DNA of 45,306 bases from a virus. The first letter of the stretch is position 1, and each line of letters starts with the position of its first letter. The notes beneath the pieces were generated by a model that worked only from the letters and a program-made list of their open reading frames with translations, did not search any database and had not been told where the DNA came from. The position numbers and the translations under genes were made by a program. Location of the stretch: the IMG/VR virus record IMGVR_UViG_3300015371_001404, positions 1 to 45,306 of that record; one strand, given 5' to 3'. Shown here piece by piece: positions 1 through 45,306 of this stretch.

Positions 1-30
1 GGCCAGGAGTACCTGGCGCGGCAGGACCCC
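1..30 (+). repeat. Unit 2 of a 30-nt tandem near-repeat at the window junction
   Basis: These 30 bases match the last 30 bases of the window (45277-45306) at 27 of 30 positions. Joined end to start they form an in-frame tandem repeat of ten codons, GQEDLARPDP followed by GQEYLARQDP. The three mismatches argue against a trivial assembly overlap. They suggest a real repeat inside one gene that was cut at the coordinate origin. Confidence 0.7.
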
Positions 31-3000
31 GAGTACCAGTCCTTGATGTCCCAGTTGGGGCTCAGCCCCAACGCCTCGGTGGCCGAGGTTGGCGAGCGCT
101 TGCGGAACCTCGATCCAAACGACTGGGCGACTGGCCGACGACTGCTGGAGCGCAAGAACGAGGTGCTCCAGGGCACCGAGGCACCCCAGCTGTCGGAGCT
201 TTCCTGGCAGCCTGGGGCCCCGCGCGAGGAGGCAGAGACCGCCTTCAACATCGCCACCGGCCTCGCCTCGCTGGTGGCTGCCCCCGAGGGCCTGGCCAGT
301 GGCATACCCCGCTTCGCCGCGAGCCTGGCTATCGACCCGACCGCCATCCCGGTCAGCGTGCCAGGTGAGGCTATCGGGGCAGCTGCTCGCGCAGTCCCGC
401 GTGCCCTGCCAGGTCTCCAGCGCTTCCTGCGCGACGAGCGTGGCGAGCTAAGCCTGGGGCCCGAGGCCCCCGCGCCGGCGCAGACGCTCTTCGAGCGCTT
501 GAAGCAGACGCCGATGCTCACCTCTGACGACGCTGCCGCGATGCTCGGCTCGCCCAGGCTGCCGGACTATCTGGAAGGCGTCGTGGCGTACATGGATGGC
601 CAGCGGCAGAAGCTGCTGAGCGGCCAGCTGAGCAACCGCGACGTGACCAAGGCGTGGCTGCTGACGCTTTCCAGCCTGGTCTCTCAGGCTCGCGAAGAGG
701 GGAGTGTCTCAGCTGGCCTGGGCAAGATCGGCATGGAGGTGCCTGAGTCCGCGATCAGCACGATTGGCGGCCAGCGCATGGTGCGCCCCGAGGACCTCAC
801 TGCTGCCTGGATGCTCACCCCCGAGGGGCGCTCGGCACTCGACTCGTTCGAGACCGGCAATCCGACGCCCAAGGCGCTCGCCGCGATGGAGCGCTTCCGT
901 GCCGCTCACACGATGGGCAGCCCGCAAATTCGTACCCAGTACCTGACCGAGCAGAAGCAGGCTGGTGAGTGGCTGCCCAGAAACTGGTACGCCGACATCC
1001 CGAGGGTCACCGAGGAGATCAATGCAGCTGGTCGGGCGGGTGATATGGGCGCTCTCGACAACGCCCTCACCGGGCTGCGCGGCATCGGCCCCAACAAGAC
1101 CGCCTTCATCAAGCAGTTCCTGGGCATGGGCAATGGCGTCACCGTCGACTCGAACGAGGTCAACTGGTGGCTGAGCGGCATCGCGGACGCCGGCCAGGTC
1201 AAGGACAAGGCGCAGGCCACCTTCCTGAAGAACGTGGGCCGCGCCGGCCCCGACAGCGGCATCCCGCAGTACATGCAGCAGATGCTCCAGCAGCGCTTCG
1301 GGGAGCTTCGAGACAAGGGCTATGGGGCGGGTCTGTCCGACGATGTCTTCAACCACGTCATGCACCACTGGATGTGGGACACGATGAAGGACGCCCGCAC
1401 CCCGCACGAGTCGCTGTACACCGCGATGGCCAGGGCCCGCGCCATGCCCGAGTACGCCGCGACGCTGGGCGGCGGCCTGGCGGGTGGCTATGGCGGCTGG
1501 CAGTCAAGCGAGGGCGAGCCGCTGCCGCAGCGCCTGGCCAAGACCGCAGCTGGCGCGGGTATCGGGGCCGCGACCGTGGGCGGTGGGCTGTACGCCGCGA
1601 GCCGCCCAGGGGTGAGGCGGTTCCTGTCCAGCGAGTCGGGCGAGCTAAACCTGGGCGGCAGGGACGCTGCTCGCCTCGCGGAGCTAGACCAGCGGCCCTA
1701 CAACGCCGACAGCCTCACCGAGGCGTACCGCATCGTCACCCCACAGCGGGTGGAGCGGATGATGAACGCCACCGTCGACGACGCCGCGACCCGCATCTCC
1801 TCGGGGGCTGGCCAGATTCCGATGCCCGAGGCGCAGGCGTTCATGCGCCAGGTGGCTGACGAGGGCACCCAGATGCTGCGTGAGAGCCAGGTGACCAGCA
1901 CCGGGCTCGGGCCCGAGGCGGCCAAGCGGCTGGGCATGGATGGGTTCTTTTCCAACAAGTTCAACTACGGGGGCAACGAGGAAGACGTAGCCAGGCTCAC
2001 CCAGGGGATCGTCGGCACCGAGCGGCTACCCACCCCCGAGTCGGCGTGGGACTTCGCCAGGCGCGAGGGTCGCGGCCAGGACAAGGGGCTGCTCGGCTCC
2101 ACCCAGCTGCCAGGCGAGAACGACGCCCAGGCGATTCCGAGGGTGTATGCCTACGAGACCGGTGGGTCGCCGCTCTTGCAGCCGTTCAAGCCGGCGCTGT
2201 CGCTGGTCTGGGAGAACGACACGCCGCGAGCGGTGACGATGCACCACGGCTATGGCGTGTTCTCGCCTCAGGCCGACCTTCACACGTCGATGCTCCCTGG
2301 CCTCCAGAGGGCGGTCTACGACCCGGCAGCGGTACGTGGCGGGCAGCGCATCCAGGGCGAGTTTGGCCCCGAGGTCGTTGGCTGGGACCAGGGCGGCGCA
2401 GGTATCCCTGTCGGCGGCGGGCGCAGGATTGCGGACACCGATCTTGTGGTCGGGCACGAGGGCGCAGCCGACATGCGTATGGCCACGCTGATGCGTTCGA
2501 TGCCCGACGACCTGATTCGTGAGATTCAGACTGGCAGGCTTCAAGACCCCGCAAGCGTGGCAGCTGTGCTGCTGCGGGAGACCCTGCCGCGCGGCTACCG
2601 CCCGCTGATCCAGCAGGCCAAGACGGTGAGTAAGGGGCTCGGTCAGACCCTGAGCAAGGCAGAGGAAGAGGCGTTCGGCCTGGCCGCGCCGTCTAACAAG
2701 AACCGCACCGAGTCGCTGGTCTACAACCCGCAGCTGGAGAACGTCAAAGCCATCTACCTGGCGGGCACGCCAGCTGATCTGGACAAGCGGCTGCCCAACA
2801 TGGGTGGCGACACCCGTCGCAGTCTGGCCTTGCAGCTGCGCGAGCAAATCCTCCAGCAGACGGGCAAGGACGTGCCGGTGCTGTTCAAGGACTTGTCGGG
2901 CCTCGTCGACGAAAACGCCGGGCTGGTGGGCAGCAAGCTACTCGACGAGTCCCAGGTGCTCGCCGGGACGAAGGTGCCGCTGGCCCCAGGTCGGGCGGAC

Positions 3001-6000
3001 ATCCGCCGCCGCTACATGGACGTTGGCCGCAGTGACGCCGGCCAGGCCAACGTCGGCGCTGCGCTCACCCTGGGATCGTCCGCAGCTGGCGGCCTGGCTG
3101 GCTTCGAGTCCGACCAGAACGCACCGCTGGAGGAGCGACTGAAGCGAGCGGCTATCGGTGCAGGACTGGCTGGCGCGGGCACCCTGGGAGCCAGCAGGCT
3201 GCTGAGCCGAGCCCCAGCTGCGGCCAGGGTTGCCGCCGAGGCAGCGCCCACGGTCGAACGAGCGGCACCCGAGGCCGGCAGGGCAGCCGAGGACCTCATC
3301 ACCCCGACCGCCGAGGAGGCCGCGCGGATCGAGCGCATGGTCGCCTCGCGCAAGGACGCAGTGGCCCGCGAGATCGGCATGTCCGAGGAGGAGCTTCGCC
3401 GCCGCGTCACCGATCAGGTCCTGGGCGGGCGCAAGTCGGCCCCACCGCCCGAGGGCACGGTTGTGACCGGCGGCCCGAAGGTCAGGACCGAGGCCCCGCC
3501 CGAGCCAGCACCAGGCGCGACACCCCCACCGCCCGGTCCGACCGAGGAGCCGCTGCGGCCAGTCGACCGCACCGAGCCCACCGAGGGCGAACGCCAGTGG
3601 GCTGGCAACCTGAACCTGGGCAAGTACACCCCGCCCGAGGTGCGCGACATCATCGCCACCAGCTACGACGCCACGCCTGGGGCAATGGAGGCGGCGCGGC
3701 GCGGGGTGACGCCCGACCAGGCAGTCAGGGAGATGGCCGCTGACCTGGGCGAAAAGGACGTGAACAAGCTGCTCAAGCGCTGGAAGCCAGGCGATACAGC
3801 CAACGCCGAGACCATCTATGCCGTGCGCCAGTCGCTTGCCAACGAGAGCCAGCGGGTGCTCAAGGCACAGCAGGCGCTGCGCCGCGACCCGACCTCCATC
3901 GACTCCCGCATCCGCCTGGCCGAGTCACTTACTCGTATGCAGGCAGTGCAGGAGGTGGTGCATGGGCTGACCGCCGAGGCGGGCCGCTCGGTGCGCCAGT
4001 TCCGCCAGGGCATCGAGGGCCAGAACGTCATGCTGGACCGTCTGACCAAGATGGCCAAGGCCAAGGGCATGAGCGGTGACGAGTTGGTCAAGCTGCTCTC
4101 CGAGACCGACCTCGAAAGCCCAGCGGAGGCGATGAAGATGGCCAAGATGCTGACCCCCGCCTCGAAGATGGATAAGGCCTGGGCGCTCTGGTACTTCGCC
4201 CTGCTGTCCAACCCGCTCACCCACCTCCGCAACATCACCTCGAACGCCCTGGTGGCCGGCACCACGCCCGTCGAGTCGTTGGCAGCTGCTGGCGCGGACC
4301 CTTTTGCCCGAGGCCTGTACCGCCTGGCGGGTGGCGAGGCAGCTGGCCGCCAGCGTTTCGCCGGCGAGGCGGTGCAGGACATCAAGGGCACGCTCCAGGG
4401 CCTCGGCAGCAAGAAGCCCGTGGTCGGTGAGTTGGACCCTGAGCTAGCCGATGCCGTGGGGGCGACAGCTGGCCTGCCGCTCAGCATCCGCAAGGCGCTG
4501 CGGGCCTATCTGGAGCAGCCGACAGCTGAGCAGGTCCTCTCGGGCGAGGCCAGGCCCGAGGCGTTTTCTGGGCCAGCTGGTGCGCTGATCAACTCCCCAG
4601 GGCGAGCGCTGATGGCCGAGGACCAGTTTTTCAAGACGCTCAACGAGGGCGCGGCTGCCAGCCGCATGGCGTACCGCAACGCCAAGCAGGCCGGCATGAA
4701 CACGAGCGCAGACATCGCGGAACACATGGCCAACACCCTGCGGAACCCCGATGCGGACTTCCTGAAGCAGATCGTTGAGCAGGGCAAGTACCGCACCTTC
4801 CAGAAGGAGAGCGGCCTGGCCAACTGGCTCGTCCAGGGTCGCGAGCGCTTCGCCCCGCTGCGCTACCTGCTGCCGTTCGTCCGCACCCCGTGGAACGTGA
4901 CCAAGTTCGCCGCCGAGCGCTCCCCGCTGGGGGCCCTGGGCATCGCCAAGGACATGCTCACCCCAGGCGGTCGCGCGGCTATACGTAGTAAGGGGCCTGG
5001 CGACCTGGCCGACCGCATGGGCCGCGCGGCTATCGGCAGCCTGATCACCGGAGCTCTGGCGCAGTACGGCGGCGACAACCTGACCGGTGCGGCCCCGAGC
5101 GACCCGACCGAGCGGGACGCCTTCTACCGCCAGGGCAAACAGCCGTACTCGTTCAAGAACCCCGTCACTGGTGACTGGAACAGCTATCAGCCGTTGCAGC
5201 CGTATTCGCCGCTCATCGCGGCGGTGGCCAACGCCAAGGAGCAGCTGCGCCAGCACCCCGACGACCCGATCCAGTCGACGCTGCCGACAGCTGGCCTGGC
5301 GTTCGGCCAGGGGCTGCTGGACATGCCCTGGACGCAGGGACTGGCCGACTTCTTCGACGCCTTCAGCGGCAAGGGTGGTGGCCAGGGCGACATCGCCCAG
5401 AAGGGCTCGTACTGGCTGAATCGCCAGGCAGGAGGCCTCGTGCCAGGCATGCTGAAGGCCGTGGCGCGGCAGCACGACGCCACGATCCGCGACCCGCAGA
5501 ACGCTATCGAGTCGATGCTGGCCAACGTGCCCTTCCTCGAAGACCGTGTGCCGGCTGCGCTTGATGCCTTCGGGCAGCCGCGCAAGCGGCCAGTCCTGAC
5601 TGGCGCGGGCGGCCTGGAGAACTACGTCAACATCTTCCAGCCGAGCCCCGCGACCAAAGACCCCGTGGAGCAGGAGCTAGAGCGCTTGCAGCTGCGCGGC
5701 TACAACGCCGAGCCAGGCCTGGTCGGCAAGAACCTGAGCGTTCTGGAGCAGCCCGTGCAGCTGACCGACGAGCAGCAGAAGGCCTACCAGCGCTCGTCTG
5801 GCCAGCTGAACTACGCCATGCTCAGCCTGGTCATCGGCACCCCCGAGTGGAACGCCATGTCCGACTCCGACAAGGTCGCCTTCGTCGACAAGGTCACCAG
5901 CGAAAGCCGCGACTTCGCCAAGACGCAGATGACGCCGCAGCTGGCCGAGCAGGCCTTCCGATCCTTCCAGCAGGAAGCCCAGCGCAACGCCGGTACGCCA

Positions 6001-6018
6001 GTGCCAGCAGGGAGATAA
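1..6018 (+). CDS. Giant virion/ejection protein, C-terminal part (large polyvalent-type)
   Basis: Open from base 1 with no start codon of its own needed; reading from base 1 it encodes 2,005 residues. If the window is circular it continues in frame from the gene at 43402. Visible features are Gly/Ala-rich zipper-like hydrophobic segments near residues 485-535 and 1015-1065, each followed by a charged stretch; a Pro/Glu-rich linker near 1160-1200; a motif SNPLTHLRNITSN near residue 1403, which I associate with phage large polyvalent proteins; and RYLLPFVRTPWN near 1620. Short modules are repeated (RGELSLG near 145, SGELNLG near 545). The size, glycine zippers and the lytic domains in the upstream part suggest an internal virion protein ejected with DNA. 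The function is inferred. The first internal ATG is at 43, but nothing favours it as the true start. Confidence 0.8.
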   Translation, partial: GQEYLARQDPEYQSLMSQLGLSPNASVAEVGERLRNLDPNDWATGRRLLERKNEVLQGTEAPQLSELSWQPGAPREEAETAFNIATGLASLVAAPEGLASGIPRFAASLAIDPTAIPVSVPGEAIGAAARAVPRALPGLQRFLRDERGELSLGPEAPAPAQTLFERLKQTPMLTSDDAAAMLGSPRLPDYLEGVVAYMDGQRQKLLSGQLSNRDVTKAWLLTLSSLVSQAREEGSVSAGLGKIGMEVPESAISTIGGQRMVRPEDLTAAWMLTPEGRSALDSFETGNPTPKALAAMERFRAAHTMGSPQIRTQYLTEQKQAGEWLPRNWYADIPRVTEEINAAGRAGDMGALDNALTGLRGIGPNKTAFIKQFLGMGNGVTVDSNEVNWWLSGIADAGQVKDKAQATFLKNVGRAGPDSGIPQYMQQMLQQRFGELRDKGYGAGLSDDVFNHVMHHWMWDTMKDARTPHESLYTAMARARAMPEYAATLGGGLAGGYGGWQSSEGEPLPQRLAKTAAGAGIGAATVGGGLYAASRPGVRRFLSSESGELNLGGRDAARLAELDQRPYNADSLTEAYRIVTPQRVERMMNATVDDAATRISSGAGQIPMPEAQAFMRQVADEGTQMLRESQVTSTGLGPEAAKRLGMDGFFSNKFNYGGNEEDVARLTQGIVGTERLPTPESAWDFARREGRGQDKGLLGSTQLPGENDAQAIPRVYAYETGGSPLLQPFKPALSLVWENDTPRAVTMHHGYGVFSPQADLHTSMLPGLQRAVYDPAAVRGGQRIQGEFGPEVVGWDQGGAGIPVGGGRRIADTDLVVGHEGAADMRMATLMRSMPDDLIREIQTGRLQDPASVAAVLLRETLPRGYRPLIQQAKTVSKGLGQTLSKAEEEAFGLAAPSNKNRTESLVYNPQLENVKAIYLAGTPADLDKRLPNMGGDTRRSLALQLREQILQQTGKDVPVLFKDLSGLVDENAGLVGSKLLDESQVLAGTKVPLAPGRADIRRRYMDVGRSDAGQANVGAALTLGSSAAGGLAGFESDQNAPLEERLKRAAIGAGLAGAGTLGASRLLSRAPAAARVAAEAAPTVERAAPEAGRAAEDLITPTAEEAARIERMVASRKDAVAREIGMSEEELRRRVTDQVLGGRKSAPPPEGTVVTGGPKVRTEAPPEPAPGATPPPPGPTEEPLRPVDRTEPTEGERQWAGNLNLGKYTPPEVRDIIATSYDATPGAMEAARRGVTPDQAVREMAADLGEKDVNKLLKRWKPGDTANAETIYAVRQSLANESQRVLKAQQALRRDPTSIDSRIRLAESLTRMQAVQEVVHGLTAEAGRSVRQFRQGIEGQNVMLDRLTKMAKAKGMSGDELVKLLSETDLESPAEAMKMAKMLTPASKMDKAWALWYFALLSNPLTHLRNITSNALVAGTTPVESLAAAGADPFARGLYRLAGGEAAGRQRFAGEAVQDIKGTLQGLGSKKPVVGELDPELADAVGATAGLPLSIRKALRAYLEQPTAEQVLSGEARPEAFSGPAGALINSPGRALMAEDQFFKTLNEGAAASRMAYRNAKQAGMNTSADIAEHMANTLRNPDADFLKQIVEQGKYRTFQKESGLANWLVQGRERFAPLRYLLPFVRTPWNVTKFAAERSPLGALGIAKDMLTPGGRAAIRSKGPGDLADRMGRAAIGSLITGALAQYGGDNLTGAAPSDPTERDAFYRQGKQPYSFKNPVTGDWNSYQPLQPYSPLIAAVANAKEQLRQHPDDPIQSTLPTAGLAFGQGLLDMPWTQGLADFFDAFSGKGGGQGDIAQKGSYWLNRQAGGLVPGMLKAVARQHDATIRDPQNAIESMLANVPFLEDRVPAALDAFGQPRKRPVLTGAGGLENYVNIFQPSPATKDPVEQELERLQLRGYNAEPGLVGKNLSVLEQPVQLTDEQQKAYQRSSGQLNYAMLSLVIGTPEWNAMSDSDKVAFVDKVTSESRDFAKTQMTPQLAEQAFRSFQQEAQRNAGTPVPAGR

Positions 6019-6021
6019 CCG

Positions 6022-8229
6022 ATGGCCCAAGAAGTTCCAGCGTCCACTCTCAGCCCAGGCGAGCAGGGCCAGATGGCCAGCTGGATGCTGGCGATGATGG
6101 CCAAGGGGCAGACGCCCACCGCCCAGAACGCCCAGGCTCCTGCTGACCAGAAGTACGTCGCGTGGTTCGCACCGCCCGCGAAGGCTGGGGAGCAGCCGAC
6201 GCTGACCTACGCCCAGAACCCCAACTACGACCCGAGGGCCGCGAAGACCACCGTCTATGGCTCAGCTGACGGTGGCTACTTCACTGTTGACGACAGCGGC
6301 AACAGCACCACGGTGCGCGAGCCCAACGCCGATGCGCTGGTCTCCAACGCCATCGACCGCCAGACCAAGGAGGCCCTCCGCAACGAGCGGCAGGCCAACT
6401 CCGATGCTGGCAAGGGCTACCTCACCACCGCCGAGCGGGCCCAGATCGAGAACCAGGCGCACACCCAGGGCCTCGACGACCAGAAGTTCAGGCAGCAGCT
6501 GACCGAGTACGCGGACAAGCAGAAGCGGCAGGACCAGTACGACGCCCAGCAGGCCGAGACCGTCAAGGCCAGCCTGGCGCAGACCGGGGCCCAGACGCAG
6601 CTGCTCGGGGCCCAGGCCGGCAAGGTTGGTGCCGAGACTACCCAGACCCAGACGCAGACCGATGTCCTGAAGGCGACCACCCCCTCGACAATCGAGGAGG
6701 CCCAGGCGCGGGCGCAGCTGGCCAGGGCCCAGGCAGCCACCGCCGAGCAGAAGCTGAAGCAACCCCAGGTCCTCACCGCTGGCGTCGAGGGCCCCTCGAT
6801 CTACACCCAGGGGCCCGGTGGCGAGGTTCAGGCGCAGATGCGCCAGGGCTACGTCCCCAAGACGCTGCCCGAGATTCAGGCCCGCATCGGCCAGATTCAC
6901 GCCGCAGCCAACGCCAAGGCGGCGCAGCTGCAAGGCAAGATCGGTCCGGACTACAGCGCTGATCAGGCCGACGCCGAATTCCGCGCCTGGTACGACCAGA
7001 ACGTCAGTCCCGAGACTGGCACCCTGGCGAGCGCCCAGGAGCAGGCGATTCAGGACCGTGCCACCGCCGAGTCAGCGGCCAAGACCACGGCATACAACTC
7101 AGCTCTCACAGCTGGCCAGAACGCGGTGTCGGCCTACCAGAACCAGGCCCGCTACCGTGTGGGCCCGGGCGCAGCTGAGGCCCTGAAGCAGGCGTCCACT
7201 GGCGACCTGAGCAAGGTCGACTGGTCGAACAGCGCGGTCTACCAGGGCCAGGACCCCGAGAAGCTGCGCCAGTCAGCTGTCGCGGATGCGCTCAAGTACC
7301 TCAACCCGATGGCCGCCCAGATGGCCAATGTCCAGCAGCCAGGTGCGCCCGGGGGCCTCAATCCCCAGGATGCGCTCAACATGAGCAACTGGACCTTCAA
7401 AGGGGCCCCGCCACCAGCAGCTGGAGCCGCCGCGCCGGCAGCTGGAGCAGCTGCTCCCTCGCAGCAGTCCTACCAGATCGGCCTGGGCTTCAACCCCAAC
7501 ATGGCACCAGGCGGCGCGGGGCTCGCGGACCAGCAGGCACAGCTGGCAGCACAAGCCGCCGCAGCAGCTGCACCGCCACCGGGGCCAGGGCCGGCACCGG
7601 CCCCCGCAGCTGCGGCACCCTACGCAGCGCCCCGAGCAGCTGCTCCCGCCGCACCAGCTGCGGCTGCCCCAGCACCCTGGACCGGCAGCGACACGCTTAC
7701 CAACCCGCTCGGCACCCGCTACGACGCGACCCCCTATACGCCACCGTCCGTGTCGCCCTACTCGACGCCCGAGACCTCGTATATCGATCCCATGGCAGCT
7801 GCACTGGCTCCTGCCGCAGCAGCAGCCCCAGGCGCAACCAACCAGCTGCCGCCTGGCTACATCGGCAGCGGCCCAGGTGGCTCGGTCGCCTTCCGAGGCG
7901 GTGCGCCGATGGCACCCCCGGCGGGCATGGCGTACAACGGCCTGACCGGTGCCTGGGAGGCTCCTGACGCCAACAGCTGGTCGCAAAACCCAGGACTGAT
8001 CCCAGGGGCCGTTGGCAGCGCCATCACCACGCCCACGCCGAAGGCACCCTCGCCACCCAGCGGGCAGACCGGCTACATGCAGCCAGGCATGTCCTACAAC
8101 GCTGTGACGGGTGCCTGGGAGGCTCCAGACGCAGGCAGCTGGCAGCAGCACCCTGAGCTAATCCCCGGCGCGGTTGGCGGCATTGGCAGCGCCATCGGCA
8201 ACTACCTGTTCCCGACCGGCTACCGCTGA
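6022..8229 (+). CDS. Ala/Gln/Pro-rich virion structural protein
   Basis: 735 aa, ATG at 6022 with AGGGAG upstream, three bases after the giant gene. Residues about 100-330 are Gln/Ala-rich and look like a long coiled coil. Residues about 460-590 are a low-complexity Ala-Pro segment. The C-terminus carries two copies of a module beginning TGAWEAPDA and ending LIPGAVG (near residues 640 and 695). I do not recognise the family. Its place between the giant ejection-type gene and scaffold/capsid indicates a virion component, possibly a second internal protein. The Ala-Pro segment is full of CAGCTG sites. Confidence 0.75.
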   Translation: MAQEVPASTLSPGEQGQMASWMLAMMAKGQTPTAQNAQAPADQKYVAWFAPPAKAGEQPTLTYAQNPNYDPRAAKTTVYGSADGGYFTVDDSGNSTTVREPNADALVSNAIDRQTKEALRNERQANSDAGKGYLTTAERAQIENQAHTQGLDDQKFRQQLTEYADKQKRQDQYDAQQAETVKASLAQTGAQTQLLGAQAGKVGAETTQTQTQTDVLKATTPSTIEEAQARAQLARAQAATAEQKLKQPQVLTAGVEGPSIYTQGPGGEVQAQMRQGYVPKTLPEIQARIGQIHAAANAKAAQLQGKIGPDYSADQADAEFRAWYDQNVSPETGTLASAQEQAIQDRATAESAAKTTAYNSALTAGQNAVSAYQNQARYRVGPGAAEALKQASTGDLSKVDWSNSAVYQGQDPEKLRQSAVADALKYLNPMAAQMANVQQPGAPGGLNPQDALNMSNWTFKGAPPPAAGAAAPAAGAAAPSQQSYQIGLGFNPNMAPGGAGLADQQAQLAAQAAAAAAPPPGPGPAPAPAAAAPYAAPRAAAPAAPAAAAPAPWTGSDTLTNPLGTRYDATPYTPPSVSPYSTPETSYIDPMAAALAPAAAAAPGATNQLPPGYIGSGPGGSVAFRGGAPMAPPAGMAYNGLTGAWEAPDANSWSQNPGLIPGAVGSAITTPTPKAPSPPSGQTGYMQPGMSYNAVTGAWEAPDAGSWQQHPELIPGAVGGIGSAIGNYLFPTGYR

Positions 8230-8261
8230 GCTACTTGAACACGGAAGGAGCACCGACTACG

Positions 8262-8996
8262 ATGGCCGACGAACAACCAAACACCCCTTCTGCGGAACCG
8301 CAGGCTATCGATGCAGCAGCTGCACCGGAGCCGAGTTCGGACAAGCCAGAGTCTCAGGGTTCGTCGCCGCCTTGGTGGCAGCGCATGTTTATGCGCCGAG
8401 GCGACCCGGACCCCGTCGACCAGGCAGTGGACTCAGCAGCCGAGAGCACACCGTCGACACTGTCGCTGACCCAGGAGGAGTTAGACCGCCGAGTCCAGGC
8501 AGAGACTGACCGGCGCGAGGCGAAGCGGGCCCAGGAGGCTCGTTATCGAGCGAGGCGCGAGCTTCGGGACACAGACCCGTGGCAGTACGCCGAGCAGGAA
8601 CGCAAAGAAGAGGAAGCGGCCCAGGGCAACTTCCACGTCACGCAGTTCCTCCAGAACGTCGGCGTTGAGCATGACCGAGTGGCCATCGACCCGCTGTTCC
8701 TGGCACTGCCGAAGGCCGAGCAGGAGCGCATCCAGAAGATGGAAGGCGCGGGCCGAGGCCTCCAGGGGCGGAAGCTGGTTGTGGATGAGTCGCTCAAAGC
8801 ACTTGAAAAACATTGGCGGGCCGAGGGAGCCAGGGACGCCGAGCAGAGGTTGCGACGTAACCAGGCCTTCCGCAAGCAGCTGCTCGCGGAGGCTCGTGGC
8901 CAGGCGACAGACCCAGACCTGTTGCCGGCTGTTAGCGCATCCGAAGCCGACCGCACCGTGAGTGCCCTCCTGCGCCGCCACTACAACCTGGGCTGA
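8262..8996 (+). CDS. Putative capsid scaffolding protein
   Basis: 244 aa from ATG 8262, which has AAGGAG about 11 nt upstream; a TTG at 8235 in the same frame lacks this. The N-terminus is acidic and disordered (Pro, Ser, Glu). It is followed by charged helical stretches typical of coiled-coil scaffolds, and the C-terminal third is basic and helical (RRNQAFRKQLLAEARG). It lies directly upstream of the major capsid gene, the classic scaffold position. No protease motif is visible. The assignment rests on position and composition. Confidence 0.7.
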   Translation: MADEQPNTPSAEPQAIDAAAAPEPSSDKPESQGSSPPWWQRMFMRRGDPDPVDQAVDSAAESTPSTLSLTQEELDRRVQAETDRREAKRAQEARYRARRELRDTDPWQYAEQERKEEEAAQGNFHVTQFLQNVGVEHDRVAIDPLFLALPKAEQERIQKMEGAGRGLQGRKLVVDESLKALEKHWRAEGARDAEQRLRRNQAFRKQLLAEARGQATDPDLLPAVSASEADRTVSALLRRHYNLG

Positions 8997-9040
8997 GGTC
9001 CGCTGAGTAATCGCACCCCGGCCCGCCAGGAGCAGCCGAG

Positions 9041-10048
9041 GTGCCTTACAACTCAATCGCTGTCCGCACCACCCCAGGTGCCGGTCCACTTATCCCCGAG
9101 GACGTTCAGCGCGAGATCGTGCAGAGCGTCGAAGTCAAGAGCGCGGCCATGACCCTCATGCCGCACGTTCGCATGAAGCGGGCCCAGCAGCGCATCCCGG
9201 TGATGTCGCAGCTGCCCATCGCGTACTGGGTCGCCGGTGCCAGCCTGGACGCCCGCGACATCGGCATGAAGCAGACCACCTCCGTTCAGTGGGACAACGT
9301 CTACCTGAACGCTGAGGAGATGGCCGTGATCGTGCCAATCGCCAAGAACCTCCTGGCGGACATGGACTACGACTTCTGGTCGCAGGTCAAGCCGAAGGTC
9401 ACCGAGGCGTTCGCGGTCGCCCTCGACGAGGCGATCTTCTTCGGCGTGAACGCCCCGACCACGTTCCCGTCCAGCATCGTGGCGGCGGCCAACTCAGCTG
9501 GCAACCTCGTGCTCGCGGGTGCCAGCACCGTCGACTACCTCGACGACATCAACAACGCCATGGCCCTGATCGAGGCCGATGGCTTCGATGTCAGCGGCTT
9601 CTGGGCCAGGCGTCAGGTCAAGGCCAAGCTGCGCGGCCTGCGCGACACGACCAAGGGGTTGCTGTACTACCCCGAGACCGCGCCGAATGCCTCGGCCAAC
9701 CTCGGCACCTTGTATGGCGAGCCCATCGTGTTCTCGAACGCTGGCCTCAGCGGCTTCCAGACAGGTGCGGCCAACTACTCGATGATCATGGGCCAGTGGG
9801 ACCAGTCGATGCTGGCCATCCGCGAGGACATCGAGATGGAGATGTTCGACACGGGTGTGATCACCGACAACGGCAGCCCGCCGGTGATCCAATACAACCT
9901 GCTCCAGCAGGACATGGTGGCGCTGCGTGTGACCGCCAGGTTCGGCTGGGCGGTGCCCAACCCGATCAACCGCCAACAGTCGACGAAGGCGAACCGCTAC
10001 CCGTTCGCGGTCGTGCAGCAGAAGGCGGCAACCGGCGGCGAGGGCTGA
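9041..10048 (+). CDS. Major capsid protein, HK97-fold
   Basis: 335 aa, GTG start at 9041 with AGGAG about 9 nt upstream. The pattern follows HK97-type phage major capsid proteins: an N-terminal segment (EIVQSVEVKSAAM), then SAAMTLMPHVRM, then RIPVMSQLPIAYWV, then KQTTSVQWDNVYLNAEEMAV leading to the long spine helix, and AVALDEAIFFGVNAPTTFP. The long acidic N-terminal delta domain of self-scaffolding HK97 is absent, which fits a separate upstream scaffold. It forms the icosahedral shell. Confidence 0.92.
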   Translation: MPYNSIAVRTTPGAGPLIPEDVQREIVQSVEVKSAAMTLMPHVRMKRAQQRIPVMSQLPIAYWVAGASLDARDIGMKQTTSVQWDNVYLNAEEMAVIVPIAKNLLADMDYDFWSQVKPKVTEAFAVALDEAIFFGVNAPTTFPSSIVAAANSAGNLVLAGASTVDYLDDINNAMALIEADGFDVSGFWARRQVKAKLRGLRDTTKGLLYYPETAPNASANLGTLYGEPIVFSNAGLSGFQTGAANYSMIMGQWDQSMLAIREDIEMEMFDTGVITDNGSPPVIQYNLLQQDMVALRVTARFGWAVPNPINRQQSTKANRYPFAVVQQKAATGGEG

Positions 10049-10049
10049 G

Positions 10050-10469
10050 GTGAGCAACGTCATCTTTACCGCGACGGTGTCGGTGCCCGACCCGGTGACG
10101 GGCACCACCTTCTACGGCAAGCACCATCAGGCCAACCTCACGGACGAAGCGTTCGTGAGGAGCCTGATCTCCGAGGGCAAGGCGGCACTCCTGGGGGCGA
10201 CGATCCGCCGCCCCCGCGTGACAGCTGTCGCGGCGACCACCGCCACCATCAGCTTCACGGTCGACCAGCCCTGCACGGGCATGGCAGCCAACTACGGCAC
10301 GAGCACGGCATATGGCAGCACCCAGGCCGCCACACCCGCCTCGGGCTCGGGCGACATCGTGGTGAACCTCACCGGGCTCACCACCGCCACGCTCTACCAC
10401 TACCGCATCACGGTCACGGTGGGCACCTACACGACGCTCACAGGCGACCTGACGTTCACCACCTCATAG
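10050..10469 (+). CDS. Ig/Fn3-like small capsid-associated protein
   Basis: 139 aa, GTG at 10050 one base after the capsid stop. Residues 1-50 form a short module ending DEAFVRSLISEGKAALLG. Residues about 55-139 read like a fibronectin type III or similar beta-sandwich, with alternating beta strands and the typical LTGLTTATLYHYRITV segment. Small Ig-like proteins just after capsid genes are commonly decoration or head-fibre proteins, so a capsid surface role is likely. The N-terminal module recurs in the genes at 10620 and 10835. Confidence 0.7.
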   Translation: MSNVIFTATVSVPDPVTGTTFYGKHHQANLTDEAFVRSLISEGKAALLGATIRRPRVTAVAATTATISFTVDQPCTGMAANYGTSTAYGSTQAATPASGSGDIVVNLTGLTTATLYHYRITVTVGTYTTLTGDLTFTTS

Positions 10470-10473
10470 CGCC

Positions 10474-10620
10474 ATGCCCTGGAAGAAGCTGGGTAAGGGG
10501 TACACCACCAAAGAGGGCGGGTTCATCACGAACCCGAAGCAGTACGAGGCGCTCCGCAAGGAGGGCATGTCCAAGGAGCGTGCTGCTCGCATCACCAACG
10601 CCAAGAGGAGGAAGAAGTAA
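10474..10620 (+). CDS. Small basic protein (48 aa)
   Basis: ATG at 10474, five bases after the previous stop; its TAA overlaps the next ATG by one base. The product is basic and ends KRRKK. It contains YEALRKEGMSKERAARITNA, a motif I know from small uncharacterised bacterial and phage proteins (YE-LR-EGxSKExAARIxN). The function is unknown; the strong positive charge would allow nucleic-acid or capsid-interior contact. Confidence 0.65.
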   Translation: MPWKKLGKGYTTKEGGFITNPKQYEALRKEGMSKERAARITNAKRRKK

Positions 10621-10835
10621 TGCCCAAGGTTCGACTGCTCGTGCCGCATGGCGAGCACGGCGCGGGTGCGGTGATCGATGTCGACGACGAGACCTTCGCC
10701 GCGCTTCGAGCGGATGGCAAGGCAGCGTCGGTGGCGGACGAGGAGGCAGCTGCCAAGGCGGCCCAGGAGGGCAACTACAGCGCTCGCACCACCCGCCCCG
10801 AGGAGTCAGCGGCCAAGGAAGAGAAGAAGAAGTAA
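10620..10835 (+). CDS. Small capsid-region protein sharing the DGKA module
   Basis: 71 aa. The ATG overlaps the upstream TAA and its own TAA overlaps the next ATG. The N-terminal half has beta-rich KVRLLVPHG and then DETFAALRADGKAASV, matching modules in the neighbours at 10050 and 10835. The C-terminus is a charged Glu/Lys tail. The function is not recognised; a small virion or head-completion accessory is likely from position. Confidence 0.65.
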   Translation: MPKVRLLVPHGEHGAGAVIDVDDETFAALRADGKAASVADEEAAAKAAQEGNYSARTTRPEESAAKEEKKK

Positions 10836-11029
10836 TGGCCAGGCTGCGCTTCCTGGCGACCGCTGCCGATCCGCGACCAGGCAAGGAGGGCACGGTCTAC
10901 GGCCCAGGCCACGAGACCGACTACGACGCCACCGACTACGACTTCATCAAGTCGCTGCTGGTCGATGGCAAGGCCGAGCTACTGGACGGTGTGCCTGAGA
11001 CCCTCTACGCACCACCCCAGCAGACGTGA
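10835..11029 (+). CDS. Small capsid-region protein sharing the DGKA module
   Basis: 64 aa from ATG 10835; the frame is open upstream to 10580, but the overlap with the preceding stop marks the start. The module DYDFIKSLLVDGKAELL parallels DEAFVRSLISEGKAALLG in the 10050 gene. Its stop overlaps the next GTG (GTGA). Probably a virion-associated protein; no specific role can be assigned. Confidence 0.65.
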   Translation: MARLRFLATAADPRPGKEGTVYGPGHETDYDATDYDFIKSLLVDGKAELLDGVPETLYAPPQQT

Positions 11030-11910
11030 TCACGCTCGCCCAGCTGGAGCAGGAGGTGGCCAGGCGCACTGGCCCCTTCTTCCAGGCGGCCCAGGACAGC
11101 GGTGTGCCGACCTCGTCGACCACGACGAGCGCCATCATGCCGACCCTGAAGTCGAACGCTCTGCTGGGCGGGCCCGAGAATCTGTGGCTGCTGCGGCGGG
11201 GTGTGTTGGTCGGTGGCGCCCCCACGCCGCAGCCCGTCCAGATCGTGGACCGCGAGCGGCTGGTCCAGTCCTTCGACGCCGGCGCGGGTCGCGTACTCGT
11301 CGACCGCAACTGGCGAGACCCGATGCAGCCCAGCGAGCTAGCCGACTTCAGCCACCTGTGCCCCAGCCAGGAGCTCCGGGCGGCGGTGCTCGCCGGGCTG
11401 CGCCGCTGCTTCTTCGACCAGCGCTTCGGGGCAGCTGTGACGAGCGCCTATGGCGACATGGACCTGACCTACCAGCAGCCGTGGGTCACCTCGCCCGGGC
11501 AGGTTGAGCGTGTCCAATATGGCTACACGAAGCCCATAGGCGAGGCCCCGTTCGAGGCGGTCATGCAGGACGGTCACGTCATGCTGAGCGGCTCCTGGGG
11601 TGCCTACGCCCCGTCCAGCGTGTGGGTGACAGCTGCTCGCCCGCACCTCACCTGGGTGAACGGTGCCGACTCGACGACGGGGCCAACCGACGATGATGAC
11701 CTGCTCTCCGTGGACCTCGACTACGCGGCGGCAGCTGGCCACATCGAGGCGTGGCACCTGTTCCCAGGGCGGATGTTCGCCGCAGCTGCGGGCAACTTGC
11801 AGGCGACCCAGGAGATGGCGGCGCGGGAGTTCACCCGCCAGGCGATGATCTGGGGGCCGAGCCCCAGCCGCTTCGTCGGCTTCTCCGAGGTGGTCAGCCT
11901 GCCGCTATGA
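11026..11910 (+). CDS. Putative head-tail connector/adaptor protein
   Basis: 294 aa, GTG at 11026 in a GTGA overlap. It starts [18 protein letters not shown], a helical opening like that of phage head-tail adaptor proteins. The rest is mixed alpha/beta and ends in a helix-rich segment ([14 protein letters not shown]). It sits after the capsid cluster and before the tail/fibre genes, where connectors are normally encoded. I cannot identify the family with certainty. Confidence 0.55.
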
Positions 11911-14156
11911 CCATCGTCAACTTCAACCCGGTCAGCACCGAGCCGCTGCCGCCGACATGGTCCCAGGGGCCGCCAGGGCCGGCAGGGCCTCCTGGCCCAA
12001 TCGGTCCCTCGGGGCCACCCGGCGAGGACGGTGACGAGGGCATCCAGGGCGTCCAGGGGCTCCAGGGTCCGCCAGGGCCACAGGGACCGATAGGCGCGAC
12101 CGGTCCCCAGGGCAGCCAGGGACCAGCCTCCACGGTGCCGGGGCCGCAGGGGCCGACCGGCGCAACGGGACCACAAGGGCCAACAGGACCAACGGGTGCC
12201 GACTCCACGGTCCCAGGCCCAGCGGGGCCAACGGGACCACAAGGAGCCACCGGTCCTCAGGGACCGCAGGGACTCACCGGGCCGCAGGGGCCGCAGGGCA
12301 ACACTGGCGCGACCGGGTCGCAGGGACCGCAGGGCGCGACTGGTCCGACCGGTAGCCAGGGACCACCCGGTCAGGGGGTGCCAGTCGGTGGTGGCGTGGG
12401 CCAGGTGCTCACCAAGGTCACTGCTGCCGACTACAACACTGCGTGGCAGACGCCTGCTGCCGGACTGACGATCCCGCTCAGCCAGAACCTGACGTGGGCT
12501 GCTGACAACACCTACGACATCGGTGCCAATGGATCGGGCAGGCCTGGCAACCTGTACGTGGCGAATGGCACCTACGTCAGGACCAATCTGGACGTGGGGT
12601 CAACCTCTGGCGGTCAGACGTATGGCGTCCGGCTGCGCCGCTGGAGCGACGGTGCGGTGATGCCGGTCGCTACCAATCCAGATAGCCAGGACACGCTGCA
12701 AATTGGCGGCGGCAACATCAACACTATGCGGCTGGCGACTGACGGTGGCCTGGTTGAGCAGCGAGGCGAATACAGCAATGTTCCGCAGACCCTTCGCATC
12801 TACAACACGTACACCTCAGCCAACGACTACGAGCGCGGAAAGCTGGGCTGGACTGCCAACCAACTCCAACTCAAGACGGAGAGCGCAGGGTCCGGAACTG
12901 CCCGCGCCGTAGCGGTCAACTCTGCTGAGCACCTGTACCTGAGTGCCTCAGTCCACACGTATGTGGACACCAATCTGCTCTATCTCAGGACGCAGGGCGG
13001 CCTGTACATGAGTATTGGTGGCACCTACTACTTCCAGGGCCTCAGCACAGGCTGGCATCCCTACACGGACAACACCGTAGACCTGGGCGTGTCGAACACC
13101 CGCTGGCGTGCGGTCTGGGCCGGATCAGTCAACGCCTCGGCGGGCGTCACGCTCACCGGCGGCAACCTGAACTTCAACCCGGACAACACCCTGGACATCG
13201 GACCGGCGGGCAACACGAGGCCACGGAACGTGTACCTGGGCGGCACCTTGAACGTCGGGCCGCTAAGCAATCTCGGTGTGCTGCGAACGTATACGAATAA
13301 CGCCACGTTTAGCCTGGAGGCTCCGGCCAGCTACCTGATGGCCGGGTCGAAGACTGGCAGCCACTGGTCTTGCAACACCTACTACGACGGGACCAACTGG
13401 CAGACCTGGGACACGGCGCAACCCAGCAGCACGCTCATCGTCCAGCCGGCTGCGCTCACCTGGCGCACCCAGGCGGCCAACGTGCCTGGCACCAGCACCG
13501 TTCGGTTCAGCGTTGACTCCAACGGCAGCGGCACGTTCGCTGGCAACCTGACCGCAGTCGGTAATTCGATAATTGTCGGCAACACGGCACAGTCCGTCGC
13601 CAACGGCGCTGACTGGCAGTCCACGGGGGCGTTGATTGCCGGCAACGGCTTCTTCTTCCTGGGCAGCGCCAAGGACTTGATGCTGCGCCGCGATTCGCCC
13701 AACAACGGGTGGTGGAACTTCAGCGGCATTGTCTCCTTCGGGAACCGGGTCAAGTTCCCTGACGGGGGCGTGGTCGGCTACCGGGGGCAGTACCAGGGCA
13801 ACCCGGTCGCATCGGGAACCACTAGTTGGTTCATCGCCGCGACCCTGGCGATCACTGCCCGTGGCCTGAGCGGCGACATTCTCATTGTCCATGCCAAGGC
13901 ACCGATTCGCCATTCGGCCAACAACGCCAATTTCCACATCGGGATATTTGTGGACGGTGGTCAGCAGACCTACACGATGTGCTGCGCTCCGGTCGCCAAC
14001 CTCCCGGTCGAGGCAACCGCGAGCTTCGCTGTGTCGGGGCTATCCCCTGGAGCGCACACCATCCAACTCCAGTTCTACGTGGTGACCACTGGCACGCTCA
14101 CGGTGGACACCGGCTCGTACACGTCGATCACTGCTTACGAAATCCTCGCCGGATAA
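11907..14156 (+). CDS. Collagen-like tail fibre
   Basis: 749 aa, ATG at 11907 in an ATGA overlap. Residues about 17-155 are almost uninterrupted collagen Gly-X-Y triplets ([19 protein letters not shown] and on). The remainder is beta-rich with repeated tail-fibre motifs of the type [30 protein letters not shown] and [18 protein letters not shown]. The last 110 residues resemble a jelly-roll tip. Collagen repeats trimerise, so this is probably a trimeric fibre contacting the host. The gene has no CAGCTG, unlike the rest of the genome, and more A/T-ending codons in its second half, hinting at recent acquisition. Confidence 0.88.
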
Positions 14157-14165
14157 GGAGAAGCC

Positions 14166-14450
14166 ATGACCGTTCCTCAAGACCCCACGCCACCAGCAGT
14201 TGTCGGCTCGGCTCCGTTGAACGCCCAGGAGGTCAACAACCTCGTCGGTGCTCACCTCCGCAAGTTCGTGGACGTGAAGAACACGATCAATCAGGACCGG
14301 GACTGGCTCGCGGCCATCGACCTGAAGCTGGCTCCCTACTACTTCACGGACGAGCAGGAGACACTCATCAAGTCTGCGGTGCTCGGCCTCGACACCGACC
14401 TCGACACCATCGACATGACCTTCATCACCCGTCTGATCGGGATGTACTGA
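14166..14450 (+). CDS. Hypothetical small protein after the fibre
   Basis: 94 aa, ATG at 14166 with AGGAG upstream. It is mostly helical with no cysteines or recognisable motif. Its stop overlaps the next ATG by one base (TGATG). It also lacks CAGCTG, so it may have travelled with the fibre gene as a chaperone or linker. The function is unknown. Confidence 0.65.
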   Translation: MTVPQDPTPPAVVGSAPLNAQEVNNLVGAHLRKFVDVKNTINQDRDWLAAIDLKLAPYYFTDEQETLIKSAVLGLDTDLDTIDMTFITRLIGMY

Positions 14451-14743
14451 TGAGGCGCATCCCGATGCGCGAGGTTCCTGGCGACGCCCCCATCGAGGTG
14501 CTGCGCTACTCCGAGGTGCTGCGCGAGGTGATCCGCCGCCCGCTCAACCCGCAGCAGGGGGCGACCATCGAGGAGATTCGCCAGTCGGTGCGGGTGCTCG
14601 ATGCGCTCGATGCGGCCAACGGCACCCTGGAGCTAGAGGACGCCGACTACGAGCACCTGAAGGCAAAGACGCTGGCCATGCCGTGGAACGTGATTGACCG
14701 CCGCCTGGTGCAGCTGGTCGACGAGGTGCTCGGGGCCGAGTGA
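14450..14743 (+). CDS. Hypothetical tail-region protein
   Basis: 97 aa from ATG 14450, set by the TGATG overlap; the frame is open further upstream to 13826 but only antiparallel to real fibre coding there. It is helical and acidic, with LELEDADYEHLKAKTLAMPW near the C-terminal third. I recall similar small proteins near phage tail genes, without a known function. Its stop overlaps the next GTG start. Confidence 0.65.
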   Translation: MRRIPMREVPGDAPIEVLRYSEVLREVIRRPLNPQQGATIEEIRQSVRVLDALDAANGTLELEDADYEHLKAKTLAMPWNVIDRRLVQLVDEVLGAE

Positions 14744-16785
14744 GTCTGCTCTCCTCGCGCCGACGCCCCTGGCCCTACCACATGCGGCTGGGCTCGATCC
14801 TGGGCTCACCCACCGACCGCATGGGGCTGATGCTCCTGGCCCAGCAGACCGGGATTCTGGTCGGGCGCAAGCAGCAGATGCTCGATGCTGTGGTGCCGAG
14901 CGTTCAGGAGTACGGCTCGTCGCCGGTGTACCGCGAGCGGACCTGGGCGTTCCCACCGACCGGCGGCTATGGCGAGCGGGTCCAGAGCAGCTGGGGAGAC
15001 CATCGCTACTACTACGGCATGGACATTCAGGTGAGCGGTGGGCTGTTCGGCAAGGGTCCGCTGCTGCACCCGACCGCTCCGACCACGGTAGCTGGCGGGG
15101 TCGTGACCAAATTCATCGATGGCTACAACACCGCGAGCAACACGCTGACGCAGTTCATCCTGGCAGGCACGAGGGTCTACCGTCGCAGTGACGACACCAA
15201 TGCTGGGCAGACTGTCGATAAGGGCGACTTTGCTACCGCGCTGACTGATGGCGCGGTGTTCCAGGGCGGGTTCTCGGGGGCGGCGAAGAGCCTGTACGTG
15301 ACAACCGCCGGCGCGGTGTGGGAGCGGACGCCGACTGGCACATGGACGAACTGTGCCCTGCCATCAGGCTTCTCTGCGTATCGCCTGGAGGTGGTCGGCA
15401 CCGAGCTATGGGCAGCTGACACCGTCAACAGCGTTATCCGCAAAGTGACCTCGGACCCCAAGGTCGCGGGCAACTGGAGCGGGCCGTTTTTCATCGGTGA
15501 CCCCAGCGTCCCGATCAGCGCGATACGCCAGAGCGGCAACCAGCTGTGCATCTTCAAGCAGGACGGGTCGATCTTCACGCTCAACAGCGATGGGTCCTCG
15601 AACGACCTGTTTCCAGGGGCCGCCGGCACACCGTCAGCGGACAACGGGCTGCGGACCCAGGCGTGGCTCGGCTCGCTGTGGATTCCCAGCCCGACCACCC
15701 TGTACCGCCTGGACATGCCAGGGGCGCAGCTGGAGCCGGTTGGCCCAGGCAAGTACCTCGACAACGCATCACCCGTTCGGGGTGAGGCGCGGGTGTTCTG
15801 CGGCTGGTCGGGCTATCAGGGCTTCCTGGCCATCTACAACCCGACGACGCTGACCAGCTACCTGCTGAGCTACGGCAGCTGGGAGCCCAAGCAGGCCGAG
15901 GGCGGCGAATCAACCGTCGTCTTCGACGACCAGTTCGACGGGTGCCTCGCCCACTGGCCCAACAAGAAGGTCACGGCCATGTCGGTCAGCGGCGCGAGCG
16001 GCACCGACCGGCTGTACATCGGCCTGGACGATGGGACGTGGACGTGGTTCAAGCTGACTCGCAACCCGCTGGCAGCTGACTCGGGGGCCGAGTTCAACCT
16101 GGGACCAGCTGAGATCGTCTGGCCGCTGCACCACGCTGGCTTCGAGGCCGACCTGAAGCACTGGATGGGCTTCTCACTGTTCGGCCCGGTGCTGCGAGTG
16201 GGCGACGAGGCGACCCTCAGCTATCGGATCATGGCATCAGCTGGAGCACCGCCCACCGACCCGACCGGCAACTGGCTGCTCCTGGGCGAGTTCACTGCCA
16301 ACGGCCAGAGAATCGCGGCCCCGTCGAACCTGGCTGGCAACGCCATCAGCCTGAAGCTGGGGCTCAGCAATCAGGACAGCACCACCACGCCGGTGATCGA
16401 CACCCTGGCCATCCACGAGCGGGTGGTGCCGGCGTTCAAGCGCGACTTTCAGGGCACCGTGGACGGGCGCAGCGTCATCAGCCGCCTGGACGGGGCGGCC
16501 TACCGCCCCAACTCCGAGCAGGTCCACAAGCTGATGATGGACGCAGCTGCCCAGCCAGGCAGCCACGCGATAGAGCTACCCGACGAGACCGTGAGCGAGA
16601 TTGCATTCTTCGACTACTCGGAGCGGCTGCTGCCGATGCAGGCCGGCGGCGGGCACAGCTGGCTGATCGACTTCTCGGCCACGCAGTTCCGACTGCTGAC
16701 CATCTACGGGACGATCAAACGCACCAGGGGCACGCGGATCGGTGACCTGCGTGGCTACGCAATCGGGAGCCTGAAGTACCTATGA
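14740..16785 (+). CDS. Beta-propeller-like tail protein (nozzle/hub candidate)
   Basis: 681 aa, GTG at 14740 in a GTGA overlap. After a basic N-terminus, residues about 60-450 show repeated strand-turn patterns with Trp/Tyr and Asp at blade ends (AAKSLYVTTAGAVWER, GNQLCIFKQDGSIFTLN, TDRLYIGLDDGTWTWF), as in beta-propellers. The C-terminal part is beta-sandwich-like. Short-tailed phages use propeller-type nozzle proteins (as in T7 gp12), so a tail tube/nozzle role is plausible but inferred. Confidence 0.65.
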   Translation: MSLLSSRRRPWPYHMRLGSILGSPTDRMGLMLLAQQTGILVGRKQQMLDAVVPSVQEYGSSPVYRERTWAFPPTGGYGERVQSSWGDHRYYYGMDIQVSGGLFGKGPLLHPTAPTTVAGGVVTKFIDGYNTASNTLTQFILAGTRVYRRSDDTNAGQTVDKGDFATALTDGAVFQGGFSGAAKSLYVTTAGAVWERTPTGTWTNCALPSGFSAYRLEVVGTELWAADTVNSVIRKVTSDPKVAGNWSGPFFIGDPSVPISAIRQSGNQLCIFKQDGSIFTLNSDGSSNDLFPGAAGTPSADNGLRTQAWLGSLWIPSPTTLYRLDMPGAQLEPVGPGKYLDNASPVRGEARVFCGWSGYQGFLAIYNPTTLTSYLLSYGSWEPKQAEGGESTVVFDDQFDGCLAHWPNKKVTAMSVSGASGTDRLYIGLDDGTWTWFKLTRNPLAADSGAEFNLGPAEIVWPLHHAGFEADLKHWMGFSLFGPVLRVGDEATLSYRIMASAGAPPTDPTGNWLLLGEFTANGQRIAAPSNLAGNAISLKLGLSNQDSTTTPVIDTLAIHERVVPAFKRDFQGTVDGRSVISRLDGAAYRPNSEQVHKLMMDAAAQPGSHAIELPDETVSEIAFFDYSERLLPMQAGGGHSWLIDFSATQFRLLTIYGTIKRTRGTRIGDLRGYAIGSLKYL

Positions 16786-17372
16786 GCACACTTACCTCCG
16801 AGTTGAACCTGATCAAGGCCGAGGACGACGACGACAACGCCGACTACCTCGTCACCGACCTGGCCAGCAGCCTGAACATCCTTGACGGGATGTTCAACGC
16901 CACCTCGGGGCACAGCCACGGTGGGGCCCACCAGGGTGGCGTGCTCGGGCCCAACGCCTTCCCCGACAACAGCATCCCTGGGGCCAAGCTGACCGACCTG
17001 TCGGTCTACGCCGCGAAGATTGCCGACGCCACCATCACGAAGGCGAAGCTGGTCGCGAGCATCATCGAAGACCTGTTCGCGGGTGCGTTCGTCAACGTCG
17101 GCACTGCCTACACCGTGGTCGCGCCGGTGATGTTCGTGTTCTGCAACGGCACCTTCACGGTCACCCTGCCCCAGGCGTCGGTGACCAATCGACCCATCAC
17201 CGTGGCCAACGCCGGCGGCTCGGGCCAGACCACGATTGCTTCAGCCGGTGGCAGCGCCATCGTCGGCGGCAGCTTCGACGTGAACACGGGCACGGTGCTC
17301 ACAGGCAAGATCAACGCTGGCGACAGCATCACGTTCAAGTCGGACGGTGGCAACACCTGGCGGGCCGTATGA
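16782..17372 (+). CDS. Tail fibre/appendage protein
   Basis: 196 aa, ATG at 16782 in an ATGA overlap. The SGHSHGGAHQGG motif near residue 45, followed by short repeats of the type IPGAKLTDLSVYAAKIADATI, is the signature I associate with phage fibre shafts. The C-terminal half is beta-rich with Gly and Thr, a likely trimeric tip. It belongs to the fibre cluster 16782-18034. Confidence 0.75.
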   Translation: MSTLTSELNLIKAEDDDDNADYLVTDLASSLNILDGMFNATSGHSHGGAHQGGVLGPNAFPDNSIPGAKLTDLSVYAAKIADATITKAKLVASIIEDLFAGAFVNVGTAYTVVAPVMFVFCNGTFTVTLPQASVTNRPITVANAGGSGQTTIASAGGSAIVGGSFDVNTGTVLTGKINAGDSITFKSDGGNTWRAV

Positions 17373-18034
17373 CCTACCTGCTCTCAGCTGCCAACGCTGC
17401 TGCAACGTGGAAGGGCCGCGCTGACCAGGCGTGGGGCTCCAGTCGTCAGTGGAATCTCAACAGCAGTTTTGAGTCCGACCTCGCGGCCATGACCACCGAC
17501 CGCAACACCTGGCAGAGTCGGGCAAACCAGGCTTGGGGTCAGAATCGCAGTTGGTCGAGCGGCCCGAGTTTTGAGAGCCAGGCGTGGTCGGGCGGTGCCT
17601 ACAACAACGGCCAGCTGTGGTCGACCATGTACAACAACCTGCTCGCCGGGCTGAACAGCCCAGACGGGTTGCAGACCGCTGCCTACGCCATCAGCCACAA
17701 CGCGGGCGGCACCGAGATACAGATTGGCACCTTCACGTTCGGGCGCAGCGGCCACTTCTACGTGGCCGTGGTGGCCAGCCTGTCGGGCACCCCGAATCAG
17801 AACAACGCCACCTCGACGCTGCGCCTGGCTGGGGCCCTGGTCACCTCGCAGACCGCCAACGTCGGCGCGGCCTCGGGCGCTCGCAACTGGTGGCACGGCT
17901 ACCAGGCCGAGGCCGACGTGTCAGCTGGCCAGACGGTCAGCGTCTTCTACAACGCCTTCGCCACGGGCAACCCGACCTCGGGAACGTGCAACTTCCAGGC
18001 GCACTTCGTGCCAACCAGCGCTAACCACAACTGA
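17369..18034 (+). CDS. Tail fibre-like protein with Trp repeats
   Basis: 221 aa, ATG at 17369 in an ATGA overlap. The N-terminus has at least two tandem units of about 34 residues: TWKGRADQAWG with SSFES, then TWQSRANQAWG with PSFES. From residue about 95 it is a beta-sandwich typical of fibre tips (GTFTFGRSGHFYVAVVASLSG). It is probably a receptor-binding appendage; the repeats may mediate attachment to the tail. Confidence 0.7.
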   Translation: MTYLLSAANAAATWKGRADQAWGSSRQWNLNSSFESDLAAMTTDRNTWQSRANQAWGQNRSWSSGPSFESQAWSGGAYNNGQLWSTMYNNLLAGLNSPDGLQTAAYAISHNAGGTEIQIGTFTFGRSGHFYVAVVASLSGTPNQNNATSTLRLAGALVTSQTANVGAASGARNWWHGYQAEADVSAGQTVSVFYNAFATGNPTSGTCNFQAHFVPTSANHN

Positions 18035-18044
18035 GGAGGCAGCA

Positions 18045-18230
18045 ATGGACGTGACCTACAACATCGGCCCAGGCGTCCAGCAAGCGATGGCTGACGCGGG
18101 CGACGAGCCGAGGTCCGACGAGCAGTTCGTCATACTCGAACCGGGACATAAGATAAGCCAGACCTTTGGGCGGGACGCTGTCTACTACTACATAGAGGAG
18201 GACAACGCCACCCGGCGATGTCCCTTTTGA
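18045..18230 (+). CDS. Lysin, N-terminal reading frame
   Basis: 61 aa from ATG 18045 with GAGGAGG upstream. It begins YNIGPGVQQAMADAGDEP, an N-terminal segment I associate with phage lysin-like or virion hydrolase proteins. It ends at the TGA at 18228, in the string CCC TTT TGA G. Shifting +1 at TTT enters the next frame, which is open from 18196 and continues into the peptidase domain. The two frames together give a coherent 225-aa protein. A programmed shift, a recent indel and two separate genes are all possible. Confidence 0.65.
   Translation: MDVTYNIGPGVQQAMADAGDEPRSDEQFVILEPGHKISQTFGRDAVYYYIEEDNATRRCPF
18222..18230 (+). other. Candidate +1 frameshift site (CCC TTT TGA)
   Basis: The zero frame reads TGT CCC TTT TGA. 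The P-site TTT codon can re-pair one base downstream on TTT because four T residues follow one another. Translation would then resume at GAG GTA GCA in the frame of the downstream ORF. This parallels the RF2 gene (CTT TGA) and other phage +1 shifts near CCC or a stop codon. No close Shine-Dalgarno-like stimulator is obvious; a GAGGAGG lies about 25 nt upstream. Confidence 0.4.
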
Positions 18231-18282
18231 GGTAGCAGCGCCGCCCGACGACTCGATTGACTGGGACGCCAGCTACCCCCAG

Positions 18283-18723
18283 GTGCCCCAGGTCTATTCG
18301 TGGACCTGCTCAGCCTGCTCACTCGATTGGTTGATGAAATCGGCTGCCCTCGACATGGGCTCGGGCAACGTCTACGTCGACCGCTACGAGACCGTCGACA
18401 TGATCGGCTACCCCAACAACATCAACCCGGCGGTGGGGCTGATGGACGCCTCGGGCTCAGCGCTTCGAGCCGTGCTCAGCAATTACGACCAGCCCACCGA
18501 GCAGGCGTGGCTGGGCTTCGATGCCGTGTATGCGCTGGCCCAGGAGACCACGGGCATCATGTCTGGGGCCAGCTGGTATCACTGGGTCGGCATCCGGGGA
18601 GTCCAGGGCGATGCTCTGTGGCTGAGCAATTCGGCTCCCGGTTACAAGGGTATCTACGACATCCTCACCCGTGAGGACTTTTCCCGACTGGGCGGCTTCA
18701 GTGTCGTCTGGCTGAGCATGTAG
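18283..18723 (+). CDS. Lysin, C-terminal Cys-peptidase frame
   Basis: 146 aa if a GTG at 18283 is used, but the frame is open from 18196 and that GTG lacks a ribosome site. The text suits a C39/papain-like cysteine peptidase. A candidate nucleophile is in YSWTCSACSLDWL, the His is in SWYHWVGIRG, and DALWLSNSAPGYKG follows with a conserved-looking Asp/Asn. It ends LGGFSVVWLSM. It is followed at once by small membrane proteins, as in a lysis cassette. It is most likely expressed as the second part of the 18045 gene by a +1 shift. Confidence 0.7.
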   Translation: MPQVYSWTCSACSLDWLMKSAALDMGSGNVYVDRYETVDMIGYPNNINPAVGLMDASGSALRAVLSNYDQPTEQAWLGFDAVYALAQETTGIMSGASWYHWVGIRGVQGDALWLSNSAPGYKGIYDILTREDFSRLGGFSVVWLSM

Positions 18724-18732
18724 GGAGGACTC

Positions 18733-18882
18733 ATGCACGAAGCCTTCATCATCGTTGCCGTGATCCTGTTCGTTCTGGACGCCATTCTGTACTGGACGCC
18801 GAATGCGCCATGGGGAGGTCGGCTCCTGCCGCTCGGCCTGGCGTTCTTCGCGGCATCCTTCCTGTCAGCAGTCGCACGCTGA
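18733..18882 (+). CDS. Small membrane protein, holin candidate
   Basis: 49 aa, ATG at 18733 with GGGAGGA upstream, ten bases after the lysin stop. It has two hydrophobic segments (AFIIVAVILFVLDAILYW and LLPLGLAFFAASFLSAV) joined by a short turn containing PNAPWGG. A two-span hairpin of this size next to a lysin is a typical small holin. The assignment rests on topology and position. Confidence 0.6.
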   Translation: MHEAFIIVAVILFVLDAILYWTPNAPWGGRLLPLGLAFFAASFLSAVAR

Positions 18883-18892
18883 GAGGTCAGCC

Positions 18893-19114
18893 GTGCTGGT
18901 CGAACCGTCCAGTTCTCCCGAGCCCACGTCGGTCTCGATCACTCGGCTGGTCTGCCTCACCCTGGTCGTCCTGGCTGTGCTGATCGGCGGCGGCCTATTG
19001 CTGCTGCTGCGGCCCGAGTATTCCAGTGTCGCCATCGCACTGATCGGCGTGGTGGTGGGTGCCTCGTTCGGACTGGTCTCGGCTGCCCGGCCTCGGCCCA
19101 GCCAGGGCAAGTGA
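18893..19114 (+). CDS. Second small membrane protein, holin/antiholin candidate
   Basis: 73 aa, GTG at 18893 with a weak GAGAGG upstream. After a short polar Ser/Pro/Glu N-terminus there are two transmembrane segments (LVCLTLVVLAVLIGGGLLLL and VAIALIGVVVGASFGLVSAA) and a basic C-terminus. It ends the late + strand operon. It probably works with the preceding gene in lysis. Confidence 0.6.
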   Translation: MLVEPSSSPEPTSVSITRLVCLTLVVLAVLIGGGLLLLLRPEYSSVAIALIGVVVGASFGLVSAARPRPSQGK

Positions 19115-19307
19115 CCTGATTTTGTGCGCTTGATTGTTAGCTACAGGGAGGCTTTTGTATGCATAGGGACGAGTCAGGAGGAGTAGGGTTTGAGATCAGA
19201 ATGGGAGGCCGAGATTGGATGCCTCTGTCCCAGAGGGAGGGTGAAAACAGGCCCTTTTGATCTCAGCTGACCCCCCAAAACAGGCGATTGTTCGCAGCTT
19301 TGTGAGC
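19115..19307. other. Intergenic gap between convergent blocks
   Basis: This separates the end of the late + strand operon from the end of the - strand regulatory block, so transcription stops are expected. I see a small hairpin (stem CCTCTG/CAGAGG, 19222-19236) without a T tract, and two TGAGATCA/TGATCTCA octamers (near 19190 and 19257). No convincing Rho-independent terminator is visible. Confidence 0.4.
19159..19260 (+). CDS. Possible 33-aa ORF in the intergenic gap
   Basis: ATG at 19159 is preceded by AGGGAGG at a spacing of 7, an excellent ribosome site in an otherwise non-coding gap. The 33-aa product (start MHRDESGGVGFEIRMGGRDW) has no known motif. The gap also contains a short hairpin and lies between convergent blocks, so the ORF could be fortuitous. 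Confidence 0.3.
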   Translation: MHRDESGGVGFEIRMGGRDWMPLSQREGENRPF

Positions 19308-19847
19308 TTAGCTCGACGGTGGGTCACCTGGGGCGTCCTGAGGTGACATGCGACAACGCTCAGCGTTCATGGCGATCACCACTCGCAGGGCTTGAAGCTC
19401 ACGCCAGGTATCGGTCACCTTCTTCTGCCACTGGTCATTCTCGGCCTGCTCCTCCAGGGCGCGAGCCTTCCACGCCTCGCGTTCCTCCGCGACCATGTCC
19501 AGCGCCTGCTCCAGCCGCTGATTCTCGGCGTACACGTCGTCGTACAGACGCTTGAGCCGCTCGTTGTCGGCCCACAAGTCGTGCTCGTTCTGGGTCGGCT
19601 CATCCAGGGCCCTCTTGACCTCGCCTTGCAGCCGCCCGACCTCAGCCTCAGCCCTTTCGGCCCTCACTATCCAATCGACCTTGCCACCCGCCGACTCGGC
19701 CAAGGCATTGCGGAAGTAATCCACTTTGGCACGCAGCAGGCAGTGGCCGGTGCAGTGCTCCTCGCCCGAGCCGGGCGGGTCGCAGTAGCAGCCGCGATCA
19801 GACAGCCCCTCCGCGACCGCCGTGTGCCAGAACCGCTTGTCAGTCAT
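19308..19847 (-). CDS. Coiled-coil protein with Cys-rich N-terminus
   Basis: 179 aa, ATG at 19847 in an ATGA overlap with the upstream gene. Residues 18-40 contain four cysteines (GCYCDPP, HCTGHC), a possible metal site. Residues about 50-160 are a heptad-rich coiled coil (RAERAEAEVGRLQGEVKRAL, NERLKRLYDDVYAENQRLEQ). It is the last gene of the - strand block. The function is unknown. Confidence 0.65.
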   Translation of the reverse strand: MTDKRFWHTAVAEGLSDRGCYCDPPGSGEEHCTGHCLLRAKVDYFRNALAESAGGKVDWIVRAERAEAEVGRLQGEVKRALDEPTQNEHDLWADNERLKRLYDDVYAENQRLEQALDMVAEEREAWKARALEEQAENDQWQKKVTDTWRELQALRVVIAMNAERCRMSPQDAPGDPPSS

Positions 19848-20038
19848 GGCTGCTCGGGGCTGGCATCAATCGGATGCCCGAGTCCGCCTCGCTCGATTGC
19901 CCAGGTCAGGAGTGTTTGGGCCCACTCGCGTCGCGATACGCCAGCTACCTGCGCCTGGCGATCAAGCTCATCGGTGATGTACTTGGGGAGCCACAGGCGC
20001 AGGTCTAGCTCCTCGACTTTTCGGATTCGTACCGTCAT
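19844..20038 (-). CDS. Ribbon-helix-helix-like DNA-binding protein
   Basis: 64 aa from ATG 20038, placed by an ATGA overlap with the upstream stop; the frame is open further upstream but unsupported. The strand ELDLRLWLP is followed by helices YITDELDRQAQVAG and SRREWAQTLLTWAIERG. This is the beta-alpha-alpha layout of Arc/CopG/MetJ-type regulators. It is likely a small dimeric repressor. Confidence 0.65.
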   Translation of the reverse strand: MTVRIRKVEELDLRLWLPKYITDELDRQAQVAGVSRREWAQTLLTWAIERGGLGHPIDASPEQP

Positions 20039-20271
20039 GTGGCGGGCAGCTTCGAGAGGATGTTCAGCCCGAAGAAGACCACCGCCACTATGGTCCCGAT
20101 GACCAGCCCGTAGCAGCCCAGGATCAGGGCGATCAGCTTCCAACCCAGGTCACTCAGCTTGTCCGAAACGTGCTCCTTGAGCCTGGCCTCCATGCCCACC
20201 AGGCGGGTGTCAAGGTGGGCCATCACAAGCTCTAGCTCGGCGTGTGTCACGTAATTGTCGGTGGTGGTCAT
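20035..20271 (-). CDS. XhlA-like coiled-coil membrane protein
   Basis: 78 aa, ATG at 20271. The N-terminal half is amphipathic (HAELELVMAHLDTRLVGMEA), followed by one C-terminal transmembrane segment (LIALILGCYGLVIGTIVAVV). This matches the layout of hemolysin XhlA-type lysis accessories, though its place among regulators on the - strand is unusual. GGAGCAAGGAGAG lies upstream as ribosome site. It overlaps the next gene by ATGA. Confidence 0.6.
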   Translation of the reverse strand: MTTTDNYVTHAELELVMAHLDTRLVGMEARLKEHVSDKLSDLGWKLIALILGCYGLVIGTIVAVVFFGLNILSKLPAT

Positions 20272-20588
20272 CCGAAGGCTCTCCTTGCTCCTCGCCTTGA
20301 ATTGAGAAACTTATTGAACAGCGCCCAGGTGTGATGTTCTACCTCGGCCCGCTCGGAACGTGTGAGTCTCAATCCTGGCACTTCGGCCAGCGCCTCCTTC
20401 AAAGGGGCATCCATCATGCGCCCGCGCACAACCTTGACGTTGTCTCCCGCCTCGATCAGATCGGAGCACTCCTCGCAGGCAGTCCAGCCGCCGGTCGAAC
20501 CCCAGCCCATCTGGACCATATCGAACGTGTCGGCAGGGTAGAACCACTCGGGGTCGGGCCGCGAGCAGAAGTCACACTTAGCGCTCAT
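20268..20588 (-). CDS. Zinc-binding phage protein
   Basis: 106 aa from ATG 20588 (ATGA overlap with the upstream stop). Two CxxC pairs (CDFCS at residues 5-9, CEEC near 40) flank an aromatic segment with PEWFYPADTF. I have seen this layout in small actinobacterial and phage proteins of unknown role. The C-terminal half is helical and basic. A structural zinc site is likely. Confidence 0.65.
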   Translation of the reverse strand: MSAKCDFCSRPDPEWFYPADTFDMVQMGWGSTGGWTACEECSDLIEAGDNVKVVRGRMMDAPLKEALAEVPGLRLTRSERAEVEHHTWALFNKFLNSRRGARRAFG

Positions 20589-20902
20589 CGTGCCTGCGTC
20601 CCGTCCGCCAGCTGGTCGGTCAGACCGTCCTTCAGCTGTAGTTCGAGGAACACTCGCCACCCGTCCTTGCCCTCGACGATCACGGGGTTCAGCCGGTACT
20701 TGGTCTGGCGGAACAGCAGCGACGTGCCGTTGCGGAAGCGGGCGAATTCCTTCTTGTCCGCGACCTTGATGACCGTGACGCGACCCTGCTCGTGGTCCGT
20801 CACGGTGCGGTTCACCAGGCTAGTCCAGACGCCCTGGGGGCGGGCCTGGGCCCTACGCCCCTCAGGGACCTCCTCAGGCGTTACTGAGCCGACGATTTCC
20901 AT
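20585..20902 (-). CDS. Hypothetical protein
   Basis: 105 aa from ATG 20902, chosen for the AGGAGG seven bases upstream. It is mixed alpha/beta with basic patches (NRTVTDHEQGRVTVIKVADK, KYRLNPVIVEGKDGWRV). It overlaps the end of the upstream HTH gene by 29 nt. The family is not recognised. Confidence 0.65.
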   Translation of the reverse strand: MEIVGSVTPEEVPEGRRAQARPQGVWTSLVNRTVTDHEQGRVTVIKVADKKEFARFRNGTSLLFRQTKYRLNPVIVEGKDGWRVFLELQLKDGLTDQLADGTQAR

Positions 20903-21323
20903 GGGTGCCTCCTTGGTTGTTGGTGTGCCCAGGCGGGCCCTGACGGGCCTCCCGCGCGGCCTGCTGGGCAGCCAGGCTGGCGAGTGTCTCCTCAAGCGTG
21001 GCGACCGGTACGGGCGGCCAGAGGATGTCCCAGCGGTCGCAGTAACGCAGCAGCGTTCGCCTGCTGATGCCGAGCGCCTTCGCCACCTCGGCCCTGGACC
21101 TCTGATCGGCAGGCAGCGCCTCGTAGGCTGTCTGTAAATCCCTGGTGAAGACCTGCTGGTTGATGCGGGTGGTCCCAGCTGGGCGTCCCCTGCCAGGGCC
21201 ACGCTGTCGGTAGATGATCTCCGATGCCGTGATGCCGTGAATCTTCGCCAGCTTCTTCTTCAGACTGGCGATCTCGTCGCTAAGTCGCAGTACTTCAATT
21301 TCAAGCTCTTGGACCCGGTCCAT
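20874..21323 (-). CDS. HTH DNA-binding protein with coiled coil
   Basis: 149 aa from ATG 21323, with GGAGG about 11 nt upstream. A GTG at 21380 overlapping the upstream TAG is an alternative that adds 19 residues. The N-terminus is a coiled coil (VQELEIEVLRLSDEIASLKK), the middle is basic (RQRGPGRGRPAG), and VAKALGISRRTLLRYCDRW near residue 95 is a clear helix-turn-helix of resolvase/transposase style. It is a likely regulator in the integrase-side block. Confidence 0.65.
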   Translation of the reverse strand: MDRVQELEIEVLRLSDEIASLKKKLAKIHGITASEIIYRQRGPGRGRPAGTTRINQQVFTRDLQTAYEALPADQRSRAEVAKALGISRRTLLRYCDRWDILWPPVPVATLEETLASLAAQQAAREARQGPPGHTNNQGGTHGNRRLSNA

Positions 21324-21372
21324 CTTCGTGCGTGCCTCCGGCCTGTACTCAGGGCCGGCGAGCAGGGTGGTT

Positions 21373-21852
21373 CTAGCCACCCGCGCACCTTCGGAAGAAA
21401 TGCGCGACGTTGACCACGCCATCGGCGCGGCCATCGAGCATGTCTGCCAACTTGTACCCGCCGAGGATGATTGGCCACATCACCCCGGCGGGGCCAACGA
21501 AGTGCCGCTGCCAGCTGTAGTTGTCGCTCCCCTTGAGTCTTCGCACCAGAGCCGCGTGCCCCCGTAGTGCAGCGGGACGGCTAGTGTGGTGCCACTCCTC
21601 CAATAGCTCTGGATGCTCTGTCCCCTCGCGGTGCAGCAGGGCGTTGGAACTCCAGAGCACGGGCGGGTTGTGCGGGAACATCTCGAAGCCGAGGAACACC
21701 GTGATCACTTCGACCTGTCCGTCTTCCGCTTCCCAAAGCTCGCGAGCCAGCACACGGTCTGTGTCCATGAACTGGGCCCAGCGGCGCGGGTCGGCCTCGC
21801 GGACAGCGCGGCCTCGCGTGTCGAGGGTCCACATGCGAAGTTCCTCGTCCAC
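21373..21852 (-). CDS. Conserved-looking phage hypothetical protein
   Basis: 159 aa, GTG at 21852 with GGGGAGG eight bases upstream; the next Met is at 21834. The pattern MWTLDTRGRAV, RRWAQFMDTDRVLARE, VITVFLGFEMFP and PPVLWSSNALL is one I recognise from many tailed-phage and prophage hypothetical proteins. No function is known. It is acidic, probably cytosolic. Confidence 0.65.
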   Translation of the reverse strand: MDEELRMWTLDTRGRAVREADPRRWAQFMDTDRVLARELWEAEDGQVEVITVFLGFEMFPHNPPVLWSSNALLHREGTEHPELLEEWHHTSRPAALRGHAALVRRLKGSDNYSWQRHFVGPAGVMWPIILGGYKLADMLDGRADGVVNVAHFFRRCAGG

Positions 21853-21874
21853 ATGTTCATCCTCCCCTTGGCTC

Positions 21875-23131
21875 CTACGTGCGTTGGGTGCTGACGATCT
21901 CGATGTCGGCTCCGTGCTTCTCGCGAACCTTGCGGAGGGCCTCGTCGATGGTTGGTGCCGAGACCAGGCTGGTCCGCGTGACGATGAAGCTGACCGCCCA
22001 CTCGCGCTCGTGGATCGAGACAGCTGGTGCAGGCAGCGGCTGTGGCTCGGGCACCGCCAGCTGTGCGCCTGGTGCCTGGCCCAGGTGCAGCTGCGTGGTC
22101 ATTGAGTTGCCACCTGGGACCCACGTCTGCTTGCCATTGACCATCTCGAAGCGACCGGTCTGGTCGACGTTGAGGGCACTGGGGCGAGGACCTCGCTGGT
22201 TGCGCGGGGCTATCCCGTTGATCTCCAGTATTCGGTACAGCTGGGACGTGCTCAGGCTGTACGCCTGCTCGATTTCCTTCACGGGGACGCTCATGTCCTC
22301 GTACAGGCGCAGCACCTCGTGGATGGTCTGCGGGCTGGGCGGTGGCCTGCGTCGACCGCTCGGTGTTTCGACCACAGGCTCCTCGGCAGCTGGCTCGGGC
22401 TCGGGAGCAGCTGGCTCTAGCTCGACAATTGGCTCGGGCTCGGTCCAGCCACCTGGCCAGACGCGGCGTGATGTGCCATCTGGGCTGTCGAAGTACGCCT
22501 CGCCATCGCGGATGACCAGACTCTCGTCGTCGAACATGCGTCCGCGTGGGTTCCAGTGTTGAATCGCGTCCCTGGTCGGATAGCCCCGCCGCTTGCGAAT
22601 ACGGTTGGTCTCATTGCCATCGATCCCCAGGGCCCTCTGTATCTCGTGGACCGGGACGTCGGTGTCGACGTACAGGCGTTCGACCAGGGCGTCCTGCTCG
22701 GCGTCGGGGGGCAGTCCCCTGAACAGCTGTAGGTACAGACCCCGCTCCTGGGTGCCAAACGGTGGCACTCCCTCGGCTCGGATGCGGGCAATGGCTGCCA
22801 ATTCCTGGCCTTTAGGCAGCTGCTTGGTTCGGATGGCTTCGTATAGCTCGGCCAGGGTGGCATGCCCGTTGACGGGGGCAGCTGCCTCGGCCATGACCTC
22901 AGTCGGCACTGCGAATTCCTCCTGAATGTAAAGCTGCTTGCGAGCCTCTTGCTGCTCGCGAACGTGCGCCTCGACAGCCCGGCGCAGGGCTCGGCGCTCT
23001 TTGATCTGCCGCCAGTACTGGCGGATGGATGGCTTGGTCTGCTCCCAGCAGGACTGGCAGATATTGAACCGGGCGATCTTGTGCCTGGCCTGCCCGCACT
23101 GGCGGCACCTGGCGTGGGATGTCGATGGCAA
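21875..23131 (-). CDS. Zinc-ribbon/double-HTH putative regulator
   Basis: 418 aa from TTG 23131, which has GAGGAGG five to six bases upstream. The frame extends to an ATG at 23224 that overlaps the integrase stop, but that version would be coded through a terminator hairpin. Near the start is a CxxC/CxxC zinc ribbon (CRQCGQ and ICQSC). Two HTH-like segments follow: VDTDVPVHEIQRALGIDG in the middle and MSVPVKEIEQAYSLSTSQLY later, separated by a Pro/Glu-rich linker. It is likely a DNA-binding phage regulator. Confidence 0.65.
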   Translation of the reverse strand: MPSTSHARCRQCGQARHKIARFNICQSCWEQTKPSIRQYWRQIKERRALRRAVEAHVREQQEARKQLYIQEEFAVPTEVMAEAAAPVNGHATLAELYEAIRTKQLPKGQELAAIARIRAEGVPPFGTQERGLYLQLFRGLPPDAEQDALVERLYVDTDVPVHEIQRALGIDGNETNRIRKRRGYPTRDAIQHWNPRGRMFDDESLVIRDGEAYFDSPDGTSRRVWPGGWTEPEPIVELEPAAPEPEPAAEEPVVETPSGRRRPPPSPQTIHEVLRLYEDMSVPVKEIEQAYSLSTSQLYRILEINGIAPRNQRGPRPSALNVDQTGRFEMVNGKQTWVPGGNSMTTQLHLGQAPGAQLAVPEPQPLPAPAVSIHEREWAVSFIVTRTSLVSAPTIDEALRKVREKHGADIEIVSTQRT

Positions 23132-23159
23132 CTCGTCCTCCTCTTCTCCATATATGTGC

Positions 23160-23189
23160 AAAAGGCCACGGGGAGCTAACCCCGTGGCC
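23160..23189 (-). terminator. Rho-independent terminator after integrase
   Basis: On the - strand a perfect 10-bp stem (GGCCACGGGG with CCCCGTGGCC, loop TTAGCT) is followed by TTTT. It lies 31 nt after the integrase stop at 23221 and 30 nt before the TTG start of the next gene. It should limit read-through from integrase into the downstream regulatory genes. Confidence 0.8.
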
Positions 23190-23220
23190 CATTGGCGCAG
23201 GAATGTGGAGCCCGCTCGGG

Positions 23221-24570
23221 TCATACTGCCCTGGCATCGCTCCTGGCCTGGGCCCGCATGGCGTCCATGAGGGCCTGCATCTTGGCGGCGCTGTCGCTCA
23301 CCTCGCGGGCGACCGAGTGGGAGTAGACCGAGAAGATCAGCTGGGCGTTCGCGTGGCCCATCTCGTCCGCGATCTGGTCGGGAGCTACGCCCGCCGCGAC
23401 CTTGTAGCTGGCCATGTCGTGGCGGCCCTTGTGCAGGGTCATGCGCGAGGCCACCGGGCCAGCTGCCTTCCGCATCTTCTCAAGCAGGTATTGCAGCTGC
23501 GTCGGCAGCATGAACAGCCCGTCGCCCGAGAACACCCAGTCGCCCGCCTCGCGGCCCGAGTCCCCGACCTTGCCCCAGGCTTTGCGATTGGCCATCTGGA
23601 GCGTGGCCTGGGCCTGGCGCTGCGCCTTGAGAGCCGCCGCCACCTCGGGCATGACCTGAACGCGGCGGACCTTCAGCTGCTTGCGCTGGCGCTGTGACTT
23701 CAGCACCTCGGTGACCGTGTACTTGCCACTGTTCTGGAGAACCTGGCGGCGGACGGTGAGGTAGCCATCGTCCCCGAAGTCGCTCCACTTGAGACCGGCA
23801 ATCTCGGCGCGGCGAAGGCCGAGCCCGTTGGCCACGTCCCAGAGCGCCGCGAAGTGCGCGGGCAGCACCTCGTGCGCGGCATCGAGCAGGGCCATCGTGA
23901 CCGCCATGTCGGTCTTGTACTCGTTCATGGTCATTCGCTTGGGGTCGTGGAGGTCCTCCTTCGGGTACTCCAGGCGCTCGGTCGGATCGAAGTTGAAGCC
24001 GCTGCGCGAGGGGTTTTCCTCCATCGCTTTGCCCAGGGTGCGGATGACCCAGACCGCCCGCCGCTGCGTGGGGATGCCGACGCCATCGCGGGCCATGCGG
24101 CGCACCCAGCCCTTGAGGTTCTCGAAGTTCAGCTGCTGCTCGGCGCGGCCCTTGGTCCCCAGGCGAAGGTGGCCACAGCCGTGGCTCTTGCTGAGGACGT
24201 GGTTCTTGAGGAAGTTGTTGAAGCGGTTCTCGGTGGTCTCCGACTTCTTCCCCTGGGCGACCTCGGAGGCGAGAATCTCGGTGCTGTACCACGCCGCGAA
24301 CTCGGCCACGTCGGTCATCAGCGCAGAGGTGCGGCTGAGGCCGCGCTCGTGGTTGGCCCACCACTGCTTCCACTTGATGCGAAGCTGCTCCTTGGTCTTC
24401 GCACCGAGCGGCGGGTCGCGATGAGCGATCCCGTCCACGTAGTAGGTGGGAGGCGTGACCTGCCAGCTGGTGACCTGGCCCTGGGCGTTCAGGCGGGGGC
24501 GAGGGTTGGGCATGGCGGTAACGTCGCCGCCTTTGGGGGCCCGCTTGCGGGCGCTAGACTCTCCGTGCAT
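23221..24570 (-). CDS. int: Tyrosine-family integrase
   Basis: 449 aa from ATG 24570, with AGGAGCAAG upstream; the frame is open to 24738. An N-terminal SAM-like DNA-binding region precedes the catalytic domain. All key residues are visible: first Arg in GLGLRRAEIAGLKW, HxxR in LHKGRHDMAS, second His in DEMGHANAQ and the nucleophile Tyr in IFSVYSHSV. It would recombine phage attP with host attB, so the phage is probably temperate. The leader has three hairpins and may contain attP. Confidence 0.93.
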   Translation of the reverse strand: MHGESSARKRAPKGGDVTAMPNPRPRLNAQGQVTSWQVTPPTYYVDGIAHRDPPLGAKTKEQLRIKWKQWWANHERGLSRTSALMTDVAEFAAWYSTEILASEVAQGKKSETTENRFNNFLKNHVLSKSHGCGHLRLGTKGRAEQQLNFENLKGWVRRMARDGVGIPTQRRAVWVIRTLGKAMEENPSRSGFNFDPTERLEYPKEDLHDPKRMTMNEYKTDMAVTMALLDAAHEVLPAHFAALWDVANGLGLRRAEIAGLKWSDFGDDGYLTVRRQVLQNSGKYTVTEVLKSQRQRKQLKVRRVQVMPEVAAALKAQRQAQATLQMANRKAWGKVGDSGREAGDWVFSGDGLFMLPTQLQYLLEKMRKAAGPVASRMTLHKGRHDMASYKVAAGVAPDQIADEMGHANAQLIFSVYSHSVAREVSDSAAKMQALMDAMRAQARSDARAV

Positions 24571-24734
24571 CGGTAGCTTGCTCCTATCGGTGCCACGGGG
24601 GCGGGCCGTGCCTGGCTGCGCCCCCAACACCTTGAATGTGCCCCGCCTATGAGAGTGGCGGGGACTCGGGTTATAGGGGATGGGCAATTTGTGACCAAAT
24701 AATGCCCATCCCGAGTTCAAGCGGGGAGAGTGAG
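24571..24734 (-). promoter_or_regulatory. Integrase leader with three inverted repeats; attP candidate
   Basis: Three inverted repeats lie between the HTH gene and integrase. They are GGGGGCG/CGCCCCC (24597-24625), CCCCGCC/GGCGGGG (24641-24663) and a long interrupted palindrome 24677-24712 made of GGGATGGGCA, ATTTG, TGAC, CAAAT, AA, TGCCCATCCC. The last is A/T-rich in the centre and framed by ACTCGGG/CCCGAGT. None has a T tract. They could be integrase arm or core sites, operators or leader RNA structure. Confidence 0.5.
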
Positions 24735-25040
24735 TCACGCTGCGAGGCGTCTGTTGGGGTCCGGGGGCCAGGCGGCCCCCAGGCGGATGATGGTGGTCTT
24801 CAACGTGCGTCGATCCATGAACAGGCGTTTGGCCACGCGGACCAGGCTGGGCTTGCGACCGGGCTCGGCGTCCTGCTCCTCGCGGTACACCTCGCGTAGC
24901 TTCTTCTCGAACACGCTGCGATCCTTCTCGTAGGGCTTCACGCCTGGCTTCCTCCGCTCCCTGCTCACGATCCCAGCTGCCTGGTCCAACACGTCCCAGT
25001 CAGCCGCATGACACCGACACCGTCCCGCGCATCTGCTCAT
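24735..25040 (-). CDS. HTH protein of the divergent control region
   Basis: 101 aa from ATG 25040, with AGGGAGG eight bases upstream; the longer open frame to 25400 crosses the control region and is not used. The N-terminus has several cysteines (MSRCAGRCRCH), the centre is basic, and SLVRVAKRLFMDRRTLKTTIIRLG is an HTH-like segment of the same style as the 20874 gene. Its place facing the early operon makes it a candidate immunity or integration regulator. Confidence 0.6.
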   Translation of the reverse strand: MSRCAGRCRCHAADWDVLDQAAGIVSRERRKPGVKPYEKDRSVFEKKLREVYREEQDAEPGRKPSLVRVAKRLFMDRRTLKTTIIRLGAAWPPDPNRRLAA

Positions 25041-25268
25041 TGGATGAGCCTCCCTGGGGCACACCTCCTGACCCATGCCCTTGCCTGAGTTCGAGTCTAC
25101 ACCTGTGCAGGCGTCAGCAAGTGCTCTAACTCCGCCGACTTGCTTTTGCTGCACAGCCCAGTGTGCCTGGGGGCTCGTCCAGGGTGGCAGGGGCGACCTG
25201 TGCAAAATTATGGGCTGGCTCGAAATTCTGCACACTGACTGCCTAGCGGGTAGCCGGCGAGCGGCGGC
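25041..25268. promoter_or_regulatory. Divergent control region with TGTGCA operators
   Basis: CTGTGCA occurs at 25103-25109 and 25198-25204, and its complement at 25150-25156 and, as TGCACA, at 25229-25234. The last pair forms an inverted repeat with longer arms, TGTGCAAAATT against AAATTCTGCACA, about 12 nt apart. A CATAAT -10-like hexamer for - strand transcription (25212 to 25207) lies inside it. This is the pattern of a regulator binding site controlling the early operon and the - strand gene. Confidence 0.6.
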
Positions 25269-25481
25269 ATGCTGGCCGCCGTGTCTAGCTGGACCACCTT
25301 TCAAGTTCGACTTCGCCCGAGGGAGGCCGCCGTGCTCGCCAAGATGGCCAGTGACGAGCGCCGGCGGCCCCAGGACCAGGCAGCTGTGCTCATCGCCCAT
25401 GCCTGCGAGGCGTGGCTAGCTGAGCAGGAGGCCCTGGTCTACGACCCCTCGGAGATTGAGGAGCTAGAGGCCGAGGCATGA
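25269..25481 (+). CDS. Small RHH-like protein, first early gene
   Basis: 70 aa from ATG 25269, without a good ribosome site; a GTG at 25281 is possible. The strand FQVRLRPR is followed by helices AAVLAKMASDERRRPQDQ and QAAVLIAHACEAWLAEQE, a ribbon-helix-helix-like plan. Its stop overlaps the next ATG (ATGA). It could bind the TGTGCA operators just upstream. Confidence 0.55.
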   Translation: MLAAVSSWTTFQVRLRPREAAVLAKMASDERRRPQDQAAVLIAHACEAWLAEQEALVYDPSEIEELEAEA

Positions 25482-25681
25482 CCGACGAAGAGCAAGACGA
25501 GTGGGCACCCGTGCTCCTGACCAAGCAGCAGGCAGCTGCGTGGGCGCAGGTAAGCGTGAGCAAGCTGAGCAGCTGGCTGGACGAGCCAGGCTTCCCGGCA
25601 ATCCGCACCCCGCGCCACGTCCGCATCCACGCCCGCAAGTTCGACGAGTGGCTCGCCATCAAGGCGGGAGGCCAGCCGTGA
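25478..25681 (+). CDS. Excisionase/MerR-like HTH protein
   Basis: 67 aa, ATG at 25478 in an ATGA overlap. LLTKQQAAAWAQVSVSKLSS, followed by FPAIRTPRHVRIHARKFDEW, is the standard excisionase-type winged HTH (DNA-binding domain, excisionase family). It may be the recombination directionality factor for the integrase or an early regulator. Confidence 0.7.
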   Translation: MTDEEQDEWAPVLLTKQQAAAWAQVSVSKLSSWLDEPGFPAIRTPRHVRIHARKFDEWLAIKAGGQP

Positions 25682-25971
25682 GCCAGACCTACACCGAGAG
25701 CTTCGGCAGCAACATCCAGGCGCGGCTGCTCCACGACCTGCTGCTCGAAGTGCGCGAGATCAAGGAGCAGCTGGGCAAGAGCGAGTCGCAGTCCAGCGTG
25801 CAGCTGGCCACCAGCGCTCGCGGCACGGACATTCAGGTGAAGTGCTACCCGCACAGCGACGTAGTCCAGGCGGGTGACGCTGCCCTGGAGGAGTACCTGC
25901 GCCTGCGCCGCGAGATCGAGCAGCGCCTGGTCGACAACTTCGGGGCCGAGGTCGCGAGGCGGAAGGCGTGA
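25678..25971 (+). CDS. Hypothetical early protein
   Basis: 97 aa, GTG at 25678 overlapping the preceding TGA. An N-terminal coiled-coil stretch (LLEVREIKEQLGK) precedes TDIQVKCYPHSDVVQAGDAA and a C-terminal helix. I recall similar proteins in actinobacteriophages, without known function. Confidence 0.6.
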   Translation: MSQTYTESFGSNIQARLLHDLLLEVREIKEQLGKSESQSSVQLATSARGTDIQVKCYPHSDVVQAGDAALEEYLRLRREIEQRLVDNFGAEVARRKA

Positions 25972-26174
25972 GAGCGCTCAGCCAGCGGCAGATCACGACG
26001 TGCGAGGAGTCGAAGCGACCACGCTGTCGCTGCCGCTGTCACGGGCAGCTGCATGGCATCCGCCGCGAGGGCTTCGTCCAGATTCCGATGTTCCACATCA
26101 AGCCCGAGGAGCAGCACCTACACCTCCCTCCCGATGTTGTGGAGGCTGCCCAGTCACTGGGGTTCCTGCCGTGA
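25968..26174 (+). CDS. Cys/His-rich small protein
   Basis: 68 aa, GTG at 25968 in a GTGA overlap. CEESKRPRCRCRCHGQLHG near the N-terminus offers Cys and His for a zinc site. I have seen similar small proteins in phage early regions. Unknown role; its stop overlaps the next GTG. Confidence 0.6.
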   Translation: MRALSQRQITTCEESKRPRCRCRCHGQLHGIRREGFVQIPMFHIKPEEQHLHLPPDVVEAAQSLGFLP

Positions 26175-26476
26175 TCCCAGGTGAATCGGAGCGGCACTTC
26201 CAGGCCGAGGTGATTCGTCTGTGCAAGGCGCTGCACCGCCGCTTCTACTTCACGCTGCACAGCAAGGGCTCGCCCGAGGGCTGGCCCGACCTCGTGATCT
26301 TGCAGCCACCGGTGCTGCGGATCAGGGAGTTGAAGACCAACACGGGCGCACTCACCCAGCCACAGCGCGAGACCATCGACCTGCTGAAGGAGTGCAACTA
26401 CGTCGACGTGGGCGTGTGGCGTCCGCGCGACTGGACCCGAATTGTGGAGGAGCTACAGCATGAGCGAAGTGCATGA
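26171..26476 (+). CDS. VRR-NUC domain nuclease
   Basis: 101 aa, GTG at 26171. It has the compact VRR-NUC (PD-(D/E)XK-type) pattern: SERHFQAEVIRLCKAL, then HSKGSPEGWPDLVIL with the catalytic Asp, RELKTNTGALTQPQ with the ELK motif, and a C-terminal VDVGVWRPRDW. Phage enzymes of this type act on branched or structured DNA in replication and recombination. It is followed by SSB-like and RecT genes. Confidence 0.85.
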   Translation: MIPGESERHFQAEVIRLCKALHRRFYFTLHSKGSPEGWPDLVILQPPVLRIRELKTNTGALTQPQRETIDLLKECNYVDVGVWRPRDWTRIVEELQHERSA

Positions 26477-26762
26477 CCGTCAGGTCCGCGTCACCATCCG
26501 CCGCCAGGTGAGCGATGGCAATTACGGAACGGAGGCGGCTGAGGTGACCGTGGAGGACTGGGTCGAGGATGACGAAGATGCCAGCTACGCGGCGGATGGG
26601 CTGCTGCTCGAAGCGCAACGCCTTGTGTACGGCCAGCTTGCTCGCTCTTCAAACTCGCGTGTCGCGGCTCAATTCCGCACGCCAGCGGCGGCGACCAAGG
26701 TGGCGACTGGGCCTGTAGCGGCACCGGCAGACCCCGACGATGACACGGACATGCCGTTCTGA
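26460..26762 (+). CDS. SSB-like protein with acidic DDDTDMPF tail
   Basis: 100 aa from ATG 26460, with GGAGG upstream, overlapping the nuclease end. The body (VRVTIRRQVSDGNYGTEAAE) is beta-rich. The last residues DDDTDMPF mimic the SSB C-terminal tip (DDDIPF), which recruits partner proteins. The Ala/Pro linker before it also fits SSB. It is too short for a full classic OB-fold SSB; a minimal ssDNA-binding protein is likely. Confidence 0.6.
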   Translation: MSEVHDRQVRVTIRRQVSDGNYGTEAAEVTVEDWVEDDEDASYAADGLLLEAQRLVYGQLARSSNSRVAAQFRTPAAATKVATGPVAAPADPDDDTDMPF

Positions 26763-27193
26763 TGGCCGCGCTCGCGAGCCTGGCGCTGTTCGCCCAGGTG
26801 GTGATCAGCCCCGACGTGGAGCAGCTGGCCGCCGAGCACGGCATCGATCCTGTCGATCTTGCCGGCGCGACGTTTACAACTGGCCTCGATCCGCACATAT
26901 ATCTATGTGAGGTGGGTGAGGGTCCGTGCCCCTCCCCACCGCTCAACGCAGCTGTAGAGCGCCGCCTCGACTGCATCTCGTGGCAGGAGAGTCGCGACAC
27001 GCCGAGCGCGACCAACCCCAGGACCGGAGCAGCTGGTCTGTTCCAGTTTCTGCGGTCGACGTGGGCCGGCACGCCCCAGGGCCGAGCGGGTCGGAGCCCG
27101 TATGACCCTGGGGCTGCCCGCGAGGCTGCCCGCTGGATGGTGGGCCAGGGACGCATCGGTGAGTGGTCCGTAGTGACTGCGGGGTTGTGCTGA
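26762..27193 (+). CDS. Transglycosylase/lysozyme-like protein with signal-like N-terminus
   Basis: 143 aa, ATG at 26762 in a TGATG overlap. A hydrophobic start (MAALASLALFAQVV) resembles a short signal sequence. The domain reads DCISWQESRDTPSATNP, TGAAGLFQFLRSTW, ARWMVGQGRIGEW: the SLT/Rpf-like goose-lysozyme pattern with the catalytic Glu in SWQESR. It cleaves peptidoglycan. A cell-wall hydrolase in the early operon between SSB-like and RecT genes is unusual. Confidence 0.8.
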   Translation: MAALASLALFAQVVISPDVEQLAAEHGIDPVDLAGATFTTGLDPHIYLCEVGEGPCPSPPLNAAVERRLDCISWQESRDTPSATNPRTGAAGLFQFLRSTWAGTPQGRAGRSPYDPGAAREAARWMVGQGRIGEWSVVTAGLC

Positions 27194-27468
27194 TGGACAA
27201 GAAGGTGAGACCGATCCCGCCTCCCCAGGCGGACTTCCTTGTGCTGCAAACCGTGGTGGCGCTGCTCACCACGTACATCGACAAGCCCGAGCTTGTGCGA
27301 ATTGCGGAGGTGGTGTCGAACGGGACGAAGCTGCGCGACTTCAACGAGATGGACGCGGCGGCCTTCGTCGCGGCCTGCGCCAGGTTGCGCGACGAGTTCG
27401 ACATCCGTGCCGACAACCTGATGCGTGGCAATGAGGAGTGGATGCAGCAGCGGGAGCGAGCGAACTGA
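27193..27468 (+). CDS. Hypothetical early protein
   Basis: 91 aa from ATG 27193 (TGATG overlap). It is helical, with VLQTVVALLTTYIDKPELVR and AAAFVAACARLRDEF. No motif is recognised. It precedes recT and its stop overlaps the recT start, so it may help recombination. Confidence 0.6.
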   Translation: MDKKVRPIPPPQADFLVLQTVVALLTTYIDKPELVRIAEVVSNGTKLRDFNEMDAAAFVAACARLRDEFDIRADNLMRGNEEWMQQRERAN

Positions 27469-28406
27469 TGACTGACATGACGATGGAGCGCTACTCCGAT
27501 AACCAGCTGAAGCAGCGCATCGAGTTGAACAGGAGTGCCAAGTTCGGACTCCAGTCGGCCACGCCCGAGCAGCTGAACGTGGTGTTCATGCTGGCGCGGC
27601 GCTACCAGCTGGACCCGCTCACCGACATCACCCTGTTCCAGGGCACACCCTGGTACACCATCAACGCTGCACTCCGTGTAATGCGGAGGCACCCCGAGTA
27701 CGCCGGCTTCCGCCAGTGGCCGCTCAACGAGCAGGACAAGGTCGACGGTGGCTGGAACAAGGACGACATCGTCTGGGCCACCGAGGTCCGCACGAAGTCC
27801 TGGGGGAACATCGTGCAGTGGGGCAAGGTCACCCGTGCCGAGGTGGAGCAGGCCTTCAGCAGGGCCGAGCGCAGCGAGAAGCAGGCCGCGCCGATTGCGC
27901 TGCACCCGGTGGAGATTGCCCAGAAGCGCAGCGCTCAGCATGCCATCCGTGCCGCCTTCGGCTATGAGGCAGCGCCCGACGAGGAAGAGATTCAGCAGAT
28001 CGTGGCCGAGGAGATGGCCAGGCGGGCCGACCCCGAGCGGCGCAAGCAGCTGGCCGCCAAGCATCAGGAGATATTCGAGCGCTTCGAGCCGAAGGACGAC
28101 GATGCCGCGCGGGTGGAGGTCTGGGACCGTGAACGCCCGACGCCCGAGGAGGCAGCTGCCGCCGCCCGAGCAGCTGCCCAGATCGAGGCCGACGTGGTGG
28201 CTGACGCCGAGGTCGACGAGCCCGACGCCAACACCGATGCGCTCCAGCTGTCCAATGCGTGGCAGCGCAATCGACGACTGACCGACATGGCCACGCAGCT
28301 GAACGTCAAGGCCCGCACCCTGAACGTTCGCGCCAGCCTCGCTGAGATTCAAGCCGCGAACGATGCCCTGGAGCAGGCGCTAGCCCGAGCCCAGGCACCT
28401 CGCTAA
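27468..28406 (+). CDS. recT: RecT-family single-strand annealing protein
   Basis: 312 aa from ATG 27468. The core matches RecT/Bet annealases: LARRYQLDPLTDITLFQG, TPWYTINAALRVMRRHPEY, and EIAQKRSAQHAIRAAFGYE. The C-terminus is a long charged Ala/Glu-rich helical tail. It anneals ssDNA in phage recombination. No RecE-type exonuclease is next to it; the VRR-NUC protein may supply nuclease activity. Confidence 0.85.
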   Translation: MTDMTMERYSDNQLKQRIELNRSAKFGLQSATPEQLNVVFMLARRYQLDPLTDITLFQGTPWYTINAALRVMRRHPEYAGFRQWPLNEQDKVDGGWNKDDIVWATEVRTKSWGNIVQWGKVTRAEVEQAFSRAERSEKQAAPIALHPVEIAQKRSAQHAIRAAFGYEAAPDEEEIQQIVAEEMARRADPERRKQLAAKHQEIFERFEPKDDDAARVEVWDRERPTPEEAAAAARAAAQIEADVVADAEVDEPDANTDALQLSNAWQRNRRLTDMATQLNVKARTLNVRASLAEIQAANDALEQALARAQAPR

Positions 28407-28438
28407 CCAAGCACATCCCTGGTGTGGGAGGGATACCT

Positions 28439-28624
28439 ATGCCTCCGGAACCCATTCGTGTTCGCGCCACCATCAGCAGCATCGGCGTGATTGCGCCTGG
28501 CGTGGTGGAGATAGTGCTGGCCACGACCTTCAGCGACCAGGCGGTGCGGCTGATGGCGGCAGTCGAGAGGAAGTACTCGATCCTCATGGTGAGCGACGAG
28601 CCTGCCGAGGAGCCGCCCCCGTGA
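28439..28624 (+). CDS. Hypothetical small protein
   Basis: 61 aa from ATG 28439, with GGGAGGG seven bases upstream. It is beta-rich (IRVRATISSIGVIAPGVVEI) with an acidic Pro tail. Its stop overlaps the next GTG. Function unknown. Confidence 0.6.
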   Translation: MPPEPIRVRATISSIGVIAPGVVEIVLATTFSDQAVRLMAAVERKYSILMVSDEPAEEPPP

Positions 28625-28887
28625 CCGAGCGTGAGCGGCAGCGCCGCCTCCATGTCCAGAACCGGCTGGAGGAGCTCCGGCGCAAGCACGGTTGGGAGCA
28701 GCTGCCCATGCCCCCGTGGCTTGACACCCTGGAGGGCTGGCAGGAGACCCACGCAGCTGCGCCTTCAGAATCGCGCCAGGAGCCCCAACAGCCACAGGAA
28801 GCGGCGAAGCCGGCCCAGGAGCCGCCCCGCCGTGCGCCCACGCCACGGGCCCCTGGGAGGCCGCAGAAACGGGGTGCGGACTGGTGA
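28621..28887 (+). CDS. Hypothetical basic protein
   Basis: 88 aa, GTG at 28621. The first 25 residues are a charged helix (RERQRRLHVQNRLEELRRKH), followed by a Pro/Gln-rich disordered half ending in a basic patch. It overlaps the ATPase gene by GTGA. It could be a helicase or replication partner; unproven. Confidence 0.55.
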   Translation: MTERERQRRLHVQNRLEELRRKHGWEQLPMPPWLDTLEGWQETHAAAPSESRQEPQQPQEAAKPAQEPPRRAPTPRAPGRPQKRGADW

Positions 28888-30218
28888 AGCCAGAGGTGAC
28901 CGAGGTCACCGACGAGATCAGCTACCTGTGGACGGACGCCGAGGTGCAGCTGGTGCTGCGCGGGTTGCGCGAGACCGACGCTGGTAACTGGCGCGGCATG
29001 CTGGAGGTGCGCTCTACCCGCCAGCAGGACCGTCAGAACGGCAGCGGTGGCCACATGTTCTGGCACGCGGTGTCGATCACCGCAGCCACCGAGCGGACCA
29101 AGCTGGCGGACAAGCTCCAGAAGCGGGTGCCGCGCCAGGATGGCTGGGAGCAGGAGATCGACCGATGCTTCTACGACGCATACCAACGGAAGGTGTGCGT
29201 GCCGGAGGGCACTGACCTGGCCGATGTGGAGCTAGTGAGTGAGGAAGCCCGCTTCCTGTACGACCCGATCCTGCCGCTCGGCCAGGTCGGGCTGCTGCTG
29301 GCCGACCAGGGCAGCACGAAGAGCTACCTGATGCTGTACCTCGCGGTGTGCGTGGTGCTCGGCATCAAGAGCATCTTCGGCAAGCCGCTGCGCCAGGGAC
29401 CGGCGATCTTCTTCGACTGGGAGGTCGACTCCCAGGTAGCACGGCGGCGGCTGGGCTGGATATGTCGCGGCCTGGGTGTGCCGATCCCGCGCGGACTGCG
29501 CTACGTGAACATGGCTGACCGTGGCCGGCTGATGGACCGAGCCCGCGACATGCGCCAGCTGATCGACCGACTCGAGCCCGTGCTCGTGCTGATCGACTCG
29601 CTGACGTTCGCCACGGGTGCCGACCTGATCAGCACGGAGTTCGCAGCGCCGACGATGAGTGCCATCGGCGGCCTGGGCGAGGGGCTGACCAAGCTGGTGA
29701 GCGCTCACCCCAACAAGGCCAGCCGCAAGCTGGAGGCCGACGACATCAGCGTCATCGGCAGCGGCCTGTTCGAGTTTCGAGCCCGAGCAATCTGGCACAT
29801 GAAGCGCGAGACCCAGCGCTCGGCCAACTTCATGGTCAAGATGGCCAGCAGGAAGCCGTTCGACGGTGCGCCGACGCAGCCCTTCACGTACCGCATGCGC
29901 TTCGACAACCAGCAGCACGCAACCTACTTCGAGTCGGCGTCACTGCGTGACAGCGAGGAGTTCGCGGACACCGAGCTAACCGTGGCCGAGCGCATCCGCA
30001 GAGCACTCCAGAAGCACGGCCAGCTGGACACCAAGCAGCTGGCCGAGGTGACCGGCGCGGGCGAGGTGCAGGTACGGGTGGCCTGCAACCGCATGGACGA
30101 CATCTTCCCGATGACGGGTGGTGCCGGCGGGCGAGGCAGGACGACGACGTGGACGCTGCGCCAGCCCAATGGGACGCCAGGGGACCTGCCCTGGTGGAGC
30201 GACGACGATGACGCCTAA
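28884..30218 (+). CDS. RepA-like AAA/RecA-fold replication ATPase
   Basis: 444 aa, GTG at 28884. Walker A is at residues about 138-147 (LLADQGSTKSYLM), with Thr where the usual Gly precedes Lys. A Walker B strand is near 232 (VLVLIDSLT) and a possible sensor in VSAHPNKAS. This is the RecA-fold AAA_25/RepA-like type found in phage replication modules. The C-terminal 70 residues look like a winged helix (IRRALQKHGQLDTKQLAEVT). It is likely the replicative helicase or primase-helicase loader. Confidence 0.75.
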   Translation: MKPEVTEVTDEISYLWTDAEVQLVLRGLRETDAGNWRGMLEVRSTRQQDRQNGSGGHMFWHAVSITAATERTKLADKLQKRVPRQDGWEQEIDRCFYDAYQRKVCVPEGTDLADVELVSEEARFLYDPILPLGQVGLLLADQGSTKSYLMLYLAVCVVLGIKSIFGKPLRQGPAIFFDWEVDSQVARRRLGWICRGLGVPIPRGLRYVNMADRGRLMDRARDMRQLIDRLEPVLVLIDSLTFATGADLISTEFAAPTMSAIGGLGEGLTKLVSAHPNKASRKLEADDISVIGSGLFEFRARAIWHMKRETQRSANFMVKMASRKPFDGAPTQPFTYRMRFDNQQHATYFESASLRDSEEFADTELTVAERIRRALQKHGQLDTKQLAEVTGAGEVQVRVACNRMDDIFPMTGGAGGRGRTTTWTLRQPNGTPGDLPWWSDDDDA

Positions 30219-30252
30219 AGCGAATCATCCTGCCGTAACCGTATTCCGTATC

Positions 30253-30286
30253 GCACACCACCCCCTAAAGGGGGTGGGTGGTGTGC
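30253..30286 (+). terminator. Strong hairpin after the ATPase gene
   Basis: The stem GCACACCAC/GTGGTGTGC is continued by CCCCT/AGGGG with a four-base bulge and a two-base loop, followed by TTTG. It lies 35 nt after the ATPase stop and is bracketed by two copies of TCCGTATC (30245-30252 and 30308-30315). The T tract is weak, so this may be a terminator, an attenuator or an operator hairpin. Confidence 0.5.
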
Positions 30287-30416
30287 TTTGGGGGCTACGC
30301 TTTCCAATCCGTATCAGAACGGTTTTCTGAGAGTGCCTGGAGTGGAGGCCCAGCTGTCCCGAGCCGAGCGGGTGGCAGCTGGCCGACCTGGCTTCGAGCG
30401 CTGCTGCTCCTCGGTG

Positions 30417-30857
30417 ATGCGTGGCGACGACAACAAGCATGGGATGGACCCAATGATCACGGACATCTGGTCGACCGACATCTACGCCTCCCAGGCCGAG
30501 TACCTCGTGGCCAGGGAGTTGGACCTGCCGTGGCCCGGCCTGGTGGAGCGCAGCGAGGTGGACGTGGGGCGGTGGATTCAGGTGCGGCACAGCCTCCGCG
30601 ACGACGCCAGCTTGATCGTCCGCGAGCGTGACGACCCGAGGTGTGACTACGTGCTCGTGACCGGTGGCCGCGAGGGCCGCTTCGTGATCCACGGCTACCT
30701 GCCAGGCTGGAAGGCCAGGCGGCCCGAGTACCTGCGCGAGGTGGCCAATCGCCCGCCGGCCTGGTTCGTGCCGCAATCCGACCTCTTGCCTCTCGCAGAT
30801 TTAAAAAATCCCCCGCTGGAGGCTAGTTGCCTGGCGGGGGATTCGGAAGTTCTCTAA
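30417..30857 (+). CDS. Hypothetical nuclease-like phage protein
   Basis: 146 aa from ATG 30417; the start is uncertain because the frame is open from 30288 and no site has a good ribosome signal. The core (SQAEYLVARELDLPWPGLVE, VDVGRWIQVRH, RCDYVLVTGG, FVIHGYLPGWKARR) resembles phage hypothetical proteins that I suspect have a PD-(D/E)XK-like fold. Its last 17 codons run through a - strand terminator. It closes the early operon. Confidence 0.55.
   Translation: MRGDDNKHGMDPMITDIWSTDIYASQAEYLVARELDLPWPGLVERSEVDVGRWIQVRHSLRDDASLIVRERDDPRCDYVLVTGGREGRFVIHGYLPGWKARRPEYLREVANRPPAWFVPQSDLLPLADLKNPPLEASCLAGDSEVL
30803..30843 (-). terminator. Strong Rho-independent terminator of the modification operon
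   Basis: On the - strand a 10-bp stem (AATCCCCCGC with GCGGGGGATT) encloses a further AGGC/GCCT helix and is followed by TTTTTT. It stops - strand transcription coming from 35675-30910 before it meets the convergent early operon. The hairpin is inside the 3' end of the + strand gene. Confidence 0.85.
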
Positions 30858-30909
30858 TAGAGAACCGGCTGCTGCTATATGGCGAGCGGGGCGGACTTTC
30901 GGAGCACTG

Positions 30910-31080
30910 CTACTTGCGGTGGGTGTGCCACCAGTACCCGCCGCCGAGCAGGAGGGCCCACCAGGCGAAGATGGCGAGGCCGCTGTTGGGCCCGCTGGCC
31001 CAGGGGCCGACCATGGGCAGGATGGCAGCTGGCACGAGGACCAGGGCGAGGATGGCGAGGCCGACGAGGAAGCTGGTCAC
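30910..31080 (-). CDS. Small two-span membrane protein
   Basis: 56 aa from GTG 31080 (GTGA overlap with the upstream stop). It has two hydrophobic segments (FLVGLAILALVLVPAAILPM and SGLAIFAWWALLLGGGYWW) and a short basic end. It is the last gene of the modification operon. It could be a lysis accessory or superinfection-type membrane protein; nothing decides. Confidence 0.6.
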   Translation of the reverse strand: MTSFLVGLAILALVLVPAAILPMVGPWASGPNSGLAIFAWWALLLGGGYWWHTHRK

Positions 31081-31298
31081 GCCGCACTCCTGGGGTTGGC
31101 CCGCCGAATCTTCTGCTTGTGCGCCCGAGGCAGTTCCCGCTGGATGGTCTCCAGGGCGAGGCCCAGATACGCGGGGATGGCGTAGGTGTTGCCCTCCCAC
31201 TTGGCCACGGTGACCGGGTGGACGCCCAGCATGCTGGCCAGCTGGGGCTGCGTCAGCTGGTGGTAGGTGCGCCAGGCGGCCAGCTGCTCGCCGGTCAT
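31077..31298 (-). CDS. XRE-family HTH regulator
   Basis: 73 aa from ATG 31298 (ATGA overlap). TYHQLTQPQLASMLGVHPVT followed by VAKWEGNTYAIPAYLGLALE is a textbook XRE/Cro-type HTH. The basic C-terminus (KQKIRRANPR) may touch DNA. It may control the modification operon or lysogeny. Confidence 0.8.
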   Translation of the reverse strand: MTGEQLAAWRTYHQLTQPQLASMLGVHPVTVAKWEGNTYAIPAYLGLALETIQRELPRAHKQKIRRANPRSAA

Positions 31299-31900
31299 GG
31301 CTTGCCGCCCCGCTCGTTGCGGTTCGGGCAGCGGTAGTCGCACATGATGCCCGGCGCGGCGGCGCACACCTGGCAGCTGCCCTCGGTGGGCACGCACCAC
31401 CAGGCGTCCTGGGTCTGGCCCAGGAAGTCGGTCCAGGCGTCGACGACGTGCTCGTGCTCGGCGGTGGTCCGCAGGCAGTGGGCACAGCGCGGGTCGTAGG
31501 CCTCGGGCTGTTCGAGCAGCTTGACGCGGGCGACCAGCGGCCCGTCGAGGGCTTTGCGGCCACGCAGGTCGGCGGCTGCCGCGACCAGGCCGGGGATGCC
31601 CGACTCGTCGACGCTGCCCAGCCCGCGCTCGGCCACAGCTGGCCCGCGCCGGGCCACGCCGCTCTTGTTGGCAGCTGAGCGCTCCAGCAGGTCGCGCAGC
31701 ATGCCATCGTCGATCCAGACGCGGTAGCTGACGAGGATCGGCTGTCGCCGTGCCTTCTCGACGATGAAGTGGCAGCGCCCGTGGTTCAGGAACGTGCCGT
31801 AGACGGTGCGCGGGTGCGGCTTGGTCGGGCGGCTGACGAAGACCTTCATCTGCCCCTGGCTCATGAGCCGGAGGTCGGCGGTGCGAATTGCCTGTGCCAT
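31295..31900 (-). CDS. Cys-rich zinc-binding hypothetical
   Basis: 201 aa from ATG 31900, with AGGAAGG upstream. The C-terminal third carries cysteine clusters (RCAHC, CQVCAAAPGIMCDYRC) suggestive of zinc. The N-terminal part is basic mixed alpha/beta. The gene lies inside the modification operon and may be an accessory of it. Family not recognised. Confidence 0.6.
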   Translation of the reverse strand: MAQAIRTADLRLMSQGQMKVFVSRPTKPHPRTVYGTFLNHGRCHFIVEKARRQPILVSYRVWIDDGMLRDLLERSAANKSGVARRGPAVAERGLGSVDESGIPGLVAAAADLRGRKALDGPLVARVKLLEQPEAYDPRCAHCLRTTAEHEHVVDAWTDFLGQTQDAWWCVPTEGSCQVCAAAPGIMCDYRCPNRNERGGKP

Positions 31901-32247
31901 CAGGAATCTTGTCCTTCCTGGGTGAGTGGAACGCCGCACTGAGAGCAGCTGCTCTCGCCGGCACTGACGATGGGCTTCGACGGGAGCCCTTCAATGGTGA
32001 TGGGGCAGCGGTACAGCTGCGCCGAGCAGCAGACGCTGCTGAAGACGACGTGCCCCTCGGGGTCGCACTCCTTGTGGTTGTGCAGCCGAGGCAGCTGCTG
32101 CTCGATCAGCTGGCGCAGCTGGAGCATGTCGGCCTGGGTGAGCATGATCGTGTCGTCCGGGCCGAGGTCCAGGCGGAAGGCCACGTCCTTGCCCAGGCGG
32201 GTCGGGGTGATGGCGAAGTTCGAGAGGCGGACGAGTGGCTTCTTCAC
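31900..32247 (-). CDS. Cys-containing hypothetical
   Basis: 115 aa from GTG 32247 (GTGA overlap). The N-terminal half has a regular strand-helix plan (VRLSNFAITP, FRLDLGPDDTIMLTQADMLQ). The C-terminal half has cysteines (SVCCSAQLYRCP, SCSQCGVP) as in a zinc-binding site. Unknown role, co-transcribed with the base-modification genes. Confidence 0.6.
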   Translation of the reverse strand: MKKPLVRLSNFAITPTRLGKDVAFRLDLGPDDTIMLTQADMLQLRQLIEQQLPRLHNHKECDPEGHVVFSSVCCSAQLYRCPITIEGLPSKPIVSAGESSCSQCGVPLTQEGQDS

Positions 32248-32969
32248 GCTGCTGCTCCCTGGAGGGCTGGCCCGTTGAAGCGGTCCAGCCAGCTGATGAC
32301 CTCGGCGGTGGCGAACGTCGGGCCCTTGGGGTGGCGACCGATGCACGTCCCGTCAGCCGAGGCGCAACCGAAGGTCTGGGCGAGGCCGAGGCGCAGGCCC
32401 GAGTTGACGCGACCCATGTGGATCGTCTTGCCCAGGGCGAGCGCCTTGTCGCACAGCCGGCGGCCCCCGTCCGAGAGCTTCCACTCGCCCATGCGGTTGA
32501 GCTTCGAGATGAAGCGCTTCTCGGGCCCGCCGCCGAGGAACAGCACGTCGAACTCGTCCCAGGGGATGCGGTTCAGGTGGCGTTCGAGCCCGTTCTGGGC
32601 GACGAAGGCGGCGCGGTAGCCCAGGTCGCGGATGAGTGGCAGCACCGGCAGCGAGCGCTCGATGCTGCCCTGCCAGTCCCCGACCACGTCGGGTGCGGTG
32701 GCGAACAGCGCCTGGTGGGCGACGTGCTTCCACTTGTCCAGCAGGCCCAGGAAGCGGGCCAGGCTGAAGGGCTTCTTACCCTTGCTCAGGAACTCGGTGT
32801 AGACGCCATTGTCGAGGGCGAAGACGCCGATACCCTGGGGGCGATTGCCCATCAGCGGTGTCATCAGGACGCCGAAGTCGGGACGCTGCCCGAGGGCCTC
32901 GCGGCGGATGCAGCCCGACAGGTAGGTGATGGTCTTGCCCGAGCCGGGCGTGGCGAACAACGTGCTCAC
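32244..32969 (-). CDS. DpdA/TGT-like putative DNA base-modification enzyme
   Basis: 241 aa, GTG at 32969 with GAGGAGCAAG upstream. The body reads like the small TIM-barrel of queuine/7-deazaguanine transglycosylase relatives: GVFALDNGVYTEF, APDVVGDWQGSIERSLPVLP, RAAFVAQNGLER, FDVLFLGGGPE, TIHMGRVNSGLRL. I know phage DpdA-type enzymes as inserting 7-deazaguanines into DNA, but no preQ0 synthesis genes are present, so host supply or another substrate is needed. An ATPGSGKT P-loop-like string opens the protein. The assignment is moderate. Confidence 0.55.
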   Translation of the reverse strand: MSTLFATPGSGKTITYLSGCIRREALGQRPDFGVLMTPLMGNRPQGIGVFALDNGVYTEFLSKGKKPFSLARFLGLLDKWKHVAHQALFATAPDVVGDWQGSIERSLPVLPLIRDLGYRAAFVAQNGLERHLNRIPWDEFDVLFLGGGPEKRFISKLNRMGEWKLSDGGRRLCDKALALGKTIHMGRVNSGLRLGLAQTFGCASADGTCIGRHPKGPTFATAEVISWLDRFNGPALQGAAA

Positions 32970-32971
32970 GA

Positions 32972-33907
32972 TTACTTGCTCCTCGTGGCTGAACGGCGGC
33001 CTCGCCTGAGCGAGACCACGGGGGCGGAATCGACGGTCTTCGGGTAGCTGCCCGACTGGGTCAGCTTGGCTGGGATCGTGACACTGACGCTGCGGCGTGC
33101 GCGGCGGTCACCCAGGGTGAACAGGTAGCGGTGGTTGCCAGGGTGGCGGACGCGGCGGCAGCCGGCCTCGGCCAGTGCCTGGTGCAGCCAGACCTTCGGG
33201 TCCTGGCGCGGGCCCTTGGGCTTCGCACCCCAGTCGACGAGCAGCTGCTCCGCGTACTGGTGGCCCTGCTTCTGGAGGCGGACCTTGCCCAGGCACTGCT
33301 CGTTGTAGACCTGGCCGTTCGGCAGCAGGTAGATCGTGCGGTCGGTGGCGCGGCCCGCGTACTGGGCGTTCGAGGCCTGGTAGATCGTGCCGACGTGGCC
33401 GGGCATCACCGGCGTGCCATCGGCGGCGGTGCGCGGCAGCGGGTCACTGAAGCTGACGATGCCGCGCATGCCCAGGGCAGCTGCCTGGCGGAAGGCCTCC
33501 GCGATGAACCACGACTCGGCGTTGGCCGGCACCTCGTCCAGCAGCACCAGGCGGCCAAGCTCGGCGCTCTCCTTCATCGGCACCAGCTTGGGGAAGGGCA
33601 GGCTGAGCACCCCAGGGAAGCTGCCGTTCGTGAGCACCGCCACGCCGACCAGGCGCTCGCCCGAGTAGAGGCCGTAGCGCTGGAGGGCAGCGGTGTAGCT
33701 GCCGCTGTAATGGTGCTGGACCACGAACGCCGAGGCGGTGGGCTCGTCCAGGGCCGCGACCTCGAAGGCGCGGCTGTTGAAGCCGCCCTCGGAGGTGTGC
33801 CGCCAGCTGTGGCGGCGCTCGTTCCAGCGCTGGCAGAACGGTGAGGCGGGCAGCTGGCCGGCGATGAAGCTGGCGGTCTTGCCACTGCCACTCGGGCGGA
33901 TGCTCAC
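32972..33907 (-). CDS. Mom-like DNA-modification protein (GNAT fold)
   Basis: 311 aa, GTG at 33907 with AAGGAGCAAG upstream, in a GTGA overlap with the methyltransferase. It reads FVVQHHYSGSYTAALQRYGL, ERLVGVAVLTNG, SAELGRLVLLDEVPANAESW, MRGIVSFSDP, GTIYQASNAQYAG. This matches the Mom family, which modifies adenine in phage DNA. Its product probably shields DNA from restriction. The N-terminus carries SGSGKTASF. The C-terminal 60 residues are very basic. Confidence 0.7.
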   Translation of the reverse strand: MSIRPSGSGKTASFIAGQLPASPFCQRWNERRHSWRHTSEGGFNSRAFEVAALDEPTASAFVVQHHYSGSYTAALQRYGLYSGERLVGVAVLTNGSFPGVLSLPFPKLVPMKESAELGRLVLLDEVPANAESWFIAEAFRQAAALGMRGIVSFSDPLPRTAADGTPVMPGHVGTIYQASNAQYAGRATDRTIYLLPNGQVYNEQCLGKVRLQKQGHQYAEQLLVDWGAKPKGPRQDPKVWLHQALAEAGCRRVRHPGNHRYLFTLGDRRARRSVSVTIPAKLTQSGSYPKTVDSAPVVSLRRGRRSATRSK

Positions 33908-35280
33908 GAAGCTTGCTCCTTCGAGGTGACCGAGGCCCCGAGGCAGCTGCCCAGGGCTCGGAAGGCGGGTGAGATGACTGACTGGCCCAGGACCTCGTGG
34001 GCCACTGTCGCGGAGAGGCCCGCGACCAGCTTGGGATCGATGCCCTTGATCCGAGCGTGCTCGGCTGGGCTCAGCAGGCGGCTGTAGCCCTTCCGAGTCG
34101 GGTGGGCCAGGCGAGGATCGGTGGTGCCAGCCTTCTGGTAGCCGCGCCGCAGGGTCGGCACTGCCACTGACGCGGGGGTGAGGATGCGCTGCTTGAAACC
34201 GTGGCCAGCTGCGGCGTGCCGCGCCTCGTGGGCCGCCTGGCCCTCGAACTTGCGCCAGCTGGCGGCGGGCGTCTTGCGGTCAAGGACCTGGCCGAGGTTC
34301 GCGGGGCGGTCGCCGCCCTGGGCGAGGGCCGAGGTGTCGACGACCATGCCGCGAGTCACTGCCACCATCACCCAGCGGGTGCGGGCTTCGAGCGACCAGG
34401 CGGCACCGTCGACGGTGTGCTCCGAGACCTCGTAGCCCCACTCGGCCAGCTGCCCACGGATGATGTCCGCCGAGGCGCTGTCCGAGTACTCAGGGACGTT
34501 TTCGAGCACGATCACTGCCGGCTGCGTGGCCTCGATGATCCGCAGGAAGCCGTAGGCCAGGTGGCCGACCCTGGCGTCCTGCTCGGGGCGGCGCAGCCCC
34601 TTCTTGCTGCGACCGGCGCGGCTGGCGGCGACACAGGGGAGGCCGGCCTCCAGCACGTCGACCTGGGGGAGCACTGAGGTGTCGACGGTCGCGATGCTGG
34701 CCTCGACGCTCATGCCGCCAGCCTTCCAGGCGGGGTTGTGCTCCAGCGACTGGGCCAGGTACTCGGGGTTGATGTCCAGGCCGAAGGCAAGCTGGCCACT
34801 GACGCCGGCCTGGTGCAGGCCGCGCAGCATGGCGTCACTCGCGATGCCGCCACCGTGGCTGAGGCTGCCCAGGCGCAGCGGCTGGCCGGCTGCCATCCTG
34901 GCGTTCAGCCGTTCGAGGCGGGCCAGGCGGGCCTTCTCGACCGGGTGGACGCTGACGATGACCTCGCCCGAGTCGAGGAAGCGGGCCTGGACCCAGTCGA
35001 CCGGGCCGAGGGCCCGAGTGTGCAGGTCGATCACCGGCCTGGTCTGCTTGCGGCTGACCTTGTGGCTGCCACTGGCGGCCAGGCGGATGTGGAGGGTGTC
35101 GCCGGCGACGGTGGCGTCGTAGCGGACGCCCTGGTCCAGGCCGATGTCGGCCAGGCGGCGGCCTTCGAGCCACAGCCGCTTGGCACCCTTGCTGTCGCTC
35201 AGGCGGTACTCGGCCAGGTGGCGGATGGAGGCAGCTGTCTTGCCAGAGGCGGCGGCGCTGCGGGTGGTGGTTCGTGGCAC
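33904..35280 (-). CDS. C5-cytosine DNA methyltransferase
   Basis: 458 aa from GTG 35280, chosen for GGGAGCAAG seven bases upstream; the frame opens at 35325. After about 130 residues of own N-terminal domain come the motifs: LGSLSHGGGIASDAMLRGLH (SAM loop, weak FxGxG), GLPCVAASRAG (catalytic Pro-Cys), VIVLENVPEY (ENV), RTRWVMVAV. The target-recognition region and a C-terminal motif follow. It methylates cytosine in phage or host DNA. Its target could be related to the CAGCTG excess, but this is untested. Confidence 0.85.
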   Translation of the reverse strand: MPRTTTRSAAASGKTAASIRHLAEYRLSDSKGAKRLWLEGRRLADIGLDQGVRYDATVAGDTLHIRLAASGSHKVSRKQTRPVIDLHTRALGPVDWVQARFLDSGEVIVSVHPVEKARLARLERLNARMAAGQPLRLGSLSHGGGIASDAMLRGLHQAGVSGQLAFGLDINPEYLAQSLEHNPAWKAGGMSVEASIATVDTSVLPQVDVLEAGLPCVAASRAGRSKKGLRRPEQDARVGHLAYGFLRIIEATQPAVIVLENVPEYSDSASADIIRGQLAEWGYEVSEHTVDGAAWSLEARTRWVMVAVTRGMVVDTSALAQGGDRPANLGQVLDRKTPAASWRKFEGQAAHEARHAAAGHGFKQRILTPASVAVPTLRRGYQKAGTTDPRLAHPTRKGYSRLLSPAEHARIKGIDPKLVAGLSATVAHEVLGQSVISPAFRALGSCLGASVTSKEQAS

Positions 35281-35306
35281 TGTCTTGCTCCCAGTGGTGG
35301 CGGTGG

Positions 35307-35675
35307 TCAGGCGGCGCAGCTGCACGAGGCAGCTACCCAGTACGGCATGGTCGGCGTGACGACCTGGCAGTAGTCGCAGTTGGGGGCCTCGTCCTGGCAG
35401 CCCCTGCCGCCACAGCTGCGGTCGCCGCAGTCGGGGCAGAGGTCCTGCACGGCGATGACCTCAGCGGCGTAGCGGCGCAGAGCGTCGAGTTCGCCGGCGG
35501 CGGCAGCGTGGTCGCCCTGGGCGCTGAAGTGGTCGGCCCAGTCGACCGCTGCGGCCAGGCGCTGTGCCTGAGCGGTGTGCCAGGCGGCGAAGTTGTCGGC
35601 GTAGCTGCTGCCAGGTCCGCTGGCGATGATGGCGGCAATCGTGGTGCTGAGAGCGGTGCGGTTGGCGGTGGTCAT
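35307..35675 (-). CDS. Cys-rich hypothetical, first gene of the modification operon
   Basis: 122 aa, ATG at 35675 with GAAAGG upstream. The N-terminal 70 residues are helical and Ala-rich. The C-terminal part has many cysteines (CPDCGDRSCGGRGC, CDYCQ, CSCAA), a likely zinc knuckle. Unknown role; its end overlaps the frame upstream of the methyltransferase start. Confidence 0.6.
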   Translation of the reverse strand: MTTANRTALSTTIAAIIASGPGSSYADNFAAWHTAQAQRLAAAVDWADHFSAQGDHAAAAGELDALRRYAAEVIAVQDLCPDCGDRSCGGRGCQDEAPNCDYCQVVTPTMPYWVAASCSCAA

Positions 35676-35738
35676 GTGGCTGTGTGCCTTTCTTGTGTTT
35701 CGCTGGTGGTCGGCGGCTTCGCCGCAGCGAGAGCACCA

Positions 35739-35751
35739 TAGCGATTCGCTA
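35739..35751. promoter_or_regulatory. Perfect 13-bp palindrome TAGCGA-T-TCGCTA
   Basis: A 6-1-6 inverted repeat lies in the divergent gap between the modification operon (start 35675) and the small terminase gene (start 35855). It is A/T-containing in a G/C-rich setting and is a good operator candidate for an HTH regulator such as the XRE protein of this operon. A GCGGC-TTC-GCCGC hairpin lies nearby at about 35713. Confidence 0.5.
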
Positions 35752-35790
35752 AGATTGGGCCAACTAATCGAGGGCTGCGCGGAGGCCCCC

Positions 35791-35819
35791 TTGACATTAC
35801 AAACGCGTCACAGATTGAT
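35791..35819 (+). promoter_or_regulatory. Late promoter candidate
   Basis: A perfect -35 TTGACA at 35791 is followed 17 nt later by ATTGAT (35814), a poor -10. It points at the small terminase gene and would drive the + strand late block. A phage or host activator may compensate for the weak -10. Confidence 0.45.
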
Positions 35820-35854
35820 CTCAAAAGAGGGGAAAACGTAGGCTGGGCCCCGGC

Positions 35855-36565
35855 ATGGGCAAGAAAACCGAGCAGTGGCGTCGGGAGCGGGCAGCCATGC
35901 AGGAGGCCCCCGACCTGCTCAGCCTGCGGCCAGCTGGCCTCCAGGCGGTGGCCCCGCCCAGGCCAAATGCTAACGACGGTTTACAGATCGAAAACGACAG
36001 CTTTACGGGTTCAGCCTTGCACCAGGGAGAGCCCAATCTCAGGCAGCCCAGGAAGCGGACCGGCAAGGTGACGACCAGGGAGCCTGCTCCCAGGGTGCCC
36101 AATGACCAGCTGCTCGGCCTGGGCAACTACAGCCCCGTGGCCCACGTCCAGGCCGCCCGCGAGCGCTTCCTCCAGCTGTACGCCGAGCGCGGGACGATGG
36201 TGGAGTGCTGCCGCCTGGCAGGCCTCAGCTACAACGCCGTGCAGCATGCCCTGGACAAGGACGCCGACTTCGCAGCGGCGTTCAAGGAGGCCGAGCAGCA
36301 GGTTCTAGAGAAGCTCGAACGTGAGGCAATGCGTCGGGCTGTGGAGGGCACCGTCATCCGCTCCCGCAAGTTCTGGCACGGCGAAATGGTGGGCGAGGAC
36401 ATCCGCACCGAGTACTCCGACAACCTGCTGATGATGCTGCTGAGAGCGAAGAACCCGACCGCGTACCGCGACAACAGCCTCATCACGATCAATCAGGTGA
36501 TCAAGGCGGTGGAGGGCTTCGATCCAGCCGAGGTGCTTGGACTCCCTGGGGGGTCCGCAAGCTAA
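35855..36565 (+). CDS. terS: Terminase small subunit
   Basis: 236 aa, ATG at 35855. The first 75 residues are polar and disordered. The middle is HTH-like (GTMVECCRLAGLSYNAVQHA). The C-terminal part REAMRRAVEGTVI, DNLLMMLLRAKNPTAYRDN matches the usual end of P22/phBC6A51-type small terminases. It binds the packaging site and regulates the large terminase. The structured RNA segment right after may be related to packaging. Confidence 0.82.
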   Translation: MGKKTEQWRRERAAMQEAPDLLSLRPAGLQAVAPPRPNANDGLQIENDSFTGSALHQGEPNLRQPRKRTGKVTTREPAPRVPNDQLLGLGNYSPVAHVQAARERFLQLYAERGTMVECCRLAGLSYNAVQHALDKDADFAAAFKEAEQQVLEKLEREAMRRAVEGTVIRSRKFWHGEMVGEDIRTEYSDNLLMMLLRAKNPTAYRDNSLITINQVIKAVEGFDPAEVLGLPGGSAS

Positions 36566-36791
36566 CAATGCTGCGAACAATCCCGTTCGGCGCATCTCAG
36601 CTGAGCGGGCTTGCAACTGCCGTTCACTCTCCCTGGGCAGGAGAGCGAAGGGGAGGTCTCGCGTCCCGCGTTCTAGCTGCTAGGGCCGAAGGCCCCGCGC
36701 GAGGGGGGCACGGGTGCCACTGCCGCCCCCTGGGCCGAGAGGGGGCACGTAGGGAAGCCCACGTTTCCAGAATTCCCACTCGGAGCCTAGT

Positions 36792-36802
36792 GGCCTTAGC
36801 GC
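36792..36802 (+). repeat. Direct repeat GGCCTTAGCGC, copy 1
   Basis: This 11-mer recurs exactly at 36899-36909, so the two copies bracket the 76-nt tRNA-like element (36811-36886). It may mark a duplication, a processing signal or the trace of an insertion. Confidence 0.6.
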
Positions 36803-36810
36803 CTCGCTAT

Positions 36811-36886
36811 GGGAGCGCTCTGGTGCGGAGATACACGGGTGGCGACAACCCCGTGGCTATGGTGGGTCCGATTCCCACCCGCTCCC
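36811..36886 (+). ncRNA. tRNA-like cloverleaf (76 nt), atypical
   Basis: The length is exactly 76 nt. The acceptor helix is perfect (GGGAGCG with CGCTCCC). A T-arm GGTGGG/CCCACC closes loop TCCGATT, close to the tRNA consensus TTCGANY. A short CTC/GAG helix with loop TGGTGCG stands where the D-arm should be. The anticodon-like arm has a 6-bp stem (CACGGG/CCCGTG) but a 10-nt loop (TGGCGACAAC) without the usual U33. No CCA is encoded. It is a degenerate tRNA or a tRNA mimic. Confidence 0.5.
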
Positions 36887-36909
36887 CTCACGCACGAAGG
36901 CCTTAGCGC

Positions 36910-37119
36910 ATGGCTAAGCTGATCATTGCCAGCCCCAGGCGAGTGCGGAATGTCAGCGGCATGTGGCCGACCTGCGAGCGCTGCGGCAAGACGCTACCTC
37001 GCAAGCGGAAGCGCTGGTGCTCCAGAAGCTGCGGTGCCGACTGGTGGATTCGCCGTGAGCGCCTGGACTTCGACTGGTGGCGCTACTGGCGCAAGTGGCA
37101 AGCGGAGCGGGTGGGGTGA
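36910..37119 (+). CDS. Small zinc-finger protein
   Basis: 69 aa, ATG at 36910 directly after repeat copy 2. CERCGKTLPRKRKRWCSRSC contains four cysteines in a treble-clef-like spacing (CxxC, then CxxxC), followed by Trp-rich basic helices. It could bind DNA or the structured RNA upstream; the function is unknown. Confidence 0.65.
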   Translation: MAKLIIASPRRVRNVSGMWPTCERCGKTLPRKRKRWCSRSCGADWWIRRERLDFDWWRYWRKWQAERVG

Positions 37120-37285
37120 GGGCACTGCTCAGCCATACGGGGTCAAGGGTGACCGGCCCCGTCCCCACCCAACCACCCATGATCTACGCCGGCGGGCCGG
37201 ATGACTGATCATGGGCAGCGAATTCCCCTTACGGGGAGCCTGTCAAGTCACAGTTGCGTCACGATAGCGTCAAGGGGAGTAGCTC
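37120..37285 (+). other. Intergenic leader of the large terminase gene
   Basis: 166 nt with no convincing gene. It contains GTCACAG and GTCACGA near 37245-37260, similar to GCGTCACAG upstream of the small terminase gene (near 35806), and a ribosome site GGGGAG before the ATG at 37286. A shared late-regulator site is possible. I see no clear promoter. Confidence 0.35.
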
Positions 37286-38578
37286 ATGCCGGCCACCCTT
37301 GAGATCAGGAAGGCGGCTGAGGCCACTGAGCAGGAGAAGCATTACCGCCCACGCGGGGCTGCTCGGGAGTTGATGCGCTGCACCGCTCGCGAGGTGCTGC
37401 TGGCCGGGCCTGCCGGCACTGGCAAAAGCAGGGCCTGCCTGGAGAAGCTCAATCTGGTGTGCATGCAGCTGCCCGTGCGCTGCGCCATCGTCCGCAAGAC
37501 GCGGAAAAGCATCACCCAGTCCAGCATGGTCACCCTGGAGACCAAGGTGCTGCCGCAGCCCAACTCGGTGCTCTTTCACACTGGCGATCAGGAGTACCGC
37601 TACCCCTCGGGGGCCAGGATCGTGCTCGCCGGGCTGGATGATGCGGAGCGGCTGGCGAGCACCGAGTTCGACATGATCTACGTCAACGAGGCGACTGAAC
37701 TGGAGTCGGATGATTGGGGCATGCTGCTGCGCGGACTCCGTAATGGCGTGCTCGGCTACCAGCAGATCATTGCCGACTGCAACCCCGGTCCTCCGGATCA
37801 CTGGCTGAAGCAGCGCTGCGACGAGGGCAGGACCGTGCTGCTGGAGTCGAAGCACGAGGACAACCCCAGCCTCACCGCCGACTACATGAAGGCCCTGGAT
37901 AACCTCACCGGCTGGCAGTACAAGCGGCTGCGGTTGGGGCTGTGGGTCGCCGCCGAGGGCATGTACTTCGAGGAGTGGAACCCCAGCCTGCACATAGTCG
38001 CGGATCGGGAGATTCCGCAGGACTGGCCCCGCTGGCTGTCGGTCGACTACGGCTTCGCAGCACCGTTCTGCTGCCTGTGGTTCGCCCGCGAGCCCGAGAC
38101 CAGAACCATCTTCGTGTACCGCGAGCTATACGCCGCAGGGGTCAGGGACGAGCAGCAGGCCGAGGCGATTGTCCAGGCCACGGGCGACGAGAAGATGCAG
38201 CTGCGGATTCTGGACCCGAGCATGTTCAACGCTAGGACCGAGCAGATGCGGCCCTCCATCGCGCACGTCTACGCCGAGCACGGCTGCTGGCCGGTCTACC
38301 CGGGCATGAATAGCCGCAAGCAGGGCTGGGCAATCGTCCGCCGAGCGCTGGCCACGGGTACTGGTCGGCCCAGGCTTCAGGTACTCGACGGGCGTGCGCC
38401 CAATCTGTGCCGCACCCTGCCGACGCTGGTCCACGACCCGCTCGATCCCGAGGACGTGGCCGACGTGCTCAACCAGCACAAGACCGAGGACCATGCGCCC
38501 GACGCACTCCGCTACGGGCTCGCCGCCGAGGCGCAGCCGCCCGAGCCCACGGAGGTGGAGGACGTGCGGTGGTCCTGA
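37286..38578 (+). CDS. terL: Terminase large subunit
   Basis: 430 aa, ATG at 37286 with GGGGAG upstream. Walker A is GPAGTGKS (residues 41-48) and Walker B is MIYVNEATEL (from 130). The C-terminal RNase H-like nuclease has SVDYGF (Asp 254) and EDHAPDALRY (from 401). It is the packaging motor and nuclease that fills the capsid through the portal. The last codons overlap the start of the next gene. Confidence 0.95.
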   Translation: MPATLEIRKAAEATEQEKHYRPRGAARELMRCTAREVLLAGPAGTGKSRACLEKLNLVCMQLPVRCAIVRKTRKSITQSSMVTLETKVLPQPNSVLFHTGDQEYRYPSGARIVLAGLDDAERLASTEFDMIYVNEATELESDDWGMLLRGLRNGVLGYQQIIADCNPGPPDHWLKQRCDEGRTVLLESKHEDNPSLTADYMKALDNLTGWQYKRLRLGLWVAAEGMYFEEWNPSLHIVADREIPQDWPRWLSVDYGFAAPFCCLWFAREPETRTIFVYRELYAAGVRDEQQAEAIVQATGDEKMQLRILDPSMFNARTEQMRPSIAHVYAEHGCWPVYPGMNSRKQGWAIVRRALATGTGRPRLQVLDGRAPNLCRTLPTLVHDPLDPEDVADVLNQHKTEDHAPDALRYGLAAEAQPPEPTEVEDVRWS

Positions 38579-39336
38579 GTCCGCAGGCGTTCAAGGAGAC
38601 CACCAACGGCTACGAGAAGGCATCCAACGGGTTGTGGACGCATCGCGGCCATGCCGTGTTCGCCGCTGATCGGCCAGCTGCACCCGGTAACAGCGGTGGC
38701 TGGCAGAGCAACATCGAGATACGCTCGCCCGCCTCTCTGCCAGCGGGTCCAGCAGGCGCGGGCAATCCCGCGATTGGCTTCCACGAGCCGAGCGTGGCCG
38801 GCGTGGCGCTCTACAAGCCAGCTGGCCAGATAGGGCTGCGGATTGCTGGCAGCGATGGCTCGGACTACCCGGTCGCCGGTGCCCCAGGGTCGGTCACCGG
38901 GGCCATGATTGCCGATGGCACGATCACCTTTGCCGACCTGGCAAACGGCGCGGCCACGGTGCTGCTGATTGATGCGGCGGCCTACTCCAACTTCTCGACG
39001 ACGCTCTCGGGCCAGTGGGTCGAAACGCCGATCAATGGCTCGGGCAACTTCGGCGGCACCCTGGTCCGGATCGACTGCGTCACCACGCTCATTGCTTCCG
39101 CCAGCTGTAATGGCTACATCGGCTGGGGCTGGGACGGTGCGGTGTCGGCGTCGATGCTGATTGCCACGCTCCAGCCCGGTCAGTACATGCCCATGCACGC
39201 CTTCGTGTACACCACCCCGCCCTCGGCTGGTACGCACAAGATGTCGCTGTTTATCCACAACGCGAGTGCGTCCACCACGTTCGGGCTGTCGAACGCCATC
39301 CCCTCCCGCTGCTCAGTAATGGAGTTCCGTAGATGA
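38569..39336 (+). CDS. Fibre-like protein inserted between terminase and portal
   Basis: 255 aa from GTG 38569, preceded by GGAGGTGGAGG, overlapping the terminase end by 10 nt. The N-terminal third contains a fibre-like RGHAVFAADRP and Gly/Pro stretches; SVTGAMIADGTITFADLANG is a phage fibre shaft motif. The last 110 residues form a beta-sandwich tip (PGQYMPMHAFVYTTPPSAGT). An exposed fibre coded here, away from the fibre cluster, is unusual. Confidence 0.7.
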   Translation: MVLSPQAFKETTNGYEKASNGLWTHRGHAVFAADRPAAPGNSGGWQSNIEIRSPASLPAGPAGAGNPAIGFHEPSVAGVALYKPAGQIGLRIAGSDGSDYPVAGAPGSVTGAMIADGTITFADLANGAATVLLIDAAAYSNFSTTLSGQWVETPINGSGNFGGTLVRIDCVTTLIASASCNGYIGWGWDGAVSASMLIATLQPGQYMPMHAFVYTTPPSAGTHKMSLFIHNASASTTFGLSNAIPSRCSVMEFRR

Positions 39337-41474
39337 GTCTCGGCACAGCGCCGCCCAACGGCTGGTTTTCTGGCAGCAAGGAAGAGGATGCCGCCGAGCG
39401 GGCGACGATGGAGCTTGCCCAGGAGATGCGGGTCCGCTTCAACGACCGTGACGAGCTATACCGCGACATCGATGCGGTGCTCTTCGGTGACCTGCCGGTG
39501 GAGATTCCGGAGGCGTACCGCAAGACCGCCATCGAGGTCCGCTCACCGCTGGCACTCCACATCGCCAACACCGTCACCGCAGCGCTCAGCGTCAACGAGT
39601 GCTCGACGGTCTTCAAGCCCATCGGCTTCGGGGACGTGTACCAGGCCAACTCCACATTACGCGAGCAGTTCTTCGAGAGCAGCTGGAAGCGTCAGGAGCA
39701 GGAGGCCAAGCGGCAGCTGCTGCGCCTGTTCATGTGGAGCCTGGCGTGCAAGGGTGAGGGCATCCTGAAGACGGTGGAGCGCTCGAAGGTCGCCTGGGGG
39801 GAGTACGACACCAAGTCGAAGTCACTTCAGAAGGCCCTCGACGACCAGAAGGAGTTCGATCAGGACGCCAAGGACCGCATCTACCACCAGACCACCGAGG
39901 ACTACAAGCTCGCGGCTCCGTATCCCATCACCACCACCGACGTGCCGCCCGAGACCTTCTACTACGAGCAGAACGAGAACGGCCTGTCGATGTGCATGGA
40001 GATCAAGGAAGTTCCGTATTCCCTGGCGCTAGAGCGCTTCGGGGCGGGTCTGGACTCCTCAGGAAACGTCGTACCGCCTGATACGTGGAGCGGGCTGGAC
40101 CCCAGGGCAGCTGGCCTCGCGCGAGCGGAGTGGTCGACGCTGATGAAAAAGTCCGGCACCGACACGCTGCGCTGCATCGAGGCCTGGGACTACCGCATCC
40201 AGACGATCTGCCTGCAAGGTCCGAATCAGCGCACCAGCGGGCTGAAACGCTCCACATTGTGCAAGGTCAACAAGCATTCTTATGGAGACCCGATCCTGAA
40301 GACGCTCACGGGTCCGTATTTCCACGCCCTGGGCATCACCACTGCTTCACGCCTGCCGGAGCACGCGGGCCTTTCCATCCTGTTCGGATTCCTGCGCCTG
40401 TTCCCGCTGCTCGATTCGCTGCTCACCATGCAGGGCCAGGCGGCCTACATGACCGCCTATCCGGCGTTCAAGAAGACCACCCCGCCGGGCGTGATCCCAG
40501 GGCTCTCCGAGCGCCCCTATGGCAACGATGGTCGCGAGGGCAAGGGCTCCACCGTGGAGCCGGGCAAGATTTTCCCGTTCGACGTGAACCCCATCGACCA
40601 GCCGAAGAGCGGGGCCGACGCCGACAAGCTCATCGGCAACATCCAGCAGATGCTGGAGCTAGCGCTCCCCTCAGCTGTCCAGGGCATGGTCGCCGGCGAC
40701 CAGTCAGGCTACGCCCTGAACCAGGCCGCCTACCTGGCCCGCCTGGGCTGGGACCCGATTGTCAAAAACGCCGAGGTCGCGCTCGGGGACCGCATCGGCT
40801 TCGAGAGTTGGCTGATCGAGCACCGCATCGCGGAGAAGGTCTACGCCTGGGGCGAGCAGGAAGCCACCAAGGGCAAGAAGACCATTGGTGGCCAGGTGAA
40901 GGCGGCCTGGCTCGGCATCGGGCCAGATGACCTGAAAGGCGTCCACCGCTACGAGGCAAAGCTCGCACCGAGCACGCCGAGCAACGAGATCGTCGCCACC
41001 CGAGCCATAGGCGAGAAGATGCAGCTGAAGCTGATCACGTACGAGGACGCTGTCGAGGAGGCAGGCTCGAACCCCGACGAAGTCGAGAAAAGCTGGCTGC
41101 TGCACGACCTGAAGAACAGTCCCGAGATTCAGGCCGAGCTAAAGAACGCCATCTTTCAGAAGGTCGCCACGATCCGCTCGGCCCGCATGGAGCAAGCGGG
41201 CCTGCCACAGCCTGGTCCGGGCGGCCCGCCACCTCCCGGTATGCCTGGACCAGGGGCAGCTGGCGTCCCCGGCGGTACTCCCGGGGCACCTCCAGCTGGT
41301 CCGCCCGGCGGCATGCCACCCAACCCTGTTCCCTCGCCAGGTCAGGGCCTGCCCATCGCTCCCCCGCCTCCTGGGGGCGGTGGTGGCGGCATGCCGCCAG
41401 GTGGCATCCCTGGAGCACCGGTCGTGCCAGGACTGCCGAGCAACATGGTCGGCTTGCCAGGAGGTGGCCCGTAG
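39333..41474 (+). CDS. Portal protein with long Pro/Gly-rich tail
   Basis: 713 aa, ATG at 39333 in an ATGA overlap. The N-terminal two-thirds behave as a portal: helical start, VFKPIGFGDVYQANSTLREQ, central alpha/beta region, ILFGFLRLFPLLDSLLTMQG, then a helical C-terminal part (EIVATRAIGEKMQLKLI, LKNAIFQKVATIRSARM). Residues from about 625 are a collagen-poor Pro/Gly/Met-rich disordered tail. It forms the dodecameric packaging and ejection ring. Confidence 0.85.
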   Translation: MSLGTAPPNGWFSGSKEEDAAERATMELAQEMRVRFNDRDELYRDIDAVLFGDLPVEIPEAYRKTAIEVRSPLALHIANTVTAALSVNECSTVFKPIGFGDVYQANSTLREQFFESSWKRQEQEAKRQLLRLFMWSLACKGEGILKTVERSKVAWGEYDTKSKSLQKALDDQKEFDQDAKDRIYHQTTEDYKLAAPYPITTTDVPPETFYYEQNENGLSMCMEIKEVPYSLALERFGAGLDSSGNVVPPDTWSGLDPRAAGLARAEWSTLMKKSGTDTLRCIEAWDYRIQTICLQGPNQRTSGLKRSTLCKVNKHSYGDPILKTLTGPYFHALGITTASRLPEHAGLSILFGFLRLFPLLDSLLTMQGQAAYMTAYPAFKKTTPPGVIPGLSERPYGNDGREGKGSTVEPGKIFPFDVNPIDQPKSGADADKLIGNIQQMLELALPSAVQGMVAGDQSGYALNQAAYLARLGWDPIVKNAEVALGDRIGFESWLIEHRIAEKVYAWGEQEATKGKKTIGGQVKAAWLGIGPDDLKGVHRYEAKLAPSTPSNEIVATRAIGEKMQLKLITYEDAVEEAGSNPDEVEKSWLLHDLKNSPEIQAELKNAIFQKVATIRSARMEQAGLPQPGPGGPPPPGMPGPGAAGVPGGTPGAPPAGPPGGMPPNPVPSPGQGLPIAPPPPGGGGGGMPPGGIPGAPVVPGLPSNMVGLPGGGP

Positions 41475-41993
41475 ATGCCGAAAACGACCATGTTCGACGA
41501 CGTGGCCAACGACCTGGCGCTGTGGATCGACGACACCGCGAACAAGGTCGCGCTCGCGCTCGCGCCGCGCCAGGCACCGTTCGCCGCGCCGCTCACCGAG
41601 CAGCAGAAGCTGGAGGTCTACCGGTCGCTCTTGTTCAACCCCGATGGCTCGCCCAACGAGGCAGGCCGATCAAAGGAGCTTGCGCGGCTCGGCCCCGAGG
41701 GGTTTGCCACCGTCTACAAGGCGGTCATCAAGGCGTACCCCGAGCTAAAGCCGCCCGAGCCCCAGAACCCCGACTCGATTGACGCCCTGGCCCCCATGCC
41801 CCAGGGCCCGCCCGGTCCGATGCCGCCAGGCCCACCGCCGCTGCCGCCGATGCCGCCAGGACCGCTTCCGGGCATGAACCCCAACATCCCGCCCTCGGGT
41901 GGCGCTCCAGGGCTGCTCTCGCCAAACGCCCCGCCGCCAGGCCCGCCTCCGACAAGAATGCCGTTCGGGCCGCTCGTCCCAGGAGGAGCCTAA
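41475..41993 (+). CDS. Small virion protein with Pro-rich tail
   Basis: 172 aa, ATG immediately after the portal stop. Residues 1-95 are helical (TMFDDVANDLALWIDDTANK). The rest is Pro/Met/Gly-rich (PPGPMPPGPPPLPPMPPGP), like the tail of the portal, which suggests a shared disordered surface or interaction. Function not recognised. Confidence 0.65.
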   Translation: MPKTTMFDDVANDLALWIDDTANKVALALAPRQAPFAAPLTEQQKLEVYRSLLFNPDGSPNEAGRSKELARLGPEGFATVYKAVIKAYPELKPPEPQNPDSIDALAPMPQGPPGPMPPGPPPLPPMPPGPLPGMNPNIPPSGGAPGLLSPNAPPPGPPPTRMPFGPLVPGGA

Positions 41994-41996
41994 GCC

Positions 41997-43220
41997 ATGG
42001 GCATGAACCCACCGCCGGACTACAACCCAGACTTCCACCAGAACACGATCAACCAGGCCAAACAGGCTGGAGATGCCGCCTATCAGCAGGCGATGATCCA
42101 GTACAACAACCAGACGCTGGCCCTCCAGAAGGCACAGCAGGCCTGGAAGGAGACCGTCGACAAAGCTGGCCTCACGGGCATGTACGAGGGCCAGTACACG
42201 ATGCCGAGCCAGCAATGGTTCGCGTCGACCTTCGGCAGCTGGGGGACGCCCCAGGCTGGCCAGCAGACCCAGTCGGCCCAGCAGCAGCAGTGGCAGCAGG
42301 CATACGACCTGGCTTCCCAGTACGGCCAGTACTACGCCCCAGGCGGGGCTGCCCCACAGGCTGGTCAGCAGACCCTCGCCGGGCAGCAGCAGCAGTGGAG
42401 CCAGGCGTTCCAGCAGCAGCAATTCGCCGCCCAGCAGCAGCAGCTGCAACAGTCGAACGCCCAGCAGTACTTGCAGATGCTCAGCCAGCTGCGCGGGCCC
42501 GCCGACTGGGCCAAGTACCAGCAGGTCCTCGGCTCAACGCCCGGCGGCATGCGCGACCTCGCGGCAGCCGCGATGGGCCAGTACGTGCCCGGTGGCGGCG
42601 CGACCACGGGCGTGGCCCCCCAGGCGGTCAGCCTGCAATCGATGATGGGCCAGATTGCTGGCAATCAGGGTGCCTACGCCGGGGCCAACCCCAACAACGC
42701 TCAGCAGACGTGGAACAACGCCGCGAACGCTGGCCAGCAGCAGGCCCCGTACGGCCAGATGTCCAACACGATGTGGACCGGCGGCGGGCAAGCCGCTCCC
42801 CAGGGCAACCCGCTGCTCAGCCCTCAGGCGCAGCAGTACACCCAGGCGTTCCAGCAGGGTGGGGCGCAGGCCGCGAACCAGGCCACCCAGAACTTCAACC
42901 TGGGCGCGGGCGAAGGTTTCGCCGGCCTCCCTGGGCGCACCCCTGAGGCAGCTGCCCAGCAGCAGCAGAAGTGGCAGCAGGCCATGGGGAACGGCACCAA
43001 CACCCTCGGCAACCCCCAGCCGCAGCAGTACAACCTGCCCGCCCCCAACCAGATTGCCTCCCAGTCGTGGAACAACATGGCCCCCAGCCAGCAGCAGATG
43101 CTGCTCGGCCAGTACGAGTCCCAGGGCTGGGACAAGAACGACGTGCAGTCGCTGATGAACCAGAGCCTGCCGAAGTACGCCACCAACGCTCCTGGGGCCG
43201 GGACGTGGCGACTGCGCTAG
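41997..43220 (+). CDS. Gln/Asn-rich prion-like virion protein
   Basis: 407 aa, ATG at 41997 with AGGAGG upstream. It is dominated by Gln, Asn, Ala, Gly, Tyr and Trp (runs of up to four Gln, for example FQQQQFAAQQQQLQQ) without charged domains. The composition resembles prion-like or amyloid-forming proteins. Its place between portal and giant ejection protein points to an internal or tail-inserting virion component. Confidence 0.7.
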   Translation: MGMNPPPDYNPDFHQNTINQAKQAGDAAYQQAMIQYNNQTLALQKAQQAWKETVDKAGLTGMYEGQYTMPSQQWFASTFGSWGTPQAGQQTQSAQQQQWQQAYDLASQYGQYYAPGGAAPQAGQQTLAGQQQQWSQAFQQQQFAAQQQQLQQSNAQQYLQMLSQLRGPADWAKYQQVLGSTPGGMRDLAAAAMGQYVPGGGATTGVAPQAVSLQSMMGQIAGNQGAYAGANPNNAQQTWNNAANAGQQQAPYGQMSNTMWTGGGQAAPQGNPLLSPQAQQYTQAFQQGGAQAANQATQNFNLGAGEGFAGLPGRTPEAAAQQQQKWQQAMGNGTNTLGNPQPQQYNLPAPNQIASQSWNNMAPSQQQMLLGQYESQGWDKNDVQSLMNQSLPKYATNAPGAGTWRLR

Positions 43221-43405
43221 CGCCGCCCGCCGATCTTCGCCCGACCTGCCTGCACAACACCCCGTGCCCGTGGGCGGTCTGGGTCGAAGTGCCGTGGGGC
43301 TGGCTGTGCCAGGTTTGTCACCCACCCGCACCAGCTGACGAAAACCTGCATACATACCAAGTGAGGCCAGCGACGAAGCGGCCCAAGAAGGCGGCACGCC
43401 GATGA
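43205..43405 (+). CDS. Small zinc-binding protein
   Basis: 66 aa from GTG 43205; its stop overlaps the start of the giant gene by ATGA, which supports it. CLHNTPCPWAVWVEVPWGWL then CQVCHPP gives four cysteines around an aromatic segment. A virion or assembly zinc protein is plausible; no family known to me. Confidence 0.55.
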   Translation: MATALAPPADLRPTCLHNTPCPWAVWVEVPWGWLCQVCHPPAPADENLHTYQVRPATKRPKKAARR

Positions 43406-45306
43406 CGATGCTGCCCGATGTCGACAACGACACCTACGACGAGTGGCAGCGTGACGAGTTCAAGCGCAAGGCCGACGAGCAGACCAGCCAGTTCAGCTTC
43501 ATGCAGTCGGCCCAGAGCCAGATCAGCCAGCTGCAAAACCTCGTCGGCCAGGGCGCGGGCGCGGCGCAGGCGTTCGCCCAGCAAGCTGTCCAGCCTGTCC
43601 AGCAAGCTGTCCAGCCAGCCGCCGACCAGATAGCCCAGCTGCAACAGATGGTCAGTGGGGCGACCCAGGCCCCACCGCCAACTGCCCCTCCTACTAGTCC
43701 TATTGCCAACAATCAGCCGACCGGTACAGCTGCTCCGGCCCCCGAGCCGCCAGCTGTTCCTGGGGCCGACCAGATTGCCCAGCTACAGCAGATGGCCAGC
43801 GGCGCGGTGCAGGGAGCCCAGCAAGCTGTTGGCGGCGCTATGCAGGTCGGCGCGGACCAGATCAGCCAGCTGCAACAGATGGCCGGTCAGGCCGCCCAGA
43901 CCGCCGCTCAGGCGGCCCCGTCGTTTGGCCCCTCGGCCCCGAGCGGTGGCGCGGCCCCTGGGACCAATGACGTGCAGAGCTACATCGCCCAGGCCGCCCA
44001 GCAGCGTGGCATCGATCCCCAGGTCGCCCTCAAAGTGGCCCAGTCCGAGGGCGGCATGGAGCCCGCGCGGCGCGGCACCTTCAGCACCGGCTCCAGCTGG
44101 TGGCCCTTCCAGCTGCACTACGGCGGCCCAGGCTACGAGCAGCTGGGCAACGTCGCTGGCATGGGCAACACGTTCACCGCCCAGACCGGCTACCAGCCTG
44201 GCGACCCGAATGCCTGGCAGGCGAGCGTCGACTTCGCCCTGGACCGAGCCAAGCAGTCAGGCTGGGACGCCTGGTACGGGGCGAAGGCGCAGGGCATCAC
44301 CGGCTTCACGGGCATCAACAAGGACACCCCGGTCCTGGGCGGCATCGGCCAGGCGGCCCAGCAGGGCTTCAGGGACATCTCCCAGTTCGGTGACCCGCAG
44401 CTGTCGAATGACGAGGCATACGCCGCATGTGGGCCAGCTGCCGCTGTCCGATTTGCTCAAAGGTTCGGGCGCAACCCGACGCTGCGCGAGGCGACCGACC
44501 TGGCCCAGACCGTGGGCTGGACCGCTCAATCGGGCATGGCGGGGATAGCCAGCGAGCAGCAGCTGATGAACAAGCTGGGCGTGGACACGACCCTGGTCCA
44601 GGGCCCGCAGTGGGACCGCATAGCCGCCGAGGCGCAGACGGGTAACCCGGTCACGATCAGCACCCAGGGCCACTACTTCTACGCTGATGGCTACAACCCG
44701 CAGACCGGCCAGTTCCACGTCGGCAGGAGCGGGTCAGACCTGCGCCAGGGCTCGGAGTGGATGACGCCCGACCAGATGACTGCGGTCATGGGCCCCGTCC
44801 AGGGAGCGCTGCTGGCGAACAACCCAACGGTGGCAGCTGGCTCTACCGCAGCCCCGGTCCGTGGCGCGGGCGATGTCTGGAACCAGGCCGTGAGCGGCGT
44901 CCAGACGAAGACTTCCAGCCTGCTGGACCAGCTGATGCAGTCCTCCCAGGCGGCACAGGCTCGAGGAAGGTCCTGGCTGGACGAGCAGACGCAGAACCTT
45001 GACCAGGCGGTCTCAGCCGCAGCTGCCAGCCCGCCGGCCCGTGGCCTCCAGGGCAGGCTGGGCGAGGTTGTTCCGAAGAGCTACGACGAGGTCACTGCTC
45101 GCTACCAGACGCCGGGCGATACGTGGAACGCTGGCCCGATCAGCGGACTGCCGACGTTCGGGGACGTTGGCAAGCAGCTGGGCACGGGTCTGTCCGCGCT
45201 CGGCACCAATGTCAAAACGGCCCAGGACATCGCCAACGAGTTCGCCCCTGGCACCGCAATCGGTCGTGTGGCGGCTGGCCAGGAGGACCTTGCGCGGCCG
45301 GACCCC
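43402..45306 (+). CDS. Giant virion/ejection protein, N-terminal part with lytic domains
   Basis: 635 residues from ATG 43402 (ATGA overlap), still open at the window end. The N-terminus has repeated QISQLQQM/QIAQLQQM heptads. Residues about 189-220 (YIAQAAQQRGIDPQVALKVA, SEGG) look like a lysozyme/transglycosylase core with a candidate Glu. Residues about 335-470 are a C39-like cysteine peptidase with Cys343 in ACGPAAAV and His424 in QGHYFYADGY. The frame joins exactly to base 1, giving about 2,640 aa. It probably degrades peptidoglycan during DNA entry. Confidence 0.8.
   Translation, partial: MTMLPDVDNDTYDEWQRDEFKRKADEQTSQFSFMQSAQSQISQLQNLVGQGAGAAQAFAQQAVQPVQQAVQPAADQIAQLQQMVSGATQAPPPTAPPTSPIANNQPTGTAAPAPEPPAVPGADQIAQLQQMASGAVQGAQQAVGGAMQVGADQISQLQQMAGQAAQTAAQAAPSFGPSAPSGGAAPGTNDVQSYIAQAAQQRGIDPQVALKVAQSEGGMEPARRGTFSTGSSWWPFQLHYGGPGYEQLGNVAGMGNTFTAQTGYQPGDPNAWQASVDFALDRAKQSGWDAWYGAKAQGITGFTGINKDTPVLGGIGQAAQQGFRDISQFGDPQLSNDEAYAACGPAAAVRFAQRFGRNPTLREATDLAQTVGWTAQSGMAGIASEQQLMNKLGVDTTLVQGPQWDRIAAEAQTGNPVTISTQGHYFYADGYNPQTGQFHVGRSGSDLRQGSEWMTPDQMTAVMGPVQGALLANNPTVAAGSTAAPVRGAGDVWNQAVSGVQTKTSSLLDQLMQSSQAAQARGRSWLDEQTQNLDQAVSAAAASPPARGLQGRLGEVVPKSYDEVTARYQTPGDTWNAGPISGLPTFGDVGKQLGTGLSALGTNVKTAQDIANEFAPGTAIGRVAAGQEDLARPDP
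45277..45306 (+). repeat. Unit 1 of the 30-nt tandem near-repeat at the junction
   Basis: This encodes GQEDLARPDP, ten in-frame codons, and matches bases 1-30 at 27 of 30 positions. It supports joining the two window ends inside one gene. Confidence 0.7.

Follow-up and report, generated by a model that had tools for sequence, protein, structure and literature searches.

Does the gap between the two terminase genes of this soil phage encode a structured packaging RNA with a tRNA mimic, or does it hold a site of another kind? An earlier note on this DNA had drawn attention to dense helices and a cloverleaf at this place, and had offered a regulatory RNA, a packaging element and a degenerate tRNA as readings. 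The window, i.e. the whole stretch of DNA that was analysed, is a 45,306-base IMG/VR virus record; at least 10.9 kb of it recurs without change in a second contig. The placement of the gap between terS and terL was borne out, and the coding frames around it are the following.

35855-36565, + strand: terS, terminase small subunit, 236 aa (phrog_4044, E = 8.3e-28), with relatives in L008, L009 and others
36568-36906, + strand: open frame of 112 aa across the interval, judged not to be a gene
36910-37119, + strand: small CxxC zinc-ribbon-like ORF, 69 aa (cysteine pattern, GC3 0.83)
37286-38578, + strand: terL, terminase large subunit, 430 aa (phrog_2, E = 7.2e-37; Terminase_3)

The 112-aa frame was rejected as a protein gene on its GC3 of 0.63 and codon score of -0.49, compared with 0.84-0.87 and about +0.37 in terS and terL, and it has no PHROG or Pfam match. 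Counterparts of the 69-aa ORF were found as a frame with partial similarity in L008 and, by reading of its sequence, in L009. The record also encodes a major head protein, a large internal virion protein and an integrase. Just upstream of terS (32972-35325, - strand), a Mom-like DNA modification protein (phrog_1384) lies beside a C5 cytosine methyltransferase (PF00145).

Searches with TerS and TerL identified L008 and L009 as the closest relatives (88% and 82% TerL identity to the window, respectively), and many further TerL relatives lie at 55-71% identity. Dozens of viral contigs hold TerL relatives and more distant ones occur in an Actinomycetota MAG and in Streptomyces genomes, so an actinomycete host is possible for the phage. 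Among GenBank phages, no DNA-level relative was found and TerL gave distant matches only, the best at 45% over part of the protein. The length and content of the terS-terL gap differ strongly among the relatives.

The folding of the interval was compared with shuffled sequences. The at least five helices in 250 nt reported earlier were recovered: 36566-36815 contains 6 hairpins of at least 5 bp, where shuffles average 2.7 (P about 0.01); only 2 reach at least 6 bp, an ordinary number (P = 0.24). Other tiles of the window carry a mean of 2.5 hairpins of at least 5 bp, and 1.7% of them reach 6. The folding energy of the whole interval has a z-score of -2.1, and 120-nt windows fold no differently from the rest of this GC-rich genome except around 36541-36660. 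Hairpin density in the interval is thus only mildly unusual.

The homologous regions gave no sign of a shared fold. RNAalifold returned no consensus pairs for alignments of 13 and 19 sequences, and the mean folding z-score over 17 homologous regions was -0.6. A core hairpin GGYA-CGGG-TRCC was considered as a covarying stem and discarded: when the 3' letters were dealt anew among the sequences, the shuffles reached equal pair counts. The covariation in related phages that had been put forward as a check is therefore missing from these alignments; conservation resides in the sequence and not in the structure, and a DNA recognition site is a better fit than a structured RNA because neither consensus pairs nor covariation were found.

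These results bear directly on the idea that a structured packaging RNA is encoded between terS and terL. Packaging in phi29 relies on an ATPase-plus-pRNA system, and the window resembles the phi29 prohead RNA locus only by its place beside packaging genes and by its dense predicted folding. It differs by having no conserved structure or Rfam match and by the presence of a TerS protein separate from TerL. With the flat z-score of the homologous regions and the empty consensus of both alignments added, a phi29-like packaging RNA appears most improbable here.

What is conserved in the gap is a short stretch of sequence.

36696-36777, + strand: conserved 82-bp element made of module A, a middle C-rich/AT module and module C; proposed packaging-initiation site

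The short motif GGGTRCCACATGCCCCC, or near variants of it, is common to the terS-terL gaps of many relatives. In an extended alignment it becomes module A of three modules spread over about 85 bp; module B, about 20 nt beyond module A, is similar to CCCGGAATCCTATACCCC, and module C is A-rich and similar to CCAGAAATCC or TGAAAAAATTC. In the window copy, module A reads CACGGGTGCCAC..GCCCCC and module C reads CCAGAATTCCC. The exact 17-mer core occurs in 8 records among 2.9 million viral contigs, 7 of which belong to the phage group or match its flanks; the exact-core match in L096 looks like chance and was left out. A second recurring motif, about AAGGA followed by CGCGCGCG, was seen about 40-60 nt 5' of the element in L021, L044, L051, L056, L060 and L062, and may belong to it.

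A sequence-only model, R1, was built from 19 relatives with the window excluded. R1 located the window copy at 36696-36777 with 19.9 bits (E = 2.7e-5), far ahead of the rest of the 45-kb record. With nhmmer in leave-one-out mode, the window copy ranked first in its record but at an E-value of only 0.35, and it is the most diverged of the copies tested in this way. At E < 1e-3, R1 matched 24 of 33 related records, a count that includes the window and consists mostly of records used in building the model; the other nine gave no match at this threshold. Five records outside R1 also carry the element upstream of terL and on its strand: G008 (1.5e-10), G013 (3.6e-7), G012 (2.7e-6), G025 (1e-5) and G028 (7e-4). 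In G012 some 1.1 kb separates it from terL, and the terS arrangement there is ambiguous. Each record has one strong copy, on the terL strand and upstream of terL, nearly always in the terS-terL gap.

Because it is present in single copy on a constant strand, adjoins terS and is conserved in sequence, the element is best understood as a DNA site and most naturally as a packaging-initiation site. We have moderate confidence in the joint reading in which the interval holds two unrelated things, namely a putative pac- or cos-type packaging-initiation site of an uncultured phage group at 36696-36777 and a lineage-specific cloverleaf segment devoid of RNA role. The window would thus carry a diverged copy of a single-copy cis-acting DNA element located between terS and terL on the terL strand. 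TerS would bind its conserved modules and, once bound, recruit TerL, which would cut at the element and so start the filling of the capsid. The packaging element of the earlier note is accordingly retained as the best reading of the interval, on the strength of the sequence element rather than of the folds or the cloverleaf.

With the pac sites of SPP1 and SF6 and the cos sites of lambda and HK97, the element has in common its single copy, its position next to the terminase genes and its conserved modules separated by variable spacers; in the window it is non-coding. No sequence match to known packaging sites was found. In SPP1, TerS binds the pac site, which overlaps the beginning of the terS gene (PMC6316719), whereas the present element lies between terS and terL, just beyond the end of terS. 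This suggests that a packaging-initiation site can sit between the two genes. Among long contigs from bulk metagenomes, 5 of 10 close as circles, and no contig among those inspected ends at the element, which speaks mildly against physical cos ends at this place. Both observations agree a little better with headful packaging than with fixed cos ends, and the site would then be of pac rather than cos type.

The same stretch could instead be a late-gene control site (promoter, operator or leader) acting on transcription or translation. Wherever a record includes terL, the element precedes it on the coding strand, which agrees with such a role, as do its AT-rich parts, in which CTATA- and AAAAATTC-like modules occur. 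The core is nonetheless GC-rich and motif-like, and a scan for terminators and for promoters of the sigma-70-like type alone returned none in the window interval. The distance from element to terL varies about tenfold among records (84 to 880 nt), which argues against a terL leader, and in the window, L008 and L009 a small gene intervenes between the two. A control site is rather unlikely. The conserved intergenic sequence could also be a replication element. Read as a packaging-initiation site, the element is a testable candidate in a phage group that has so far been seen in metagenomes alone and to which none of the GenBank phages searched is closely related.

The cloverleaf, located 3' of this element, has the following structure.

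36811-36886, + strand: tRNA-like cloverleaf, 76 nt, minimum-free-energy fold of its stretch (inverted repeats I11 and I14)
36811-36817/36880-36886, + strand: acceptor, 7 bp, perfect
36818-36820/36828-36830, + strand: D stem, 3 bp
36834-36839/36850-36855, + strand: anticodon-like stem, best anticodon-like loop 10 nt
36861-36866/36874-36879, + strand: T stem, 6 bp, perfect

The described 76-nt cloverleaf with perfect acceptor and T arm was recovered as a fold, apart from its T stem of 6 and not 5 bp, and its D and anticodon arms are abnormal as stated. The two-base linker supposed to precede the D stem (bases 8 and 9, between 36817 and 36818) is absent, as is a 7-nt anticodon loop. The T loop, TCCGATT, is devoid of U55, and a long variable arm and CCA are also missing. 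ARAGORN gave no tRNA call on the cloverleaf; at lowered thresholds it called hundreds of false tRNAs and was uninformative. Rfam returned nothing at its gathering threshold, so that the canonical tRNA call named earlier as a possible refutation was obtained from neither program; the best Rfam score, to tRNA-Sec, was 23.7 bits, half of the 47 required, with E = 2 over the window. Compared with tRNA and tRNA-Sec (CL00001, RF01852), the cloverleaf shares a 7-bp acceptor contiguous with the T arm, giving 13 stacked pairs as in tRNA-Sec, but it fails most tRNA criteria.

Alignment with L008 revealed how this part of the gap differs between the two phages.

36792-36809, + strand: left direct-repeat copy, GGCCTTAGCGCCTCGCTA, where L008 has its single copy
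36810-36898, + strand: segment of 89 nt between the repeats, containing the cloverleaf and absent from L008
36899-36916, + strand: right direct-repeat copy, GGCCTTAGCGCATGGCTA, which includes the start codon of the next gene

The two 18-nt copies are identical at 16 of 18 positions, and the segment between them starts one base before the cloverleaf and ends 12 bases after it. The stretch that separates the CCARAATTCCCA motif from the start codon in ATGGCTA measures 36 nt in L008 but 143 nt in the window, an excess of 107 nt that equals the spacing of the repeats; colinearity with L008 is otherwise exact. At the distance equivalent to that of L008, the window has a start-like copy, CTCGCTA, and the true ATGGCTA follows 107 nt later. 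The cloverleaf thus lies outside the conserved element, in a 107-bp lineage-specific gain, and it is absent from all relatives (42 related loci). With no covariation in homologues either, it is not a conserved packaging RNA, and a functional tRNA mimic is not supported. Although striking, the cloverleaf should not count as a new packaging RNA. The earlier note had singled out the correct interval on grounds that were partly wrong, and had missed both the conserved element and the direct repeats around the cloverleaf.

The segment appears to have been inserted or duplicated later and may be a decayed fragment of tRNA origin; it would have been gained between the element and the next gene, with a copy of the direct repeat on either side and without a selected RNA role. 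A tandem duplication of the conserved core was considered as its source and discarded, since no similarity extends beyond the 18-nt repeat. No other copy of the cloverleaf was found in phages, plasmids or viral contigs, and a search of 397 Actinomycetota genomes gave no source tRNA, with one weak partial match of 39 bits over 43 bases.

Two explanations of the inserted piece were weighed in particular. According to the first, a decayed tRNA gene or an acquired tRNA-derived fragment left a target-site-like duplication. The perfect 7-bp acceptor, the T arm with its TCCGATT loop and the weak tRNA-Sec score point in this direction, as does the close match of segment boundaries and direct repeats to the cloverleaf ends. 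The acceptor-plus-T-arm geometry is found at one place in the window and turned up twice in 600 shuffled windows, a comparison that overstates the surprise as the criterion was chosen after the cloverleaf had been seen; because it is rarer than chance, tRNA ancestry is possible. Set against this are the failed search for a source tRNA, the missing linker and U55, the 10-nt anticodon loop, the 6-bp T stem and an Rfam E-value of 2. The degenerate tRNA of the earlier note is therefore kept, for the cloverleaf alone, as a tentative idea.

According to the second explanation, which has a substantial chance of being right while falling short of probable, the cloverleaf and repeats arose by chance, as hairpins in a freely drifting GC-rich gap and a repeat made by slippage. 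The strong variation of gap length and content among relatives and the lack of similarity in the rest of the repeat unit agree with this, and the tests of arm geometry and of the repeat were both chosen after the fact. It has to account for an arm geometry found in fewer than 1 in 100 shuffled windows, for a 16/18 repeat that arises at such spacing in 4 of 3000 control placements (about 0.1%) and for a left repeat ending one base before the cloverleaf. A tRNA-derived mobile segment with target-site duplication, or a tRNA mimic recruited in this lineage for packaging or translation, is very unlikely. The tRNA-like 3' half and the integrase gene recall attP sites that carry a tRNA 3' end, but no identical host tRNA segment was found and the gene is distant.

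23221-24738: integrase gene, about 12 kb from the cloverleaf

The cloverleaf is probably not a working RNA, and the RNA structure of the interval together with the tRNA mimic is most likely incidental to the proposed packaging-initiation site.

Theta-type ribozymes adjoin phage tRNAs (PMC10879173), and one was considered beside the cloverleaf; Rfam detected no ribozyme in the window, Twister-P5 included. In several relatives, between one and four self-cleaving Twister-P5 ribozymes per record were detected, which lie opposite to terL in all but L053 and have the following spans.

L044, 572-2646, - strand: Twister-P5
L046, 348-2087, - strand: Twister-P5
L038, 260-1383, - strand: Twister-P5
L032, 1161-1627, - strand: Twister-P5
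L049, 1150-1210, - strand: Twister-P5
L039, 2020-2071, - strand: Twister-P5
L053, 1631-1685, + strand: Twister-P5

When the sequence of L044 was read, its Twister-P5 copies were found between genes, and in at least three of the four cases a common GGGAGGGCAATTCC-like stretch comes soon afterwards, before the next gene. Do these copies cut up the gene cluster? Two other relatives have type II hammerhead ribozymes.

L066, 2070-2136, - strand: type II hammerhead
L040, 1024-1089, - strand: type II hammerhead

These hammerheads occupy the same strand as the twisters at a similar distance upstream of terL, as if the two kinds of ribozyme replaced each other there.
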